DNA from: Acidisoma sp. L85
GTDB taxonomy: Bacteria > Pseudomonadota > Alphaproteobacteria > Acetobacterales > Acetobacteraceae
NCBI RefSeq assembly: GCF_009765865.1
Contig: NZ_LMUQ01000073.1
Span: 218,111-282,110 of the forward strand
Length of the DNA stretch: 64,000 bases
Direction of reading: 5' to 3'
A model generated the notes under the pieces. It saw nothing but the letters and a program-made list of their open reading frames with translations. It did no database searches and was not told the origin of the DNA. The position numbers and the translations under genes are program-made. Positions 1 to 64,000 of the stretch are shown here, piece after piece. Positions within the stretch are counted from its first letter, which is position 1. Each line of letters opens with the position of its first letter.

Positions 1-550
1 TGATTTTGAGCGGATCGGAGAAATCGCGTGCGATGGACGCCTTGCCAAGCCAGCGCACGGGTGCGACCCCACCGCTCTGCGTGCTTACCAGGTCGCCGGG
101 GAGCAGAGCCTCAACCAGAACTTCTCCATCAGGCGTGGCGATCCGCGTCCCGGCCAGGAAACAGTTGGGAGTGCCGTCCTGGATATTCCACTGAGTATGG
201 CCGTCCTTGGGGTCGTCCTTAACCGCGGTGGAGATGAAGCTTAGAAATCCTTCGAGAAAGCCGTCCGTGCCGTTATTGGGCAGGAATAGGTGCAAGTTGC
301 CCTGCTGATCCTCACCGATCAAACCCTGCAGTTCCGGCACCAGGGCGGATGTGGTGACGCCGATGTAGTTCATCGTCGAGAGCGTCGTCGAACCTTGCGA
401 AACATCGAAGGCTTCTCTTAGCTGATCGCCAAGGATGTTCGGCGTGGCCCCATCACCGGTCAGCGTGACGCCACTCGCCGTGGGCACGGGGTTGTCGAGT
501 ATATACTGGCCGTTTTGGATAATTATATCGTATTCGAAATATGTTGTCAT
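1..550 (-). CDS. Hint-domain protein, N-terminal part (runs off the window)
   Basis: The reverse strand reads openly from an ATG at 550 to the window edge, giving 183 residues of a longer protein. Residues 1-125 are acidic and Gly/Thr/Asn-rich and match nothing I recognise. From Cys130 the sequence CFLAGTRIATPDGE, followed by LLPGDLV and PVRWLGKASI, is the typical start of the bacterial Hint_2 (hedgehog/intein) domain, with Cys130 as the usual nucleophile. No signal peptide is visible. Such proteins are common in Acetobacteraceae and related alphaproteobacteria and are usually thought to be exported, but their role is not established. The C-terminal half is outside the window, so its catalytic His and any repeats cannot be judged. 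Confidence 0.8.
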   Translation of the reverse strand, partial: MTTYFEYDIIIQNGQYILDNPVPTASGVTLTGDGATPNILGDQLREAFDVSQGSTTLSTMNYIGVTTSALVPELQGLIGEDQQGNLHLFLPNNGTDGFLEGFLSFISTAVKDDPKDGHTQWNIQDGTPNCFLAGTRIATPDGEVLVEALLPGDLVSTQSGGVAPVRWLGKASIARDFSDPLKI

Positions 551-817
551 GCGCTGATCCTGTCGCTCGCTATACGATGATGAGGCGGAAGTGATCCGGT
601 GGGCGGCTGGAGTCCGTTGCGAGAAGGCAATTAACGAAGCACTAAAGGCCCTAGCCTGTCGACCAAAAACGCATCAGCAACGATCCAAAATAATAGGCTA
701 GATTACAAAAACAGGGTTCTTCTGCGATGCGCCGCAATATCGCGAAAAAACCCCGCATGTGCGCAAGAACTCTCGTCTCTATCTCGTAGAAGAGACGCGG
801 CGCGAAGGATCGCCAAA

Positions 818-1615
818 CTATTTCGAGGGCGGAGTCTCGCGAACACCAGGCGCATTGCGACCATGCGCGAGTTCAGTGATCACGCCATGCAGCGTCCGCA
901 ATTCCTGCTCCGTCACCTCGCCGCGCTGGAACAGGTGCCGTAGGTTGCGCACCATGCCCGGCCGCTTCGGCACATTGCGCAGAAAGCCGCAGGCGTCGAG
1001 TTCGCGAATAAGGTGGCCGAGGAAATTCTCCAGCTCCCCCTTCGTCGCAACCTTCGTTTCATTCGTCATCAAAACGCGCGGCGGCGTCTCCTCGACCGCG
1101 CTCCACCATTCATAAGCCATCACCATGACGGCCTGAGCGAGGTTGAGCGACATGAAGGCGGGGTTCAGCGGGAAACGCACCAGCATATCCGCCATCGCCA
1201 TATCCTCGACATCGAGCCCGGCGCGCTCGGGCCCGAACAGGATGCCGCACCGCAAGTCGAGCGCCGCTGCCGTCCGCAGCTCGGCCGCGGCACCCCGCGC
1301 CGTCAGCACCGGCTTGACGATATGACGCGGCCGAGGACAGGTCGCCGCCACATGATGCAGGTCGGCCACCGCATCGGCTACCGTCTCATGCAGCGTCAAC
1401 TCGTCGAGAATGCGGTCGGCGCCGGAGGCCATGCGCCAGGCCTTCTCCTGCGGCCAGCCATCCCGAGGTGCCACCAGCCGCAAGTGAAACAGCCCGCCAT
1501 TGGCCATGGCCCGCGCGACGGCGCCCACATTATCCGCGAGCTGCGGCCGCACGAGGATGACGACCGGGCTATTGCCGATCGGCCCGATCTCCGCGCCCCG
1601 ATCGCGTCCCGTCAT
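818..1615 (-). CDS. trmJ: tRNA/rRNA 2'-O-methyltransferase, TrmJ-like (SPOUT)
   Basis: This 265-residue protein has the three SpoU/TrmH motifs: NVGAVARAM at 29-37, [11 protein letters not shown] at 124-134 and [15 protein letters not shown] at 149-163. These form the trefoil-knot SAM site. In its family TrmJ methylates the 2'-OH of nucleotide 32 in tRNA anticodon loops. The extra C-terminal helical region of about 95 residues fits TrmJ rather than TrmL. Its ATG overlaps the stop codon of cysS (ATGA), so the two are probably co-translated. The SPOUT methylase assignment is firm; the exact target is by family likeness. Confidence 0.85.
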
Positions 1616-2997
1616 GAGGCGGCGCCGCTCTCCACCCGCCGCCAGCTGGTGCCGGAGGCATTATCCTCCAGCGCGATTCCGCGGGCGAGCAACTCGGCGC
1701 GGATCGCATCCGCCCGCGCGAAATCCCGCGCCTTGCGGGCGGCGATCCGCTCGGCGATGGCCGCGGCGACGCCGGCATCTTCCTCATCGCCATGGAACCA
1801 CGCCTCTGGGCTGGCCTGCAGCAGGCCCAGCACCCGCCCGGCGGCATGCAGCCCGGCCGCCGCCTCGGCATCCCCCGCCATGGCTTGGTCCGCCAGCACA
1901 TGCAGCGCCGCGATGGCCGCCGGCGTATTGAGGTCGTCGCACAACGCCGCCATCAGCGGCCTCGGCACTTCGGCCGGCGTCTCCGCGAAGGCCGGCGCGT
2001 GGCGGGCGAGGGCGCGGTAAAACCGGTCGAGCTCCCGCCGCGCCTCGGCCAGCGCCGCCTCGGTGAAGTCGAGCGTGGCGCGGTAATGGGCGCGCAGCAG
2101 CAAAAACCGCACCGCCTCGCCCGGCGCGAGCGCCAGCACATCCCGCACCGTGCGGAAATTGCCGAGGCTCTTCGACATCTTCTCGCCGTCCACCAACAGC
2201 ATGCCGTTATGGACCCAGGTATGGGCGAAGCGGCTGCCGGGGAAGGCGCAGCAGCTCTGGGCCATCTCATTCTCGTGGTGCGGAAACAGCAGGTCGCTGC
2301 CGCCGCCATGCAGGTCGAAATCCTCGCCGAGATAGCGCCAGGACATCGCCGAGCATTCGATATGCCAGCCCGGCCTCCCCCGGCCCCAAGGGCTGTCCCA
2401 ACCCGGCAGCTCCGGCCCCTCTGGATTGGCCGGCGAGGGCTTCCACAGCACGAAGTCGCCCGGATCGCGCTTGAACGGTGCCACCTCGACGCGCGCCCCG
2501 GCCTGCATCTCCTCGGGCGAGCGGCCCGACAGGCGGCCATAATGCGGATCGCTCTCGACGGAGAACAGCACATGGCCCTCCGCCTCGTAGGCGTTCCCAT
2601 TGGCGATGAGCTTCTCGATGATGGCGATCATCTGCGGGATATTATCGGTCGCCCGCGGCTCCTCATTCGGCGGCAGGGCGCCGAGGGCGGCCATATCCGC
2701 ATGAAACTCGGCGGTGGTCCGGGCCGTAACCTCACCAATGGAGACCCCGAGCTCCGCCGCCCGCGCGTTGATCTTATCCTCCACGTCCGTGATGTTCCGG
2801 ACATAGACGACATGCGGGAACAGCACCCGCAGCAGCCGCGCCAGCACATCGAACACCACAACCGGCCGGGCATTCCCCAGATGCGCCCGGTCATAGACCG
2901 TGGGCCCGCAGACATAGAGCCCCACGCGCTGCGGGTTGATCGGCGCAAAGACCTCGCGCCTGCGGGTGAGGCTATTGTGGAGTGTCAGGGCATGCAT
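1612..2997 (-). CDS. cysS: cysteinyl-tRNA synthetase
   Basis: A class I aminoacyl-tRNA synthetase that charges tRNA-Cys in the cytoplasm. With the start at 2997 it is 461 residues, the usual length. The HIGH-type motif is HLGN at 39-42 and KMSKS is at 273-277. The zinc ligands expected from E. coli CysRS are present as Cys30, Cys215, His240 and Glu244. An upstream in-frame start would add 29 arginine- and serine-rich residues not seen in the family, so MHALTLHNS was chosen. It is transcribed ahead of trmJ, with which it overlaps by 4 nt. Confidence 0.96.
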
Positions 2998-3068
2998 GGT
3001 CCGGGCGTTGTGCCGGGAGCGGGCGGGGAGGGCAAGCGACGCTCGCACACAGCTCCGACGCCCCAAAC

Positions 3069-3731
3069 CTACCCCACCAACCACCCCGCCACCTCCGCCA
3101 CCTCTCCGAACCCCCGCACCGTCGCATCCGCCTCCGCCCCAACCTCTTCCGGCCCGTAACCCCAGCTCGCGAAGATCGTCGGCAGTCCCGCCGCCTTGCC
3201 CGCCGCCACGTCGTTATGGTGGTCGCCGATCATCACCGACCGGCCCATATCGCCCCCCGCCGCCGCCACGGTCAGCCGCACATGTCCCGGATCCGGCTTG
3301 CGCACCGCGAAGCTGTCGCCGCCGCCGACCGCCGCCAGGAAGGGCAGCACGCCCAGATGGGTCAGCAAAACCCGCGCCGGAGCCTCCGGCTTGTTGGTGC
3401 AGACCGCGAGGCGCCAGCCTGCCGCCCGCAATTCCCTCAGCGCCGCGAGCGCCCCCGGATAGAGCGCCGTCTCCGCTGTCGCATTCGCCGCATAGTCGGC
3501 GGCGCCGGCGGCGAGATCCGTCTCGGTCAGCACCAGCCCCCGCGCCGCATAGCCGCGCTGGAACAAGGGCGGGATCCCGTCCCCCACCATCCCGCGCGCC
3601 TGCTCAAGCGTCAGCGGCGCCGCGCCATGCCGGGCCAAGCTGCGATTAAGCGCCGAGGTCAGATCCGGCAGGCTATCGCTCAGCGTCCCATCCAGATCGA
3701 GGACCAGCAGGCGAGGGGGCAGGGCCGTCAT
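3069..3731 (-). CDS. gph: phosphoglycolate phosphatase (HAD family)
   Basis: This 220-residue HAD hydrolase has motif [10 protein letters not shown] at 12-20 (Asp12 nucleophile, Asp14 acid), a lysine in the CTNKPEAP segment and motif [11 protein letters not shown]. The helical cap between motifs I and II fits Gph, which dephosphorylates 2-phosphoglycolate to glycolate. The start at 3731 is preceded by GGAG at a good distance; longer in-frame starts run into glmU on the other strand. It is divergent from glmU across 75 bp that must hold both promoters. Glycolate oxidase genes glcDEF lie 42 kb away in the same window. HAD specificity is hard to read from sequence, so another phosphomonoester substrate is possible. 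Confidence 0.82.
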
Positions 3732-3806
3732 CGTGTTGCACTCCGAAACGAGAGTTGTTCGCCAAGCCTTTGACATGACGAGGCCGGGACCGCTACCGCT
3801 CGACTC

Positions 3807-5146
3807 ATGAGCGCCACCGCCGTCATCCTCGCCGCGGGTCTTGGCACCCGCATGAAATCCGCCCTGCCCAAAGCGATGCACCCCATCGCGGGCCGCCCGA
3901 TGCTCGCCCATCTGCTCGCCTCCGTCACCGCCGTTTTCGACAAGGTCGTGGTCGTGACAGGGCCAGAGATGGAAGCCGTGGCGCGCGCCGCGGCGCCGCA
4001 TGAGGTGGTGATCCAGTCGGACCGCCTCGGCACCGCCCATGCGGCACTCCACGCCGCGGCCCAGTTCGGGACCGGCGAGGTCGCCATTCTCTATGCCGAC
4101 AACCCGCTCATCACGCCGGAGACGCTGCGTCGCCTGAAGGAATCGCGGTCAGACAGCGGCGCCGGCCTGGCGCTGCTCGCCATGCGTCCGCCCGATCCTG
4201 GCCGCTATGGCCGCGTCATTCAGGACTCCAACGGTGATGTCACCGCGATCGTCGAATGGGCGGAGGCGAGCGAAACCGAACGCGCTGTTTCCCTCTGCAA
4301 TGCCGGGGTGTTCTGTGCCCCCGGCCCCGATCTCGCGCGCTGGCTGGCAGGCGTCAGCAACGCCAATGCAAAAGGCGAATACTACCTCACCGATGTCGTC
4401 GCCCTAGCAGTCGCCGAAGGCCGCCGCGTCGTCGCCGTCGAAGCCGATTACGGAGAACTGCGTGGCGTGAACTCCCGCGCCGAACTCGCCCAGGCGGAAG
4501 CCGCCGTGCAGTCCCGCCTGCGCCAGGCCGCCATGGCGGGCGGCGCGACACTCACCGCCCCCGACACCGTCTTCCTCTCCGCCGACACAGTGTTGGAGCC
4601 CGACGTCACAATCGGCCCCCACGTTGTTTTCGGTCCGGGCGTGACCGTGCGCTCCGGCGCCGAAATCCGCGCCTTCAGCCACCTCGAAGGATGCTTGGTC
4701 GCCGAGGGTGCCATCATCGGCCCTTATGCCCGGCTCCGCCCCGGCGCCGAGGTCGGCGAGCGGGCTCATGTCGGCAATTTCGTCGAACTCAAGGCCACGA
4801 AACTCGGGGCCGGCGCCAAGGCCAACCACCTCGCCTATCTCGGGGATGCCGAGATCGGAGCCGGTTCCAATATCGGTGCCGGCACCATCACCTGCAATTA
4901 CGACGGCTTCGCCAAGCATCGCACGGTCATCGGCGCCCGCAGTTTCGTCGGCTCCAACAGCACCATCGTCGCTCCGGTGACGCTCGGTCCCGGCAGCTTC
5001 ATCGCCGCCGGCAGCACCATCACCCGCGACGTTCCAGCCGATGGCCTCGCCTTCGGCCGCGCCCGTCAGTCGGTCAATGAAGGCGGCGCCACCGCCATTC
5101 GCGCGACCTGGATCAGGCCCGCCCCACCCGAGAAGGAGACGCGCTG

Positions 5147-5147
<1 letters not shown>
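3807..5147 (+). CDS. glmU: bifunctional UDP-GlcNAc pyrophosphorylase / GlcN-1-P acetyltransferase
   Basis: The 446-residue protein has the nucleotidyltransferase signature AAGLGTRMKS at 8-17, then a left-handed beta-helix of hexapeptide repeats from about residue 240 to the end. It catalyses the last two steps to UDP-N-acetylglucosamine, the precursor of peptidoglycan and lipid A. The C-terminal NYDGF and GSNS segments are conserved in the acetyltransferase active site. Its TGA stop shares one base with the ATG of glmS, giving a tight glmU-glmS operon for consecutive parts of the same pathway. Confidence 0.96.
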
Positions 5148-6976
<1,829 letters not shown>

Positions 6977-7062
6977 GACTGCCCCGCCGGTGGTTGCAGC
7001 CCACGGATCGCACTGCTAAAGCAGCGCCGCACCCGCGCGAGACCCGGCGGCGTCGCATCGGC

Positions 7063-7139
7063 CGGAGCGTAGCGCAGCCTGGTAGCGCATCAGTCTGGGG
7101 GACTGGGGGTCGTGGGTTCGAATCCCGCCGCTCCGACCA
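7063..7139 (+). tRNA. tRNA-Pro (anticodon GGG)
   Basis: A complete cloverleaf of 77 nt. The acceptor arms CGGAGCG and CGCTCCG pair fully, the discriminator is A and CCA is encoded. The D arm contains AGCGCAGCCTGGTAGCGC, the anticodon stem is TCAGT/ACTGG with loop CTGGGGG (anticodon GGG), and the T arm contains GGTTCGAATCC. It lies 86 bp after glmS on the same strand. I see no integrase or a duplicated 3' end nearby, so it does not look like a used attachment site. Confidence 0.97.
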
Positions 7140-7415
7140 AAAAATCAAAGCCTTACAGGCTGTCCAGTTCGCATAGTTCTTGGACGGTTTGCAGAACTGG
7201 AAGTGCAACCCGGCAACCTGGGAAGGCTTCTAGTCGGCCTTGAAAAAAGTTCGGAGCATCGCGTATCGCCCGAGATGCTCGTCGGGAGCCCTTGCGACCG
7301 CGCTCCATACTCCGTCTCAAGCTGACCTCATCACAGCCAACCATCCGGTGACCTGACACTGGGTGGGAAGTCGTTCCGTTCGCTTCTGGAACCGGGGCGC
7401 GAACGTCCGTGGCGC

Positions 7416-7589
7416 TCAGTGCGGTTCGCGCACATTGACGACAGCCTCCGCCACCACGCTGTTATAGGCCGGCGAGCCCGGCACCAGCGTGCCGAGCCGG
7501 TTCATCAACTCGAAATTCAGCCTCGCGGTCTCTTCGGAGTTATGGTCAGCATCCTCGTAGAACATGACCGCTGGGATTAGCTCGGCCAT
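7416..7589 (-). CDS. small hypothetical protein (57 aa)
   Basis: A short reading frame starting MAELIPAVMFYEDAD and ending VVNVREPH. The ATG at 7589 is chosen because GGAAGAGA lies just upstream, whereas the ATG 15 nt earlier has no ribosome site. It has no signal peptide or membrane segment and is acidic in its first half. I do not recognise a family. It stands alone between tRNA-Pro and the amino-acid permease. Confidence 0.5.
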   Translation of the reverse strand: MAELIPAVMFYEDADHNSEETARLNFELMNRLGTLVPGSPAYNSVVAEAVVNVREPH

Positions 7590-7806
7590 CGGTCTCTTCC
7601 GCATGACTTGAGCCTAATCAATGACACGCTTTCCGGAACAATAAAATGAGCCATTCGAAGGTCTGTTGTTGCAAACTCATGATGTCTGAGGCTGAATGTC
7701 ATTGTGCTGATCCGATAGCTCTTCCCGGCTTGCCGATACAGCATAGACCGTCAGCGCGCGGCTCGGTGATTGCTGGTCCGTAATCGGAAGAAGGATCTGG
7801 CCAGCA

Positions 7807-9225
7807 ATGAGCTCCGTCATGTCGTTCGGCGCGGCGCTGCTGCGTTGCAAGCCCGTGGGTGCGTTGGCCGACGAGGCGGATGCAGGACGCGGCGGTCATC
7901 TGGCGCGCTCGATGGGGCTGTTTCAGCTGGTGATGCTGGGCGTCGGCGCCACTGTCGGCACTGGTATCTTCGTCGCCTTGACGGCCGCGGTGCCGGAATC
8001 AGGGCCCGGCGTGATGATCTCTTTCGTCATCGCGGGCGTCACCGCCGCGTTGACCGCGCTGTGCTACGCCGAGCTTGCCTCGACCATTCCCGTGTCCGGC
8101 TCTTCGTATTCTTATGCTTATGCCACGCTCGGGGAATTTTTCGCCTTCATTGTCGGCGCCTGCCTGCTGCTTGAATACGCCGTGTCGGCCTCGGCGATCG
8201 CCGTGGGGTGGGGCCAATATCTGAATGAATTGCTGCGCGACGTGACGGGCCTGCAGATGCCCGCGTCGATCAGCCAGCCGCCCGGGGCAGGTGGTGTGTT
8301 CAATGTGCCGGCCGTCGTGCTGGTCGCGATCTGTACACTGCTGCTGCTGCGAGGAGCGCGTGAGTCCGCCACGGTGAACGCCGTTCTGGTGCTGGTGAAA
8401 CTCGGCGTGCTTTTGCTGTTCGTCGTGATCGCGCTGACGGCATTCAAGCCCCACAATCTGACGCCATTCACGCCGCATGGCTGGGTCGGCGTGGGCACCG
8501 CCGCCTCGACAATTTTCTTTTCCTATATCGGCATCGACGCCGTATCGACCGCCGGTGACGAGGTGAAGGATCCTGGCCGCACCTTGCCGCTGGGCATCAT
8601 CATATCGCTGGTCCTGGTGACCTGCATTTACTTCGCTGTCGCCTTCGCGGCGGTGGGCGCGCAGCCCTGGACCGAGTTCGCCGGACAGAACGCCGGCTTG
8701 GCAGTGATTTTGCGCAACGTCACCGGAGCGGCTTGGCCGTCGCTGCTATTCTCGGTGGGGGCGATCATCTCGATCTTCAGCGTGATGTTGGTGACCATGT
8801 ATGGACAGACGCGTATTCTCTTCACCATGAGCCGTGACGGGCTGCTCCCGAAGCTTTTCCAAACCCTCGATCCGAAGACACGGTCGCCAACAAACAACAC
8901 GCTGATCGTCGCGGGTTTCGTCGCGGCGCTTGCCGCGGTGGTACCGCTGGGTGTGCTCGTCAACCTGACGAGCATGGGCACGCTGGTGGCTTTCGGTGTT
9001 GTTTCGCTGGGTGTCATGATCTTGCGGCGCACCCGGCCCGACCTCAAGCGGGGATTCCGGGTGCCGCTTTATCCGCTCGTGCCGGTGGCGAGCGTGGGCT
9101 TCTGCCTCTATCTCGTGACCGAGCTGCCGAGGCAGACGCATCTGTTGTTCGTGCTCTGGGTGGTTGCGGCGCTGCTGTTGTATTTCGGTTATTCGTTCCG
9201 CAATTCAGAAATGTCGGCAAAGTAG
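7807..9225 (+). CDS. APC-superfamily amino-acid permease
   Basis: This 472-residue inner-membrane protein has about twelve hydrophobic segments. The first begins LVMLGVGATVGTGIFV, the glycine-rich TM1 signature of APC transporters, and is followed by the PVSGSSYSYAY stretch of TM3. It most resembles the cationic amino-acid/YfnA branch, which moves amino acids with protons. Substrate cannot be told from sequence. The next gene, a ChaA-like antiporter, starts 18 bp downstream on the same strand, so the two are likely co-transcribed. Confidence 0.85.
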   Translation: MSSVMSFGAALLRCKPVGALADEADAGRGGHLARSMGLFQLVMLGVGATVGTGIFVALTAAVPESGPGVMISFVIAGVTAALTALCYAELASTIPVSGSSYSYAYATLGEFFAFIVGACLLLEYAVSASAIAVGWGQYLNELLRDVTGLQMPASISQPPGAGGVFNVPAVVLVAICTLLLLRGARESATVNAVLVLVKLGVLLLFVVIALTAFKPHNLTPFTPHGWVGVGTAASTIFFSYIGIDAVSTAGDEVKDPGRTLPLGIIISLVLVTCIYFAVAFAAVGAQPWTEFAGQNAGLAVILRNVTGAAWPSLLFSVGAIISIFSVMLVTMYGQTRILFTMSRDGLLPKLFQTLDPKTRSPTNNTLIVAGFVAALAAVVPLGVLVNLTSMGTLVAFGVVSLGVMILRRTRPDLKRGFRVPLYPLVPVASVGFCLYLVTELPRQTHLLFVLWVVAALLLYFGYSFRNSEMSAK

Positions 9226-9243
9226 CTCCGGAAAGCATTTGGC

Positions 9244-10359
9244 ATGACCAGCCGTGCGATTTCGTCGTTCCTTCGCGATGAATGGTTTCTCGCGGTCAGC
9301 GCCGCAACCTGTCTAGCGTTTTACCTGTTCAGGGGCTCGATTTTCGCTGGACTGTCGAGCCCGCCCTATCTCGCGCTTGTTTTCATATGGCTCTTCGCCG
9401 TCATGGTCGGCACGGCGCTGTCTGTCGTCCGACAGGCCGACCACCTTGCGGCTCGGCTCGGCGAACCATATGGCACGCTGATCCTGACCCTCTCGATGAC
9501 GTTCATCGAAGTCACCAGCATCACGGCCGTGATGATGCATGGGGAGAACAACCCGACCCTTGCCCGTGATACGATGTTCGCCACCGTGATGATAATCCTC
9601 AATGGGTTGGTGGGCCTGTCGCTCCTGATCGGCGGCTGGCGGCATCGCGAACAGCAATACAATCTTCGGGGCGCCAATGCCTATCTCGGTGTAATCGTTC
9701 CATTGGTCGTGCTCAGCCTGATACTGCCGAATTTCACGCAGTCAACGCTGGGGCCGACGCTTTCCTTCCCGCAACGGATGTTTTTGGTGCTGGTTTCGGT
9801 TGGGCTCTACTGCACGTTCCTTGCGATGCAGATGGGCCAGCTGCGAGGCAATTTCGCGTCCGTCACCATGATCCCCGAGCCGTCGCGCGATGAGGCTGGC
9901 TCTCGGTCCAGCCTCCTACCGAGGGTCGTGTTGCTGGTTGTCTATCTTGTGCCGGTCGTATTCTTGAGCGAGAAACTGGCGCACCCGATCGATTACATTA
10001 TCGAGACACTGGACGCTCCCACAGTGCTGGGCGGCGTGATCGTGGCTGTCTTGGGATGCACGCCCGAGGCTCTCGGCGCCGTGCGCAGCGCGCTCGCCAA
10101 TGACGTGCAACGTTCCATCAATATTCTGCTCGGGGCAGTCCTATCGACCATCGGCATGACGATCCCCGCGATGTTACTCGTCAGCCATCTAGCAGGCCGG
10201 GACATGCTTCTCGGTCTGGGGCACACGGACACCGTGATGCTGTTGCTGACGCTCTTCGTGAGCGCGCTCACCTTTGCCAGCGGGCACAGCAACATCATCC
10301 AAGGCGCCGTGCATCTGATCATGTTCGCCGCATATCTGCTCCTCCTCGTTCAGAACTGA
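9244..10359 (+). CDS. chaA: ChaA-like calcium/sodium:proton antiporter
   Basis: A 371-residue membrane protein of the CaCA superfamily with two inverted halves. Each half carries an acidic repeat: GEPYGTLILTLSMTFIEVT around residue 75 and GCTPEALGAVRSALANDVQR around residue 280. These are the alpha repeats that bind the cation. The length and the GEPYGT motif fit ChaA, which exchanges Ca2+, Na+ or K+ for protons and helps at high pH or salt. It follows the permease by 18 bp. Confidence 0.86.
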   Translation: MTSRAISSFLRDEWFLAVSAATCLAFYLFRGSIFAGLSSPPYLALVFIWLFAVMVGTALSVVRQADHLAARLGEPYGTLILTLSMTFIEVTSITAVMMHGENNPTLARDTMFATVMIILNGLVGLSLLIGGWRHREQQYNLRGANAYLGVIVPLVVLSLILPNFTQSTLGPTLSFPQRMFLVLVSVGLYCTFLAMQMGQLRGNFASVTMIPEPSRDEAGSRSSLLPRVVLLVVYLVPVVFLSEKLAHPIDYIIETLDAPTVLGGVIVAVLGCTPEALGAVRSALANDVQRSINILLGAVLSTIGMTIPAMLLVSHLAGRDMLLGLGHTDTVMLLLTLFVSALTFASGHSNIIQGAVHLIMFAAYLLLLVQN

Positions 10360-10686
10360 GGCAGGCGCCGCCCGCCCTTTCCTCGTCGGTGTTTGGGACC
10401 TGGCGATTTCCCAGCCAAAGACATTCGGGCACCTGGTGCTTCTCGGGCGGCCGCTCCCGCCCAGGCATGTCCTGGCGGCATTGTGCACTGCACAAAAATC
10501 GCTTGCGGTCGGTCGCTGGTGCTGACAGTCTCGTTTCGGCACCGCGCCAGTCGCGTGGCGACGGCCCGTTTTCCGGGCACTCTCGGCGCTTCGAAGGCGC
10601 TGATTAAATTCTTAGGGCTTCAGATGGCAACCGGACCGGCCGGAAGCGACCGGCCTTTGACTGACACTGAGTCAGGTGGAGCGAGC
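10360..10686. other. intergenic stretch, no gene seen
   Basis: About 330 bp between the antiporter and a 70-codon gene. Long overlapping frames cross it, but none has a ribosome site or family likeness. Just before the next start, CTGAC-N5-GTCAG forms a small inverted repeat near 10660-10674. Nothing else stands out. Confidence 0.4.
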
Positions 10687-10899
10687 ATGGACGGCTACTA
10701 CGTAGAGGTTTGGCAATCCGACGGCGAGCAAGCCGAGGAGCACAGCACATTGCAGACCTTCGAGGGTGCGATGGACTGGATCATGTCGAGGAAGTTCGAC
10801 GACGCGGGTCTCAAGGGGCGCATCACGACGCGCGATCCGATCACTCTTGAACAGCAGAACGTGATCCAACGCTTCGGGGTGCAGATCGAAGCACACTGA
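10687..10899 (+). CDS. small hypothetical protein (70 aa)
   Basis: The start MDGYYVEVW is preceded by AGGTGGAG at the right spacing; a longer frame from 10624 lacks such a site. The protein is soluble and charged, with no signal or membrane segment. It ends in a region rich in Thr, Gln and Ile (residues 45-70). A strong perfect hairpin follows the stop codon and probably ends its transcript. I do not recognise a family. Confidence 0.6.
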   Translation: MDGYYVEVWQSDGEQAEEHSTLQTFEGAMDWIMSRKFDDAGLKGRITTRDPITLEQQNVIQRFGVQIEAH

Positions 10900-10916
10900 A
10901 GTCTTGAGAATGCTTA

Positions 10917-10946
10917 GATACGCGCCGCACAGACATGGCGCGTATC
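10917..10946 (+). terminator. 10-bp perfect stem-loop after small gene
   Basis: GATACGCGCC (10917-10926) pairs perfectly with GGCGCGTATC (10937-10946) around a 10-nt loop. It lies 17 bp after the 70-codon gene. The tract that follows, GTCTGCTTCT, is only moderately T-rich, so this may be a weak intrinsic terminator or an RNA-stabilising hairpin. Confidence 0.5.
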
Positions 10947-11143
10947 GTCTGCTTCTAAGAAGCTTCAGGCGATCCTCGGCTGGACTCCTTATTGGTCCCG
11001 CCCCAGCCGAGCCCGTGCTCCTCTCGGCCAACGTTGACAAGCACGGAAACCAGGCAGCCAATACCCGGCGAACGCGTGGAGCGGTTCGATCTGTGACGCG
11101 CCTCGGCTAGATCCGGAAAATGCTGCACCTGGGAGTACAGGAA

Positions 11144-12349
11144 ATGGATATCGCAGAACTAACTGCGGAACAGTTCACGAGCCGCGAGGGGCCTCCCTTC
11201 GACACCGATCACCTCGATCGGCTGATGGATGAGGCCGGCCTTGACGTGCTGGTCATAAACAGCAAGCACAACGTTCAGTATCTGCTTGGCGGCTATCGCT
11301 TTTTCTTCTTCGATGCGATGGATGCCATCGGGGTGAGCCGGTATCTTCCCGTCATCGTCTACGCCAAGGGGAGGGCGCAGGATTCCGGCTATATCGGCAA
11401 TACCATGGAGTCCTATGAGCGGGATCTGGGCAAGTTCTGGATGCCCTCCGTTCAGACCAAAAGCTGGACCAGCCAGACCTCTGCGGAACTCGCCGTCGAT
11501 CACATCCGGAAACTGGGTCTTGAGACCAGGCGGATCGGCGTGGAGATGGCGTTCTTGCCCGCCGATGCCTTCCTAGTCCTTCAGAATGGACTGCCTGGCG
11601 CGAAGTTCGCGGATGCTCTGTTGCCGCTCGAACGCCTCCGTGCGGTCAAGAGCCCGAGGGAGCTGAAGCTCCTGCGGGAAGCCTCGGAGAAGGTCGTGGA
11701 CTCGATGATGGCGGTGATCTCCACCCATGGGCCAGGCAGCTCGAAACGGCAGATGGTCGAAGCCCTCAAGCGTGAGGAAGTCGCCCGCGGAATGACCTTC
11801 GAATACTGTCTGATTACTGCCGGCCAGAGCCATAACCGCGCGCCCTCCGATCAGATCTGGCAGCAGGGCGAAGTCATGTCGATCGATTCAGGCGGGAACT
11901 ACAAGGGCTATATTGGCGATGTCTGTCGCATGGGCATTCTCGGCGAACCCGATTCGGAACTGATCGATCTGCTCGGTGAGATTGATGCCATCCAAATGGC
12001 GGCTCGCCAGCCCATCAAGGCGAAGGCTCGCGGCGGGGATGTGTTTTCGCCCGCCCTCGCGATTCTCGATCGCTCGCTGCACAAAGCCTACACCCACTTC
12101 ACTGCCCACGGCATGGGCATCATCAGCCACGAAGCCCCTCGGCTTACTAGCAACGGCTTCGTGCCCTATCCCGGGTACGACGAGGACCGCCCGCTTCAGA
12201 CCGGTATGGTGATTTCGATTGAGACCACGATGCTGCATCCCACCCGGGGCTATATCAAGCTCGAGGACACCGTCGCCGTCACCGAGACCGGGTGGACTGG
12301 CTTCGGCGACGGGGGCCGAGGCTGGAATCGCGGCGGGGCGGCGAAGTAA
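11144..12349 (+). CDS. M24-family metallopeptidase (Xaa-Pro peptidase/creatinase-like)
   Basis: A 401-residue protein with an N-terminal creatinase-like domain (about 20-165) and a C-terminal pita-bread domain. The five metal ligands are visible: Asp248 in SIDSGG, Asp259 in GDVCRMG, His322 in AHGMGII, Glu360 in SIETT and Glu374 in KLEDT. The family cleaves Xaa-Pro bonds or hydrolyses creatine. The start at 11144 has GGAG 8 nt upstream; an ATG 24 nt earlier is possible. The substrate is undetermined, and the gene stands alone, convergent with the diguanylate cyclase. Confidence 0.85.
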   Translation: MDIAELTAEQFTSREGPPFDTDHLDRLMDEAGLDVLVINSKHNVQYLLGGYRFFFFDAMDAIGVSRYLPVIVYAKGRAQDSGYIGNTMESYERDLGKFWMPSVQTKSWTSQTSAELAVDHIRKLGLETRRIGVEMAFLPADAFLVLQNGLPGAKFADALLPLERLRAVKSPRELKLLREASEKVVDSMMAVISTHGPGSSKRQMVEALKREEVARGMTFEYCLITAGQSHNRAPSDQIWQQGEVMSIDSGGNYKGYIGDVCRMGILGEPDSELIDLLGEIDAIQMAARQPIKAKARGGDVFSPALAILDRSLHKAYTHFTAHGMGIISHEAPRLTSNGFVPYPGYDEDRPLQTGMVISIETTMLHPTRGYIKLEDTVAVTETGWTGFGDGGRGWNRGGAAK

Positions 12350-12385
12350 CACTTAGGATGGCGGGGAAGCCTCCGCCGGCTTTGG

Positions 12386-13324
12386 TCAGGCGTTCTCGTT
12401 TTTCGGAGCTCCTCCGAATGCCTCCGCGTTCGCTGCTTCGTCAGAGACGACGATCCGGTCCCGACCACTCTCTTTCGCAGCGTAGAGTGCTCGGTCCGCC
12501 CGCTCGATCAAGGTTTTGACGTCGGCTGAAGGCGTCGACGGGAGAGCCGCGACGCCGATGCTGACAGTGACGATGCCGCTCGCTGAGTTTTCATGCGGAA
12601 TGGCAGAGCCGCGCACGGCTGCCCGGATCGCATTCGCGACGACAAGTGCGCCCTGCTCATCCGTATCCGGCAGAAGAACCGCGAATTCCTCCCCGCCGTA
12701 GCGCGCCGCCAGGTCAGTGGGCCTCTGCAGCGTTGCACGGAGCGTTGCCGCGATCCGTCGAAGACAACCGTCGCCCGCGTCGTGTCCATAGTGATCGTTG
12801 AAGGCCTTGAACGAGTCTACATCGATCATGAGCAAGGCGAGGCCACCATTCATGCGGTTCGCGCGAACGACCTCGCTGCCGATGGAGCGGTCGAACTGAC
12901 GTCGGTTCGAAATGCCAGTCAAGCCATCGACCAGGGCCAACTGCTGCAACGAATTCGCCATCCCATTGAAGGTTGTCGCGAAGATATGCATCTCCTTCAT
13001 TGGGATCTTATCGAGATCGACGCGCGCATCCAGCTCCCCGCGTGACAGGCGAGAGGCGGTAGCAGCCAGATGCCGCATCGGCTGCAGAACCCGCAACTCC
13101 GCCAGCCAGCCAACGACCGAGATAGCGATCCCGAATGCCAGTAGGGCAACGGCGAGAATGATGGCTATCTCGTGCCTGGCGTCCTGGACCGCGCTTTCTC
13201 CCGCCAAGCCGGTGGTATGAAAGGCGAGTGAGTAGCGGGAAGCCGACTCCAGCACGAGCAGACAGAACAACGGCAGCATCGCGATGCCCACAAGCACCAT
13301 AAGCTTGCCGCGAAGATTCAACAT
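12386..13324 (-). CDS. membrane diguanylate cyclase (HAMP-GGDEF)
   Basis: 312 residues: TM1 at about 7-25, a short periplasmic loop, TM2 at about 52-74, a HAMP-like linker at 75-128 and a GGDEF domain at 130-300. The active-site motif is GGEEF at 210-214 with MIDVDSFKAFND upstream, so the enzyme should make cyclic di-GMP from GTP. The product-inhibition I-site RPTD (201-204) is intact, five residues before GGEEF, so feedback control is expected. The periplasmic part is only about 25 residues, so there is no obvious sensor domain. Confidence 0.92.
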   Translation of the reverse strand: MLNLRGKLMVLVGIAMLPLFCLLVLESASRYSLAFHTTGLAGESAVQDARHEIAIILAVALLAFGIAISVVGWLAELRVLQPMRHLAATASRLSRGELDARVDLDKIPMKEMHIFATTFNGMANSLQQLALVDGLTGISNRRQFDRSIGSEVVRANRMNGGLALLMIDVDSFKAFNDHYGHDAGDGCLRRIAATLRATLQRPTDLAARYGGEEFAVLLPDTDEQGALVVANAIRAAVRGSAIPHENSASGIVTVSIGVAALPSTPSADVKTLIERADRALYAAKESGRDRIVVSDEAANAEAFGGAPKNENA

Positions 13325-13721
13325 GCGCAGGGTTCCAAAAAGCCATCACCGAATCCCTCACCTTAACCCAGGTCGGCGCGACCAGCGAACCACGTTTCAC
13401 TTCAAAAGACGCGTTCCAAATAAAAATTTGGACCAACTGTGAATTCATTGGCGAAGTTATTGAAAGCACGGACTGCCCAGTGATGTCATTCGAGCAAAAT
13501 CTCTAGCCGACTGGGAATCGCTAGCCACCAATCATCAAAAAATCGGAAGATCTGGTGATCGAGAAGCGTTCGTATAGCGCAACATCCGCGGATATGACTG
13601 CAAGCAAGCGGACTCGCCTTCCCCGGTATCGAAGCGAGAAAACTATAGGCAAATCTTAGTTAGCGTGGGAAGGTTGCCGGCAAGAGACCAAAAATACATC
13701 ACTGCACCGGTCATTAAATAA
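13325..13721. other. intergenic stretch, likely promoter region
   Basis: About 400 bp of lower GC than its surroundings between the diverging diguanylate cyclase and beta-helix protein genes. It must hold both promoters. I found no convincing box, long repeat or small gene in it. Confidence 0.4.
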
Positions 13722-16661
13722 ATGGGGAGCCTCGTCTTGACGGCACTTACCGTAACGAATTTGAACGACTCCGGCACTGGCTCTCTGCGCGCCGCCATTG
13801 TGGCTGCAAACGCTGCCCCGATCGGAACTCAGTCAACGATCGATTTTGCCGTCAGCGGAACCGTTGCGTTGCAGAGCGATCTTCCTCCGATCGCGCGCAG
13901 TGTCGTCATCGACGCGACCACCGCACCGGGCCATCAAACGGGTGGAGCGCCCAGCGTCGAACTCAATTGCAACGGCAATGCGGGTCTTGTTTTCGCGCCG
14001 GGTTCGGACAATTCGCAGCTTCTCGGTGTCGCCTTGGGCGATGCTTCGGGCAATGGCGTCACTTTAGATTCCAGCGCCATCACACTCGCGGGAAATTATA
14101 TTGGTCTGAACCTCCAGGGAACGGCTTTCGGCAACGGCGGAGACGGTATCCACGTCTCCGCCACTTCAGCCAACGATATAATCGGTTCGAATCCAACCGC
14201 CGCCTCTGGCGTAATTTCCAATGTCGTCTCCGGAAATGCCGGAAACGGAATAGTTCTCGATGGTTCCTTCGGCAATACCTTGGTCAATAACTACATCGGA
14301 ACGGACCCCACCGGCACCAAAGCAATCGCGAATGGCGGCAACGGCGTTTGGGTGACGGGCGCATCCCACGGCAACACAATCGGCGGAACAGCCTTTACCG
14401 ATACCGCAACCGGCGCGGTCAATAACCCGACCGGCGACAAGGGATCCGTCCCCGCGGTTTTCGTCGTGCCGCCACTTGGGAATCTCGTGTCTGGCAATGG
14501 CGCGAACGGCATCCTTATCGACAACAATTCTCAGAACAATGTACTAAACGGAAATTTTGTCGGCACCACCGCCGACGGTGATTCAGCGCTCGGGAATGCG
14601 TTGGACGGCGTCGCCATCAACGGGGCCAACAACAATTCTCTGATTGGCTGCCAGTTCGTCAACAACCCGTTCGTCTACTACAATGTCCTAAGCGCGAACG
14701 GTGGGAACGGTCTTCACGTCACTAACTCGGACAACGTCACAGTTCAGGCCAATTTCTTCGGAATTGGCGCCAATAATACCACGGTAATCGGAAATGCGCT
14801 GAACGGCATCCTTGTTGATGGTAGTTCTAAAAACACCCAGGTCGGCGGCGTCATTCCCTTGGGGAATGTCTCGGCCGGCAATGGGCAGAACGGCATAGAG
14901 GTCGCGGGAACCGCCAGCGGCTTCACGACCTTCAACACCTTCGGTGGCTTGCTGGCGTTCAAAGGCGCCGCGCCGAACGGCAATGATGGGCTCCTCATCA
15001 CCTCGACCGGCGGCGGCCAGTTGAGCCGAACAAATGTTTTCTCCGGCAATGCCAATAACGGCATCGAAATCGGTGGGAACGCTTCTGGTGTCACGGTTGA
15101 TCCGGATATCGTGGGCCTCACGACGGATGGAACCGGGCTGCTTCCCAATAGAGGGAACGGCGTCGTGCTCGATGGCACGGCTCACGACAACATCATCGGT
15201 GGTGATCTGGGTTCCGTCATCCCGGAAAATCTTTTCTCCGGCAATGACGGCTATGGCCTCGCGATTCTGAACCAGGCCCATGACAATCAGGTCCTCAATA
15301 CCTGGGTTGGGGTCGATGCTCTCGGCACTGTGCCGGATGGCACGTCGCCGCAATCCTTTGGCAATCAGCTGGGCGGCATCCTGGTCGGCGATACGGCAAT
15401 GGGCAATATCATCGGCGGCACCGCGCCCGGAGGCGAGCCCGTTGCTGATGTGGTGAGCGGTAACGTCGGCAACGGCATCACCCTGGCGAGTAGCACAAGC
15501 TCAACCGAGATAACTAACGACATCATCGGATTCGGTTCCGACGGCATAAAGCCCGTCCCGAACACCGGCGATTCCATTGCTACGAACGCGAGCACGAACA
15601 ACACCATCTCCAACAATCTGGTGTTCGCCGGAAACACCTTGGAACCCTTCGTCTTCAGCGGCGGAGGCGGCCTTGAATCCTTCGCCAACGCCTCCTTTGG
15701 CGACCAATCGGTCTTCTACGCCGGCTCGGGTCCGCTTCCCGACCCAGCCACATCTGGCAATGGCACCCTCGTCATCAACGGAAGCGGTTCCGATATCACG
15801 GTGCCGGGTGGGTATTCGGCCATCTATGATGAGGTCGGCAACGATACCATCACCGGCAGCGGCAATCTGAGCATCTATTTGCAGGGCGATCTTTCGATCG
15901 GCACCGACTTCAGCACGGGCTCAGGGGCGGACACCATCTTCGCGGGCGGTGCCGATACGATCACGGGCGGCTTGGGCAACAGCAGCGTTATCACAAACGG
16001 AAACAACTCCGTTGTCGGAGGATCCGGCTCCATCACGGTCGACGATACGTCGGGGAACAATCTTTCCTTCGTGGGCGGCAGTGGTGCCGCTTCGGTTATC
16101 GGTGGCGCCGGGAATTCCACGCTCTTCGGAAGCACAGGATCCAGCGCGACATTCCTCGCGGGCGGATCCGGCAACAGCACACTAATGGGCGGTTCGGGAA
16201 CAGGCGCATCGACGATCGGCGGCGGCAACAACGTCACGGCCTTCGCATCCGGCAACGGACCGGCGACGCTCACCGCGGGAACCGGCAGTTCCCTGCTGAA
16301 CGGAACGACTGGCACGGGAAACGAGCTCGTCAGCACAAACCCGCTCGGCAACAGCGGCTCCGCCCTTATCGGGCTGAACGCGGCGGCCGACACCGTCGTT
16401 GGGGGCAGCGGCAACTCGACAATCGTGGGCGGCGCCGGGCCAGACACCTACGCATTCCTGTCGGGTCATGCGGGAGGCACAGCGACGATCCTCGGCTTGG
16501 CGGATGGCGACATAATCGCCTTCGGTGGCTATGAAAATGCCGCGGGTGGGACGGCCAACCCCATTCAGACGGAAACGGTTGTCGATGGCAGCGATCAGAT
16601 CAAACTGACGGATGGAACAACGATCAACCTGACGGGGGTCAACCACACTCTCTTCACCTAG
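13722..16661 (+). CDS. large exported-type right-handed beta-helix / glycine-rich repeat protein
   Basis: A 979-residue protein with two repeat zones. Residues about 10-640 hold many loosely repeated units such as GNGGDGIHV, GNAGNGIVLDG and NNYIG, spaced as in parallel beta-helix (pectate-lyase-like) proteins. The opening TVTNLNDSGTGSLRAAI is common in large bacterial surface proteins. Residues about 700-900 switch to Gly/Asn/Ser-rich units (GGSGNSTLMGGSG, GADTIFAGGADTI) resembling degenerate RTX repeats. The end, GPDTYAFLSGHAGGTATILG onward, resembles type I secretion C-termini. No N-terminal signal peptide is seen, which supports type I export, but no transporter is encoded nearby. No catalytic site is recognisable. 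The ATG at 13722 lacks a clear ribosome site. Confidence 0.8.
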   Translation: MGSLVLTALTVTNLNDSGTGSLRAAIVAANAAPIGTQSTIDFAVSGTVALQSDLPPIARSVVIDATTAPGHQTGGAPSVELNCNGNAGLVFAPGSDNSQLLGVALGDASGNGVTLDSSAITLAGNYIGLNLQGTAFGNGGDGIHVSATSANDIIGSNPTAASGVISNVVSGNAGNGIVLDGSFGNTLVNNYIGTDPTGTKAIANGGNGVWVTGASHGNTIGGTAFTDTATGAVNNPTGDKGSVPAVFVVPPLGNLVSGNGANGILIDNNSQNNVLNGNFVGTTADGDSALGNALDGVAINGANNNSLIGCQFVNNPFVYYNVLSANGGNGLHVTNSDNVTVQANFFGIGANNTTVIGNALNGILVDGSSKNTQVGGVIPLGNVSAGNGQNGIEVAGTASGFTTFNTFGGLLAFKGAAPNGNDGLLITSTGGGQLSRTNVFSGNANNGIEIGGNASGVTVDPDIVGLTTDGTGLLPNRGNGVVLDGTAHDNIIGGDLGSVIPENLFSGNDGYGLAILNQAHDNQVLNTWVGVDALGTVPDGTSPQSFGNQLGGILVGDTAMGNIIGGTAPGGEPVADVVSGNVGNGITLASSTSSTEITNDIIGFGSDGIKPVPNTGDSIATNASTNNTISNNLVFAGNTLEPFVFSGGGGLESFANASFGDQSVFYAGSGPLPDPATSGNGTLVINGSGSDITVPGGYSAIYDEVGNDTITGSGNLSIYLQGDLSIGTDFSTGSGADTIFAGGADTITGGLGNSSVITNGNNSVVGGSGSITVDDTSGNNLSFVGGSGAASVIGGAGNSTLFGSTGSSATFLAGGSGNSTLMGGSGTGASTIGGGNNVTAFASGNGPATLTAGTGSSLLNGTTGTGNELVSTNPLGNSGSALIGLNAAADTVVGGSGNSTIVGGAGPDTYAFLSGHAGGTATILGLADGDIIAFGGYENAAGGTANPIQTETVVDGSDQIKLTDGTTINLTGVNHTLFT

Positions 16662-16726
16662 CTCCGATCTCGGTAGCACCGGGCAATCATCTCTCAACGA
16701 CTGCTACCCAAATCGAGAAATCGCCG

Positions 16727-17515
16727 ATGATTCTGTTTCCACCACTCATCTCCCTGATCATCCTGCTTATCATCTTCGGCGGCGCGCTGGTCGGCATGCT
16801 GATCGCGCGTCGCCTGCCTGAACAGCATCTCAGCAGCGAAACAAAAGCTGTTATCACTACCTCCATGGCGGTCGTGGGAACCATGTCGGCTTTGGTCATC
16901 AGTCTATTGATCTCGAGCGCCAATACGTCGTTTTCGGCACGCAACGCGGAAGTCGCACAGTTGTCGACCGATATCATCAGAATGAACAGTTTGCTCGTCC
17001 GCTATGGACCCGCAGCCGATCCCGCCCGTCAGGCTCTGCAACAATATGCCGCGATGACCTACCACGACCTTTTCGCACGAAGAGAGGGTAGGAAGACGAC
17101 AGTTGAAAACGCTTCAACGGACAAAGTGTTGGAGCAAATTCAGGATCGTATTCTGAATCTCAAGTCCGGCGACAGCCGCCAGCAATGGCTGGCCTCGCAA
17201 GCGCTCCAACTCGCCGCCGATGTCAGCGCTGCGCGATGGTTACTGGTGCAGGAGGAGGTGAGTTCCTTTCCATTGCCATTCCTCGGCGCGGTCATCCTTT
17301 GGCTAACCGTCCTATTCGCGAGCTACGGTCTGTTCGCACCCAGAAATGTCACAGCGCTCGTCGCCATATTTCTCTGCGCATTCGCGGTCGCGGCGGCGGT
17401 CAAGCTGATCCTTGATATGGACACACCTTTCGCGGGTGGCATCCGGCTGTCGGCTCCCCCGATCCGAATATCAAGTGACCCGATACGCCACGCAATCGAA
17501 CTTCTAGGCAAGTGA
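16727..17515 (+). CDS. DUF4239 (bestrophin-like) membrane protein
   Basis: A 262-residue membrane protein. Two hydrophobic segments near the N-terminus (about 3-25 and 40-63) and two near the C-terminus (about 188-235) flank a soluble, helical middle. The DMDTPFAGGIRLSAPPIR segment near the C-terminus is typical of DUF4239. Function is unknown; the fold is thought to be bestrophin-like, so a channel role is only a guess. It is followed within 6 bp by a small exported protein gene. Confidence 0.75.
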   Translation: MILFPPLISLIILLIIFGGALVGMLIARRLPEQHLSSETKAVITTSMAVVGTMSALVISLLISSANTSFSARNAEVAQLSTDIIRMNSLLVRYGPAADPARQALQQYAAMTYHDLFARREGRKTTVENASTDKVLEQIQDRILNLKSGDSRQQWLASQALQLAADVSAARWLLVQEEVSSFPLPFLGAVILWLTVLFASYGLFAPRNVTALVAIFLCAFAVAAAVKLILDMDTPFAGGIRLSAPPIRISSDPIRHAIELLGK

Positions 17516-17520
17516 GTGTC

Positions 17521-17859
17521 ATGAATAAAAGCCGCAAGCTGATCTCTTTTGAAAACCGGCATTTCGCCGTCACGGCACTCGGAACCTTGTCGCTTATCAC
17601 GATCGTCGTCTTGGCGGCCGCTCGGCCGCTTCCGGCTTTCGCCGACGCCGCAAGCGCCGATGCCTGTGCCACGACACTCTCGCCACCATCGCAGATGATC
17701 TACCAGGCGACGGCGCCCGATATTCACAAAGGGGTCAACATAAAGGACGTGGTGACCTCCCACACGCGTCAGCTGGTCATGGATGGCAAGCTCGAATTAT
17801 CCATAGCGCGGCCCTCCGCAATGGCTGCGGCCACTTGCCTGAAGAAATTGCGGGAATAG
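17521..17859 (+). CDS. small exported hypothetical protein
   Basis: 112 residues starting MNKSRKLISF with one hydrophobic segment (about 19-38) ending RPLPAFADA, which looks like a signal peptide cut after about residue 42. The mature part is about 70 residues with two cysteines (in DACATT and ATCLKK) that could form a disulfide. I do not recognise a family. The gene sits 5 bp after the DUF4239 gene and is probably co-transcribed with it. A GTG 9 nt upstream is an alternative start. Confidence 0.6.
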   Translation: MNKSRKLISFENRHFAVTALGTLSLITIVVLAAARPLPAFADAASADACATTLSPPSQMIYQATAPDIHKGVNIKDVVTSHTRQLVMDGKLELSIARPSAMAAATCLKKLRE

Positions 17860-17902
17860 TTGATGCAGCGGTAGGGCGGCTCGCACATTCTCAGCGCTGC
17901 GC

Positions 17903-18688
17903 TTAGAATCTTTTCCAGATCCGCACGAACTCCGCCAAATCCTGGGCGTTTACATCGGATACCAGCCAATAAGTGGCCCCGTCCTGATTCCAATGCAGGA
18001 AATTATAGCCGTCGCGGCTCCCGGATGACGAGATGGGTGTGACGGCATTCGTGTCGGGCCAGGTGAACAGGTTGATGATATGCTTGCCATGCTTGTAGAT
18101 CAGCGCTGCCGCTAGGCGCCCGTCGAGATATTCAAGCCGCCCGCCGACCAAAGGGAAGCCTTTCGACGTCAGGTCCTTTACGGGTGGCGCGAACGGCAGT
18201 CGGCCGTCGAACCAGGGCTTGACCGTGTGCTGGTCAGTCGAAACCACATCCATGAGATGCCCTGGCTGAAGTGCCCGGATATGGGCTGAAACCACAGCAT
18301 CCTGTAGGGCCACTCCTCCGCTGGGAAGCAGGAGGAACAGCCCTAACGAAGCGGCGACCGCGAAGCCTGCACCGAAGGAGGCGCTGGATGCGAAAGGCAG
18401 CCGGACCTGCCAACGCGATCGCCTAGCGCGACGCGCGCTCGGCACTGGGGCGGGGGCGGCGGCCCTGATGGCGCCATCGATAGCGTCGCGCAATGCCTGG
18501 GACGCCGTGTAGCGGGGCGCCTCCTCCCGCAATCGGCGGGACAGTGCGAGTAGCTGAGCTTGCGTCTCCGCGCAGGCCGGGCAGCGCTCCAGATGGGCGC
18601 CCACGCGCGCGGCATCGGCCACCGGCAGTTCGCCATCGACATCGGCTTGGATGAGCAGTTGCATCTCGTCGCAGGTGCTATCGCTCAA
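17903..18688 (-). CDS. anti-sigma factor with zinc-finger (zf-HC2) domain
   Basis: 261 residues. The N-terminus has Cys6 and the HLERCPAC motif (His32, Cys36, Cys39), the Hx3Cx2C zinc-binding anti-sigma signature. A basic linker leads to one membrane segment at about 101-123, then a periplasmic domain of about 135 residues. It should hold the neighbouring ECF sigma factor at the membrane until a signal arrives. The start overlaps the sigma stop by 4 nt. The periplasmic part contains YWLVSDVNAQDLAEF, as in other ECF anti-sigma proteins. The signal is unknown; Cys/His zinc centres can be redox-sensitive. Confidence 0.88.
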   Translation of the reverse strand: MSDSTCDEMQLLIQADVDGELPVADAARVGAHLERCPACAETQAQLLALSRRLREEAPRYTASQALRDAIDGAIRAAAPAPVPSARRARRSRWQVRLPFASSASFGAGFAVAASLGLFLLLPSGGVALQDAVVSAHIRALQPGHLMDVVSTDQHTVKPWFDGRLPFAPPVKDLTSKGFPLVGGRLEYLDGRLAAALIYKHGKHIINLFTWPDTNAVTPISSSGSRDGYNFLHWNQDGATYWLVSDVNAQDLAEFVRIWKRF

Positions 18689-19260
18689 ACCACTTCTCCT
18701 TCAACCTGCGTGCCGAGGATCGCCTGGCGTGCCCGCCAAAGCCGCGACATGACGGTGCCGACCGGTAGGCCAATGACCTGAGCGATCTCCTTGTAGGAAA
18801 GTTCCTCCAACTCCCGGAGAACCAGACATTCACGCAACTCCACTGGCAAGGCGGAAAGGGCACGTTCGAGACTGTCGAGCCGTTCGCGATGAGCCAGCGC
18901 CTCCTCAGGATCGTCCGACGGATCCGGAATATTCAGAACAACATCGTCGTCGGCGAAGGACGACGCCCCGGCATGCCGCGTTTCGACGGTCTGCTTTCGG
19001 GCCGCAAGAGTGCTGTAAGCAGCATTGCGGACGATTTGCATGAGCCAGGCGCGCGCATCGCCGCCGCGAAACGACGGAAAGTAATTCAAAGCGCGAAGCA
19101 CGGCTTCCTGCACCACGTCCTCGGCGAGGCTCGCATCCCGCACGAGCCATCGCGCAAGATTGTTTGCGGAATCGAGGTGCGGCAATACGACTTGCTCAAA
19201 TGTCGTGCTGTCCGCAGGGCTCTTTAACCGATCGGTAGCCGGTCGCAGAGGCCACTTCAT
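18685..19260 (-). CDS. ECF-family RNA polymerase sigma factor
   Basis: With the start at 19260 the protein is 191 residues. Region 2 spans about 22-86 (DASLAEDVVQEAVLRAL and GDARAWLMQIVRNAAY) and region 4 spans about 128-178 (LPVELRECLVLRELEELSYK, then GLPVGTVMSRLWRAR). There is no region 3, as expected of ECF sigmas. GAGAG precedes the ATG at good spacing; longer starts add 43 unrelated residues. It is translationally coupled to the anti-sigma gene. Candidate target promoters lie at 20036-20063 and 21474-21501, but the gene's own upstream region lacks that motif. Confidence 0.93.
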   Translation of the reverse strand: MKWPLRPATDRLKSPADSTTFEQVVLPHLDSANNLARWLVRDASLAEDVVQEAVLRALNYFPSFRGGDARAWLMQIVRNAAYSTLAARKQTVETRHAGASSFADDDVVLNIPDPSDDPEEALAHRERLDSLERALSALPVELRECLVLRELEELSYKEIAQVIGLPVGTVMSRLWRARQAILGTQVEGEVV

Positions 19261-19469
19261 CGAACAGCTCTCGTCACCTCTATGACTCCGTTGCCGCGGA
19301 GCCGGGAAAGTCATTACAACCCCGTGGCGCCCCGAAGCCAAGGGCATGTCGAGCACTATACCGAAATATGCCCGACCTGCCCCAAACATAGACTTAGCCG
19401 TCGCCGGTGTCGAGCGGGTGGCATTGCGCAGCTACCGGCCAGCCCGCCCTATTTGCAAACAAAAGCAGA

Positions 19470-19670
19470 TCAACCTCCCATTGTATATCGGTGGCCTTCG
19501 GTTGACGTTTGCTGGGTATAGAAGGCGGTTTGAGCGGCGGCATCGCCTGCACCGGCGGTTGCGGCCGAGCCTTCGCCGGGCAAAGAAAGTTCGGATACCT
19601 GCGGCGGTCCGGACACCGCGCATCCGGCGAGTGCAACGCATACCGCAATAGCGGACAATAGTTTTCGCAT
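19470..19670 (-). CDS. small lipoprotein (66 aa)
   Basis: Starts MRKLLSAIAVCVALAGCAVSG. LAGC is a clear lipobox, so Cys17 should be acylated, leaving about 50 residues rich in Ser, Ala and Gly. There are no recognisable domains. It lies between the sigma/anti-sigma pair and a second tiny exported protein, all on the same strand, which suggests membership of the same envelope-stress set. It lacks the shared promoter motif found upstream of the other two units. Confidence 0.65.
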   Translation of the reverse strand: MRKLLSAIAVCVALAGCAVSGPPQVSELSLPGEGSAATAGAGDAAAQTAFYTQQTSTEGHRYTMGG

Positions 19671-19713
19671 GACAGATCCAATTCTGTGTAAGGAAACTAA
19701 TTCGGCAAAGCGC

Positions 19714-19737
19714 GGCGGTGACGCGAGGATCGCCGCC
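19714..19737 (-). terminator. possible stem-loop between two small exported genes
   Basis: GGCGGTGA (19714-19721) can pair with TCGCCGCC (19730-19737) with one G-T pair and an 8-nt loop. It lies downstream of the 19790-20005 gene on its strand. The following tract, GCTTTGCC, is only weakly T-rich, so this call is tentative. Confidence 0.3.
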
Positions 19738-19789
19738 GGCTTCGAGATCGGAAGAACCAGAAGGTTGTATGTATTGACCGATCTAGATA

Positions 19790-20005
19790 TTAGGCGAGAT
19801 AATCCGGTCTCTGACTTGGCATAACAACGCTGTTGCTACCTTGAGTGCTATTACCGGCAAGGTAAGTGGGGTGCTGATTCGGCAAGACAGTCTCGTTCCG
19901 CGCCTCTTTGTACGAATTGTGGCTCGAGACCGGCTGACCAGCCATCGCGACCCCCGTCATGCCGAGCGTCACCGCCGCGATAGCCGCCATCAGAATGCTT
20001 TTCAT
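19790..20005 (-). CDS. small exported protein with duplicated P-x-Q-x-P-x-YLA motif
   Basis: 71 residues. A signal peptide ends TGVAMAG (cut after about residue 22). The mature part is about 49 residues and repeats one motif: VLPNQHPTYLAG at 41-52 and VMPSQRPDYLA at the C-terminus. AAGGAA precedes the ATG at good spacing. The promoter-like motif GAATAAA-N15-GTCTCT lies 31-58 bp upstream, matching the one ahead of the metallophosphoesterase-cupredoxin operon, so control by the neighbouring ECF sigma is likely. I do not recognise a family and function is unknown. Confidence 0.72.
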   Translation of the reverse strand: MKSILMAAIAAVTLGMTGVAMAGQPVSSHNSYKEARNETVLPNQHPTYLAGNSTQGSNSVVMPSQRPDYLA

Positions 20006-20035
20006 TTTGTCGTTCCTTGTATGTGTTGGTATCTA

Positions 20036-20063
20036 AGAGACCACAACGTGGCTCGATTTATTC
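20036..20063 (-). promoter_or_regulatory. putative ECF-sigma promoter (GAATAAA-N15-GTCTCT)
   Basis: On the minus strand, GAATAAA (20063-20057) and GTCTCT (20041-20036) are separated by exactly 15 nt. The predicted transcription start is about 20 nt before the ATG at 20005. The same two boxes with the same spacing occur at 21474-21501. I noticed no third copy in the window, though the search was by eye. Confidence 0.6.
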
Positions 20064-20142
20064 CGTCTATTCGAATTATTCTGCGTTTTATATAGCCGTG
20101 AGCGTAAAGAAATGCGTCCGTCAAAAGATGTGCTTGGAAAAC

Positions 20143-20466
20143 CTACCGCACGACGACTGTGCCCAACATGTATGGATGCACTGAACAGTAATATTGATAC
20201 GTGCCAGCCTTGGTGAATACATGAGCGAAGCTATCGCCGGTATCGAGCGCCGGTGACGAGATCGTCGGCGCCGCGGTCGCTTCCACCACGGTATGTGGCA
20301 TGTCGTCCTGGTTGGTCCAGATCACGCGGGTTCCAGCATCGACAACGAGTTGCGCAGGCGAGAACTTGAAATTGTCGATCGTCACCCGCGCATCCGCCGC
20401 GAAGGCGGTTCGGGCAGTCAGCAGCAGCGCGCAGGTGAGGATCGCGGCGTATTTAATTCTGGTCAT
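20143..20466 (-). CDS. periplasmic cupredoxin (plastocyanin/amicyanin-like)
   Basis: 107 residues with a signal peptide ending TAFA (cut after about residue 23). The mature part is a single cupredoxin domain. Type I copper ligands are visible as His58 (MPHTVV), Cys94 and His97 (YYCSVHPYM), with Met100 as the axial ligand. Such proteins carry electrons in the periplasm. AAGGA lies before the ATG. The metallophosphoesterase gene ends 23 bp upstream on the same strand, so the two form an operon under the putative ECF promoter at 21474-21501. Confidence 0.9.
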   Translation of the reverse strand: MTRIKYAAILTCALLLTARTAFAADARVTIDNFKFSPAQLVVDAGTRVIWTNQDDMPHTVVEATAAPTISSPALDTGDSFAHVFTKAGTYQYYCSVHPYMLGTVVVR

Positions 20467-20489
20467 AAGAATTTTCCTTGAGTCGGATG

Positions 20490-21446
20490 TCAGGCAGCGA
20501 GCGTCGTGTCGATGATGGCGAGCGGTGTCGCGGTCCGGACTCGCGTGACTTTCGTAATCCCAAGCATGGCGCGCAGATGGCCCGGCGGGACGTTTTTCAT
20601 CGGCCCTGGCGACGCGGCGGTTCCGGGCGCCGGCTGCGGGAAAGCCGTCGAGCGCGCGGTATGGAAGGCGCAATTGCCTTCGACTTTCTGCATGATCTGA
20701 TGGATATGTCCGTTAAGCACGGTGACCGAGCCGAAGCGGCGCAGCAGTGTGAGAGCCTGCCCTGCATCGGCGGTTCCCCAGCCCCATGCCTCGCTCACAG
20801 TCCAGAGTGGAACATGGGCGAAAACAACGATCGGCTGACTTGCCGAACGGCCCTCCAAATCCTTGGCGAGCCAATCGAGCTGATCGGCACCAAGATTGCC
20901 CATCCCGCCGGCCTTGAAATTCTGCACATTGTTGAGTGCAATGAAATGGACGCCGGCTTGATCGAAAGAATACCAGCCGCGTGGAGCCTTTGGTGCGAAG
21001 CGCGCGAAGAAAGCCTTGCCGTCGTCGAATAGCACGTCGTGCTCCCCCGGCACGTAATGAGTGTCGAGCCTCGCGCCACGGATGATCTGGTCGGCTGTGT
21101 CGAACTGCTTTGCCTTCGACAAATGGCTGACATCGCCCGTGTGAATCATTAGGCCAGCATTGCTCTTCTGAGCATTCACCAATGCGATGGCCGCCTGCAG
21201 CGTGCCGGGCGTATCGGTATTCGGCGGATGGTTGAAGCCGATATGGCTATCGCTGATCTGTAGGAAACTGAAAGTGGCGTCAGATTCGGTAGCTGCCTCT
21301 GCGGCTCCGATCAGTCGGGAATGCGGCACGCCGCCGGTGACCGTCCATAATACCCCGGCACCGGCCCAAACCATGCATTCCAGCGCCTCACGGCGAGACT
21401 TCCCGCCATTTCGGCTAGTCTCTGAAGCGTCAAAAACCTCGTTCAT
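20490..21446 (-). CDS. Tat-exported metallophosphoesterase
   Basis: 318 residues. The N-terminus has a twin-arginine signal (SRREAL at 17-22, then a hydrophobic run), so the folded protein should reach the periplasm. The calcineurin-like phosphoesterase motifs are all present: Asp66/His68 (SDSHIG), Asp105 (TGDVSH), GEHD at 134-137, AHVP and GHIH. These bind two metals and cleave phosphomono- or diesters; the substrate is unknown. GAGGAGA precedes the ATG at 21446; a GTG 6 nt earlier is less likely. It is the first gene of an operon with the cupredoxin. Confidence 0.9.
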   Translation of the reverse strand: MNEVFDASETSRNGGKSRREALECMVWAGAGVLWTVTGGVPHSRLIGAAEAATESDATFSFLQISDSHIGFNHPPNTDTPGTLQAAIALVNAQKSNAGLMIHTGDVSHLSKAKQFDTADQIIRGARLDTHYVPGEHDVLFDDGKAFFARFAPKAPRGWYSFDQAGVHFIALNNVQNFKAGGMGNLGADQLDWLAKDLEGRSASQPIVVFAHVPLWTVSEAWGWGTADAGQALTLLRRFGSVTVLNGHIHQIMQKVEGNCAFHTARSTAFPQPAPGTAASPGPMKNVPPGHLRAMLGITKVTRVRTATPLAIIDTTLAA

Positions 21447-21473
21447 CGTCACGTCTCCTCATGTGTCTGAGGT

Positions 21474-21501
21474 AGAGACCGAGGGGAGACGCGCTTTATT
21501 C
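21474..21501 (-). promoter_or_regulatory. putative ECF-sigma promoter (GAATAAA-N15-GTCTCT)
   Basis: On the minus strand, GAATAAA (21501-21495) and GTCTCT (21479-21474) are 15 nt apart, identical in boxes and spacing to the site at 20036-20063. The expected transcription start is about 20 nt before the metallophosphoesterase ATG. The spacer sequences differ, so this is not a simple duplication. Confidence 0.6.
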
Positions 21502-21621
21502 TCCGTCGCTTGATTTTTTTTCCGGTGAGGCAGTTTTTCCGATTTTGACGCAACCCTTGCAATCAACCGGGTGCTGGCCACCTCCGAAACAACCAACTCA
21601 GCTAAAAGGAGCGAGAAGGCG

Positions 21622-21942
21622 ATGAAGTCTTATCTATGCAGACGGGGCATGCTCCCCGTTTTGAGTCTTGCCATCGTTCTCGGTGCGGCCTCTGGCGCTA
21701 TGGCACAGACAGCGACCTCCTCCTCGGCGAGCGAGGCTCAAGGGGCAACCTCTGGCCTTGGCACATCCCATCGCTTCGCGACGGCTGCCGCCGCTTCAGC
21801 GCATTGCCCCGGTGATACGATCGTGTGGTCTTCCGGTTCGGAGCTAACCTACAGCCTCTCGGCGGGATCGTCGGGTGGCGCGCATGGCTTTTATGCCTGC
21901 AAGGCCGAAGCTGACAGCGCCGGGTTCCATGCCGCGCCCTGA
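21622..21942 (+). CDS. small exported hypothetical protein (106 aa)
   Basis: A signal peptide ends GAMA at residue 28. The mature chain of about 78 residues is rich in Ser, Ala and Gly and has two cysteines (AHCPGD and FYACKAE), probably disulfide-bonded. The ATG at 21622 follows AAAGGAG; longer frames start in unlikely sequence. It diverges from the metallophosphoesterase operon but lacks the GAATAAA motif on its own strand. No family is recognised. Confidence 0.7.
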   Translation: MKSYLCRRGMLPVLSLAIVLGAASGAMAQTATSSSASEAQGATSGLGTSHRFATAAAASAHCPGDTIVWSSGSELTYSLSAGSSGGAHGFYACKAEADSAGFHAAP

Positions 21943-21960
21943 TTTGGGGTTAGCCTTGCG

Positions 21961-22236
21961 CTAAGCCGGATCGCTTTCCGGGGTGAAGGCGTTGAAGCCG
22001 ATGATCGTATAGGTATCGGCGACGCCTTCGACTTTCTGTAGCACTGTCGTCACGAACAGCCCCGGATCCTGCCCTTCGGCCAGACGGAACTTGGCGAGCA
22101 AGTCATATTGCCCGGATGTCGAAAAGATCTCCGCCACCGGCTCCACAGTGTCGAGAATGCGCGCCGCTACCTCATAGGATGTGCCGAGGTGGCACTTGAT
22201 CTGCACGAAGATCGTCCGCGCCTTGATCGCCGTCAT
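21961..22236 (-). CDS. stand-alone Lrp/AsnC ligand-binding (RAM) domain protein
   Basis: 91 residues that match only the C-terminal effector domain of Lrp/AsnC regulators (FVQIKCHLG at the start, GQYDLLAKF in the middle, then VEGVADTYTIIGF). The DNA-binding helix-turn-helix is absent, so it is a SraA/DM1-like protein that may bind amino acids or modulate other Lrp proteins. It is convergent with the small exported gene. Confidence 0.82.
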   Translation of the reverse strand: MTAIKARTIFVQIKCHLGTSYEVAARILDTVEPVAEIFSTSGQYDLLAKFRLAEGQDPGLFVTTVLQKVEGVADTYTIIGFNAFTPESDPA

Positions 22237-22346
22237 CTGTCCTCCGATCGCCTCACCGAGGTCTCCCGGGCTTCCCGCCCTGCTAGGCGATGCCCATCTC
22301 TCTATGGACCGGCGAGGGGTATCTTGTCGCGGTCCGGGGGATCGTC

Positions 22347-22868
22347 ATGCGGAATGTCGCCTATCTCGCCCTTCTCGGCTTGGCCGCCTGTGCCACGGGT
22401 CAAGCACCGCCGCGCACCGTGCCGCAGGTCGATCTCCAGCGTTATGCCGGGCTTTGGCATGAGGTCGCGCGCTACCCCAACAGGTTCGAGGATGGCGGCA
22501 AGCTGCGCTGCGTCGATGTCACCGCGACCTATATCCAGCGGCCGGATGGCAAGATCACCGTGCGGAACGCCTGCCGGGATCTCGGCAAAGGCAAGACCCG
22601 CATGTCGGAGGGTTGGGCGAAGGTCGCGGACCCTTCCGGCGCCAAGCTTCGCGTGACCTTCTTCTGGCCCTTCTTCGGCGATTATTGGGTGATCGGCCTC
22701 GATCCCGACTACCGCTGGGCCGTGGTGGGCACGCCTGATCGCCGCTACCTCTGGGTGCTATCCCGCACGCCGACCCTGCCGCAGGACATTTTCGTCCGTG
22801 CCACCGCGACGGCGGCCGGCCAAGGCTTCGACCTTGGCCCGCTGGTCAGGACCCCGCCCCAACTCTGA
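22347..22868 (+). CDS. blc: outer-membrane lipocalin (Blc family)
   Basis: 173 residues. The lipobox LAAC places the acylated cysteine at residue 15. The lipocalin signature YAGLWHEVARYPNRFE follows at about residue 32, and DYWVIGLDPDYRWAVVGTP with YLWVLSR forms the second conserved block. The family binds fatty acids or lysophospholipids at the outer membrane and is often stress-induced. GGGGGA precedes the ATG at 22347; the longer frame from 22290 would spoil the lipoprotein signal. Confidence 0.9.
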   Translation: MRNVAYLALLGLAACATGQAPPRTVPQVDLQRYAGLWHEVARYPNRFEDGGKLRCVDVTATYIQRPDGKITVRNACRDLGKGKTRMSEGWAKVADPSGAKLRVTFFWPFFGDYWVIGLDPDYRWAVVGTPDRRYLWVLSRTPTLPQDIFVRATATAAGQGFDLGPLVRTPPQL

Positions 22869-22899
22869 GCTTAGCTGACCCACCTTCCGCCTTGCGCAT

Positions 22900-22914
22900 G
22901 TTCACGTTATGTTC
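22900..22914 (+). promoter_or_regulatory. LexA (SOS) box, GTTC-N7-GTTC
   Basis: GTTC ACGTTAT GTTC is a perfect direct repeat with a 7-nt spacer, the LexA binding site of alphaproteobacteria. It ends 23 bp before the imuA start codon, so LexA bound here would block imuA-imuB transcription until DNA damage. Confidence 0.85.
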
Positions 22915-22937
22915 GCATTCGGCTAGGAACATCGCAT

Positions 22938-23708
22938 GTGAATACCCTCTCGACGACGCATTCGCTGGCGGAGCTGCGTCAGACCATCGCGCGGTTGGAG
23001 CGGCAGAACGCGCAGGCCGCCGACCGCCGGAATCTGCCCTTTGGCCTGGAGGAAATCGACAACCACCTGCCCGGAGGCGGCCTCGCCCTCGGCTGTCTGC
23101 ACGAGGTCGCCGATACCGGGCCCGGACAGGAGCATGCGAGTGCCGCCGCCCTGATGGTGGCCGGCATCCTCGCGCGCATCTCCGGCACCGTGATCTGGGC
23201 CGCCGACCGGCGAGACCTCTTCGCTCCGGCGCTTGCCGGCGTCGGGCTCGGCCATGGCCGCATCCTGCATGTCGCGGCTGGGAACCGTGTGCTGCTCGCG
23301 ATGGAGGAGGGGCTGCGTCATCCCGGCCTTGCCGGCGTGGTGGGGGAGGTGGGGCGGCTCGATCTGACAGCCTCGCGCCGGCTGCAACTCGCGGCGGAAG
23401 GTTCGGGGGTCGTCGCCTTCGCTTTGCGCCGTAGCCGGAAGTCAGCGGATCCGGCTTTGGCGGCGCCGCTCGCCGCGGTCAGCCGCTGGCGCATCGGCAG
23501 CCTGCCATCGGCGCCGCCAGTGCCTTACGCGCCGAAGGTGCAGGGGCTCGGCCCGATGCGCTGGCGGATCGACCTTGTCCGATGCCGCGGCGCTGAGCCC
23601 GCATCCTGGATCGTGGAGGCTTGTGATGCGAAGGGTCGCCTGCGTCTGGCTACCAACCTGGCCGACCGATCGCTGGCGCCGCCAGTTGGGAAGCGACGCG
23701 CCGGATAG
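22938..23708 (+). CDS. imuA: ImuA, SOS mutagenesis accessory protein
   Basis: 256 residues. The N-terminal RecA-like domain has LPFGLEEIDNHLPGGGLALG at about 33-52, the usual ImuA replacement of a Walker A loop, and the middle has the AGVVGEVGRLDLTASRRLQL segment. ImuA works with ImuB and DnaE2 in translesion DNA synthesis. The start codon is GTG at 22938, with AGGA upstream. The LexA box at 22900-22914 shows SOS control. imuB begins 83 bp before the imuA stop. Confidence 0.9.
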   Translation: MNTLSTTHSLAELRQTIARLERQNAQAADRRNLPFGLEEIDNHLPGGGLALGCLHEVADTGPGQEHASAAALMVAGILARISGTVIWAADRRDLFAPALAGVGLGHGRILHVAAGNRVLLAMEEGLRHPGLAGVVGEVGRLDLTASRRLQLAAEGSGVVAFALRRSRKSADPALAAPLAAVSRWRIGSLPSAPPVPYAPKVQGLGPMRWRIDLVRCRGAEPASWIVEACDAKGRLRLATNLADRSLAPPVGKRRAG

Positions 23709-25143
23709 ATCCGTCCCGCTCATCACGCGCATGCATGACGGCCGGCGCATGGTCATCGCCTCCGCCGATGCGGCGGCGCAGGCGATGGGGCTGCGCGCCG
23801 GCATGCCGCTCGCCCAGGCACAAGCCATGCGCCCCGGCCTCACCGTGATCGATGCCGATACGGCCGCCGATGCGGCGGCGTTGCGTGACCTCGCCATCTG
23901 GTGCCAGCGCTATGCGCCGCTCACCGCCGCCGATCCGCCGGACGGCATCCGCATCGACAGCACAGGCGCCGATCACCTCCATGGCGGCGAGGCGGCGATG
24001 CTGGCCGATCTGCTGCAGCGTCTTGCCCGCAACGGCCTGGCCGCCCGCGCGGCTCTGGCCGATACGCCCGCCGCTTCCTGGGCCATGGCGCGCCACGGCC
24101 CAACGCCCGCGACGATCGTGCCGCCGGGCGGCACGGTGCCGGCCCTGGCACCGCTGCCGGTTACGGCACTTCGCCTGACCACCGATGTCTCTGCCGCGCT
24201 CGACCGCGTGGGGCTTGAGACGATAGGTCAACTCGCCGCCACACCGCGCGGCCCGCTTGTCCGCCGGTTCGGCGAGGGACTCATGCGCCGTCTGGATCAT
24301 GCCCTCGGCCATAGTTTCGAGCCGCTGGAGCCGGTGCCGCCGACCTCCCTCATTCGCCAGCGCCTGACCTTTGCCGAGCCATTGCTGACGGGCGAAGCCT
24401 TCCCCAACATCATCGCCCGCCTCACCCGCGCCGTCGCCGCCGGCCTGGAGCGGCGGGGAGAGGGCGCGCGGCGCCTGGATCTTGTCTTCGAGCGGGTGGA
24501 TGGCCGTATGCAGCTCATCACCATCGGCACCGCCCGGCCCGTGCGCGATCCGCCGTATCTCGCCAAACTCCTCTGCGAATGGCTGGAAACGGTAGATCCC
24601 GGTTTGGGTGTCGAGGCGATGACCCTCTGGGTGCCGCTCGCCGAACCGCTGGCCGGGGAGCAGCTTCGTGTTCTGCCTAGCGAAACGCAGGCGACCGACC
24701 TCGGCCCTTTAGTAGATCGCCTTTCCAACCGCTTTGGCGCCGCGCGGGTCTATCGCATGGCCCCGGTGGAAAGCGATGTGCCGGAACGCTCGGCGGAACG
24801 TCGCGCGCCGCTCGATCCGGCGCCCGGCCTCGCCTGGCCTTCGACCTTGCCACGCCCCGTGCGCCTGATCTCTCCGCCGCAGCGGGTGGAGGCGCTGGCG
24901 ATTTTGCCGGATCAGGCGCCTGCCTTCTTCGTCTGGCGCCGCCACCGCCACCGCATCCACCGCGCCGACGGACCCGAGCGTATCTTCGGCGAATGGTGGC
25001 GCCGCGATGCCGAAATGCGCGCGGTCCGCGATTACTGGGCTGTCGAGGATCTCGACGGCCGCCGCTTCTGGCTCTACCGGCGAGGCGACGGCATCGAACG
25101 TATCACCGGCGATTTATCCTGGTTCCTGCACGGGCTGTTTTGA
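23626..25143 (+). CDS. imuB: ImuB, Y-family-like polymerase partner
   Basis: 505 residues, starting MRRVACVWLPTWPTDRW after GGAGG. It has the Y-family polymerase fold, but the SRVACVYLP-type start lacks the catalytic acidic residue found in Pol IV, as in known ImuB proteins. ImuB acts as a clamp-binding hub that brings DnaE2 to damaged DNA. It overlaps imuA by 83 bp. The usual third gene dnaE2 is not next to it; instead an opposite-strand M35-like gene follows. Confidence 0.9.
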   Translation: MRRVACVWLPTWPTDRWRRQLGSDAPDRSVPLITRMHDGRRMVIASADAAAQAMGLRAGMPLAQAQAMRPGLTVIDADTAADAAALRDLAIWCQRYAPLTAADPPDGIRIDSTGADHLHGGEAAMLADLLQRLARNGLAARAALADTPAASWAMARHGPTPATIVPPGGTVPALAPLPVTALRLTTDVSAALDRVGLETIGQLAATPRGPLVRRFGEGLMRRLDHALGHSFEPLEPVPPTSLIRQRLTFAEPLLTGEAFPNIIARLTRAVAAGLERRGEGARRLDLVFERVDGRMQLITIGTARPVRDPPYLAKLLCEWLETVDPGLGVEAMTLWVPLAEPLAGEQLRVLPSETQATDLGPLVDRLSNRFGAARVYRMAPVESDVPERSAERRAPLDPAPGLAWPSTLPRPVRLISPPQRVEALAILPDQAPAFFVWRRHRHRIHRADGPERIFGEWWRRDAEMRAVRDYWAVEDLDGRRFWLYRRGDGIERITGDLSWFLHGLF

Positions 25144-25226
25144 TCGGGGAGGGAGATTCCAATTTTATGCAATCTACTCTCCGGCGCTTTAGGCTTCTGA
25201 CGTGTCCCGAACATCAAGATGAAACC

Positions 25227-26099
25227 TTAAGCCCAAAGCTGGTGACGCGGGGTTTCCACATTTCTCCGCGGTCCGGATGCTGGCACGCGTGTATCATGTA
25301 GTTTAGTTATGAGACCCATATAGCTGTCCGCATTACAAATCATCGCGTCTGGATTTGTCGGCAATCCTCTAAAGCGGATCTTTCCTGACTGAAAATATTC
25401 GTCGACATCTACGTATCCCGCTGATGGATGTTGGTGTGAAAACATATCGGAATCGGTACAATCCACAGTACCTGCAGCACGATGGCTCAGTTCATGGCCA
25501 GCGATCCAGTCACACAAACCTGGACTATCTTTTAGGAACTTGCGGTTTATCCTTACTGTTCCAGGAAACAGTGTCTTCCCGGTCCACATATTGCGGACAG
25601 TTGAATGGCCTTTTTCCGCAAGCTTCCGCGTGGGTGTCATCATGACACAGCCAAGGGCGCCATTCAACTCGGCCGTTTCCTTAGCGCCCATCAGCTTGAT
25701 GGTGACATCGCCACGCGTATCGATATGCATACGCGATAGGGCGCGTTTTATGGTGGCGGCCTGCTCAGGCGAAGGACCGGACAGCGGAAGGAGAAAACAC
25801 TCGGCCGCTATTCTCCGGGTGCGTTCGTCCCAATGGCCCGCGACAGCGTCGCACGCCGATTGAATCTTTACTCTTTCGCTCTCGACAATTTTCTTTAGTG
25901 TTTGGACTTCCTTCGCCGTGGCGGGGGCCTCGTCCTCTCGGGTTTCGACGGTCAAGCTGCCGCCTCCCAGCATTCGCGTCGGATGGGACTTTTGCCACGC
26001 CGATCTTCGAGAGTTGACGGCAAATGGGATGTTGGAACCGTTGTCCGCATGGAAAGCCCGCGCTGAGGTCGGAGCCGATCGAACCGGTGCAATGTGCAT
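25227..26099 (-). CDS. M35-like (aspzincin) metalloendopeptidase, lower GC
   Basis: 290 residues. HELSH at 202-206 followed by GTVD at 210-213 is the aspzincin signature (HExxH with a downstream GTxD aspartate as third zinc ligand), and NADSYMGL near residue 256 matches the conserved NADxY of the family. There is no signal peptide; the first 60 residues look unstructured. Deuterolysin-type enzymes cut peptide bonds, often next to lysine. By eye the gene is about 45-50% GC, clearly below its neighbours, with AT-rich codons, which suggests horizontal gain. It lies where dnaE2 would be expected after imuB. An export route or immunity partner is not visible. Confidence 0.75.
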   Translation of the reverse strand: MHIAPVRSAPTSARAFHADNGSNIPFAVNSRRSAWQKSHPTRMLGGGSLTVETREDEAPATAKEVQTLKKIVESERVKIQSACDAVAGHWDERTRRIAAECFLLPLSGPSPEQAATIKRALSRMHIDTRGDVTIKLMGAKETAELNGALGCVMMTPTRKLAEKGHSTVRNMWTGKTLFPGTVRINRKFLKDSPGLCDWIAGHELSHRAAGTVDCTDSDMFSHQHPSAGYVDVDEYFQSGKIRFRGLPTNPDAMICNADSYMGLITKLHDTRVPASGPRRNVETPRHQLWA

Positions 26100-26154
26100 G
26101 CTGAACCTTCGTGGATTTGATTTTAGTCTCTATTCAGGAAGAGTTGCGCCGGGA

Positions 26155-27483
26155 TTAATCCCTCATCCTGAACCGCAGCCGCCAGCCGAGCGTGCAGCCT
26201 CGTATCGCGAGAAACACCAGGAAAGCGATCCACAACCCGCTATTGCCCAGCAGCGGCGCCAATACCGCCCAGCACAGCAGGAAAATCGCGAGCGACAGCA
26301 GCATCATGTCGCGCATATCGCGAGACCAGCTCGCGCCGATGAAGATGCCGTCCATCTGGAAAGCCACGGCACCCGCCAGCGGCATTAACGCCGCCCAGCC
26401 GAGTGACTCCATTGCCGCTTGCCGCACCAAAGGCGCGCCGGTCAGCACTGCCACGAATGGCCGCGCGATCGCGAAATAGGCCAAGGTGAGCGCCAATCCG
26501 CTCGCGAGACTCCAGCCGAATGTAAGGCGCACCGCGCGGCGGAACCCAACTCTGTTGCTTGCGCCGATCATGACCCCGGCAAGCTGCTCCGCCGCCGCCG
26601 CGAACCCGTCCAGACAATTGGCCGCCAGCGCGAAGAACTGCATGTGAATGGCATTCGCCGCCAACACCACCGCCCCGAAAGCCGCGCTCTGCCGCGTGAA
26701 GAAAGCGAAAGCGAAGAGCAGCGCGAGCGTGCGGATGAGAATGTCGCGATTGAGCACGCCCATGCGCCGCCAGCCGTCGCGATCGGATAGCGCGATGCGC
26801 GCACCCGCCGCGAACAGTCCGCTCCATCGCCACAGCAAAAGCAGCCCCGCCGCGAAAGCCACCGTTTCGCCGGCGAAAGCGGCCATGGCCGCGCCCCTTA
26901 CGCCCCAGCCCAGCGCCAGCACGGTCCAGGCGCAGACCGCCATATTGGTGCCATTGAGGAGAATCTGCAGCGCGAGACCCCAGCTGGCACGCCCGCGCCC
27001 GAGCAGCACGCCAAGGATCGCGTAATTGCCCAGCGCCATTGGCGCCGAAAGGATACGGATAAGCGTATAATCACGCGCCGCGGCAAAGACCCGCCCATGC
27101 GCCCCTAGCAGCGGCAGCCCGAACCGCGTCTCCGGCCCGCTCAGCGCGACGATCACCGAACCCAGCAGCATCGCCAGCACGAGCGCGCGCAATTGCACCG
27201 CGCGCATCTCCGCCACATCCCCCCGGCCCATCGCCTGCGCCACAAGGCCGAGCGTTGCACTGCGCAAAAAACTCAGGCTCGTCAGCAGGAGGTCGAAGAG
27301 TATCGCGGCGATGGCGATGCCGGCGGAGAGTTCCGGGTCGGCCAGCCGACCCACCGCCGCCGTTGAAACCACGCCCACCAGCGCCGTGCTGAGATAGGCC
27401 AGCATCATCGGCAGGGCGATGGCCAGTACCGCGCGATGCCCCGGCATCTCCGTCTCGATGCCAGAGGCTCCGCTCACGCCCAC
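26155..27483 (-). CDS. MATE-family efflux transporter (DinF-like)
   Basis: 442 residues with about twelve membrane segments in two halves. The LAIALPMMLAYLSTALVGVVS start, AAVGRLADPELSAGIAIA and the TLGLVAQAMGRGD segment match MATE/DinF exporters, which expel drugs or organic cations with H+ or Na+. It starts 3 bp after the hisA stop, so it is probably transcribed with the his genes. The substrate is unknown. Confidence 0.87.
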   Translation of the reverse strand: MGVSGASGIETEMPGHRAVLAIALPMMLAYLSTALVGVVSTAAVGRLADPELSAGIAIAAILFDLLLTSLSFLRSATLGLVAQAMGRGDVAEMRAVQLRALVLAMLLGSVIVALSGPETRFGLPLLGAHGRVFAAARDYTLIRILSAPMALGNYAILGVLLGRGRASWGLALQILLNGTNMAVCAWTVLALGWGVRGAAMAAFAGETVAFAAGLLLLWRWSGLFAAGARIALSDRDGWRRMGVLNRDILIRTLALLFAFAFFTRQSAAFGAVVLAANAIHMQFFALAANCLDGFAAAAEQLAGVMIGASNRVGFRRAVRLTFGWSLASGLALTLAYFAIARPFVAVLTGAPLVRQAAMESLGWAALMPLAGAVAFQMDGIFIGASWSRDMRDMMLLSLAIFLLCWAVLAPLLGNSGLWIAFLVFLAIRGCTLGWRLRFRMRD

Positions 27484-27486
27484 CGA

Positions 27487-28242
27487 TCAGCCGATCGCGG
27501 CCTGGGCCTCGGCCAGCGTCAGCCGGCCATCATAGAGCGCGCGGCCGATGATGACCCCCTCGATGCCCGGTGTCTCGGAGGCGACAGCGCGCAGCGCCCG
27601 CAGGTCCGCGACGGAGCCCACACCCCCCGAGGCGATCACCGGCGTTGTCACCGCGCGCGCCAGTGCTGCCGTCTGGTCGAGGTTGAGGCCGGACAACATT
27701 CCGTCCCGCCCGATATCGGTGAAGATCACCGCCGCTGCCCCGGCATCCTCGAAGCGCAGCGCCAGCTCGATCGTCGTGATGGTTGAGGTCGCGGCCCAGC
27801 CCTCGGTCGCCACCATGCCGTCCCTCGCGTCGATGCCGACCGCGATGCGGCCAGGAAACCGGCGGCAAGCGGCACGGACCAGCTCGGGGTCCCGCGCGGC
27901 GATGCTGCCGAGGATGACCCGGCGAATGCCGGCGGCGAGCCACGCCTCGATGCCCACCATATCCCGAATGCCGCCGCCAAGCTGCACCGGCACCTTGGCG
28001 ACGCCCAGAATAGTGGCCACCGCGTCGCCATTCCGCGACCGCCCGGCGAAGGCCCCGTCGAGATCGACGACATGCAACCACGTCGCCCCGGCGTCCTGCC
28101 ACGCCTCCGCCTGCGCGCCTGGATCGGTAGCGTAGACGGTCGCCTGGTCCATTTCGCCCTGACGTAGCCGCACGCAGGCGCCGCCCTTGAGGTCGATGGC
28201 CGGGTAGACGGTGAGGGGCTGATCACGGGGCAGGGCGGGCAA
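27487..28242 (-). CDS. hisA: HisA, phosphoribosylformimino-AICAR-P isomerase
   Basis: 251 residues of (beta/alpha)8 fold. The active-site aspartates are Asp17 (YPAIDLKGG) and the one in FTDIGRDGM, with two phosphate-binding GG loops (QLGGGIRD and ASGGVGS). It catalyses the fourth step of histidine synthesis. No in-frame ATG lies near the conserved start; the TTG at 28242 is the best choice, just after the GNAT stop, whose GGAAGAG tail can act as ribosome site. hisF does not follow as it does in many genomes. Confidence 0.92.
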
Positions 28243-28249
28243 GGCGCGT

Positions 28250-28861
28250 TCAGCTCTTCCGTTGCAGCAACTTATAGAAGTAATGGCCCGCGATGATCTG
28301 GCCGCCGACGCGGGCATAGGCGGGATGGGTGCCCCAGCGCTGGTAGCCGAGACCCTCATAGAGCGCGATGGCGCCCTCATGTGTCTCGCGCACATCGAGG
28401 TTCAGCACCTGATAGCCCAGGCTGCGCGCCCGTTCCTCCACCCGCAACGCAAGCATCCGGGCAAGGCCGAGACGGCGGGCATAAGGCGCGACAAAGGCCT
28501 GGGTGATGACCGCGGCCATCGCCTGCGCCTCGTTATTCCGCGACGGACGGACAAGCTGGGTCGAGCCGCAGACGATGCCGTCCACTCGCCCGACATAGAC
28601 CTCGCGCTCCGGCACCATGAGCAGGCCGCGGAAATAGCTCTCCAGCACCTGCCGCCCCGGTGGCGTGATCCAGCCGAAACCGCCGCCGTCGATAATGGCG
28701 GCATCCGTCGCCTCGCAGAGGGCGAGCAGGTCCTCCTCGTTGAACGACGAAATCCGCTCCACCGAGAGCTTCGCCGTCGGCTCGCGTCCGATCGCCCGAG
28801 GTTCGAGATCGGCGGGCAGCGCCGCGGACTGAAATGCGGTGTCGTCGTCGATGGCGCTCAT
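28250..28861 (-). CDS. GNAT-family N-acetyltransferase
   Basis: 203 residues. The C-terminal half carries the acetyl-CoA signature: [17 protein letters not shown] (motif A, RxLGL...), then [20 protein letters not shown] (motif B). The N-terminal 50 residues are family-specific. It is embedded in the histidine operon, overlapping hisH by 4 nt and lying 7 bp before hisA. The same arrangement is seen in several related genomes from memory. Acceptor substrate is unknown. Confidence 0.87.
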
Positions 28862-29493
28862 GGCGACCAGCCTAGGAAATTGCCGAGAATGCGCAGACCG
28901 GTGGCCTGGCTCTTCTCCGGGTGGAATTGCGTCCCCGCCCGATTGCCCGAGGCCACCATAGCCACAACCGGACCACCGTAATCCGTCGTCGCCAGGCATT
29001 CCTCCGCAGCACCTTCAGCCAGAGCGAAGCTATGGACGAAATAGGCGTGGTCCCCGCGCTCCAACCCATCGAGCAAAGGATGGCTGCCAGGCTCGAAGTC
29101 GAGCTCGTTCCAGCCCATTTGCGGCAGCCGAAGGCCGGGCGCGGCCATGCGCGAAATCTCGCCGCCAATCCAGCCGAGGCCAGGTGTCGTGCCGAATTCC
29201 AACCCGCGCTCCGCCATAAGCTGCATGCCGACGCAGATGCCGAGGAAAGGCGCGCCGCCCGCGACCGCGCTTTCGATCGCCGGCCGCAGCCCGTCCACCG
29301 CGTCGAGACCGCCCATGCAATCCGCGAAGGCGCCCTGGCCCGGCAGCACGATGCGGTCGGCCTTAGCCACCATCTCGGGATCGGCGGTGATCACCACCTC
29401 GGCGGCGATCCCAGCCCGCTCCGCCGCCGTGGCAAGCGCCCGGGACGCGGAAGCGAGGTTGCCGCTGCCATAGTCGATAACCGCGACCTTCAT
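28858..29493 (-). CDS. hisH: HisH, glutaminase subunit of IGP synthase
   Basis: 211 residues, a class I glutamine amidotransferase. The nucleophile is Cys87 in GICVGMQL, and the His/Glu pair is in GTQFHPEKSQ. It feeds ammonia to HisF to make imidazole-glycerol phosphate and AICAR. It overlaps hisB and the GNAT gene by 4 nt on each side. hisF itself is not in the window. Confidence 0.94.
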   Translation of the reverse strand: MKVAVIDYGSGNLASASRALATAAERAGIAAEVVITADPEMVAKADRIVLPGQGAFADCMGGLDAVDGLRPAIESAVAGGAPFLGICVGMQLMAERGLEFGTTPGLGWIGGEISRMAAPGLRLPQMGWNELDFEPGSHPLLDGLERGDHAYFVHSFALAEGAAEECLATTDYGGPVVAMVASGNRAGTQFHPEKSQATGLRILGNFLGWSP

Positions 29494-30125
29494 CCGGCGA
29501 GCGATCCCTTCGTCGATGGCACGCGATCGAGCTGCCGGGCATCCGGCTCGACCGCCATGCGAAGCGCCCGCGCAGCGGCCTTGAAGCAGGCCTCGGCGAT
29601 ATGGTGATCGTTGCGCCCCGCCCTCTGGATCAGATGCAGCGCGAAAAGCCCGTTGGCGGAGAGCGCCCGAAAGAACTCCTCGAACAGCTCAGTATCCATC
29701 TCGCCGATCTTCGGCCGGGTGAAGCGCACCTGCCAGCCAAACGTGGCGCGGCCGGAGAGATCCACCGCCGCCTCAACCAGTGCCTCATCCATCGGCACCA
29801 CCGAATGGCCGTAGCGCGTGATGCCGCGCTTCTCACCGAGCGCCTGCAGGATCGCCTGGCCGAGCACGATGCCAACATCCTCGACGGTATGGTGGAAATC
29901 GACGTGAAGATCGCCCTGCGCCTGGATGTCCAGATCGAACAGCGCGTGGCGGCCGAGGGCGGTCAGCATATGGTCGAAGAAGCCGATGCCGGTTGCGGCG
30001 CGCACCTCGCCGGTGCCATCCAGATCGAGGCGAAGGGTGACCTCGGTCTCCGACGTGCGGCGGGTGAGGTGATGGCAGCGGGCAGCCGGAGGGGCGGGCG
30101 CATCCATGGCGCGTTCATAGTCCAT
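29490..30125 (-). CDS. hisB: HisB, imidazoleglycerol-phosphate dehydratase
   Basis: 211 residues, monofunctional (no phosphatase domain). The manganese-binding motifs are present: GFFDHML, DFHHTVEDVG, and DHHIAEACFKA. The ATG at 30125 has AGG upstream; a second ATG 18 nt later is an alternative. It is the first gene of hisB-hisH-GNAT-hisA-MATE. trpS ends 99 bp upstream on the same strand. Confidence 0.94.
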   Translation of the reverse strand: MDYERAMDAPAPPAARCHHLTRRTSETEVTLRLDLDGTGEVRAATGIGFFDHMLTALGRHALFDLDIQAQGDLHVDFHHTVEDVGIVLGQAILQALGEKRGITRYGHSVVPMDEALVEAAVDLSGRATFGWQVRFTRPKIGEMDTELFEEFFRALSANGLFALHLIQRAGRNDHHIAEACFKAAARALRMAVEPDARQLDRVPSTKGSLAG

Positions 30126-30224
30126 TAGAGGTTGCCTGTCGCGCCCGGACGGTGCCCGGCATATGACGATCCCGAGCGGATCAAGCACGCACCAAGGTCC
30201 TTCCGGGGCCGGGAAGACCTCATC

Positions 30225-31232
30225 TCAGCCGCGCCGCGCCGGCAGCAAGCCCACGCGGGCCTCGACCTCAGCGACAATCGGATCGGCGATCGAAGCCGCC
30301 CGCACCGCACCGGCCGACAGGATGGAGTCAACGTGGTCCGGATCGGCGAGCAGCCTCTTCGTCTCACGCGCGATAGGGGCAAGCTTGGTGACCGTGAGTT
30401 CGGCCAGGGCCTCCTTGAATGCCGAGAAACCTTGGCCGCCGAACTGTTCCAGCACCGCCGTCGCCGTCGTCTCGGCCAGAGCCGCATAGATGCCGATGAG
30501 ATTGCGCGCCTCGGCCCGCCCTTCCAGGCCCGCTGGCTCGCTCGGCAGCGGCTCGGGGTCAGTGCGCGCGCGCCGGATCTTGGCGGCGATAACCTCGGGC
30601 TCGTCATTGAGGTTGATCCGGCTCTGGTCGGAGGGATCGGATTTCGACATTTTCTTCGTGCCGTCGCGCAACGACATGACACGCGTCGCTCCGCCGATGA
30701 TCAATGGCTCGATTGTGGGAAAGAACTCGCCGCCATAGTCGTGGTTGAATTTCTGGCCGATATCATTGGCCAGCTCCAAATGCTGCTTCTGGTCATCCCC
30801 AACTGGTACCCGGGTAGCGTGATATGCCAGGATGTCAGCGGCCATGAGATTGGGGTAAACATAGAGACCGGCCGACGCCGCCTCACGGTCCTTACCCGCC
30901 TTATCCTTGAATTGGGTCATGCGGTTCAGCCAGCCTAGCCGTGCAACGCAATTGAAAATCCAGGCGAGGCGGACGTGGGCCGGAACGGCCGATTGATGAA
31001 ACAGGATATGACGGTCGGGATCGACACCACAGGCAACGATAACCGCGGCCATTTCCCGCGTCTGGCGCCTCAGCGCTTCCGGCTCCTGCCATACCGTGAG
31101 CGCATGGAGGTCAACGACGCAATACAAGCATTCGTGGTCGGATTGCAGGGCGACCCAGTTCCGGATGGCGCCAAGGTAATTGCCAAGAGTTGGGATTCCG
31201 GAAGGCTGGATCCCCGAGAATACGCGTTGCAT
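30225..31232 (-). CDS. trpS: tryptophanyl-tRNA synthetase
   Basis: 335 residues, a class I synthetase. The HIGH-type motif appears as PTLGNYLGA at about 13-21 and KMSKSD is conserved near residue 195. The start at 31232 ([12 protein letters not shown]) matches the family; the longer frame adds arginine-rich residues. It is divergent from the RND pump genes. Confidence 0.95.
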
Positions 31233-31337
31233 GGACCTTGATCTCCTGTCGCCGGCGGCGGCTTTTCCGCGCAACTGGCGGGAACGTCAATCGCCGAACC
31301 ACCGGGCAGACGCGATGCTGCGCCGCGCCATGCAAGT

Positions 31338-31351
31338 TGACCGATCGGTCA
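31338..31351. promoter_or_regulatory. 14-bp palindrome, probable TetR-family operator
   Basis: TGACCGATCGGTCA is a perfect 14-bp palindrome in the trpS/RND intergenic region. It overlaps a possible -35 box TTGACC (31337-31342), with TAAAGA 18 nt later as a weak -10. Operators of this type are typical of AcrR/TetR repressors of RND pumps. No tetR gene lies adjacent. Confidence 0.55.
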
Positions 31352-31405
31352 GCTCGTCTCTAAAGATTGCGCCGTCGCCTGTAAGTGAGCGTTAGGATGG
31401 CCCGA

Positions 31406-32584
31406 ATGAGGCTCCGCTACCCCGCCGCCGCTTTTCTCCTTGCCGGGTCGCTCGCTGCCAGTGGCACGGCTGCCCGCGCCCAGATGGGTGGTGGACCGCC
31501 TGCTGTTGGTGTGGTGAAGGCCGAGCTGAAGCCGATCTACCAGTCCAGCCAATATGTCGGCCGCATCCAGGCGATCAACCGCGTAACACTCCAGGCCCGT
31601 GTCATTGGCTTCCTCGAGCAGCGGAATTTCAAGGAAGGCAGCGACGTCAAGAAGGACCAAGTTCTCTTCGTGATCGAGCAGCCGCCCTATAAGGCAGCCG
31701 TGCTCCAAGCCCAGGGCGCGGTCGCCCAGGCTCAGGCCCAGCTTCGCAATGCGACGATCAGCCTCGGCCGTTCCCGCACCCTGCTCAATACGCCAGCCGG
31801 CCAGCAATCCACCGTGGATACCGACGTCGCGACAGCCGGGTCCAATCAGGGGCAGCTCATGACGGCGCAGGCGCAGCTCCTGCAGGCCGAAATCAATCTC
31901 GGCTATACGACCATCGCTGCCCCCGTCGATGGCCGGATCGGCCTTTCAACCGACCCCGGCAACGTCGTCTCGCCCACCAGCGGCTCGCTCGCGACGATCG
32001 TGAGCCAGGATCCGGAATACGTGCTCTTTCCGGTGTCCGAGCTCGCCTTGAACCAGCTTCAGGATGAATATTCCGGCAAAGGCGGCCTCCAGGCGCTGAC
32101 CGTTAAACTTCAGCTCCCTGACGGCAAGATGTACGACAAAACGGCGAAGATCGACTTCTCCGGCATCTCCGTGAGCTCCTCCACCGACACCGTGACACTG
32201 CGCGCGGTGGTGGCCAATCCGAACCGCGGCGCACCTGACGGAACCGAGGGCAATCGCACCCTCGTGGATGGCGGCTTTGTGACCGTCTACCTGCAGTCGG
32301 CCTCGCCCGAGCAGCAGATCACCGTGCCACGCTCGGCGATCCTGGCCGACCAGCAGGGCGACTATGTCTTCGTCGTTGGGGCCGATTCCAAGGCCCAGCG
32401 CCGCAACGTCACGCTGGCTGATTCGGCGAATGTCCTGGCCGTCGTCACCTCCGGCCTCAAGCCCGGCGAGACCGTTGTCGCCGACGGTGTACAGCGGGTG
32501 AAGCCGGGCGCTTCCGTCAAGCCGGTGCCCTATACGCCGCCCAATTACGATGCCTCGGCTGGGACGAGCGGAACTGCCAACTAG
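31406..32584 (+). CDS. RND efflux periplasmic adaptor (membrane fusion protein)
   Basis: 392 residues with an N-terminal signal peptide ending TAARA. It has the AcrA order: barrel-sandwich (lipoyl) halves, a hairpin with two long helices (KAAVLQAQGAVAQAQAQ), a beta-barrel with APVDGRIGLS, and a membrane-proximal end. It bridges the inner-membrane pump to an outer-membrane channel. The ATG at 31406 has AGGA 8 nt upstream; ATG 31397 and GTG 31385 are alternatives. Its stop abuts the pump gene directly. No outer-membrane factor gene is present here. Confidence 0.9.
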   Translation: MRLRYPAAAFLLAGSLAASGTAARAQMGGGPPAVGVVKAELKPIYQSSQYVGRIQAINRVTLQARVIGFLEQRNFKEGSDVKKDQVLFVIEQPPYKAAVLQAQGAVAQAQAQLRNATISLGRSRTLLNTPAGQQSTVDTDVATAGSNQGQLMTAQAQLLQAEINLGYTTIAAPVDGRIGLSTDPGNVVSPTSGSLATIVSQDPEYVLFPVSELALNQLQDEYSGKGGLQALTVKLQLPDGKMYDKTAKIDFSGISVSSSTDTVTLRAVVANPNRGAPDGTEGNRTLVDGGFVTVYLQSASPEQQITVPRSAILADQQGDYVFVVGADSKAQRRNVTLADSANVLAVVTSGLKPGETVVADGVQRVKPGASVKPVPYTPPNYDASAGTSGTAN

Positions 32585-35500
32585 ATGATTTCCTCCGTCT
32601 TCATCGATCGGCCGCGGCTCGCCGTCGTCATCGCGGTTCTGATCACGCTCGCCGGCTTGCTGGCGCTGCTGCGCATCCCTGTCGCGCAGTTCCCCGACAT
32701 CGTGCCGCCGCAGGTCTCGGTCACCACCAGCTATCCGGGCGCTTCGGCCGCCGTGGTGGAGGCGACCGTCGCGCAGCCGCTCGAGGCGCAGATCGTCGGC
32801 GCTGACAAGATGCTGTACATGCGCTCGTACAGTGGCAACGACGGCAGCTACAGCCTGACCGTCAGCTTCGCGCTCGGCACCGATCCCAACATCGACGTGG
32901 TGAACGTCGAAAACCGCGTAACCCAGGCGCTGTCGCAGCTCCCGCAGCAGGTCCAGCTCGAAGGCGTCCAGCTGCGGCAGAAGTCTTCCGCCATTTTGCA
33001 GTTCGTTATCTTCTCGAGCCCGAAGAAGACGCTCAAACCGCTCTTCATCAGCAACTACATTACGATCAACGTGCTCGACGTGCTGTCGCGCACGCCGGGC
33101 GTGGGTCAGGCCTTCCTGTTCGGCGCGCAGAACTACTCGATGCGTATCTGGATGAACACGGCGCGGCTGACCCAGCTCAACCTGGCGCCGCTTGACATCA
33201 TCAACGCGATCAACAGCCAGAACGTGCAGGCGGCGGTAGGCACCATCGGTGCCGAACCAATCGGTCCCGAGCAGCAGTTCCAGGTCAATATCCAGACCCA
33301 GGGGCGCCTCGTCACGCCGACACAGTTCGGCAATATCGTACTGCGTGCCAACCAGGACGGCTCGATCCTGCGCATCAAGGATGTCGCGCGAATAGAACTC
33401 GGCGCGCAGAGCCAGGACACCCAGGCGCAGCTCGACGGCGCGCCGGCGCTGGGCATCGGTATCTACCTGGAACCGGGCGCCAATGCGGTCGCGACCTCGC
33501 AGCGGGTGCGCGATGTCATCGCCGATCTGTCTAAGCGGTTCCCGCCGGACCTCAAAGCCCAGGTCATCTACGACACCAGCGACTTCGTGAACGACACCAT
33601 CCACGAGGTGGTCAAGACCATCCTGGAAGCCTTTGCCCTCGTCGTGCTCGTCGTCTTCCTATTCCTCGGCGGCAATATCCGGGCGACCATCATTCCCGCT
33701 GTCGCGGTGCCTGTAAGCCTCATCGGCGCCTTCGCGATCCTGCTCGCCCTCGGCTTCTCGGCCAATACGATTTCGATGCTGGCGCTCGTCGTGGCGATCG
33801 GCGTGGTGGTTGATGACGCGATCGTCGTGGTCGAAAACGTCGAACGCGTCATGGAGGAGAGACCGGATTTAACCCCGGCCGATGCCACCAAGCTCGCGAT
33901 GCGGCAGATCTTCGGCCCCATCATCGCGATCTCGCTGGTGCTGCTGTCGGTGTTCGTACCGGTAGGCTTCATCCCCGGCCTGTCGGGCCAGCTCTTCAAG
34001 CAATTTGCGGTCACCATCAGCGTGACCATGTTGATCTCGGCCACCAATGCGCTGACGCTTTCGCCCGCCCTCTGCGCGCTCTTCCTGCGACCGGTGAAGA
34101 ATCGAGAGACCCGCAAGGGACCCTTCTCGCGCCTCAGCCGCGGCATCGACCATGTGCGAGACGGCTACGGCAATGTCGTCGCGCGCCTCGTGCGCTTCGC
34201 CCTGCTCGTGGTTCCCGTCATCGCGATCGCTGCCGCAGTGGTTCTGTTCCTGGCAGCGCGAACACCCGGCGGCTTCCTTCCTGAAGAAGATCAGGGCGCC
34301 TACTTCACGGCTGTCCAGCTCCCGGACGGCGCATCCATCAACCGCACACAGGGGATCGTCGATCGCGTCGCCGGCATGATCAAGGCCGAAGACGGCGTCG
34401 CCCACGTTATCTCGATCGTCGGCTACTCGATCCTGGACGGCGCGGCGGAGCCTAACGCGGCCTTCGTCGTGGCGAGGCTGGCCGGCTTCTCCCATCGCAC
34501 CCATCCCGCGCAAACGGTCAACGCCTTGATCGGCCGCATGTTCGGTGAGTCTCAGCAGATCCTCGGGGCCAACGTCTTCCCGTTCAATCTGCCGCCCATC
34601 ATCGGCCTCTCAACCGGTGGCGGCTTCGAATACCAGATGCAGGCGCTAAACGGGCAGGAGCCGCAGGACATGGCCTCGGTCCTCGGCAGCCTGCTCGTTG
34701 CGGCCAATACCGACCCGCGCCTCAGCCGTGTCTTCTCGACCTTCTCGGCCAGCAACCCCTCGGTCTATCTCAACATCGACCGCGACAAGGCGCAGGCGCT
34801 CGGCGTCAATATCAACGACATCTTCACTACGCTCCAGGCGACGATGGGCGGCTTCTACATCAACAACTTCAACCTGTTCGGCCGCGTCTGGCAGGTCAAC
34901 GTCGAGGGCGAGGGCAAGGACCGCAACGCCTTTGCCTCCTTGTGGAAGATCTACATTCGCAATGCCCAGGGCGACATGGTGCCCCTGCGTTCCCTCGCGA
35001 CGATGAGCATCGTCACGGGTCCACAGGTCATCACGCGCTACAACAACGTCCGCTCGGTCACGATCGACGGCTCGCCGGCACCCGGCGAATCCTCCTCGCA
35101 GGCGCTCGCCGCGATGGAACAGATTTCCGACAAGGTGCTGCCCAACGGCTATGGCTACGAGTGGACAGGCACCGCCTATCAGGAGATCCAGGCGGGCGGA
35201 CAGACCGGCATCGTGCTCGCGCTCGCCGTGCTCTTTGCCTATTTGTTCCTCGTCGCTCTCTATGAGAGCTGGACCATCCCGATGTCCGTTCTGATCTCGG
35301 TGGTGGTCGCCGCCGTCGGCGCCTTCATCGGACTGACTGTCACCGGTCTGGCTCTCAATCTCTATGCCCAGATCGGCCTCGTCACCCTGATCGCGCTCTC
35401 GGCCAAGAACGGCATTCTAATCGTGGAATTCGCCAAAGAGCAGCGCGAGATGGGCAAGCCGATCCGTCAGGCGGCGGTCGAGGGTTCCAAGCTGCGATTC

Positions 35501-35788
35501 CGCGCGGTGATGATGACATCCTTCGCCTTCATCCTCGGCCTCGTGCCGCTGGTGATCGCGACGGGCGCGGCGCAGATCAGCCGCCGCTCGGTGGGCACGC
35601 CGGTGTTCTTCGGCATGATCGCCGCGAGCTTCGTGGGCATCTTCGTGATCCCGATGCTCTACACGGTCTTCCAGACCATGCGCGAATGGGCCCGCGTCCA
35701 TATCTTCCGCATGAAGGCGATGGAATTCCACGAAGCACCGCACGCTCCGCCTCCAAGCGAACCTCTACCGGGGCCCGAGCACCACTAG
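32585..35788 (+). CDS. RND multidrug efflux permease (HAE1/AcrB type)
   Basis: 1067 residues, the usual length, with twelve membrane segments and two large periplasmic loops. It starts [16 protein letters not shown]. The proton-relay aspartates are in [18 protein letters not shown] of TM4, and the Lys of TM10 lies in [15 protein letters not shown]. It exports hydrophobic drugs or solvents using the proton gradient. It follows the adaptor with no gap. A palindromic repeat element lies after its stop. Confidence 0.95.
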
Positions 35789-35825
35789 AGCAGAATGTCT
35801 CTGATCCGGACGGTGCTATTTCACC

Positions 35826-35909
35826 CCGTCATGCTCTGCAAAGGCCGAGAATCCACGCCTTCGTGGAGCGAGCAAGGCGTGGATGGCACGCCTTCGCGTG
35901 CCATGACGG
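35826..35909. repeat. REP-like palindromic element
   Basis: 84 bp bounded by CCGTCATG and CATGACGG. Inside are an 11-bp perfect stem (35851-35861 with 35874-35884) and a 9-bp perfect stem with a CTTC loop (35883-35904). The layout matches dispersed extragenic palindromes I know from alphaproteobacterial genomes. It lies between the convergent RND and dehydratase genes and may also serve as a two-way terminator. No second copy was noticed in this window. Confidence 0.7.
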
Positions 35910-35962
35910 ATCTTTGGGTCGCGGTTCAATTGGATCACCACGCGGCCTAGCTTGGCGCCTTT

Positions 35963-36943
35963 TTAGGCCAGTGTCGCCAGCGCTCGCTCGAAGATCACCG
36001 GATCGACATTGCCGCCGCTGAGAACCACGGCGGTCGTGCGATCCCGTCCGTCAAAGGCGCCGGACAGCAAGGCGGCAAGTCCAATCGCGCCACTCGGTTC
36101 CAGCACGAGTTTGAGGTGCAGGAACGCGAAAGCCATCGCCCGCAGCACTGCGTCATCGGTCACCACCACTCCGCCCGCCAGCCGCTCGCGGTTGATCGCG
36201 AAGGTGAGTTCGCCCGGAGACGCCGACATCAGCCCATCGCAAAGAACCGAACCGCCATCGCCGTTCTGCTCCCGCTGGCCCGACAGCAGCGAACGGCGCA
36301 GATCGTCCCGCCCCTCCGGCTCCAGGGCATAGACACGAGCCGACGAGAAATCATGCTCCAGCGCCAGTGTGCAGCCCGCGATAAGACCCCCGCCGCTTAC
36401 CGGCACCAGCAGCGCATCGATGTCGAGCCCCCCAGCCGCCGCATCCTCGGCGAGTTCCAGCGCGGCGGTTGCCTGGCCGGCGATGACATGCGGATGGTCA
36501 AAGGGCGGGATGACCGCCGCGCCGATCCGCTCTGCCTCCGCGCGGGCCAGCGCTTCGCGATCGTCTCGCAGACGGTCGAAGGGAATGACGGTCGCGCCCC
36601 AGCCGCGCGTCGCGGCGGTTTTGATCGCTGGCGCATCGGCCGGCATGAAAATCGTGGCCGGCATCCCCACCGACGCCGCCGCATAGGCGACTGCCTGCGC
36701 ATGATTGCCCGAGGAAAAGGCGACAACCCCCGCGCGATGGCCCGCTTCCGCGAGGCTCAGCACCGCGTTCATGGCTCCGCGCAGCTTGAAACTGCCGGTG
36801 TGCTGCAAAGCCTCGGGCTTGAGCAGAACGGTGCCGCCGATGGCGCGATCGAGCACCGCGCTCCGCAGCAGCGGCGTATGCCGCACCCGGTCACCGATCC
36901 GCGCGCGGGCGGCCATAAGGTCATCATAACTGGGCGGCATCAT
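35963..36943 (-). CDS. threonine/serine dehydratase-like PLP enzyme
   Basis: 326 residues of fold-type II PLP family. The PLP lysine is in GSFKLRGAMNAV (about residue 50), followed by SSGNHAQAVAYAA, the glycine-rich phosphate loop VSGGGLIAG and LSGGN near the end. It lacks the C-terminal ACT domain of biosynthetic IlvA, so it resembles catabolic threonine dehydratase or serine racemase. Specificity is open. It starts 2 bp after the glycosyltransferase stop, so it is in the same operon. Met-Met at the start makes the exact ATG uncertain by one codon. Confidence 0.82.
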   Translation of the reverse strand: MMPPSYDDLMAARARIGDRVRHTPLLRSAVLDRAIGGTVLLKPEALQHTGSFKLRGAMNAVLSLAEAGHRAGVVAFSSGNHAQAVAYAAASVGMPATIFMPADAPAIKTAATRGWGATVIPFDRLRDDREALARAEAERIGAAVIPPFDHPHVIAGQATAALELAEDAAAGGLDIDALLVPVSGGGLIAGCTLALEHDFSSARVYALEPEGRDDLRRSLLSGQREQNGDGGSVLCDGLMSASPGELTFAINRERLAGGVVVTDDAVLRAMAFAFLHLKLVLEPSGAIGLAALLSGAFDGRDRTTAVVLSGGNVDPVIFERALATLA

Positions 36944-36945
36944 CG

Positions 36946-38421
36946 TCAAGGCGCGTCTCCTGAGGGCAAACGTGTCAGCAACTGGCCTGCGTTCGGACCC
37001 GCGGTGATGGCATAGAGGGTATAACTCTCGCCAATCCGGCCATGGCGTCCGCGTCCGATATCGCCGGTCTTCGCGATCGCCGACCAGGGGGCCGCGTCGG
37101 GCGCCGTGCGGCGGCGATCGGTCCGCACGAGCAAGCCGAGTGCCCCAGGCGCAAGGGTGGCGCGCGGCAAGCGGAACAGGAACCAACGCGGGTCCTCGGC
37201 CACCAGCGGCAATGTCGCCGGCAAGCGCAAGGCGAGTTCGCCCGCCAGGCCATATTCATCGACAGCGACGAAACTCGCCTTCATCGCTTTTGCGCGATCC
37301 TCCACGGTGGCGGCGAAAGGCGCCCAGCCACCAAGCACGCGAATCGTCGGATCGCTCACTCCACCGAGCGGCAGCGGGCTCCCTATCGCTTGCACGTAAA
37401 CGAGGAGGGTTAACGCGAAACCAAGCCCGATCGCCGGCCGCAAGATCCGCGCTGTCAGCGGCACGGCGATCGCGGCGATGACGGCGGCCGGATAGACGAT
37501 CTCCGGCCAATTCCCCTGCACCCGGTCACCCAGCGCGTGCTGCACGAAGACGAGGGCGGGCAGCACGCCCAGCGCCACGAGCAATCCCGCCGCCGGGTCG
37601 CGCGTCGAAACGGCGCGGCGCGTCGCCGTCCACAGACCCATCACGCACAGCACGAAGATGAGCGGCGTCGCCAAACCAAGCTGCCCGCCAATCAGCTCGC
37701 CAAGGAACTGCATGGCGCGCGCCGGATGCCAGGAGCCTGTGCGGCCTCCCTGTTTGAGGAAACTCGCCCAGTGATGGTCGGCATTCCACAGGATGACCGG
37801 CAAGAACAACAGCAGCGCCAGCAGCAGCCCAACCCAGGGCCGTGGATCCCGCAGCCAGCGCCGTCCCGCCGGAAGCAGCAGCAACCAAAGCCCAATCCCC
37901 GGCAGCAGCAGCGCCGCGGTGTATTTGCTGACGAGCGCCAATCCCGCTGCGACCCCGACCGCAATCCACCACCAGCCCGAATCGCCGGAAACAATGCGCG
38001 CCATCGCCCAAAGCGTGGCGATCCAGAACAACAGCAGCGGCGTATCGGGCGTCATCAAGGCGCCACCCGCGCCGAACAACAGCGTCCCGTTGAGCAGCGC
38101 CGCCGAGGCATAGCCTCGGCCCGCACCCAAACGCCGTGCGGCATCCTGGATCATCAGTGAACCAGCCGCCGCCGAAAGCGGCGCCAGCAGCCGGATGCCG
38201 CAACCCCCGTCGCCGCAAAGCGCCGTGCCAATCCTCACCCACAGCGCCACCATCGGCGGATGGTCGAGAAACCCCGGCGCCAGCGCGCGCGACCATATCC
38301 AGTAATAAGCCTCGTCGGGCGACACCGGTACCGCCGCCGCCACTGCGAGCCGCAGCACCGTGAGGCCGCCAATGGCGAGAAGGAAAAGGGAATAGTCGGA
38401 GGGGCGGCTGCGGCCAGTCAT
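36946..38421 (-). CDS. GT39/ArnT-like membrane glycosyltransferase
   Basis: 491 residues with about ten hydrophobic segments. The PVSPDEAYYWIWSRALAPGF segment after TM1 contains the catalytic-type Asp-Glu pair of GT-C enzymes (PMT_2/ArnT), and LDHPPMVAL and MTPDTPLLLFWI are conserved in the family. Such enzymes move sugars from polyprenyl-phosphate donors to lipid A or proteins. The upstream GT2-GtrA gene could make the polyprenyl sugar donor. The acceptor is unknown. Confidence 0.83.
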   Translation of the reverse strand: MTGRSRPSDYSLFLLAIGGLTVLRLAVAAAVPVSPDEAYYWIWSRALAPGFLDHPPMVALWVRIGTALCGDGGCGIRLLAPLSAAAGSLMIQDAARRLGAGRGYASAALLNGTLLFGAGGALMTPDTPLLLFWIATLWAMARIVSGDSGWWWIAVGVAAGLALVSKYTAALLLPGIGLWLLLLPAGRRWLRDPRPWVGLLLALLLFLPVILWNADHHWASFLKQGGRTGSWHPARAMQFLGELIGGQLGLATPLIFVLCVMGLWTATRRAVSTRDPAAGLLVALGVLPALVFVQHALGDRVQGNWPEIVYPAAVIAAIAVPLTARILRPAIGLGFALTLLVYVQAIGSPLPLGGVSDPTIRVLGGWAPFAATVEDRAKAMKASFVAVDEYGLAGELALRLPATLPLVAEDPRWFLFRLPRATLAPGALGLLVRTDRRRTAPDAAPWSAIAKTGDIGRGRHGRIGESYTLYAITAGPNAGQLLTRLPSGDAP

Positions 38422-38446
38422 GCTGGCCGCAGCCTATGCCCGAGGC

Positions 38447-39631
38447 TCAGGTCGTGCGCCAGACCAGGGTCGAGGACACCGCATAGTTCCACACCACGCC
38501 GATCGCGGCGCCAATCGCGGCTGCGGCGATACCGCGATGCCCATCCGAATAAAGCGCCGTTGCGATGCCGATATTCGCCACCGCGCCAAGGCCACAAACA
38601 ATCATGAACAGCACCAGACCACGCAACAGCCGTGCCCCGCGCAGCCGGTGCGTCCGATAGGTCAGCCGATTGTTGAGCTGGAAGTTGAAGAGCATGGCGA
38701 TCGCGATCGCGATAATCTCCGCCGTCAGAAAGTCGAGGCCGCTGGCGCGTCCCGCAAGCATCACGGCGAGGTTCACCACCATGCCCAGCGCCCCCACCAA
38801 CGCGAACGCGACGAACCGCAGCGGCACCACGCCGCCCAACCCCTTATCGACCAGCAGTGCCGCGAACTGGATCATCACCAGCGTATCGAGCTTGCTCTCG
38901 CCAGCCTCCCGCCGGTGGAACTGACACGGGATCTCCAGCAGCTGGAGGCGACGCGGTGCGGAGAGAATCACGTCGAGCAGGATCTTGAAGCCCTGGGCGG
39001 AGAGGCGGGGCGCGATTTCCTCGAAAAGCGGCCGAGGCATCATGAAGAAGCCGCTCATCGGGTCGCTCACCTGCATCGGCAACACCCGCTGCGCGATGCT
39101 GATCCCGGCATTTGAGATCCGATGACGCATGGCGGAGGACAGGCCGTCATTCGACCCACCCAGCGCATGACGGCTGCCGATCGCGATGTCGCAGCCGCCG
39201 GCCCGCAGCCGCGCCAGCATGGTGGGCAGCGCCGTCTGATCATGCTGCAAATCGCCATCCATCACCGCGACAAACGCGGCTGAGGAGGAGAGGGCGCCTT
39301 CGACCACGGCAGAAGAGAGGCCTCGGCGACCGATCCTGCGGATACAGCGTACCCGCGGATCCTGCGCCGCAATGGCCCGCGCGGCGGCGGCCGTGCCGTC
39401 GGGGCTGTCGTCATCGACGAAGATGATTTCCCAGGCGACGCCGGGAAGGGCGGCCGCGACCCTCTCGACCATCGGCGCCACGTTCGGCCGCTCCTTGAAG
39501 CAGGGCACAACGATGGACAACTCCGCCACCGTCGAGATGGCGGGGGCCATGCCCTCGGGCCTCGCCCAAGGGGCTGAGGCTGCTGCGGCGCCCTGCTCAG
39601 AAATCGATCGGTCCATGACGAGGTCGTTCAT
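38447..39631 (-). CDS. GT2 dolichol-phosphate-mannose-synthase-like protein fused to GtrA
   Basis: 394 residues. The N-terminal 250 are a GT2 domain (SIVVPCFKERPNV, EIIFVDDDSPDGT, AVMDGDLQHD with the metal-binding DxD-like site, SRHALGG). The C-terminal 130 hold four membrane segments of a GtrA domain (RFVAFALVGALGMVVNLAV). The family adds a sugar to polyprenyl phosphate, and GtrA is linked to moving it across the membrane. AGGAGG lies before the ATG at 39631. It is upstream of the GT39 gene, its likely partner. Confidence 0.88.
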   Translation of the reverse strand: MNDLVMDRSISEQGAAAASAPWARPEGMAPAISTVAELSIVVPCFKERPNVAPMVERVAAALPGVAWEIIFVDDDSPDGTAAAARAIAAQDPRVRCIRRIGRRGLSSAVVEGALSSSAAFVAVMDGDLQHDQTALPTMLARLRAGGCDIAIGSRHALGGSNDGLSSAMRHRISNAGISIAQRVLPMQVSDPMSGFFMMPRPLFEEIAPRLSAQGFKILLDVILSAPRRLQLLEIPCQFHRREAGESKLDTLVMIQFAALLVDKGLGGVVPLRFVAFALVGALGMVVNLAVMLAGRASGLDFLTAEIIAIAIAMLFNFQLNNRLTYRTHRLRGARLLRGLVLFMIVCGLGAVANIGIATALYSDGHRGIAAAAIGAAIGVVWNYAVSSTLVWRTT

Positions 39632-39704
39632 CCTGCGGAACCCTCCTGCCGGCAACAGGGACGTTGAGGGCGGGTGCCGGTATCCTCTGGATTTCAGGCA
39701 GCAT

Positions 39705-40154
39705 TTAGGCGTTTTCGGGATGCCATCCGGGCGGCGCCATCTCGAAACCCGCAAAATCGAAGGCCGGTGCGACGATGCAGGACACGAGCGTCCAGTCCCC
39801 TAGGCTCCAGGCCCGCTGCCATTCATCGGCAGGAATGCTGTGCTGCAACTCCTCGCCGGCCCCGAGTCCTGGCCCGAGCCGCACCGCCGCAACGGGACCG
39901 CTCAGCGGGGCGCCCTCCAGCATTAGCGGCGCCCCGGCATGCCAGAGCCAGATCTCGACGGCATCGACCTTATGCCAATGGCTAACGACACCGCGCGGCA
40001 GCAGGAAATAGATGGCCGTCACGGCACCGCGTCCACCGACCGTTTCCGACGGCGCCCGGAAAGTCTCCCGGTAGAAGCCACCCTCGGGGTGGGGGATCAG
40101 CTGGAGCGAGGCGACGACCTCCTCCGCCGATATGTTTGCAACACCGAAAATCAC
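39705..40154 (-). CDS. DUF985 cupin protein
   Basis: 149 residues from a GTG at 40154. The LIPHPEGGFYRETFR motif, SHWHKVDAVEIWLW (cupin histidines) and PGWHP near the C-terminus are DUF985/cupin_5 hallmarks. Function is unknown; some members may be sugar epimerases. The start is uncertain because GAGGAG lies very close to the GTG and no ATG is in frame. A TTG at 40223 would add 23 residues. Confidence 0.82.
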   Translation of the reverse strand: MIFGVANISAEEVVASLQLIPHPEGGFYRETFRAPSETVGGRGAVTAIYFLLPRGVVSHWHKVDAVEIWLWHAGAPLMLEGAPLSGPVAAVRLGPGLGAGEELQHSIPADEWQRAWSLGDWTLVSCIVAPAFDFAGFEMAPPGWHPENA

Positions 40155-40526
40155 GGCTCCTCGCGAGCGGGCATGGGAGTGGTCTCCGGCGCCTTCTGAC
40201 CCGCAGCCGGTCGAGGCCGGCAAGTCGATCCAATCAACCGCGCTATACTCGAAAGCACGCTGTCATGGCCGTGAGTCATCGTTAGGGTAGAAATTGATTG
40301 TTTCCCAGAGGATCGTAGGAAGAAGAAGTTTCTAGCGGGTAACGAAATCGAGATATGGTAACCGACACGAGAGCGTTCCTTGATTGACGATCTAAACATA
40401 TCGAGGGTTCGTAAAAAACTCGTATCCGCAGCCATCTATTCTTGCGGAAGCATGCTGTGAGCTTGCTGCGGCGGAGCGGCTAGCCGGCTTTATTTCCCGC
40501 TCCCGCCCGCGCACCAACGTGAGCAG
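40155..40526. other. intergenic stretch, no gene seen
   Basis: About 370 bp between the DUF985 and glutathione-transferase genes, with a lower-GC middle part. No convincing reading frame, repeat or terminator was found. A short palindrome CGGCTAGCCG lies near its right end (about 40480). Confidence 0.4.
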
Positions 40527-41126
40527 TCATCCCGGCGGCGCCGTCTGCGCAATGCCATCCAGCCGCGAGAAGGTTTCGAACCAATGGGCGAGGCGCGGCG
40601 TATGGTCCCGCCACTTATCGCCCGCGAACCGAAAGTCGAGATAGCCCAGCGCGCAGGCAACGGTGATGCCGCCAATGTCGGGCGTTCCCACAGGCGGCGG
40701 CGAACCCTCCAGGGCCTCGATCCCGCGCTGAACCGCCGCCTTCTGGCGCGCAATAGCGGTCGTGCGCGCCGCTTCCTCGGGGCGCGCAGACTCCATGCGC
40801 GCCAGCACCGCGGCCTCCATGATCCCGTCGGCCAGCGCCTGGTTTCGCAGCGCCTGCCAACGGGCGGCGCCATGGTCCGGGAAAAGCGGCGGCGCGTCGC
40901 CTACGCTGTCGAGATACTCGCAGATCAGCGGGCTGTCGTACAGCGCGACCCCATCCTCGGTGAGCAGGCACGGCACCTTGGACAGGGGATTAGCCGCGAG
41001 CAACCCGCCCGGCGAGGAATGCGGATCGGTCGTCATACGCTCGATCCGGCTATCCAGCCCGCGAGTAATCGCACAAGCCACCACCTTGCGAACGAAAGGG
41101 CTCGTGGCCGAGTAGAAAAGCTTCAT
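40527..41126 (-). CDS. glutathione S-transferase family protein
   Basis: 199 residues. The N-terminal thioredoxin-like domain (about 1-75) starts KLFYSATSPFVRKVVACAIT and has LSKVPCLLTEDG with the cis-proline and DSPLICEYLD, the glutathione-binding SxxI segment. A helical C-terminal domain follows. It likely conjugates or transfers glutathione; the substrate is unknown. It follows gloB on the same strand, both being glutathione-linked. Confidence 0.87.
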   Translation of the reverse strand: MKLFYSATSPFVRKVVACAITRGLDSRIERMTTDPHSSPGGLLAANPLSKVPCLLTEDGVALYDSPLICEYLDSVGDAPPLFPDHGAARWQALRNQALADGIMEAAVLARMESARPEEAARTTAIARQKAAVQRGIEALEGSPPPVGTPDIGGITVACALGYLDFRFAGDKWRDHTPRLAHWFETFSRLDGIAQTAPPG

Positions 41127-41170
41127 GCGGAATCCCCGGCGGCTTCGGTCAAAGAGAGGGAGGGGGCCGT

Positions 41171-41902
41171 TCAGCCCTTGAAGACATCCTTCGCCGCCCG
41201 CAGCCGTCCAAAGGACGCCGCGTCGCGGGCGAGCAGGAAGGGGTTCACTGTCAGCTCGTCCCGTAGCCGCACCGGCAGCGTCTGCTCATGGGCCGCGCGC
41301 TTGCGGTCCACCGCTGCCGCCGTCTCGCGCAGCAGCGCGTTATCGGGATCGACATTCAGCGCGAAGCGGGCATTCGACTGAGTGTATTCATGCCCGGCGC
41401 AGATCAGCGTGTCCGGCGGCAGGGCGGCGATCTTGCGGAGGCTCGTGAAGAACTGCTCAGGCGTGCTTTCCGCCATGCGGCCGCAGCCAAGGCTGAACAG
41501 CGTATCGCCGCAGAACAGGATCGGACCATCTGGGAAAAAGTAGGAGATATGGCCCGAGGTATGGCCGCGCGTATCGATCACCCGCCCGCGCGCCGTCCCT
41601 AGGGTAACCTCGTCGCCTTCCGCCACCTGCCTGTCGAGCGGCGGCAGCCGGTGGGCGTCAGCCGCGCCGCCGATCACCGGGCAGTCGAAGCGCGCCCGCA
41701 GTGCGCCGACGCCGGCGACATGGTCGTCGTGATGGTGGGTCAGCAGAATGAGGTCGAGCCGTCCGCCCATTTCCTCGATCGCGCGGATGGCGGCATCGCC
41801 ATCGGCTGGATCGACAAAGGCCACGCTGCCTGTGCTGTCGTCCCGCAGGATCCAGGCGTAGTTGTCGGAAAGCATGGGAACGCTGAATACGGACAGGGTC
41901 AT
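41171..41902 (-). CDS. gloB: hydroxyacylglutathione hydrolase (glyoxalase II)
   Basis: 243 residues with the metallo-beta-lactamase motif THHHDDH at 55-61 (His56, His58, Asp60, His61). Further ligands lie in the DTRGHTSGHISYF, LFCGDTLF and CAGHEYT segments. The last is the glyoxalase II signature. It hydrolyses S-lactoylglutathione to lactate and glutathione, completing methylglyoxal removal. It is divergent from a methyltransferase gene with 72 bp between them. An ATG 9 nt upstream is possible. Confidence 0.92.
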   Translation of the reverse strand: MTLSVFSVPMLSDNYAWILRDDSTGSVAFVDPADGDAAIRAIEEMGGRLDLILLTHHHDDHVAGVGALRARFDCPVIGGAADAHRLPPLDRQVAEGDEVTLGTARGRVIDTRGHTSGHISYFFPDGPILFCGDTLFSLGCGRMAESTPEQFFTSLRKIAALPPDTLICAGHEYTQSNARFALNVDPDNALLRETAAAVDRKRAAHEQTLPVRLRDELTVNPFLLARDAASFGRLRAAKDVFKG

Positions 41903-41974
41903 GCGCCCCATGTAGCATCGCCCTCGGCGGTCGGGAATGGCCCGTTGGGGCCTCCATGCTCTAAGCTGAAAGCC

Positions 41975-42685
41975 ATGGCACTGGACGTACACACCGCCGC
42001 CGACTTCTACGCCACTGCCCAAGGGGCGGTGGCGGCGCGGCTGGTCCGCGACAGGCTGGCACAGCTCTGGCCGCGCATGGAGGGGATGGCGGTCCTCGGC
42101 CTCGGCTACGCGCCGCCTTACCTGCGCGCCTGGCGTGAGGCGGCGCAGGTCACCATCGCGGTCACGACAGCGGAGCTCGGCGCCGCCCGTTGGCCGGCCT
42201 CGGCCGCTAATCTTTCCTGTATGGCGGAGGAGGAGGCGCTGCCCTTCGCTGGCCCGAGCTTCGACCGCGTGCTGCTCGTGCATGGACTTGAAGCTTCGGA
42301 GAACACCCGACGCCTCCTGCGGGAGATCTGGCGGGTGATGAAGGATGACGGCCGCCTGATGGTGGTCGCGCCGAACCGCCGCGGGATGTGGGCCTATGCC
42401 GAGAGCACACCCTTCGGCCACGGCACACCCTATTCGCCTGGCCAGGTCGGTCGGCTGCTGGCGGGCAGCCTGTTCCGCGTGGAGAATCGAGAGACGGCGC
42501 TATTCCTGCCGCCCACCGCGATGCGCCTCATCCTGCGCAGCAATCGCGTATGGGAAGGGCTCGGCCATCGCCTGATCCCGCAATTCGCCGGCGTCACGAT
42601 CACAGAAGCAGTCAAGGACGTCTATTCGGCGATCCCGACAAAGCCGAACGCCAGCCGCCGCTTCGTCTTGGCCGAGGTGCCCTGA
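41975..42685 (+). CDS. SAM-dependent methyltransferase (type 11-like)
   Basis: 236 residues. Motif I is the degenerate VLGLGYAPPYLRAW at about 41, motif IV is SFDRVLLVHGLEASEN and a DDGRLMVVAPNRRGMWAY segment follows. The WAYAESTPFGHGTPYSP region is typical of a gloB-linked methyltransferase seen in alphaproteobacteria, from memory. The substrate is unknown. A 16-bp segment of its 3' end is repeated after its stop codon. Confidence 0.82.
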   Translation: MALDVHTAADFYATAQGAVAARLVRDRLAQLWPRMEGMAVLGLGYAPPYLRAWREAAQVTIAVTTAELGAARWPASAANLSCMAEEEALPFAGPSFDRVLLVHGLEASENTRRLLREIWRVMKDDGRLMVVAPNRRGMWAYAESTPFGHGTPYSPGQVGRLLAGSLFRVENRETALFLPPTAMRLILRSNRVWEGLGHRLIPQFAGVTITEAVKDVYSAIPTKPNASRRFVLAEVP

Positions 42686-42704
42686 GGCAAGCCGAACGCC
42701 AGCC
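42641..42704. repeat. 16-bp direct repeat at methyltransferase 3' end
   Basis: AAGCCGAACGCCAGCC occurs at 42641-42656 inside the gene and again at 42689-42704 just after its TGA. The offset is 48 bp. It looks like a small local duplication with no clear function. Confidence 0.7.
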
Positions 42705-42792
42705 CACCTATTCACCTTGCCAGATTGGAGAAATCCTCGACATAAGGCTGAGGACGGCGTGTTCTGGGCATGCCGGGCGAGGAGACGTTCGG

Positions 42793-42972
42793 ATGCTTCT
42801 GCTCATCATCATTATTCTGCTGGTCATCGTGCTGGGCGGTGGCGGCATGGGCTGGCGTCGCGGCTACTACCGCGAGCGCCCGCATTACGGCTACGGCACC
42901 GGCGGCCTGGGCTTGTTCCTCATCATCGTCCTCATCCTGTTCCTGCTCTTCGGCCACCACCGCTACTACTGA
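42793..42972 (+). CDS. DUF3309-like small membrane protein (59 aa)
   Basis: 59 residues with two hydrophobic helices (about 2-15 and 39-53) and a basic, aromatic middle with GYGTGG, as in DUF3309 proteins. GAGGAGA precedes the ATG. Members are small inner-membrane proteins of unknown function, often in stress-linked contexts. It is convergent with topoisomerase IB. Confidence 0.72.
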   Translation: MLLLIIIILLVIVLGGGGMGWRRGYYRERPHYGYGTGGLGLFLIIVLILFLLFGHHRYY

Positions 42973-42982
42973 GCGCGATCGC

Positions 42983-44233
42983 CTAAGCCTTAGCCTCCGC
43001 CACGGTCGCCACCGCTCTTCGCGGAGGCGACCGCTTCTTCAGAACCTTTGCCGGCCGTATCTCCTGCACGCGTTCGCCACGAACCTGCATCAGGCGATGG
43101 GCGAGGAATCCCGTCACGGCGGCTTCCTCCGGCGTCAAGTTGCCAACTCCCTGGGTCAGCTCCTCTCGCGCCCGCTGCTTCAGCGCGCCGAGCAGGCTCC
43201 CATCCAGATAGCCGTCGAAGATCGCTGGGTGGATATAGCATTTCCGACAAATGGCCGGCGTATTGCCCAGCAACTTCGCCACCGCTTCCACAGCCCGCAA
43301 CATGCTCTTCTTCGGCGGCAAACCCTCCGCCGCCGAAGCCAATTCCTGCAGCGCCAGCGCCGCCAGATTAGTCGCGGCCCAGGTACGAAAATCCTTTGCC
43401 GTGACCCCTTCGCCTGAGATCTCCCGAAGATACTCGTTAACATCCGACGAGCCGACGGCATGCGTCGCGCCGTTTTCATCGAGGAACTGGAACAACTCCT
43501 GCCCAGGCAAGTCTTGGCACTTGCGCACAATCCGCGCGAGGCGCTCGTCCTGCAGATCGATGTGGTGAGTAATGCCGTGCTTGCCCCGGAAATCGAGAAC
43601 AAGCCTTCGCCCGCGCACCTTCACATGCCGGTTGCGCAGCGTCGTCAGCCCGAAGCTTTTATTGCTCTGGGCATATTCCTCATTGCCCACGCGCATGAGC
43701 GTGACCTCCAGAAGCCGCACGATCGAGGCAAGAACCTTTTCCCTCGGCAAGCCTGACCTCGCGAGATCGCTCTGCACCCGCGCCCGGATGGTCGGCAACA
43801 CCTGGCCGAAGACCATCATATGCCCGTATTTCGCCTGGTCCCGCACCTCGCGCCATCGCAGGTGATAGCGATATTGCCGCCGCCCACGTGCGTCTTTGCC
43901 AACCGCCTGAAGATGCCCGTCCGGATCACTGCAAATCCAGACATCTCGATAGGCCGGCGGAATCGCCAGCTTGCGAATGCGATCGAGTGTCGCAGCATCA
44001 CGCACGATCTTGCCGGACGGTCCCTTGTAGATGTTCCCACGTGCCGTGGTGGTGCGGCTAATGCCGGGCGTGCCGTCGTTGACATAATGCAGGTTCGCGG
44101 CCTCGGCCGCCCGCTCGACACTTTGATCGAGATCAATGAGACGCTTAAGCGCCGAGCTTCGGCGCGGCTGTTTCAACGATTGCTCTTGGGAGCCGCGCAC
44201 AGGGGCCTGGGCCGCGGTCTTTTTCTTTGCCAT
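42983..44233 (-). CDS. DNA topoisomerase IB (poxvirus-type)
   Basis: 416 residues. The catalytic residues are visible: Arg181 (LMRVGNEEYA), Lys218 (FRGKHG), Arg283 (KDFRTWAA) and the nucleophile Tyr333 (CRKCYIHP). It nicks and rejoins one strand to relax supercoils without ATP. The N-terminal 30 residues are basic and probably disordered. Bacterial topoisomerase IB genes are scattered in alphaproteobacteria and often lie outside core operons. Confidence 0.92.
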   Translation of the reverse strand: MAKKKTAAQAPVRGSQEQSLKQPRRSSALKRLIDLDQSVERAAEAANLHYVNDGTPGISRTTTARGNIYKGPSGKIVRDAATLDRIRKLAIPPAYRDVWICSDPDGHLQAVGKDARGRRQYRYHLRWREVRDQAKYGHMMVFGQVLPTIRARVQSDLARSGLPREKVLASIVRLLEVTLMRVGNEEYAQSNKSFGLTTLRNRHVKVRGRRLVLDFRGKHGITHHIDLQDERLARIVRKCQDLPGQELFQFLDENGATHAVGSSDVNEYLREISGEGVTAKDFRTWAATNLAALALQELASAAEGLPPKKSMLRAVEAVAKLLGNTPAICRKCYIHPAIFDGYLDGSLLGALKQRAREELTQGVGNLTPEEAAVTGFLAHRLMQVRGERVQEIRPAKVLKKRSPPRRAVATVAEAKA

Positions 44234-44304
44234 AGTTCTGCAACTCAGACGTCAGGCCCAGCCGCGCAAGCGCCACTGTCACAAACAACAGCGTGAGGTC
44301 CCGC

Positions 44305-45333
44305 GTGACCGAATCCGTGATGCAGGGCCACGGCTACTACAATGCCCATTCCGAGCTGCAGGCGCGCTCGGCCCAGGCGAGCGATCCCATCCTCGACACC
44401 GCTCTGCGCGAACTCGCCATTCCCGCCACCGGGCCAATTACTTTGGCCGACTTCGGCTCCTCTCAGGGGCGCAACTCCCTGCGGCCGATCGGACGGGCAC
44501 TGAGCGCTCTGATCGCGCGCGGAGGCGCCGATCGGGACTTCGCGGTCATCCACACGGATCAACCGCATAACGACTTCGCCTCGCTCTTCACGCTCTTGCA
44601 GGAGAGCCCGGACAGCTACCTCCGCGATCAACCCCATGTCTTCGCCTATGCCATCGGCCGCACGTTCTACGGCCCCTTGCTTCCCGCCGGCAGCCTGACC
44701 TTCGGCTGGTCGTCGATTGCGCTGCACTGGCTAAGCCGAAGACCGGCCATTGCCCCCAACCACCTATGGTTCGATCGCGGACCGCCCGAGGTGCGGGACG
44801 CCTTCGCGGCCGTAGCGGCGGAGGATTGGCAAAGCTTCCTCACCCACCGCGCAAAAGAACTCGCCCCCGGCGGCCAACTCGTTCTCGTCTCGGGCGCCAA
44901 TGACGAAGGGGGCCAATGCGGTATCGAGGGCGTCTTCGATTTCGCGAATGAAGTGCTGCAAAGGATGGTAGCGGATGGAGCCGTGCCAAAAGCCGCCTAC
45001 CAGGCCATGACCGTCCCCGTCCGCCCCCGCAGCCGCGCGGATTTCGAGGCACCCTTCCGAAGTGGCCTGCTCCCCGACCTGAAGCTCGAGGAAATCACGA
45101 TTGCTCCGACCCCTAATCCCGCTTTGGACAACTGGCGCGCCGATGGCGACGCCGACGCTCTCGCCCAAGTCATGACCGGCTTCTTCGTGGGCGCCTTCGG
45201 GCCCACGCTCTTCGGGGACGATCAGCCATCGGAAAACGCCTTCGCCCTCCGCCTCCACCAAGCCATCGCGGCACAGCCGGAACAGGCCGCGCGAGAGCTT
45301 GTTACGGGCACGGTGCGCGTCTCCCGCTTGTAA
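44305..45333 (+). CDS. SABATH-like carboxyl methyltransferase
   Basis: 342 residues. The start HGYYNAHSELQARS and ADFGSSQGRNSL (SAM motif I) are the marks of the SABATH family (Methyltransf_7), known mainly from plants for methylating salicylate, jasmonate and similar acids. Also present are FGWSSIALHWLS and LAPGGQLVLVSG, as in SABATH enzymes. The GTG at 44305 follows GAGG at good spacing; an ATG at 44320 is an alternative. The substrate is unknown. It lies alone between topoisomerase IB and glcD. Confidence 0.85.
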   Translation: MTESVMQGHGYYNAHSELQARSAQASDPILDTALRELAIPATGPITLADFGSSQGRNSLRPIGRALSALIARGGADRDFAVIHTDQPHNDFASLFTLLQESPDSYLRDQPHVFAYAIGRTFYGPLLPAGSLTFGWSSIALHWLSRRPAIAPNHLWFDRGPPEVRDAFAAVAAEDWQSFLTHRAKELAPGGQLVLVSGANDEGGQCGIEGVFDFANEVLQRMVADGAVPKAAYQAMTVPVRPRSRADFEAPFRSGLLPDLKLEEITIAPTPNPALDNWRADGDADALAQVMTGFFVGAFGPTLFGDDQPSENAFALRLHQAIAAQPEQAARELVTGTVRVSRL

Positions 45334-45337
45334 CGCC

Positions 45338-45367
45338 CCTCCGCGCAGCGCAAGTTTGGTGCGGAGG
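45338..45367 (+). terminator. 7-bp stem-loop after methyltransferase
   Basis: CCTCCGC (45338-45344) pairs perfectly with GCGGAGG (45361-45367) around a 16-nt loop, just after the SABATH gene stop and before glcD. No T tract follows, so it may be a weak or Rho-linked stop, or a glcD leader hairpin. Confidence 0.3.
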
Positions 45368-45384
45368 CCGAGGAGGGCCGGGCT

Positions 45385-46806
45385 ATGATCCGTCTACCAG
45401 CGCCAAAGCAGGACGTTCTCGACCGCGCCCCTGAAATCGTGGCCGGACTGCGTGCCCTCCTGCCAGAGAATGGCGTCATCTCGGAGCCCCTACGGCTCAG
45501 CCCCTACGAGACGGACGGCCTCGCGGCCTACAAACAGCCACCCATGGCCGTGGTGCTGCCGGAAACGACCGAGCAAGTCGCCGCCGTGCTCGCATTTTGC
45601 CATCGCAACGGCGTGCGCGTCATTCCGCGCGGTGCTGGCACCAGCCTCTCCGGCGGCGCCCTGCCGCTCGCGGATGCCGTGGTCATTGGCATGATGCGGA
45701 TGAACCGGATCCTCGACATCGATTATTCCGACCGCTGCGCCACTGTTCAGGCTGGCGTCACCAATCTCGGCATTACGGCCGCGATGCAGGATAACGGCTT
45801 CTTCTACGCGCCTGACCCCTCCAGCCAGCTTGCCTGCATGATCGGCGGCAATGTCGCGATGAATTCCGGCGGGGCGCATTGCCTGAAATACGGTGTCACC
45901 GCGAATAATCTCCTCGGCCTCAAGATCGTCACCATCGAAGGCGAAATCCTCGACATCGGCGGCGACCACCTCGACGCCGCTGGCTACGACTGGCTCGGCC
46001 TGCTGACCGGCAGCGAAGGCCAGCTCGCCATGGTCACTGAAGTCACCGTGCGGATCCTGCGCGCGGCCGAGGGCGCCCGCGCAATGCTCGCCGCCTTCCG
46101 GTCCAACGAAGTCGCTGGCGCTTGCGTCGATCGCATCATCGGCTCCGGCATCATCCCGGTGGCGCTCGAATTCATGGACCGCCCCGCCATCCACGCCTGC
46201 GAGGCTTTCGCCCATGCCGGCTATCCGCTCGATGCCGAGGCCATGCTCATCATCGAAGTCGAAGGCTGCACCGAGGAACAAGACGATCTGCTCGACCGCA
46301 TCCGCGCGATCTGCAGCGAGTTCGATCCCATCAGCCTGCATGTCTCGACATCGGCGGAAGAAAGCGCCGCGATCTGGAAGGGACGCAAAGGTGCTTTCGG
46401 TGCCATCGGCCGCATCAGCCCCGACTACCTCTGCATGGACGGCACAATCCCGACCAGCCGCCTCGCCGAGGTGCTGCACCGCATGCAGCAGATGAGCGAC
46501 GCCTGCGGCCTCAAAGTCGCCAATATCTTCCATGCGGGAGACGGCAACCTGCATCCCCTCATCATGTTCGACGCCAATGATCCGGACAGTTTCGCGCGCG
46601 CCGAGAAATTCGGTGCCGACATCCTCCGTCTCTGTGTCGAGGTCGGTGGCTGTCTGACCGGCGAGCATGGTGTGGGAATCGAGAAGCGTGACCTCATGGG
46701 TGTGCAGTTCAATGATGTCGAGTTGGACCAGCAGCGCCGAATCAAATCCGCTTTCGATCCCGACTGGCTGTTGAACCCCGCCAAGGTCTTCCCGCTGGCC
46801 GCATGA
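45385..46806 (+). CDS. glcD: glycolate oxidase FAD subunit GlcD
   Basis: 473 residues of the FAD-linked PCMH oxidase family. The FAD-binding region is at about 55-230 (PRGAGTSLSGGALPL, GGNVAMNSGGAHCLKYG, LGLLTGSEGQLA) and the C-terminal cap ends HAGDGNLHP and GEHGVG with flavin-site histidines. With GlcE and GlcF it oxidises glycolate to glyoxylate and passes electrons to quinone. Its stop overlaps the glcE start (ATGA). Confidence 0.94.
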   Translation: MIRLPAPKQDVLDRAPEIVAGLRALLPENGVISEPLRLSPYETDGLAAYKQPPMAVVLPETTEQVAAVLAFCHRNGVRVIPRGAGTSLSGGALPLADAVVIGMMRMNRILDIDYSDRCATVQAGVTNLGITAAMQDNGFFYAPDPSSQLACMIGGNVAMNSGGAHCLKYGVTANNLLGLKIVTIEGEILDIGGDHLDAAGYDWLGLLTGSEGQLAMVTEVTVRILRAAEGARAMLAAFRSNEVAGACVDRIIGSGIIPVALEFMDRPAIHACEAFAHAGYPLDAEAMLIIEVEGCTEEQDDLLDRIRAICSEFDPISLHVSTSAEESAAIWKGRKGAFGAIGRISPDYLCMDGTIPTSRLAEVLHRMQQMSDACGLKVANIFHAGDGNLHPLIMFDANDPDSFARAEKFGADILRLCVEVGGCLTGEHGVGIEKRDLMGVQFNDVELDQQRRIKSAFDPDWLLNPAKVFPLAA

Positions 46807-48011
46807 TGATGAGTGCTGTCGTTTCTCCCGCCGATGAGGCCGAGATCGCCGCCATCGTGACAGACGCCGCCGCGCGACGAGAGCCACTACTCATCCAGGG
46901 AAACGGCTCGAAACTCGGAATGCTGCGGCCTGTCCAGGCGGCGCGTACGCTCTCCACCCGCAACCTCTCGGGCATCACGCTCTACGCTCCGCGCGAGCTG
47001 GTGATCTCCGCCCGTGCAGGAACCCCGATCACGGAAATCGAAGCGGCACTCGCCGAACACGGCCAGCACCTCATTGCGGAACCACCGGAACTCGGCGCAC
47101 TGCTCGGCAGCGACGCGCCGCAAACCATCGGCGGCATGGTGGCGACAAACCTCAGCGGCCCGCGCCGCGTTGCCTGGGGCGCCATGCGCGATCACGTCAT
47201 CGGCATTCGCGCGGTAAACGGTTCAGGCGAGATCATCCGCTCAGGTGGCCGCGTACTCAAGAACGTGACCGGACTCGATCTCTGCAAGCTCCTGACCGGC
47301 AGCCACGGAACACTCGGCGTGCTGACCGAAATCACGCTGAAGGTTCTACCAGCGCCCCAGGACACGGGCTCGCTCGCCATCGTTGGCCTAAGCGCGGAGC
47401 AAGCTGTGGCCGCGATGTCTGCGGCCCTTGGCTCGCCTTATGGCGTATCCTCCGCCGCCTGGCTGCCATCTGGCATGACGGATGGTCTCGCGCCACTCTC
47501 CGGTGCCTCCGCCGCACTGATCCGGATCGAGGATTTCGCCAGATCCGTCGTCTATCGCATCGGTCGCCTCCAGCAGGATCTCGCACGCTTCGGTAAGGCG
47601 ATCATCCTGGACGCGGAAACGAGCCGCCAGACATGGCACGCGGTCCGGGACGCCACAGTGCTGAGGCACACGGACGAGGAGGCGCTGTGGCGGGTCTCGG
47701 TCCGCCCCTCCCGTGGCGCCGCGGCTTTGGCGACGGCGCAAGCAGCGGGCGCGCGCGGCTTCCTCGACTGGGGCGGCGGCCTGATCTGGCTCGCTGGTCC
47801 CGCAACCGAGGCGACGCACAAGGCGATAGCCGCCGCCGCTACCGCCGCTGGTGGCGTCTGGACGCTTATGCGGGCTCCCGACAGCCTACGCGCGAGCGTG
47901 GATGTGGTGCCGAGCGAAGCGCCAGCGCTCGCCGCGATCACCCGCCGCGTGAAATCCGCCATGGACCCGCAGGGCATCCTCAATCCCGGACGTCTCTATG
48001 CGTGGCTCTAG
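46803..48011 (+). CDS. glcE: glycolate oxidase subunit GlcE
   Basis: 402 residues with a PCMH FAD-binding fold (QGNGSKLGM, PPELGALLGSDAPQTIGGMV, LTGSHGTLG) but shorter than GlcD. It is required for glycolate oxidase activity. Three consecutive ATG codons occur at the start; the first overlaps the glcD stop. glcF starts 80 bp later. Confidence 0.92.
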   Translation: MMMSAVVSPADEAEIAAIVTDAAARREPLLIQGNGSKLGMLRPVQAARTLSTRNLSGITLYAPRELVISARAGTPITEIEAALAEHGQHLIAEPPELGALLGSDAPQTIGGMVATNLSGPRRVAWGAMRDHVIGIRAVNGSGEIIRSGGRVLKNVTGLDLCKLLTGSHGTLGVLTEITLKVLPAPQDTGSLAIVGLSAEQAVAAMSAALGSPYGVSSAAWLPSGMTDGLAPLSGASAALIRIEDFARSVVYRIGRLQQDLARFGKAIILDAETSRQTWHAVRDATVLRHTDEEALWRVSVRPSRGAAALATAQAAGARGFLDWGGGLIWLAGPATEATHKAIAAAATAAGGVWTLMRAPDSLRASVDVVPSEAPALAAITRRVKSAMDPQGILNPGRLYAWL

Positions 48012-48091
48012 CATGATGCTGCGACACGCCGCTTGCTTCGACGGCGACAGCGCGTGTCGCATGTCATCACCCGCCGATCTGGACTAACGAC

Positions 48092-49441
48092 ATGCAAACC
48101 AGCTTCACGCCCGAACAATTGCGCGACCCCGATACCGCATCCTCCAACCAGGTACTGAGAACCTGCGTGCATTGCGGCATGTGCACGGCAACCTGCCCAA
48201 CCTTCGTGCTGCTCGGCGACGAGTTGGATAGCCCTCGCGGCCGAATTTACCTCATCAAGAACATGCTGGAATCCGGCCGTCCCGCGACAGAGGAAGTCGT
48301 GCGGCATGTCGATCGCTGCCTCTCCTGCCTGTCCTGCATGACGACCTGCCCATCCGGCGTGAACTACATGCACCTCGTCGATCACGCCCGGCACTACATC
48401 GAGGAAACCTATACCCGCCCTTGGCACGAACGCCTGTTGCGGACCGTGCTTTCCCGCATATTGCCCAACCCACGCCTGTTCCGCACGGCCCTGGGGGCCG
48501 CCCAACTCGGCCGGCCCCTCGGCCAACTAATCCCAGGGCAGAGCATGCTCGCCCAGCGCATGCGCGCGATGCTTACCCTCGCGCCCGCGCGTCTCCCACC
48601 GCCGAGCCCGGCCCAGGCTCCGCAAATCCATCGAGCCCAAGGAGAGCGGCGCGGCCGCGTGGCGCTGCTCGTCGGCTGCGCCCAAACCGTATTGGCGCCC
48701 GCCATCAACGAGGCCAGCATCCGCCTCCTTACGCGCCTCGGCATCGAGGTTGTTATCGCGAAGGGCGTCGGCTGTTGCGGCGCGCTTACTCACCACATGG
48801 GCCGCCACGATCAGGCTATGGCGACAGCCCGCGCCGCGATCGCGGGATGGAGTGCCGAACTCGAAGGGCAGGGGCTGGACGCTATCCTCATCAACACTTC
48901 CGGCTGCGGCACGACAGTCAAAGACTACGGCTTCATGTTTCGCAACGAGGCCGAACCTTGGCGCACTCGCGCCGAAACGGTTTCCGCCCTCGCGCTCGAT
49001 ATCAGCGAATACCTCATGCGCATCGGCTATCGTCCGACGCGTGAAACGCCAGATCTCAGCGTTGCCTACCACTCAGCCTGCAGCCTGCAACACGGCCAGC
49101 GCGTGACGAGCGAACCCAAGTCGCTGCTCAAGACCGCCGGCTTTCGCGTCGTGGAACCGCGTGACGCTCATCTCTGCTGCGGTTCCGCTGGCACATACAA
49201 TATCGTGCAGCCCGAAATCGCCGGCCGCCTGCGCACTCGCAAGCTGGAGACGCTGGTCGCGACCAAGCCCGATCTCGTCGCCGCCGGCAACATAGGCTGC
49301 ATCACGCAACTCGCTAACGGCGGCCTGCCCGTGGTGCATACAATCGAACTCCTGGATTGGATGGCGGGAGGTCCGCGCCCCGCCATCCTCGACAGCGTCT
49401 CGGCAACCGCGCCTCAGCCGAGTTCGCCGACAATAAGATAG
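48092..49441 (+). CDS. glcF: glycolate oxidase iron-sulfur subunit GlcF
   Basis: 449 residues. Two 4Fe-4S motifs lie at Cys25/28/31/35 (CVHCGMCTATCP) and Cys76/79/82/86 (CLSCLSCMTTCP). Two CCG domains follow (GVGCCGAL and HLCCGSAG). It passes electrons from the flavin to the quinone pool. Its last 28 bp overlap the 3' end of an opposite-strand metalloprotease gene. Confidence 0.94.
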   Translation: MQTSFTPEQLRDPDTASSNQVLRTCVHCGMCTATCPTFVLLGDELDSPRGRIYLIKNMLESGRPATEEVVRHVDRCLSCLSCMTTCPSGVNYMHLVDHARHYIEETYTRPWHERLLRTVLSRILPNPRLFRTALGAAQLGRPLGQLIPGQSMLAQRMRAMLTLAPARLPPPSPAQAPQIHRAQGERRGRVALLVGCAQTVLAPAINEASIRLLTRLGIEVVIAKGVGCCGALTHHMGRHDQAMATARAAIAGWSAELEGQGLDAILINTSGCGTTVKDYGFMFRNEAEPWRTRAETVSALALDISEYLMRIGYRPTRETPDLSVAYHSACSLQHGQRVTSEPKSLLKTAGFRVVEPRDAHLCCGSAGTYNIVQPEIAGRLRTRKLETLVATKPDLVAAGNIGCITQLANGGLPVVHTIELLDWMAGGPRPAILDSVSATAPQPSSPTIR

Positions 49442-50532
49442 GGCACGCCCGCTGCCGTCTGGCCCTCCGCCATCGCGAAATTGGCAACGGAGCCGACGCC
49501 GGCGAAGGTGATATTCTCCGTATTGCCGAAGCCCGAGGACACCGACAGCGTCTGTCCCTGTAGTTCAGGACTGCCAAAAACCCCAGCCCAAGCCTCGGTC
49601 GACACGCCGGCCATAAAGCCCCAGAGCACCATCGAATCCCCGGCGTGAAAGTTCTCGGTCGTTGTCCAGGCATTGCTCGCGGTCAGGATCGACGAAAAGC
49701 TATCGGTTCCTGTGCCGCCAATAAGCAAATTCGATCCGCTGCCGCCATTGAGCGCATTGTTCCCGGAGGACACCGCGATCTTGTCATTGCCGGAACCTGT
49801 CGTCACCGAGGCATTCGCTCCGCTGGCCAGCACCGAAAGGGCGTCGTCGCCGCCGTAGAGAAATTGCGGGGAGGACGCGGTGGAAGTGTAATCCGTGAAA
49901 CCACCCGTCAGCGACGTTGCGGTCAGGGTTGGCGGTATGACGACAAGCGCCGCGGCCGGAGCTGTCGTCGCAAAGACGTTGCCCGGATATAGCGCCTCGA
50001 CATTTGCATAGTCCGTCGCGTCGAGTACCGTGTTCTGCGGCAGCAGAATGGGATTCATAATCGAATACGCATCGCTCGACTCGCCGAGCCCCAATGTATG
50101 TCCAATTTCGTGCAACGTGAGTTGCTCGAAGGTCGGATTGAGGTCGTCATCCGTGCCCGCGGCTTCATAGGTGAGCCCGTTCGAGCCTGTATAGAGCGAC
50201 GTGTACGCCGGATCTTGCAGATGGACCGTGGTGCCGGAGGTAATGGCACCGCTGTCATCGGTGCTGAGGCAGGTGAGGCCGAGCGCCCGCGACGCTAGAT
50301 TTTGCGCGAACCCGATGCTGATATCGCTCGTGCTCCCAGGCGCATCCTCTACAAAATTAATGCCGCTCGCGGCACTCCAGGTCACGAAAGCCGCGGCGAC
50401 TAGTGCCTGTTGGGTCGGGTCGGTTATGGCATCGCTGAAACCGCTGCCGCTTACGGCATTGGCAAAACTCCAGCTCACCGTCGAGGACGGCTGAATGCCA
50501 CCCTCGTACGAAGTATCAATGAGTGATGTCAA
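49414..50532 (-). CDS. M10-like secreted metalloprotease with RTX-type C-terminus
   Basis: 372 residues without a signal peptide. The zinc site is HEIGHTLGLG at 141-150 and the Met-turn is SIMNP at 157-161, as in matrixin/serralysin enzymes, followed by DATDYANVEALYPG. The usual third histidine (HExxHxxGxxH) is Glu151 here, with Asp154 nearby. Residues about 225-285 are Gly/Asp/Asn-rich repeats (YGGDDALSVL, GSGNDKIAVSS, GGSGSNLLIGGTGTDSF) that bind calcium in RTX proteins. The C-terminus resembles type I secretion substrates. No type I exporter lies nearby. The altered third ligand leaves activity unsure. Confidence 0.8.
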   Translation of the reverse strand: MTSLIDTSYEGGIQPSSTVSWSFANAVSGSGFSDAITDPTQQALVAAAFVTWSAASGINFVEDAPGSTSDISIGFAQNLASRALGLTCLSTDDSGAITSGTTVHLQDPAYTSLYTGSNGLTYEAAGTDDDLNPTFEQLTLHEIGHTLGLGESSDAYSIMNPILLPQNTVLDATDYANVEALYPGNVFATTAPAAALVVIPPTLTATSLTGGFTDYTSTASSPQFLYGGDDALSVLASGANASVTTGSGNDKIAVSSGNNALNGGSGSNLLIGGTGTDSFSSILTASNAWTTTENFHAGDSMVLWGFMAGVSTEAWAGVFGSPELQGQTLSVSSGFGNTENITFAGVGSVANFAMAEGQTAAGVPYLIVGELG

Positions 50533-50941
50533 ATTATGTCGCGCAGACTACTTGCGCAGCCGCGCGCCTTTCTTATTCGGGTTCCGAGAATACTTCCGGG
50601 TGACTTCAAGGCATCAGCTAGCGCGAAATCCGCGCCGTCAATCTGCCCTTAAGATTCTCGTAACTGAATATTAACTAATTGAGGTAATCAACTTTTTGAG
50701 AGGATCTCTGCTACCAGGCGATTCCGAACGCCTCTACAGGCGCTTCTTGCGGAAGCGCTGATCTCAGCTGAAGTTTTCCACAGCCTACAATTTCTCGATA
50801 GGTGGGTGAGGGGACAAGTAGCCGGAGCCCGCGGCTGCGAGACGCGCGGTTGCGCTCGGTCGTGGGCTATCGCTCATCCAAACGATTATTCAGGACTACT
50901 GATATAGAGCAACTTAATACTTGCGCCGCCTCAGCAACGGC
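50533..50941. other. intergenic stretch with a small hairpin
   Basis: About 410 bp, lower in GC near its left half. It holds a 7-bp perfect hairpin, GCGCTTC/GAAGCGC at 50740-50758. No convincing reading frame is present. It should carry the metalloprotease promoter. Confidence 0.4.
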
Positions 50942-51196
50942 TCAGTTGGATTTCCGACTCACGCTTCGCAGCAGGCCGTAGAGACTGATCGCCGCCCAGA
51001 ACCCCTCGATAATCGCCGAGGGCAAATTCCACGCCGCGACGAGCGATGCGAGGATCAACAGCGCGCCGAACAAGTTGACAGTGAGATAAAGCCGCCCGGT
51101 AGCGTCCACCCACTTTTGCTGCGTCGAGAAGAAGGCGCCGATAATCAGCGCGGCCCCAAAGGCGCCCGCTCCTGTCAGGATCTCGGGCCACATCAC
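50942..51196 (-). CDS. CBU_0592-like small membrane protein
   Basis: 84 residues with three hydrophobic helices (about 7-24, 35-60, 61-78). The YLTVNLFGALLILASL and NLPSAIIEGFWAAISLYGL segments match the CBU_0592 domain, whose function is unknown. It sits downstream of the amine oxidase on the same strand. Confidence 0.72.
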   Translation of the reverse strand: MMWPEILTGAGAFGAALIIGAFFSTQQKWVDATGRLYLTVNLFGALLILASLVAAWNLPSAIIEGFWAAISLYGLLRSVSRKSN

Positions 51197-51294
51197 AGCC
51201 TTACCGCGACGACGAACAGTTGAAGGAATCGCGGTCCCAATTTTCGAGCGCTATCTCTGTGGAGTGCGGCGCAAACTGCACTCCCATAGACAAC

Positions 51295-53265
51295 CTACCC
51301 GCAGCAATCGCCTTTGCCCGCCAGCGTGCTGGCCTTGTTCACGCTCTCAGGCACATCGTTGCTCGGGTTCATGCTGAAGAATCCAGCCGGCGACAGGGTA
51401 AACCCGCAGGAGATGCTGGGCTGCACAGGAAAATCCTCCGGCCGCACGATATGGTGCAATCCGAAGGTATGCCACAGCACAATATCTGTGTTCTCGATCG
51501 GCCGGTCCTGCTTCACCAGTTCCGCCAGACTGTCATGGCCATCCGAATTGCAGACGAACTCGCCGGCGGGATAGCGCTCCTCTTCCTGGAATGGCGTCAC
51601 CCAAAGATGATTGCGTGTGAAGCTCGAGCGGATGCCTGAAGGCCCATCCTCCGCCAGGAAGGGCGTCACGCAATCCGGCGTATGAAGCTTGTAGGCGACG
51701 GGCCTGCCGACATGGTTGAGCTTCTCGGGGTTTATGACCTTCCAGGAACGATGCGTTTCCAGATTTGCCCGCCGTGCCGCGGCAAGTTCCGTCTTCAGCA
51801 CGGTCTCCTCGCCATAGAAAGCGTTGCCGTGCGGATTTGTCGGACTCACCGGCTCAGCATGGGTATTGGTCTCGACCACGCTATTCTTCGGGCCATCAAC
51901 GGCCATGTCGAGCCGCGCGCAGAAAATATGCTGATGGATCGGGGCCACCAAACCTGGTGCCAGTTCCGACGCATATTTGCCTGGCTGTCCCGGCTCACAG
52001 GCATTCGTATTGACGATGCCGGTCGCTTTCATCTCGAAATCGATGTCACCGGCCTGAGTGAAATTCCAATACTGCGCGTATTCATAGTTCCCGACTGTGC
52101 AGATGCAGGAAATTACCAATTTCCGGCCCCGCCGCAGAATGGTGCGGTCAGCACGGAAATCCCAGTGCTTCCAAAGAACACCGGCGTCTTCCTCGTGAAT
52201 GCAGATCGCCTTCTCGATCGTGAAGGGCGAGCCATCCAGCGCATTGAGATGCGCGTCGAGGTAGTGGATCGTGCCCAGACAATCGCATCCCAGCCGCAGC
52301 GAATTGGTAAATTTGCCGAAACCATATTCGCCGATGTCGAAAATGTTTTGCCGGTAATGTCCACGCTCCGGCGAGCCATAGGGCACCACCAATTCAGCGA
52401 GTGCCGCGCGCCGCACGATGGGACGTCCGTCCCAGCGGATGTCATGCAGGATAAGCCCGTCGCGTGGATTGAAGCCGATCGCCAGCGTCCATTTGTCCCA
52501 AGCGATCGCGTGGCCGTCCATCGTGAAGCTCACGCCCTCCGGCTGCACCACATTCAGCGGCTTCAGCGGCGCGCGAGCGGCGGGCAGGAACTCGGGATCG
52601 TAATTCAGCTCCTGCATGGGGATCGGCGGCGCGCCGGGATGGTCATCCACCCGCAACACCTCGCCCGTCTTGATATCGACGACGGCGTTCAACCCCTCGA
52701 TCGGATGCGCGTAGAAATTCTCGAAGGCCCGTAGACGCAGCCAGGAGAAGGTGTGGCTGATGAGCCGACCCTCTTCCTCCTTGTAACCGAAATTGCCGCC
52801 GGTCCAGGCATCGACGCAAACGCCGGTCATATCGGTGATGCCGCGCTTGCGGCAGGCCTCGATGAAACGCGCATCGGCCTTCACCACGCGCTCGACCGAC
52901 ATGAGCTGCTCGACCTGCACCATCGGCCGCGCTTCGGGAAAGTTCTGCTTGGTCAGAATGCGCTTCTCGGCGAGGGAGACAGTCAGCTTCCAAACGCCCG
53001 GCCGGTCACGATGGGAGACGCCAACGCGGGCCACGCGTTCCATCGCTTTGCCGGCGATGTGGTCGCGGAAAATCTCGGGTGTCGGCTCGCGAAGCTCGAT
53101 CGTCTCGAAGAGCGCGCCTTCGCCAAGTTCGGCATCGGCCTTGACCACGGCCACCACGGCGACGATTTCCGCGGCTGTCAAAGGCGCCAGGGCCTGCAGG
53201 TAGGCAGGCGGCGGCGGCGCCGCGAAGCCAGCCTCGGGATATGCCGTCTGATCGATATCGTTCAT
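51295..53265 (-). CDS. copper-containing primary-amine oxidase
   Basis: 656 residues. The topaquinone precursor is Tyr394 in GNYEYAQYW, the catalytic base is Asp310 in FDIGEYGFG, and copper ligands His444 and His446 are in HQHIF, with a third in GLHHIV near residue 620. It oxidises primary amines to aldehydes with release of ammonia and H2O2. AAGGA lies before the ATG. There is no signal peptide, so it should be cytoplasmic, as in Arthrobacter enzymes. Tyramine, phenethylamine or histamine are likely substrates, but which is not shown. Confidence 0.93.
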   Translation of the reverse strand: MNDIDQTAYPEAGFAAPPPPAYLQALAPLTAAEIVAVVAVVKADAELGEGALFETIELREPTPEIFRDHIAGKAMERVARVGVSHRDRPGVWKLTVSLAEKRILTKQNFPEARPMVQVEQLMSVERVVKADARFIEACRKRGITDMTGVCVDAWTGGNFGYKEEEGRLISHTFSWLRLRAFENFYAHPIEGLNAVVDIKTGEVLRVDDHPGAPPIPMQELNYDPEFLPAARAPLKPLNVVQPEGVSFTMDGHAIAWDKWTLAIGFNPRDGLILHDIRWDGRPIVRRAALAELVVPYGSPERGHYRQNIFDIGEYGFGKFTNSLRLGCDCLGTIHYLDAHLNALDGSPFTIEKAICIHEEDAGVLWKHWDFRADRTILRRGRKLVISCICTVGNYEYAQYWNFTQAGDIDFEMKATGIVNTNACEPGQPGKYASELAPGLVAPIHQHIFCARLDMAVDGPKNSVVETNTHAEPVSPTNPHGNAFYGEETVLKTELAAARRANLETHRSWKVINPEKLNHVGRPVAYKLHTPDCVTPFLAEDGPSGIRSSFTRNHLWVTPFQEEERYPAGEFVCNSDGHDSLAELVKQDRPIENTDIVLWHTFGLHHIVRPEDFPVQPSISCGFTLSPAGFFSMNPSNDVPESVNKASTLAGKGDCCG

Positions 53266-53397
53266 AGGAATGTCCTTGCCCGCATCACCCTGCTCGTACC
53301 GCAACTTTAGCAGGTCTGTGAGTATGTCAACAAACGTTAAATACAGCGCCAGGACTTCATCGAGCGCGACATCCCGCCCGCTCGCCGCTCCGCCGCC

Positions 53398-54243
53398 CTA
53401 GCCCTTCACGCCGCCGGTCGTCAGCCCAGCCACCAAGGCCCGTTGCAGGAAAATACCGATGATCACTGGCGGCAAAGCGGCGAGGATCCCGGCCGTCGCC
53501 AGCAACCCGTAGTCGGAAACACGGCCATTCGCGAGATCGGCGATCACAACCGTCAGCGTCTGTGCGCTCTGGTCGCTGGTGAAGATCATCGCATAGAGGA
53601 ACTCATCCCACACGATCAGCACACCAAACAGAATCGTCGTACTGATGATGGGCCGCGCCAGTGGCAGCGTGATCATGATCCAGATCCGCCACAAATTCGC
53701 GCCGTCGATTGCCGCGGCCTGTTCGAGCTCGGCCGGAATGGAATCGATGCCGCCCTTGAGGAGCCATGTCGTGAAGGGCAGCACGATGGTGCTGTCAGCG
53801 ATCATCAGCCCCCAAGGCGAATTCAGCATCGAGAAGCCCGACAAGATGCGATAGAGCGGCACGACGAAAAGCAGCGGCGGCAGCATGTAAGTCGCGACAA
53901 CAAGCAACAACAGCCGGTCCAGCTTGCCCTCGCGCCGTGAGATCAACCACGCCGCGGGCATCGCCAGCAGGAAAGACACCACGACCGCGCCAGCCGCGAC
54001 CTCCAGCGTGTTGCGCAGCGCGAATAGAAAGATCTGCCCGTCGCTATTGGTCGCGAGACTCAGTAAGCGATGATACCGCGAAAAATCCAAGCGTTGCGGA
54101 ATCCAATGCAGCGGCAAGCTGGTAAGATCACGCGTGCTGCTCACGCTCATAATAACGAGCCACAACAGTGGCGTGACGACAACGATACCGACCAGGATCA
54201 TCGCGAGATAGCCGAGAGCCCGGCCGAGCGGGGTCATCCTCAT
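53398..54243 (-). CDS. sugar ABC transporter permease (MalG type)
   Basis: 281 residues, six membrane segments. The EAA loop is visible as EQAAAIDGANLWRIWIMITLP around residue 180, where the ATPase docks. The order binding protein, MalF-type, MalG-type fits a carbohydrate importer. No ATP-binding subunit is encoded beside it. It follows the partner permease by 3 bp. Confidence 0.88.
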   Translation of the reverse strand: MRMTPLGRALGYLAMILVGIVVVTPLLWLVIMSVSSTRDLTSLPLHWIPQRLDFSRYHRLLSLATNSDGQIFLFALRNTLEVAAGAVVVSFLLAMPAAWLISRREGKLDRLLLLVVATYMLPPLLFVVPLYRILSGFSMLNSPWGLMIADSTIVLPFTTWLLKGGIDSIPAELEQAAAIDGANLWRIWIMITLPLARPIISTTILFGVLIVWDEFLYAMIFTSDQSAQTLTVVIADLANGRVSDYGLLATAGILAALPPVIIGIFLQRALVAGLTTGGVKG

Positions 54244-54246
54244 ACG

Positions 54247-55116
54247 TCAGGCCGTCGCCGGTTGCGCGCGCGAGACGCGCATATAGCCGCCGATCAACAC
54301 CACGCTGATCGCGACGGAAAGCAAGGCGATGGCGGCGCCATAGCCCGCATTGCCGAACGAAAACGCTTGTTCATAGACCATGATGCTCAGCGACTTGGTG
54401 GCATTGGCCGGCCCGCCGCGCGTCATGATCCAGATAATGTCGAAGACCTTGATCGTGTCGATAATCCGCAGCACCGCGGCGATCGTCAGCGGAGTGATGA
54501 TCGCCGGCAGGATCACCGCGCGGAACCGCCCCCAGGCGTTCGCGCCGTCGATCAATGCGGCTTCCTTCAACTCTCGCGGCACGTTCTGCAGCCCGGCCAG
54601 CGTGATGAGTGCGACGAATGGAAAGGTCTTCCAAATATCCGCCGCGGCAATCGCCGTAAGCGCGACCCCTGGTTCGCCAAGCCAGCTGCGATAAGCGCCG
54701 ATGATCCCGGTCTGCGTCAGAAGCGCGTTCAGCGCGCCGAAGTCGGGATTGTAGATCACCCGCCAGGCCATTGCGTTAATGACGGTCGGGAGCGCCCAGG
54801 GAATCAACAACAGCCCGCGGAGAATGTTCCGTCCGCGCAGCGGCAGGTCGAGCAACAGCCCGATCAGCAGCCCCAGGATCATCTCGATAATAACTGTCGA
54901 GAGGCTGAAGGTGAGGGTGACTTGCAGGGCATGTCGAAAACCATGCGACCGCAGCGCGTGAGCGTAATTGGCAAGGCCCACGAAGTTGCCGGTCGCGTCA
55001 CCCAGCTGCGCGTCGGTGAAGCTTAGCCAGACGGTCTGGACCAGCGGCCATCCGATGACGGCGAGCAGGCCCAGACCCAGGGGCAACAGCAGAAGAAGGG
55101 TGCGTCGCCCCAGCAT
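54247..55116 (-). CDS. sugar ABC transporter permease (MalF type)
   Basis: 289 residues with six membrane segments. The EAA loop is KEAALIDGANAWGRFRAVIL around residue 185. It pairs with the MalG-type permease to form the channel. It begins 9 bp after the binding-protein gene. Confidence 0.88.
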   Translation of the reverse strand: MLGRRTLLLLLPLGLGLLAVIGWPLVQTVWLSFTDAQLGDATGNFVGLANYAHALRSHGFRHALQVTLTFSLSTVIIEMILGLLIGLLLDLPLRGRNILRGLLLIPWALPTVINAMAWRVIYNPDFGALNALLTQTGIIGAYRSWLGEPGVALTAIAAADIWKTFPFVALITLAGLQNVPRELKEAALIDGANAWGRFRAVILPAIITPLTIAAVLRIIDTIKVFDIIWIMTRGGPANATKSLSIMVYEQAFSFGNAGYGAAIALLSVAISVVLIGGYMRVSRAQPATA

Positions 55117-55125
55117 CGCCTGCGA

Positions 55126-56376
55126 TCAGTCGCCGTTGATGCTGTCGGCGGCTGCCTGAAGCGCTGCCTTCGGCGTAACCTTGCCGAGCAGAGCCTGCTG
55201 GATGTTCTGCTGCAACGCGGCCGAGAACTGCTGGTAGTTCGGCACGAAGGGGCGGGGGAAGAGCTGGCCTTCGGCTTGCTCCATGGCGCGCGCCATCGGA
55301 CCCTCGTCGCCATCCATCAGCTTCGGATCCTGGAACGACGCCTTCCAAGACGGGATGGCGTCGGCGGTATAGGCGTCCTCGACCGGCTGCGAGGTCAGGT
55401 AGGTGATATAGTCCCAGGCGGCATCGGCATTGGTGCTGCTGGTGGGAATGCCGAGACCCATGGCGCCGTTGACCGACGAGATCTTGCTGCGGCCCGGCAC
55501 GCCCGGACTCACCTCAACGCCGACCTGCCCGGTGACCTTGGATTCCTTGGCATTGTACTGCGCGAGCGACCACATATAGGACCAGTTCAGCGCAAAAGCC
55601 GCCTGGCCCGCCGAGAAGACGCGGCGCACATCTTCTTCCAAGTATTCGGTGGAATGCGGATTGGTGGTGCCGTCCTTCATCGTGGCTACCATGAAGTTCA
55701 GCGCGTCCAGGCCGCCGCCGGTCTGGAAGGCGGGGGCGCCATCGGCCGTGAGGAAGCTGCCATTATAGGCGGACATCAGCACGGTATAGTCGCAGATCAT
55801 CGCCTCGGCCTGGCTCCAGCTCCAGACCAGCGGATACTGCAGAATGCCCTTGTCCTTGATGATCTTGGCGTCCTTGATCACGTCTGGCCAAGTCGTCGGC
55901 ACTTCGGTGATCCCGGCCTTGGCCATGATCGCCTTGTTGTAGAAAAGAAACTTGCTGTCGACGAGCCAGGGAAGACCGTAGCGCTTGTCCTGATAAGTAA
56001 CGGTGGTCCAGGAGCCAGGCTCGAGCCCATCATTGATCGCGGGCGACACGCGGCTCGTGACATCCATCAGGATGTGCTTCTTCGCGAATTCCGCCGGCCA
56101 GATCACGTCGAACAGCACGACGTCATAGCCGTGCGAGGAGCCCTTCGAGAGCACGATTTTGTCGTGCAACGACTCATAGGGAACGAATTCGAGATCGACC
56201 GTGACGTCAGGATGCAGCTTGGTATAGGCGTCGGTCATCTTCCGCACGTCGGCTTCGCTGTAACCGGCCTGAGCCATGAAGAGACCATGGAGAACCGTAT
56301 TGGCGCGGGCGTGCTGCGCTCCGGCGACGGCCAGTCCAACGAGACACGTGCAGGCGAGCCAGGCTGTCCTCGACAT
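55126..56376 (-). CDS. sugar ABC transporter substrate-binding protein
   Basis: 416 residues. The signal peptide ends AQHARA (cut after about residue 25). The mature part is a cluster-B/type 1 solute-binding fold with DAYTKLHPDVTVDLEFVP, YDVVLFDVIWPAEFA and AAWDYITYLTSQP, as in SBP_bac_1 family. It captures a sugar in the periplasm for the two permeases downstream. The 250-bp upstream region contains a CGATT-N5-AATCG inverted repeat. Confidence 0.9.
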   Translation of the reverse strand: MSRTAWLACTCLVGLAVAGAQHARANTVLHGLFMAQAGYSEADVRKMTDAYTKLHPDVTVDLEFVPYESLHDKIVLSKGSSHGYDVVLFDVIWPAEFAKKHILMDVTSRVSPAINDGLEPGSWTTVTYQDKRYGLPWLVDSKFLFYNKAIMAKAGITEVPTTWPDVIKDAKIIKDKGILQYPLVWSWSQAEAMICDYTVLMSAYNGSFLTADGAPAFQTGGGLDALNFMVATMKDGTTNPHSTEYLEEDVRRVFSAGQAAFALNWSYMWSLAQYNAKESKVTGQVGVEVSPGVPGRSKISSVNGAMGLGIPTSSTNADAAWDYITYLTSQPVEDAYTADAIPSWKASFQDPKLMDGDEGPMARAMEQAEGQLFPRPFVPNYQQFSAALQQNIQQALLGKVTPKAALQAAADSINGD

Positions 56377-56604
56377 TTTCCGGTCCTCTCGGTTTGAGCG
56401 GCGATCTGGGCCGCCATTAAATCAATTTGCTTGGCTAAAGGGTGGCGGACCGATCAGGCTTTTGTCAAGGATGTCTTCACCATTTCGCTCTCGACGCCCC
56501 TCGACAATACAATCGCCGAAGCGGAGCGTGGCGCAAGCCGGTTGAGCGTCCAGTGAAATGCAGTGTTCTCTCGGACGCAGCGGGCGTTTCACAAACATAC
56601 GAAA

Positions 56605-56619
56605 CGATTTGGTTAATCG
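56605..56619. promoter_or_regulatory. candidate ROK-regulator site upstream of ABC genes
   Basis: CGATT TGGTT AATCG is a 15-bp inverted repeat between the ROK gene and the binding-protein gene. It contains TTGGTTAAT, the same 9-mer found at 57911-57919 in the other promoter region of the locus. Confidence 0.35.
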
Positions 56620-56627
56620 AACAGCTT

Positions 56628-57878
56628 CTATCGCGAGCCAAGCACGGTCTGAGCCTGGCTCAACTTCGCATTGCCTTCCGTCGGCCGCGATTTCCACAAT
56701 AGGTCCAAACTCGGTTGCACCATGATCGAAATCGGAAGCGCTGCGGCCCCAAGCGCAGGCATGTCCTGCGCACGAGCGAGCGATAGGCGTGGTAACTGTC
56801 GCTGCGCATCGGGATGCACCGATGGCAACAACGGCTCGGTCTCGGAGATCAAGGCGTCCCGTACAGTGTCAGGCAGGTCGCCGCCAATCACCACGGTCTC
56901 CGGATCGAACATGACCTCGATATTGTGGATGGCGAGACGCAGATACGGCGCCGCATCGGCGATCCATCCAAGCAGCAGCGGGTCACGCGCGGCCATCCGC
57001 TCGGCAAGCTCCTCCATCCGCACGCTATCGGGCACGCGGTCCGGTCCGCTCACCGCCTCGGCGGCCGCGTAGATCGAAACATACTGTTCCAGGCAGCCCC
57101 GATTGCCGCAGGAGCAGGGGCGGCCCCCGGGCTTGACGATCATATGCCCGATTTCGCCCGCGCCGCCCGATCCGCCGCGATAATGTTCGCCCGCAACGAC
57201 CATGCCGCCGCCGGTGCCCAGCCCGAAATGCAAATAGAAGAAATGCCGAGCGACACGCCCGACGCCATGTAGCCGCTCGCCGATGGCCCCGGCGCGCGCG
57301 TCGTTTTCGGCGATCACCGGCAGGCCGAGCCGGGCGCTCAGCACCTCGGCGAGAGGGTATTGCAGGTCCTGCACCCCCGCCATCATCGTCTCGACTGTCA
57401 GCACGCCATTCCGCACCAAGCCCGGCAAACCACAACCCACGCCCCATAGCTTTGCGCGCGGCAATGCGGCTCGTTGCAGCAGTGTCTCCACCGCCGCCTC
57501 CATCTCATCCACCAGAGTCTCCAATGGCAGCACGACCTGTGCCAAAGGACGAGATTCCGTCGCAACAACATCCCCTGCAAGGTCCACGAGCACGCCGCTC
57601 AGCGTTTGGTGGCCCAGGTTGAGGCCGATCGCGAATCCGCCCTGGGGATCGAGCGAAATCTCCGTCGCCGGCTGCCCGCGCTGTCCACGCCTCAGAGCCC
57701 CCTCGCGGATGAGCCCGGCTTCGGCCAACTCCGCCGAGATATTGGACACCGCCTGAGCCGTGAGCCCCGTCAGCCGCGCGAGATCCGCCCGCGTGATCGG
57801 GCCGCTCCGTCGCACAGCCTCCAATATCACGCGGCGATTGAGCGCCTTCGCGTGCTCGATGTTGGTGCCTTGCAGCAC
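56628..57878 (-). CDS. ROK-family transcriptional repressor (NagC/XylR type)
   Basis: 416 residues. The N-terminal winged helix (about 8-70) contains PITRADLARLTGLTAQAVSN. The ROK sugar-binding domain has GLNLGHQTLSGVLVDLAGD, GTGGGMVVAG and the zinc motif GRPCSCGNRGCLEQY (CxCGxxGC). It should repress the neighbouring sugar genes until a sugar or sugar phosphate binds. It is divergent from the SIS gene and reads toward the ABC genes. Confidence 0.92.
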   Translation of the reverse strand: MLQGTNIEHAKALNRRVILEAVRRSGPITRADLARLTGLTAQAVSNISAELAEAGLIREGALRRGQRGQPATEISLDPQGGFAIGLNLGHQTLSGVLVDLAGDVVATESRPLAQVVLPLETLVDEMEAAVETLLQRAALPRAKLWGVGCGLPGLVRNGVLTVETMMAGVQDLQYPLAEVLSARLGLPVIAENDARAGAIGERLHGVGRVARHFFYLHFGLGTGGGMVVAGEHYRGGSGGAGEIGHMIVKPGGRPCSCGNRGCLEQYVSIYAAAEAVSGPDRVPDSVRMEELAERMAARDPLLLGWIADAAPYLRLAIHNIEVMFDPETVVIGGDLPDTVRDALISETEPLLPSVHPDAQRQLPRLSLARAQDMPALGAAALPISIMVQPSLDLLWKSRPTEGNAKLSQAQTVLGSR

Positions 57879-57910
57879 GTTTCCCTCTCCCGTGGCGATG
57901 ACCTCGCCTC

Positions 57911-57936
57911 TTGGTTAATTCATTCAAATGGATTTA
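57911..57936. promoter_or_regulatory. candidate ROK operator in divergent promoter
   Basis: An AT-rich imperfect inverted repeat, TTAATTCAT-TCAA-ATGGATTTA (7 of 9 pairs), lies at 57915-57936 between the divergent ROK-regulator and SIS genes. TTGGTTAAT at 57911-57919 is shared with the site near 56609. AT-rich operators are usual for NagC-type ROK repressors. Confidence 0.35.
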
Positions 57937-57973
57937 TTCTAGGATGAACAGCCCACCCGACAGGGAGATGACG

Positions 57974-59011
57974 ATGAAGATCGACGGCTACATCCGCGAG
58001 CAGCCCGCCATTCTCTCGGCGCTGCCCGACCTCGTCGCGCCCAAATTGGCGGCGCTCCCGAGCCTCGCGAGCCGGCCCGAGCGTCTCATCCTCCTCGGCA
58101 CCGGCTCCTCGATGAATGCGCTCATCGCCGCCGGCCCTGCGCTCGAGCAAGCGACCGGTGCCACGCTCTCCTTCAAAGAGCCTGAGGCCTTCCTGAGATA
58201 CTCGCCGCGTGCCCAAGGCCCGAAGGCATTGGTTCTCGCCCTTTCCCAATCCGGCCGCAGCACGACGACAGTAGAGGCGGTGCGCCAGTCGGTCACGCTT
58301 GGTCTGCCGACCGTCGCCGTCGTCGGTGAGGAGGGCAGTCCGCTCGGCCAAACCGGCGCCGAGATGGTGCTCATGCCGATCGGCGAGGAAAAAGCCGGCC
58401 CGAAGACCAAGGGCTATACCGCGAGCGTCCTGACCTTGCTCACCATCGCCGGCCACCTCGGCGGCGAGAAGCCGGACACGGCCGGGCTCGAAGCCACGCT
58501 CGAAACCACAGTGCGGCAATCCGAGGCCGCCGCCGTCGATCTCCTCGCCCGCTACGGCGTGCCCGACTACATCCAGGTCGCAGGCCAATTCGGCCATGTC
58601 GGCAGTGCCATCGAGGGCGGCCTCAAGATCGCCGAGATCACCGGCGTCCCGACCTCCGGCTATGACATCGAGGAAGCGCTGCACGGCCACGCCTATGGCA
58701 CCAACGACCGCAGCCTCGTCATCGTCATCGCCCGTGACGTCGATGAGGCCCGGGTCGCCGCGAATCTCGGTGAGGCCCTGACGGCACTCGGCCCCAAGCT
58801 CGCCATCGCCAACCTATCTGACTTCGCCACGCGTTTCGACCTCGCGATCGACTGGCCGAAGACGAAGGCGGGCTGGGCGGATGCAACCTGGGTGCTATTC
58901 CCCTTCCAATGGATCGCCTTCCACATCGCTCGCGCGAAAGGGATCGAGGTTCCGGGTATGATCTATCCCGATCTCGGCAAGCGGCTGAACGTCAAGATCC
59001 GGGCTGCCTGA
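57974..59011 (+). CDS. double-SIS sugar-phosphate enzyme (GlmS-isomerase/FrlB-like)
   Basis: 345 residues with two SIS domains and no glutaminase domain. The first has LGTGSSMNAL (41-50) and SQSGRSTTTVEAV (91-103). The second has GQFGHVGSAIEGGLKIAEIT and DIEEALHGHAYG, where Glu233/234 and His237 correspond to the isomerase site of GlmS. Such proteins act as fructosamine-6-phosphate deglycases (FrlB) or amino-sugar-phosphate isomerases. AGGGAG precedes the ATG at 57974. Its stop shares a base with the ROK-kinase start. Confidence 0.85.
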   Translation: MKIDGYIREQPAILSALPDLVAPKLAALPSLASRPERLILLGTGSSMNALIAAGPALEQATGATLSFKEPEAFLRYSPRAQGPKALVLALSQSGRSTTTVEAVRQSVTLGLPTVAVVGEEGSPLGQTGAEMVLMPIGEEKAGPKTKGYTASVLTLLTIAGHLGGEKPDTAGLEATLETTVRQSEAAAVDLLARYGVPDYIQVAGQFGHVGSAIEGGLKIAEITGVPTSGYDIEEALHGHAYGTNDRSLVIVIARDVDEARVAANLGEALTALGPKLAIANLSDFATRFDLAIDWPKTKAGWADATWVLFPFQWIAFHIARAKGIEVPGMIYPDLGKRLNVKIRAA

Positions 59012-59946
59012 TGTCCGAAGGCAGGCTCCGCCACGCCATCGGCGTTGATGTCGGCGGCACCTCGGTTAAGCTCGGCCTGGTGCGAGGGGATGGCCATATT
59101 CTCACGCGCCGCGCCCTGCCACTCGACCGTGCGCTGCAGTTTTCGGCCTTCGCGGCGCAGATCGGCGGCGAGATCGAGCGAATGATCGATGCGGATCCGG
59201 CCCCGGTGGCGATCGGTGTCGGCATCCCCGGCTATGCTAATCCGCGGACAGGAGCGATCATGAAGCCTGTGCCGAATGCCCCGCCGCTGGCCGGTGGATC
59301 CCTCAAGGCAAGCTTCGAGGAGCGCTTCGGCCTGCCGACCGTAGTCGGCAACGACGGCGTATGCGCCACAGCGGGCGAATTGGACTGCGGCGCCGGCCGC
59401 GCTTTCCAGCGCTTCGCCGTCCTAACCCTCGGTACCGGCATCGGCGGCGCCGTGGTGATCGATGGGCAGGTGATCGAGGGGCCGGACGGCCTGCCGCCCG
59501 AGATCGGCGCGATCTGCCTGGATCCCAACCGCAGTGACCTGCCCAGCCGCGTTCCCGGCACCTTCGAATTCCTCGCCAGCGCGACGGCGCTGCTGCGGCG
59601 CTACCAATTTCTCGGCCCGGACGGTCATGACGTGACAACCACGAAGCAAGTCTTCGATCTCGCGAAATCGGGCGACGAGATTGCACTGCGCGTGGTGCGG
59701 GAAGGGGGCCGCTGGATCGCTCAGGCGATTGGCATGATGTCGAATATGCTCAACCTCGAAGCCGTCATTCTCGGCGGCGGCCTATCGCTCGCGGGAACCT
59801 TCCTGCTCGATACGGTGAGGCCTTTCCTCGAAGGCTTCTACTGGGCGCCCTTCGGCCGGCCGCCTCAGCTCCTCCTCGCCGAAACCGGCAATGACGCAGG
59901 AATCATCGGCGCGGCCGCATTGGGGTTGCGCGGCCTGAGCCGTTAG
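59011..59946 (+). CDS. ROK-family sugar kinase
   Basis: 311 residues. The phosphate-1 motif is IGVDVGGTSVKLG, the phosphate-2 motif is TLGTGIGGAVVIDG, and the middle has VGIPGYANPRTG and the catalytic Asp in VVGNDGVCA. The zinc motif typical of many ROK proteins is missing. It should phosphorylate the imported sugar, supplying the SIS enzyme. It is translationally coupled to that gene (TGATG) and converges with the Pmp3 gene. Confidence 0.9.
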   Translation: MSEGRLRHAIGVDVGGTSVKLGLVRGDGHILTRRALPLDRALQFSAFAAQIGGEIERMIDADPAPVAIGVGIPGYANPRTGAIMKPVPNAPPLAGGSLKASFEERFGLPTVVGNDGVCATAGELDCGAGRAFQRFAVLTLGTGIGGAVVIDGQVIEGPDGLPPEIGAICLDPNRSDLPSRVPGTFEFLASATALLRRYQFLGPDGHDVTTTKQVFDLAKSGDEIALRVVREGGRWIAQAIGMMSNMLNLEAVILGGGLSLAGTFLLDTVRPFLEGFYWAPFGRPPQLLLAETGNDAGIIGAAALGLRGLSR

Positions 59947-60134
59947 ATCTGATACCCCGCGAGGCGCAGCTTGCGATCCGTCTCCCACTGGTTAAGGGCA
60001 TAGACGGACCAGATCGCCGCCGGCACCCAGCCGATAATGGTCGCGTGCAAGAAAAGGCAGAGTATCCCTGCCCAAGGCCGTCCGATCGTGAAAAACGAAA
60101 TGCCGGGAAGCAGCAAAGCGAGCAGCAGGCGCAT
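59943..60134 (-). CDS. YqaE/Pmp3-family small membrane protein
   Basis: 63 residues with two hydrophobic helices, LLLALLLPGISFFTIG and LFLHATIIGWVPAAIWSVYAL, as in Pmp3/YqaE proteins. These help membrane-potential or salt stress tolerance in yeast and bacteria. GGAGA precedes the ATG at 60134. A weak general-stress-type promoter lies upstream. Its stop overlaps the ROK-kinase stop on the other strand. Confidence 0.8.
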   Translation of the reverse strand: MRLLLALLLPGISFFTIGRPWAGILCLFLHATIIGWVPAAIWSVYALNQWETDRKLRLAGYQI

Positions 60135-60196
60135 GACGGTGTTCTCCGGAGACGTCACGAATCAGATAGCGCGCTACTCCTTGCCGTCCAATGAGC

Positions 60197-60221
60197 AACC
60201 GACGTTACCGCACGTGGTCCC
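60197..60221 (-). promoter_or_regulatory. possible EcfG-type general-stress promoter
   Basis: GGGAC-N17-GTT on the minus strand, about 63 bp before the Pmp3 ATG. The alphaproteobacterial EcfG consensus is GGAAC-N17-GTT, so one base in the -35 box differs. Confidence 0.3.
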
Positions 60222-60251
60222 ACGGCAAGAACGCACTCTAAAAGTCTGGCC

Positions 60252-60626
60252 CTAGGCAGCATCCTGAATGTCGAAGCGAGCCACCTTGCCCTCTCGAAAA
60301 CGAAAAACGTGCCCGACCGTCCTGTCTTTCAGCCCGTGCGCCTGCCCCCGGAGCGGTTTGCCCTCGAGATCGCGGACGGATTGCCGGACCTCCGCGACGA
60401 TCGCGCCATCCTCAGCCCGATGAAAGCCCACAGGCTCAACACACGGACTGACCAAGGCCCACTGGCTTGTCCAGTACCCGCGAATGGCCTCGTGGCCGTG
60501 GACATGGCCACCATCCATGCCATTGGCCCAGGCGACATCATCGGCGAGCATGGCCAGCACGCCGTCGATATCCCGCGCGTTGAAGCGATCGTAGATGTGT
60601 TCGAGGGTTTTGACGTCATCGTCCAT
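60252..60626 (-). CDS. NTF2-like/SnoaL-like protein
   Basis: 124 residues. The pattern LEHIYDRFNARDIDGVLAML, WANGMDGG, GHEAIRGYW and the C-terminal HVFRFREGKVARFDI is that of the NTF2-like cone fold (SnoaL_2). These are small ligand-binding or isomerase-type proteins. AAGGAG precedes the ATG. It is divergent from the marR gene, whose product may control it. Confidence 0.83.
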   Translation of the reverse strand: MDDDVKTLEHIYDRFNARDIDGVLAMLADDVAWANGMDGGHVHGHEAIRGYWTSQWALVSPCVEPVGFHRAEDGAIVAEVRQSVRDLEGKPLRGQAHGLKDRTVGHVFRFREGKVARFDIQDAA

Positions 60627-60677
60627 CGGGATTCTCCTTGCATAGTGCGGGCGCTGTGTGAGAGGTCAATTCAATTA

Positions 60678-60691
60678 CATATGCACATATG
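60678..60691. promoter_or_regulatory. inverted repeat CATATG-CA-CATATG, probable MarR operator
   Basis: Two CATATG hexamers separated by CA lie in the 100-bp region between the divergent NTF2-like and marR genes, 36 bp before the marR start. MarR proteins bind such short palindromes near their own promoters. Confidence 0.45.
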
Positions 60692-60726
60692 CATCAGCAA
60701 GACAGTAGGTGCAAGGAATGAGGGCG

Positions 60727-61188
60727 ATGGACCTGGATGTGCTCTCGACGCCGGGGCACCTGATCAGCCTCGCGGCACGCGGCTTCGCCCGCCTCAGCGA
60801 AGCGCGGCTCAAGCCGCTCGGCTTCGGCGTTGGACATCTGCCCGTGCTGGTCGCACTTCAGGATGGCCGGGCAAGCACGCAACGTGATCTCGCCCGCTTC
60901 GCCAAGATCGAGCAGCCGCCGATGGCGCAGATGCTCGCCCGCATGGAGCGGGACCGGCTGATCGAGAGGACACCTGACCCTGCCGATGGCCGCAGCAGCC
61001 GCATCACGCTGACCGAGGTCGCGGAAGCGCGCCTGCCCGACGCGGTTGCTGTCCTCCTTCAAGGCAATCGCGAAGTACTGCGCGACTTCACGGACGAGGA
61101 GGCCGGGCAGCTCGTCAACCTGCTGACGCGCCTGATCGCGAACCTCGATCGGGTCGCGAGCGCCGAACCACCGGCGCGCCAGTTTTAG
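60727..61188 (+). CDS. MarR-family transcriptional regulator
   Basis: 153 residues with a winged helix-turn-helix: STQRDLARFAKIEQPPMAQM (recognition region) and DRLIERTPDPADGRSSRITL (wing). It probably acts as a dimeric repressor of itself and the divergent NTF2-like gene. The ATG at 60727 has AAGGA 9 nt upstream; the ATG at 60718 lies too close to it. Confidence 0.9.
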   Translation: MDLDVLSTPGHLISLAARGFARLSEARLKPLGFGVGHLPVLVALQDGRASTQRDLARFAKIEQPPMAQMLARMERDRLIERTPDPADGRSSRITLTEVAEARLPDAVAVLLQGNREVLRDFTDEEAGQLVNLLTRLIANLDRVASAEPPARQF

Positions 61189-61239
61189 AGAAGGAGGAGT
61201 GACCTGATCGTCTGTTGGCAGGCTGGCTGAGTCCGGACC

Positions 61240-63138
61240 CTAGATCATCGCTGCGAGCTGACCCTCGCGCCGCGCCGCGTCGCTTCCGCCAGACTGTCGC
61301 TGCCACAGTGACGCATAGATGCCGCCCCGCGCGATGAGCGCGTCATGGGTGCCCTCTTCCGCGATGCGGCCCTGATCCAGCACCACCAGGCGGTCCATCT
61401 GCGCGATGGTGGAAAGCCGATGCGCGATGGCGATAACCGTGCGGCCCTCCATCAGCCCCGTGAGCTGCTCCTGAATTGCCGCCTCGACCTCTGAATCCAG
61501 CGCCGAGGTCGCTTCGTCCAGCACGAGAATCGGTGCGTTCTTGAGAATGACCCGCGCGATGGCGATACGCTGCCGCTGGCCGCCGGAAAGCTTCACGCCG
61601 CGCTCCCCCACATGGCTCTCGAAACCCACGCGGCCTTCATTGTCGCGCAACCCCTCGATGAAGCTCAGCGCATGAGCGCGTTCGGCGGCACCACGAATCT
61701 CAGCCTCCGTCGCATGCGGCCGTCCGAAACGAATATTGTCGCGGATCGAGCGATGCAGCAGCGACGTATCCTGCGTCACCATCCCAATCGCCGCGCGCAA
61801 ACTCTCCTGCGTCAAACCCGCGATATCTTGCCCGTCGACGAGAATGCGCCCCGTCGCGGGATCGTAGAAATGCAGCAGCAGGTTGACGAGCGTCGATTTG
61901 CCCGTGCCCGACCGTCCCACCAGCCCAATCCGCTCGCCCGGCGCGATATCGAGCGAAACGCCGCGCAGCACGCCGCCGAGGCGGCCCTGGAAATTGATCT
62001 CCGGCGTGCGGCCATAATCGAAGACCACATTCTCGAAGCGGATGGCGCCATGGTCTAGCCTTAGCGGCACGGCGTCTGGCGCGTCGGGCATCTGCAACGG
62101 CTGCGCGATCGAGCGCATGCCATCCTGCACCGTGCCGACATTCTCGAAGATCGAGGTGATGTTCTGCGACACCCAGGCCGAGATATTCGCGATCTGCCAC
62201 GCCATCGGGATCGCCATCGCGACGGTGCCAACGGGCACCCGGCCATCCAGCCACAGCCACACGCCGATTGTGCCGGTGCCAGTTACCATCAGCGCATTCG
62301 TCATCGCCTGGGTGATGTTCCAGACCGTGGTGAGGCGTAGTTGATAGCGAAAAGCATTCGTGTGCTCGTCGATCCCCTGGCGAATAAAGTCATCCTCCGC
62401 GCGAACCCGTGCGAACAATTTGACCGTCAGAATATTGCTGTAGCTATCAACCACGCGGCCCGTGAGACCCGAGCGAACCGTCGACATCGCGCGCGACCGT
62501 TCCCGCATGCGTGGCACAAACAGACGCAGCATCGTCGCATAGACGATGAACCAGATGAGGATCGGCATGGCGAGCCGCCAATCGGCGCGACTGAGCAGCA
62601 CCGCCGAACTCGAACCATAGACAAGGATGTACCAAACCGCATTGGTCGCCGAGACCACGCTCTCTCGTAGCGACGGCCCAGTCTGCATGACACGCGTCGC
62701 GATGCGGCCGGCAAAGTCATTCTGAAAGAACGTCCAGCTCTGCCGCGCGACGTGCCAGTGATTTTGCCAGCGGATGAGATTGGTCACGCTCGGCACGATC
62801 GTCTGGTTGGTCACCAAGTTCTGCGCCAGAAGCGCCGCCGGCCGCACCACCAGCAGCACCACCAGCATGGTGACCAGTTGCCATCCGGCATCGGGGATCA
62901 GCGTCTTCGGCGTATGATTGGTCACCAGCGAGACGATGCGGCCGACGAAGACCGGGATCGTCACATCCAGCGCGGCGACCGCTAGCCCGGCGGCGAACAG
63001 CGCCAAAACCAGTCCCGGAGTCTGGCGCACGAAATGCCAGTAGAAGCTCGCGAGGGGATGCGGTTGATCCATGGTAGGCGGCGGTCGATCCGGATCGACC
63101 TCGGTTGGCTGAAGGATGGCTTCGAAGAAACGGAACAT
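61240..63138 (-). CDS. ABC transporter, fused permease-ATPase (MsbA-like exporter)
   Basis: 632 residues. The N-terminal half has six membrane segments (about 30-330). The ATPase half has Walker A GRSGTGKSTLV, the Q-loop VTQDTSLL, signature LSGGQRQRIAIAR and Walker B PILVLDEATSALD, then the H-loop IAHRL. It should work as a homodimeric exporter; lipids or drugs are possible substrates. The start at 63138 is preferred over 63174. Confidence 0.9.
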   Translation of the reverse strand: MFRFFEAILQPTEVDPDRPPPTMDQPHPLASFYWHFVRQTPGLVLALFAAGLAVAALDVTIPVFVGRIVSLVTNHTPKTLIPDAGWQLVTMLVVLLVVRPAALLAQNLVTNQTIVPSVTNLIRWQNHWHVARQSWTFFQNDFAGRIATRVMQTGPSLRESVVSATNAVWYILVYGSSSAVLLSRADWRLAMPILIWFIVYATMLRLFVPRMRERSRAMSTVRSGLTGRVVDSYSNILTVKLFARVRAEDDFIRQGIDEHTNAFRYQLRLTTVWNITQAMTNALMVTGTGTIGVWLWLDGRVPVGTVAMAIPMAWQIANISAWVSQNITSIFENVGTVQDGMRSIAQPLQMPDAPDAVPLRLDHGAIRFENVVFDYGRTPEINFQGRLGGVLRGVSLDIAPGERIGLVGRSGTGKSTLVNLLLHFYDPATGRILVDGQDIAGLTQESLRAAIGMVTQDTSLLHRSIRDNIRFGRPHATEAEIRGAAERAHALSFIEGLRDNEGRVGFESHVGERGVKLSGGQRQRIAIARVILKNAPILVLDEATSALDSEVEAAIQEQLTGLMEGRTVIAIAHRLSTIAQMDRLVVLDQGRIAEEGTHDALIARGGIYASLWQRQSGGSDAARREGQLAAMI

Positions 63139-63219
63139 GCCCCTAGGGGTGGCCCCACGCGCGAACGGGATCAACCCCGAGTTGGGGGAGGGAGGCCTGT
63201 CGTGCGGTGAAAGGAGTCG

Positions 63220-63543
63220 TCAATCCTCGCCAACGATCCACTCCGCCAGCCGTCCTTCGATCGCCTCACCGTCACCCGAGAGGATCACCACCTTCAACCG
63301 TGACCTCTCACCGGACCTGATTGTCACCGCCCCCTTTCGCAACTCAAGCGCGGTCGCCAGAAAAGCGACGAGCGCCGCATTCGCCGCGCCCTCTACCGGA
63401 GGCGCGACCAGCCTAAGCTGAAGCGCCGCGCGCCCCTCCGCGCCGACCACGACACCATCCAGCCCGTTGCGGTTGGCACGAGGCACCAAACGCACCGCCA
63501 GCATCACGCCCTCGGGCGTCCGGCGGTACGGAACGGTGGTCAC
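63220..63543 (-). CDS. yggU: UPF0235/DUF167 protein (YggU-like)
   Basis: 107 residues with LAVRLVPRANRNGLDGV and LRLVAPPVEGAANAALVAFL, the two conserved blocks of DUF167. Function is unknown. It starts 2 bp after the moeA stop and is probably co-transcribed. Confidence 0.87.
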   Translation of the reverse strand: MTTVPYRRTPEGVMLAVRLVPRANRNGLDGVVVGAEGRAALQLRLVAPPVEGAANAALVAFLATALELRKGAVTIRSGERSRLKVVILSGDGEAIEGRLAEWIVGED

Positions 63544-63545
63544 CG

Positions 63546-64000
63546 CTAAATCCCCAGCGGCGCCAGACGTATCGCCGGCACTATCGCGCCGGCGTCCAGG
63601 GCTGGCGCGTGCGGTGGCCGAATGACCAGAGCATCAGCCCGCGCCAGCCGGCTGAGCATCCCGGAATCCTGCACCGGGAAGGGATGCGCGATCCATCCTC
63701 CGGCATCCTGGGTCAGCAGGCTCGCACGCACATAATCCTCGCGCCCGTCATTGGCGGGCATCGCGGCCCCGAGCCGCACCGGTTCCGCCATCGGTGGATC
63801 ACCCGGAAGCCCGGTCAGCCGCGCGATCGCGGGCATCAGGAACAGGATGCCGCAGACCAAAGCAGAAACCGGATTGCCCGGCAGCCCCAGCATCGGCATA
63901 TCGCCAAGCCGCCCGTACATCAGCGGCTTGCCCGGGCGCATCGCGATGCGCCAGAAATCGAGCACCATCCCCTGCGCCGCCAGCGCCGCCTGCACCAGAT
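63546..64000 (-). CDS. moeA: molybdopterin molybdenumtransferase MoeA, C-terminal part (runs off the window)
   Basis: The open frame continues through the window edge. It contains FWRIAMRPGKPLMYG, MLGLPGNPVSALVCG and a C-terminal beta-barrel ending GAIVPAIRLAPLGI, which match MoeA domains III and IV. MoeA inserts molybdenum into adenylylated molybdopterin. The N-terminal part lies outside the window. Confidence 0.9.
   Translation of the reverse strand, partial: LVQAALAAQGMVLDFWRIAMRPGKPLMYGRLGDMPMLGLPGNPVSALVCGILFLMPAIARLTGLPGDPPMAEPVRLGAAMPANDGREDYVRASLLTQDAGGWIAHPFPVQDSGMLSRLARADALVIRPPHAPALDAGAIVPAIRLAPLGI

Follow-up and report, generated by a model that had tools for sequence, protein, structure and literature searches.

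A candidate ECF sigma switch in Acidisoma sp. L85 with two copies of a GAATAAA-N15-GTCTCT promoter-like site

Background

Which protein would read two identical bipartite motifs that stand before exported-protein genes close to an ECF sigma gene, and which genes would such a pair of sites control? The question is raised by a stretch of 64,000 nucleotides of the genome of Acidisoma sp. L85, a member of the Acetobacteraceae (contig NZ_LMUQ01000073.1, positions 218,111 to 282,110; hereafter the window), in which a first-pass annotation had noted GAATAAA-N15-GTCTCT twice on the minus strand and had put the motif forward as a strong candidate for the recognition sequence of the neighbouring sigma factor. 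A membrane-bound zinc-type anti-sigma factor together with autoregulation is the standard layout of ECF systems. At this locus the sigma gene, its likely promoters and its likely regulon lie within about 4 kb, and many natural replicates of the arrangement are available in other genera. In this study, the two sites were analyzed in the window, in the host genome and at related sigma loci, and were compared with published ECF promoters.

The two sites and the genes of the locus

Both sites were recovered at the coordinates and on the strand originally noted (21501-21474 and 20063-20036), and their spacers are indeed unlike each other. The first, P1 (GAATAAA-N15-GTCTCT, 21474..21501, minus strand), lies 5' of a metallophosphoesterase gene, and the second, P2 (GGAATAAA-N15-GTCTCT, 20036..20063, minus strand), lies 5' of the gene of a 71-aa exported protein. 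The distance to the start codons of these exported-protein genes, given earlier as about 20-30 nt, was measured from the last base of GTCTCT as 30 nt to the ATG of the 71-aa protein for P2 and as 21 nt (GTG) or 27 nt (ATG) to the metallophosphoesterase start for P1. The sigma/anti-sigma pair had been placed 1-2 kb away on the same strand; the strand was correct, but the distance was not, the likely sigma start (19260) following P2 by about 0.8 kb and P1 by about 2.2 kb.

All genes between P1 and the end of the anti-sigma gene are encoded on the minus strand. The exported metallophosphoesterase (20490..21446 from the ATG, with a GTG at 21452 also possible; PF00149, E 2.6e-11), whose N-terminus appears twin-arginine-like when the signal is read by eye, is followed by an exported cupredoxin (20143..20466; PF00127, E 3.4e-12), the small exported protein of 71 aa (19790..20005), which belongs to a family found in the host genus alone, and a putative lipoprotein of 66 aa (19470..19670) with a lipobox-like LAGC, likewise read by eye. 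Next come the ECF sigma factor (18685..19260, 191 aa from the ATG at 19260; PF08281 and PF04542) and the anti-sigma factor (17903..18688; PF13490, zf-HC2, E 2.6e-8). The sigma gene could also start at an in-frame ATG at 19389; homology to Roseomonas sets in with the first residue of the 191-aa form. The anti-sigma factor has a zinc-type N-terminus, HLERCPAC (HxxxCxxC), one clearly hydrophobic stretch and a C-terminal part, which would fit the ECF26 type with its N-terminal anti-sigma domain, single membrane segment and periplasmic C-terminal part, the side of the membrane being a prediction. A GC-rich RNA hairpin is predicted between the small gene and the lipoprotein gene (19706..19744, minus strand, coordinates set by hand; fold of 19671-19795, z -3.21) and may act as a partial stop or mark an mRNA end; terminator prediction called no intrinsic terminator anywhere between the genes of the locus, the hairpin included. 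Beyond the anti-sigma gene lie a bestrophin-like gene (16727-17515) and then, on the other strand, the gene of a 979-aa protein rich in asparagine-glycine repeats (13722-16661).

Rarity of the motif in the window and the host genome

P1 and P2 are the only 2 matches to GAATAAA-N15-GTCTCT in the whole 64-kb window, and 100 dinucleotide shuffles of the window contained 0 matches. A scan of the full genome, which the first-pass annotation had suggested as a check, covered 6,376,414 bases in 85 contigs (6.38 Mb) and returned exactly 2 strict matches, again P1 and P2, both upstream of genes; the strict pattern read backwards gave 0 matches in the same genome. Under a first-order Markov model about 0.0004 matches per window and about 0.04 per genome are expected by chance, figures that are optimistic because the pattern was picked after being seen, the independent tests being the loci of relatives. 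The sites and their rarity are established, and a chance repeat of the motif was rejected on the shuffles, the genome scan, the Markov estimate and the spacer spectrum described below.

With the relaxed pattern GAATAAAN{14,17}GTCT, 5 matches were found in the host genome, namely P1, P2 and three more. GAATA-N17-GTCT gave 24 matches versus 6 for a backwards control that is unlike the pattern in dinucleotide make-up. Apart from P1 and P2, 18 of these 22 looser matches fall inside an open frame of 100 aa or more on either strand and four (L186, L192, L193 and L199) fall outside such frames, a test that is crude because P1 too overlaps an open frame, of 109 aa; just 1 of the 22 has the full GAATAAA. 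A wider regulon in the host genome was rejected; two of the looser matches, with a variant -35 element (GAATAC or GAATAT), remain candidates, L179 and L185, in which plausible long frames begin 78 and 12 nt after the match.

Recurrence of the site beside related sigma genes

Related loci were collected in two ways. A scan of genome contigs with the sigma protein yielded 385 related loci, of which 80 were kept, and a search of 150 genomes of the same bacterial family yielded 30 loci, including that of the window. Spacers were counted over 109 loci (the 80 from the contig scan and 29 family loci) as GAATAAA-Nk-GTC with k from 5 to 30. The spacing k = 15 was found in 34 of the 109 loci, two of which (L013 and L104) are one genome counted twice, and any other spacing in the range in at most 4. 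By class, this strict site occurs in 16 of the 28 contig-scan loci with anti-sigma homology, in 18 of the 29 family loci and in 0 of the 52 remaining, more distant sigma loci of the contig scan. Among the strict loci are records labelled Roseomonas, Rhodovarius, Mesorhizobium, Bradyrhizobium and Burkholderia, as well as metagenome bins labelled Acidobacteria, Terriglobia and Abditibacteriaceae, the bin labels being possibly wrong. Homologous sigma genes of other genera, and of other phyla if the record labels are right, have the same elements with the same 15-nt spacer next to them. Across 35 strict sites, the base before GAATAAA is G in 57% and C in 37%, the base before GTC is G in 71%, and T follows GTC in 66%. 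One bin labelled Abditibacteriaceae (L015) carries two strict sites, at 4797 and 4857, back to back upstream of the sigma gene, as if controlling a divergent pair of units.

Recurrence extends to the position of the site. Of the 28 family loci with the phosphoesterase gene, 21 carry GAATA-N17-GTC on its strand, 40-128 nt ahead of the point where the phosphoesterase match begins; 6 of 9 other loci with such a gene show it within 200 nt. Recurrence at the same place in relatives is established as well. No such site precedes the phosphoesterase in the other 7 of the 28 (L095, L098, L099, L109, L114, L116 and L117), the upstream sequence of L099 and L114 being 29 and 88 nt long. In whole genomes, GAATAAA-N15-GTCT was found in 37 of the 150 family members, with 52 sites in all. 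Of the 34 genomes in which the sigma match reaches 118 bits or more, 17 have it, versus 20 of the 116 others, where the cut-off was chosen after the list was seen and some of the 116 are small genomes that also match the backwards control. By a hand count, 14 of the 52 sites, in 12 genomes, are within about 2 kb of a sigma match.

In principle, an operator could also have this bipartite form, and the sites might then be bound by a transcription factor, or form some other regulatory element, rather than being read by a sigma factor. The spacer is fixed at 15 nt, a single orientation is kept, the sites stand shortly before start codons and recur with the sigma gene, and the motif is identical with the mapped ECF promoters discussed below; we therefore hold a non-sigma reader to be highly improbable.

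A matrix was built from 34 distinct sites of other loci, all of which match GAATAAA and GTC. It ranks P1 first in the window (19.1) and P2 second (16.0), the third match scoring 12.4. The best score in 100 simulated windows averaged 12.4 and reached a maximum of 22.9 once, so that a single high score is undecisive and the ranking is what informs. Of the published promoters scored, the two that contain GAATAAA reach 24.0 and 18.2; for three promoters that belong to other sigma factors the scores are -7.8 to -23.9. Published variants score low (rpoE4 6.8, SMc04291 4.5, ecfR6 8.0, SMa0142 8.7 and sorT -14.6) because the matrix holds just GAATAAA and GTC sites.

Comparison with published ECF promoters

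The motif of S. meliloti RpoE1 is given as GAAT-N18-GTCT (PMC3616915), and the SMc01418-rpoE1 promoter in Table 1 of PMC6180224 contains GAATAAA-N15-GTCT; both window sites have this RpoE1-type spacing. The consensus of ECF26 promoters is GGAATA at -35 and GT at -10 (PMC6180224), which both sites fit except for the base before GAATA in P1, which is A (AGAATA). The earlier remark that a GGAATA-type -35 is known in an ECF group is thus true for ECF26, as a matter of the type of -35 element and not of the group of the window sigma factor. Since the window motif equals the RpoE1 motif, its specificity is already known; the motif identity is established, and it joins the recurrence in relatives in supporting the view that the motif is a strong candidate for the recognition sequence of the sigma factor. 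In an Ensifer genome the exact motif was found before a Lipoprotein_15 gene that adjoins an ECF sigma gene, which matches the SMc01418-rpoE1 arrangement.

The S. meliloti RpoE1 system (SMc01418-rpoE1-ecfR1, ECF26) resembles the locus in its GAATAAA-N15-GTCT promoter (PMC6180224, PMC3616915) and in having an exported-protein gene 5' and an anti-sigma gene 3' of the sigma gene, and it is autoregulated, as we propose for the window (PMC6180224, PMC3511301). It differs in three respects: the gene before rpoE1 encodes a Lipoprotein_15 protein, which is absent from the window; the sigma proteins fall in separate clades; and the published targets concern sulfite, whereas those proposed here are a phosphoesterase and a cupredoxin. 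PF03640 (Lipoprotein_15), whose gene opens the RpoE1-like operons of some ECF26 members only, had no match in the 71-aa protein, nor in the putative lipoprotein, for which the query was approximate with an inexact C-terminal tail. The sulfite-oxidase systems of S. meliloti RpoE4 and Starkeya SigE share the GGAAT/CGTC promoter class (PMC6180224; sulfite-oxidase promoters in PMC6527743), and the RpoE4 target operon includes pseudoazurin, a cupredoxin like that of the window (PMC6180224, PMC6527743). Those operons, however, centre on sulfite oxidase, and none was seen between the window sites and the sigma gene. RpoE1 and RpoE4 have been tied to sulfite (PMC3511301), and sulfite as the inducing signal is a lead, drawn from S. 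meliloti alone.

The promoter type is already known and the sigma factor is one more of a known kind. On the conserved phosphoesterase-cupredoxin regulon, a search of open-licence full texts found no paper, none linking an ECF sigma factor with a phosphoesterase and a cupredoxin or plastocyanin. In the text of PMC3817407, the terms ECF26, ggaata/GGAAT and cross-species were not found.

Placement of the sigma factor and other possible readers

In a tree of 36 rows, the window sigma factor falls in a clade of 23 (support 97/90) that contains neither the Ensifer RpoE1-type protein nor S. meliloti RpoE6, nor L130, the sigma factor of a similar cassette in a congener, whose place is unsure. A tree of 111 rows agrees, with support of 87 for a group of 57 in which L130 is included. 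Both trees are midpoint-rooted with long branches, and no RpoE3 or RpoE4 was identified among their rows; left out were L112 and L201 (stop in the match), L085 (short), L202 and L022 (copies), and L200 and L203 (no sigma match). Because both trees set it apart, on long branches, we describe the protein as a probable reader of an ECF26-type promoter and not as a member of ECF26, and claim no ECF group for it. Its best NCBIfam match, NF009185, is below the cut-off (195.5 vs 248 bits). An alternative group might be ECF33.

The -35 helix GTVMSRLxRAR is common to the window sigma factor, the Ensifer RpoE1-type protein and RpoE6, and L035, a locus without the site, has GTVRSRIFRAR. In a count in which 32 of 111 proteins were unparsed, M in this helix was found in 30 of the 34 proteins whose locus has a strict site, the remaining 4 being unparsed, and also in 13 of 69 without a site nearby. 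This residue is compatible with the site specificity and is not proof of it.

The sites could be ECF promoters that are mainly read by another ECF sigma factor, with the local one being one of several readers or serving other genes. The host genome holds 7 matches to the sigma protein, and one of them, a paralogue on contig C69 (L119, 5718-6200) that is 48% identical to the window sigma factor and shows no match to the window anti-sigma factor within the 14 kb examined, could share its specificity. ECF26-type sigma factors of S. meliloti are reported to cross-activate each other's promoters and a foreign ECF26 promoter (PMC6180224, PMC10880074), the latter being activated by RpoE1, RpoE4 and RpoE6 and not by RpoE3 (PMC10880074). 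In a congener (G130, L131) a site at 2510 precedes the phosphoesterase and cupredoxin genes, and the 3.9 kb examined there contain no match to the sigma or the anti-sigma factor. This locus, the family loci without the site and the helix residue in site-less proteins likewise count against the local sigma factor as reader. Against a reader from elsewhere, the site travels with this sigma gene in loci of conserved gene order, and the C69 paralogue lacks a site in its vicinity; we judge it improbable that another sigma factor is the main reader.

Conserved operon and proposed switch

Among the family loci, the phosphoesterase gene stands beside the sigma gene in 28 of 29 (55-76% identical) and the cupredoxin gene in 27 of 29, the anti-sigma gene is conserved beside the sigma gene, and the order phosphoesterase-cupredoxin-sigma-anti-sigma is colinear in 24 of 29 (hand count). 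Operons of this kind in the family (L089, L091, L093 and L106) and in Mesorhizobium (L030 and L032) consist of orthologous genes, with the same site ahead of the phosphoesterase gene. Unlike these colinear operons with one site, the window has about 0.9 kb extra between the cupredoxin and sigma genes, comprising the small gene, the putative lipoprotein gene and P2, whose place has no conserved counterpart in relatives.

The locus is best read as an ECF switch under its own control whose regulon here is very small, and P1 and P2 very probably are its start signals; for the whole reading, in which both are ECF promoters read by the adjacent sigma factor and the switch is held by its anti-sigma factor and controls its own synthesis, we put the probability at roughly 0.87. 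From the arrangement of genes and sites we infer binding, transcription start, release, transcription through to the sigma gene and a signal as follows. The -35 would be a GGAATAAA-type and the -10 a GGTCT-type element. At rest, the sigma factor would be held by the membrane-bound zinc-type anti-sigma factor, and an envelope signal would free it. RNA polymerase would then start at P1, giving phosphoesterase and cupredoxin, and at P2, giving the small exported protein, the putative lipoprotein and probably the sigma and anti-sigma factors. With starts at both sites, two exported effectors would rise and the switch would feed back on itself. A single P1-type promoter would serve all four genes in most relatives, and in the window the additional stretch, which brings a further copy of the site, parts the effectors from the regulators.

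About 0.8 kb, including two small genes and the hairpin, separates P2 from the sigma gene downstream. P2 perhaps drives the sigma and anti-sigma genes, and the GC-rich hairpin (19744-19706) may limit this; the hairpin and two gaps that would have to be passed count against transcription from P2 to the sigma gene. A search for the stress that activates P1 would make the role of the phosphoesterase and the cupredoxin testable.

Origin of the inserted stretch

A search of the 150 family genomes found relatives of the 71-aa exported protein in just 3, all from the host genus; the protein has 0 Pfam and 0 NCBIfam matches. The host genome has four genes of its family, one with matches in two stretches. 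Several copies in this family (L170, L172, L174, L175 and L177) contain tandem 15-residue ARNEQVSPQQRPAYL-type repeats, up to about 10 in L175. The putative lipoprotein had 0 matches in 59 other genomes searched and one weak match, with a stop, elsewhere in the host genome.

No site was found before the eight other copies of the small gene in nine loci of 3 kb (L170-L178), L175 and L176 having one looser match each on the opposite strand beyond the small gene. This, and the lack of a counterpart in most relatives at the place of P2, would suit a history in which P1 is a real promoter and P2 a passive or inactive copy that arrived with the inserted stretch. Yet both elements of P2 are exact, its spacer is unlike that of P1, a start codon follows 30 nt on, and in another genome (G041) a second site of similar kind precedes the gene of a small exported protein; we consider a passive P2 unlikely. 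The second site of G041 (L127), at 8602, precedes a different small exported protein (8112-8543) and lies upstream of the phosphoesterase operon, which implies that small secreted proteins may have joined the regulon more than once.

Taking P2 as active, the locus suggests a route by which a lineage-restricted secreted protein can enter an existing stress switch, namely through one extra copy of the promoter. More tentatively, and at somewhat less than even odds, the sigma factor may represent an undescribed ECF clade, apart from S. meliloti ECF26, that reads the same GAATAAA/GTCT promoter and answers an envelope signal with a conserved response of exported phosphoesterase and cupredoxin; the insert, opening the operon in this lineage, would have added a genus-restricted secreted protein of a tandem-repeat family by way of the second promoter copy.

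As a separate observation, the window phosphoesterase shares 76% identity with its counterpart in another genus (L089) and just 57-58% with those of two congeners (L130 and L131), which suggests inter-genus transfer or old paralogues.
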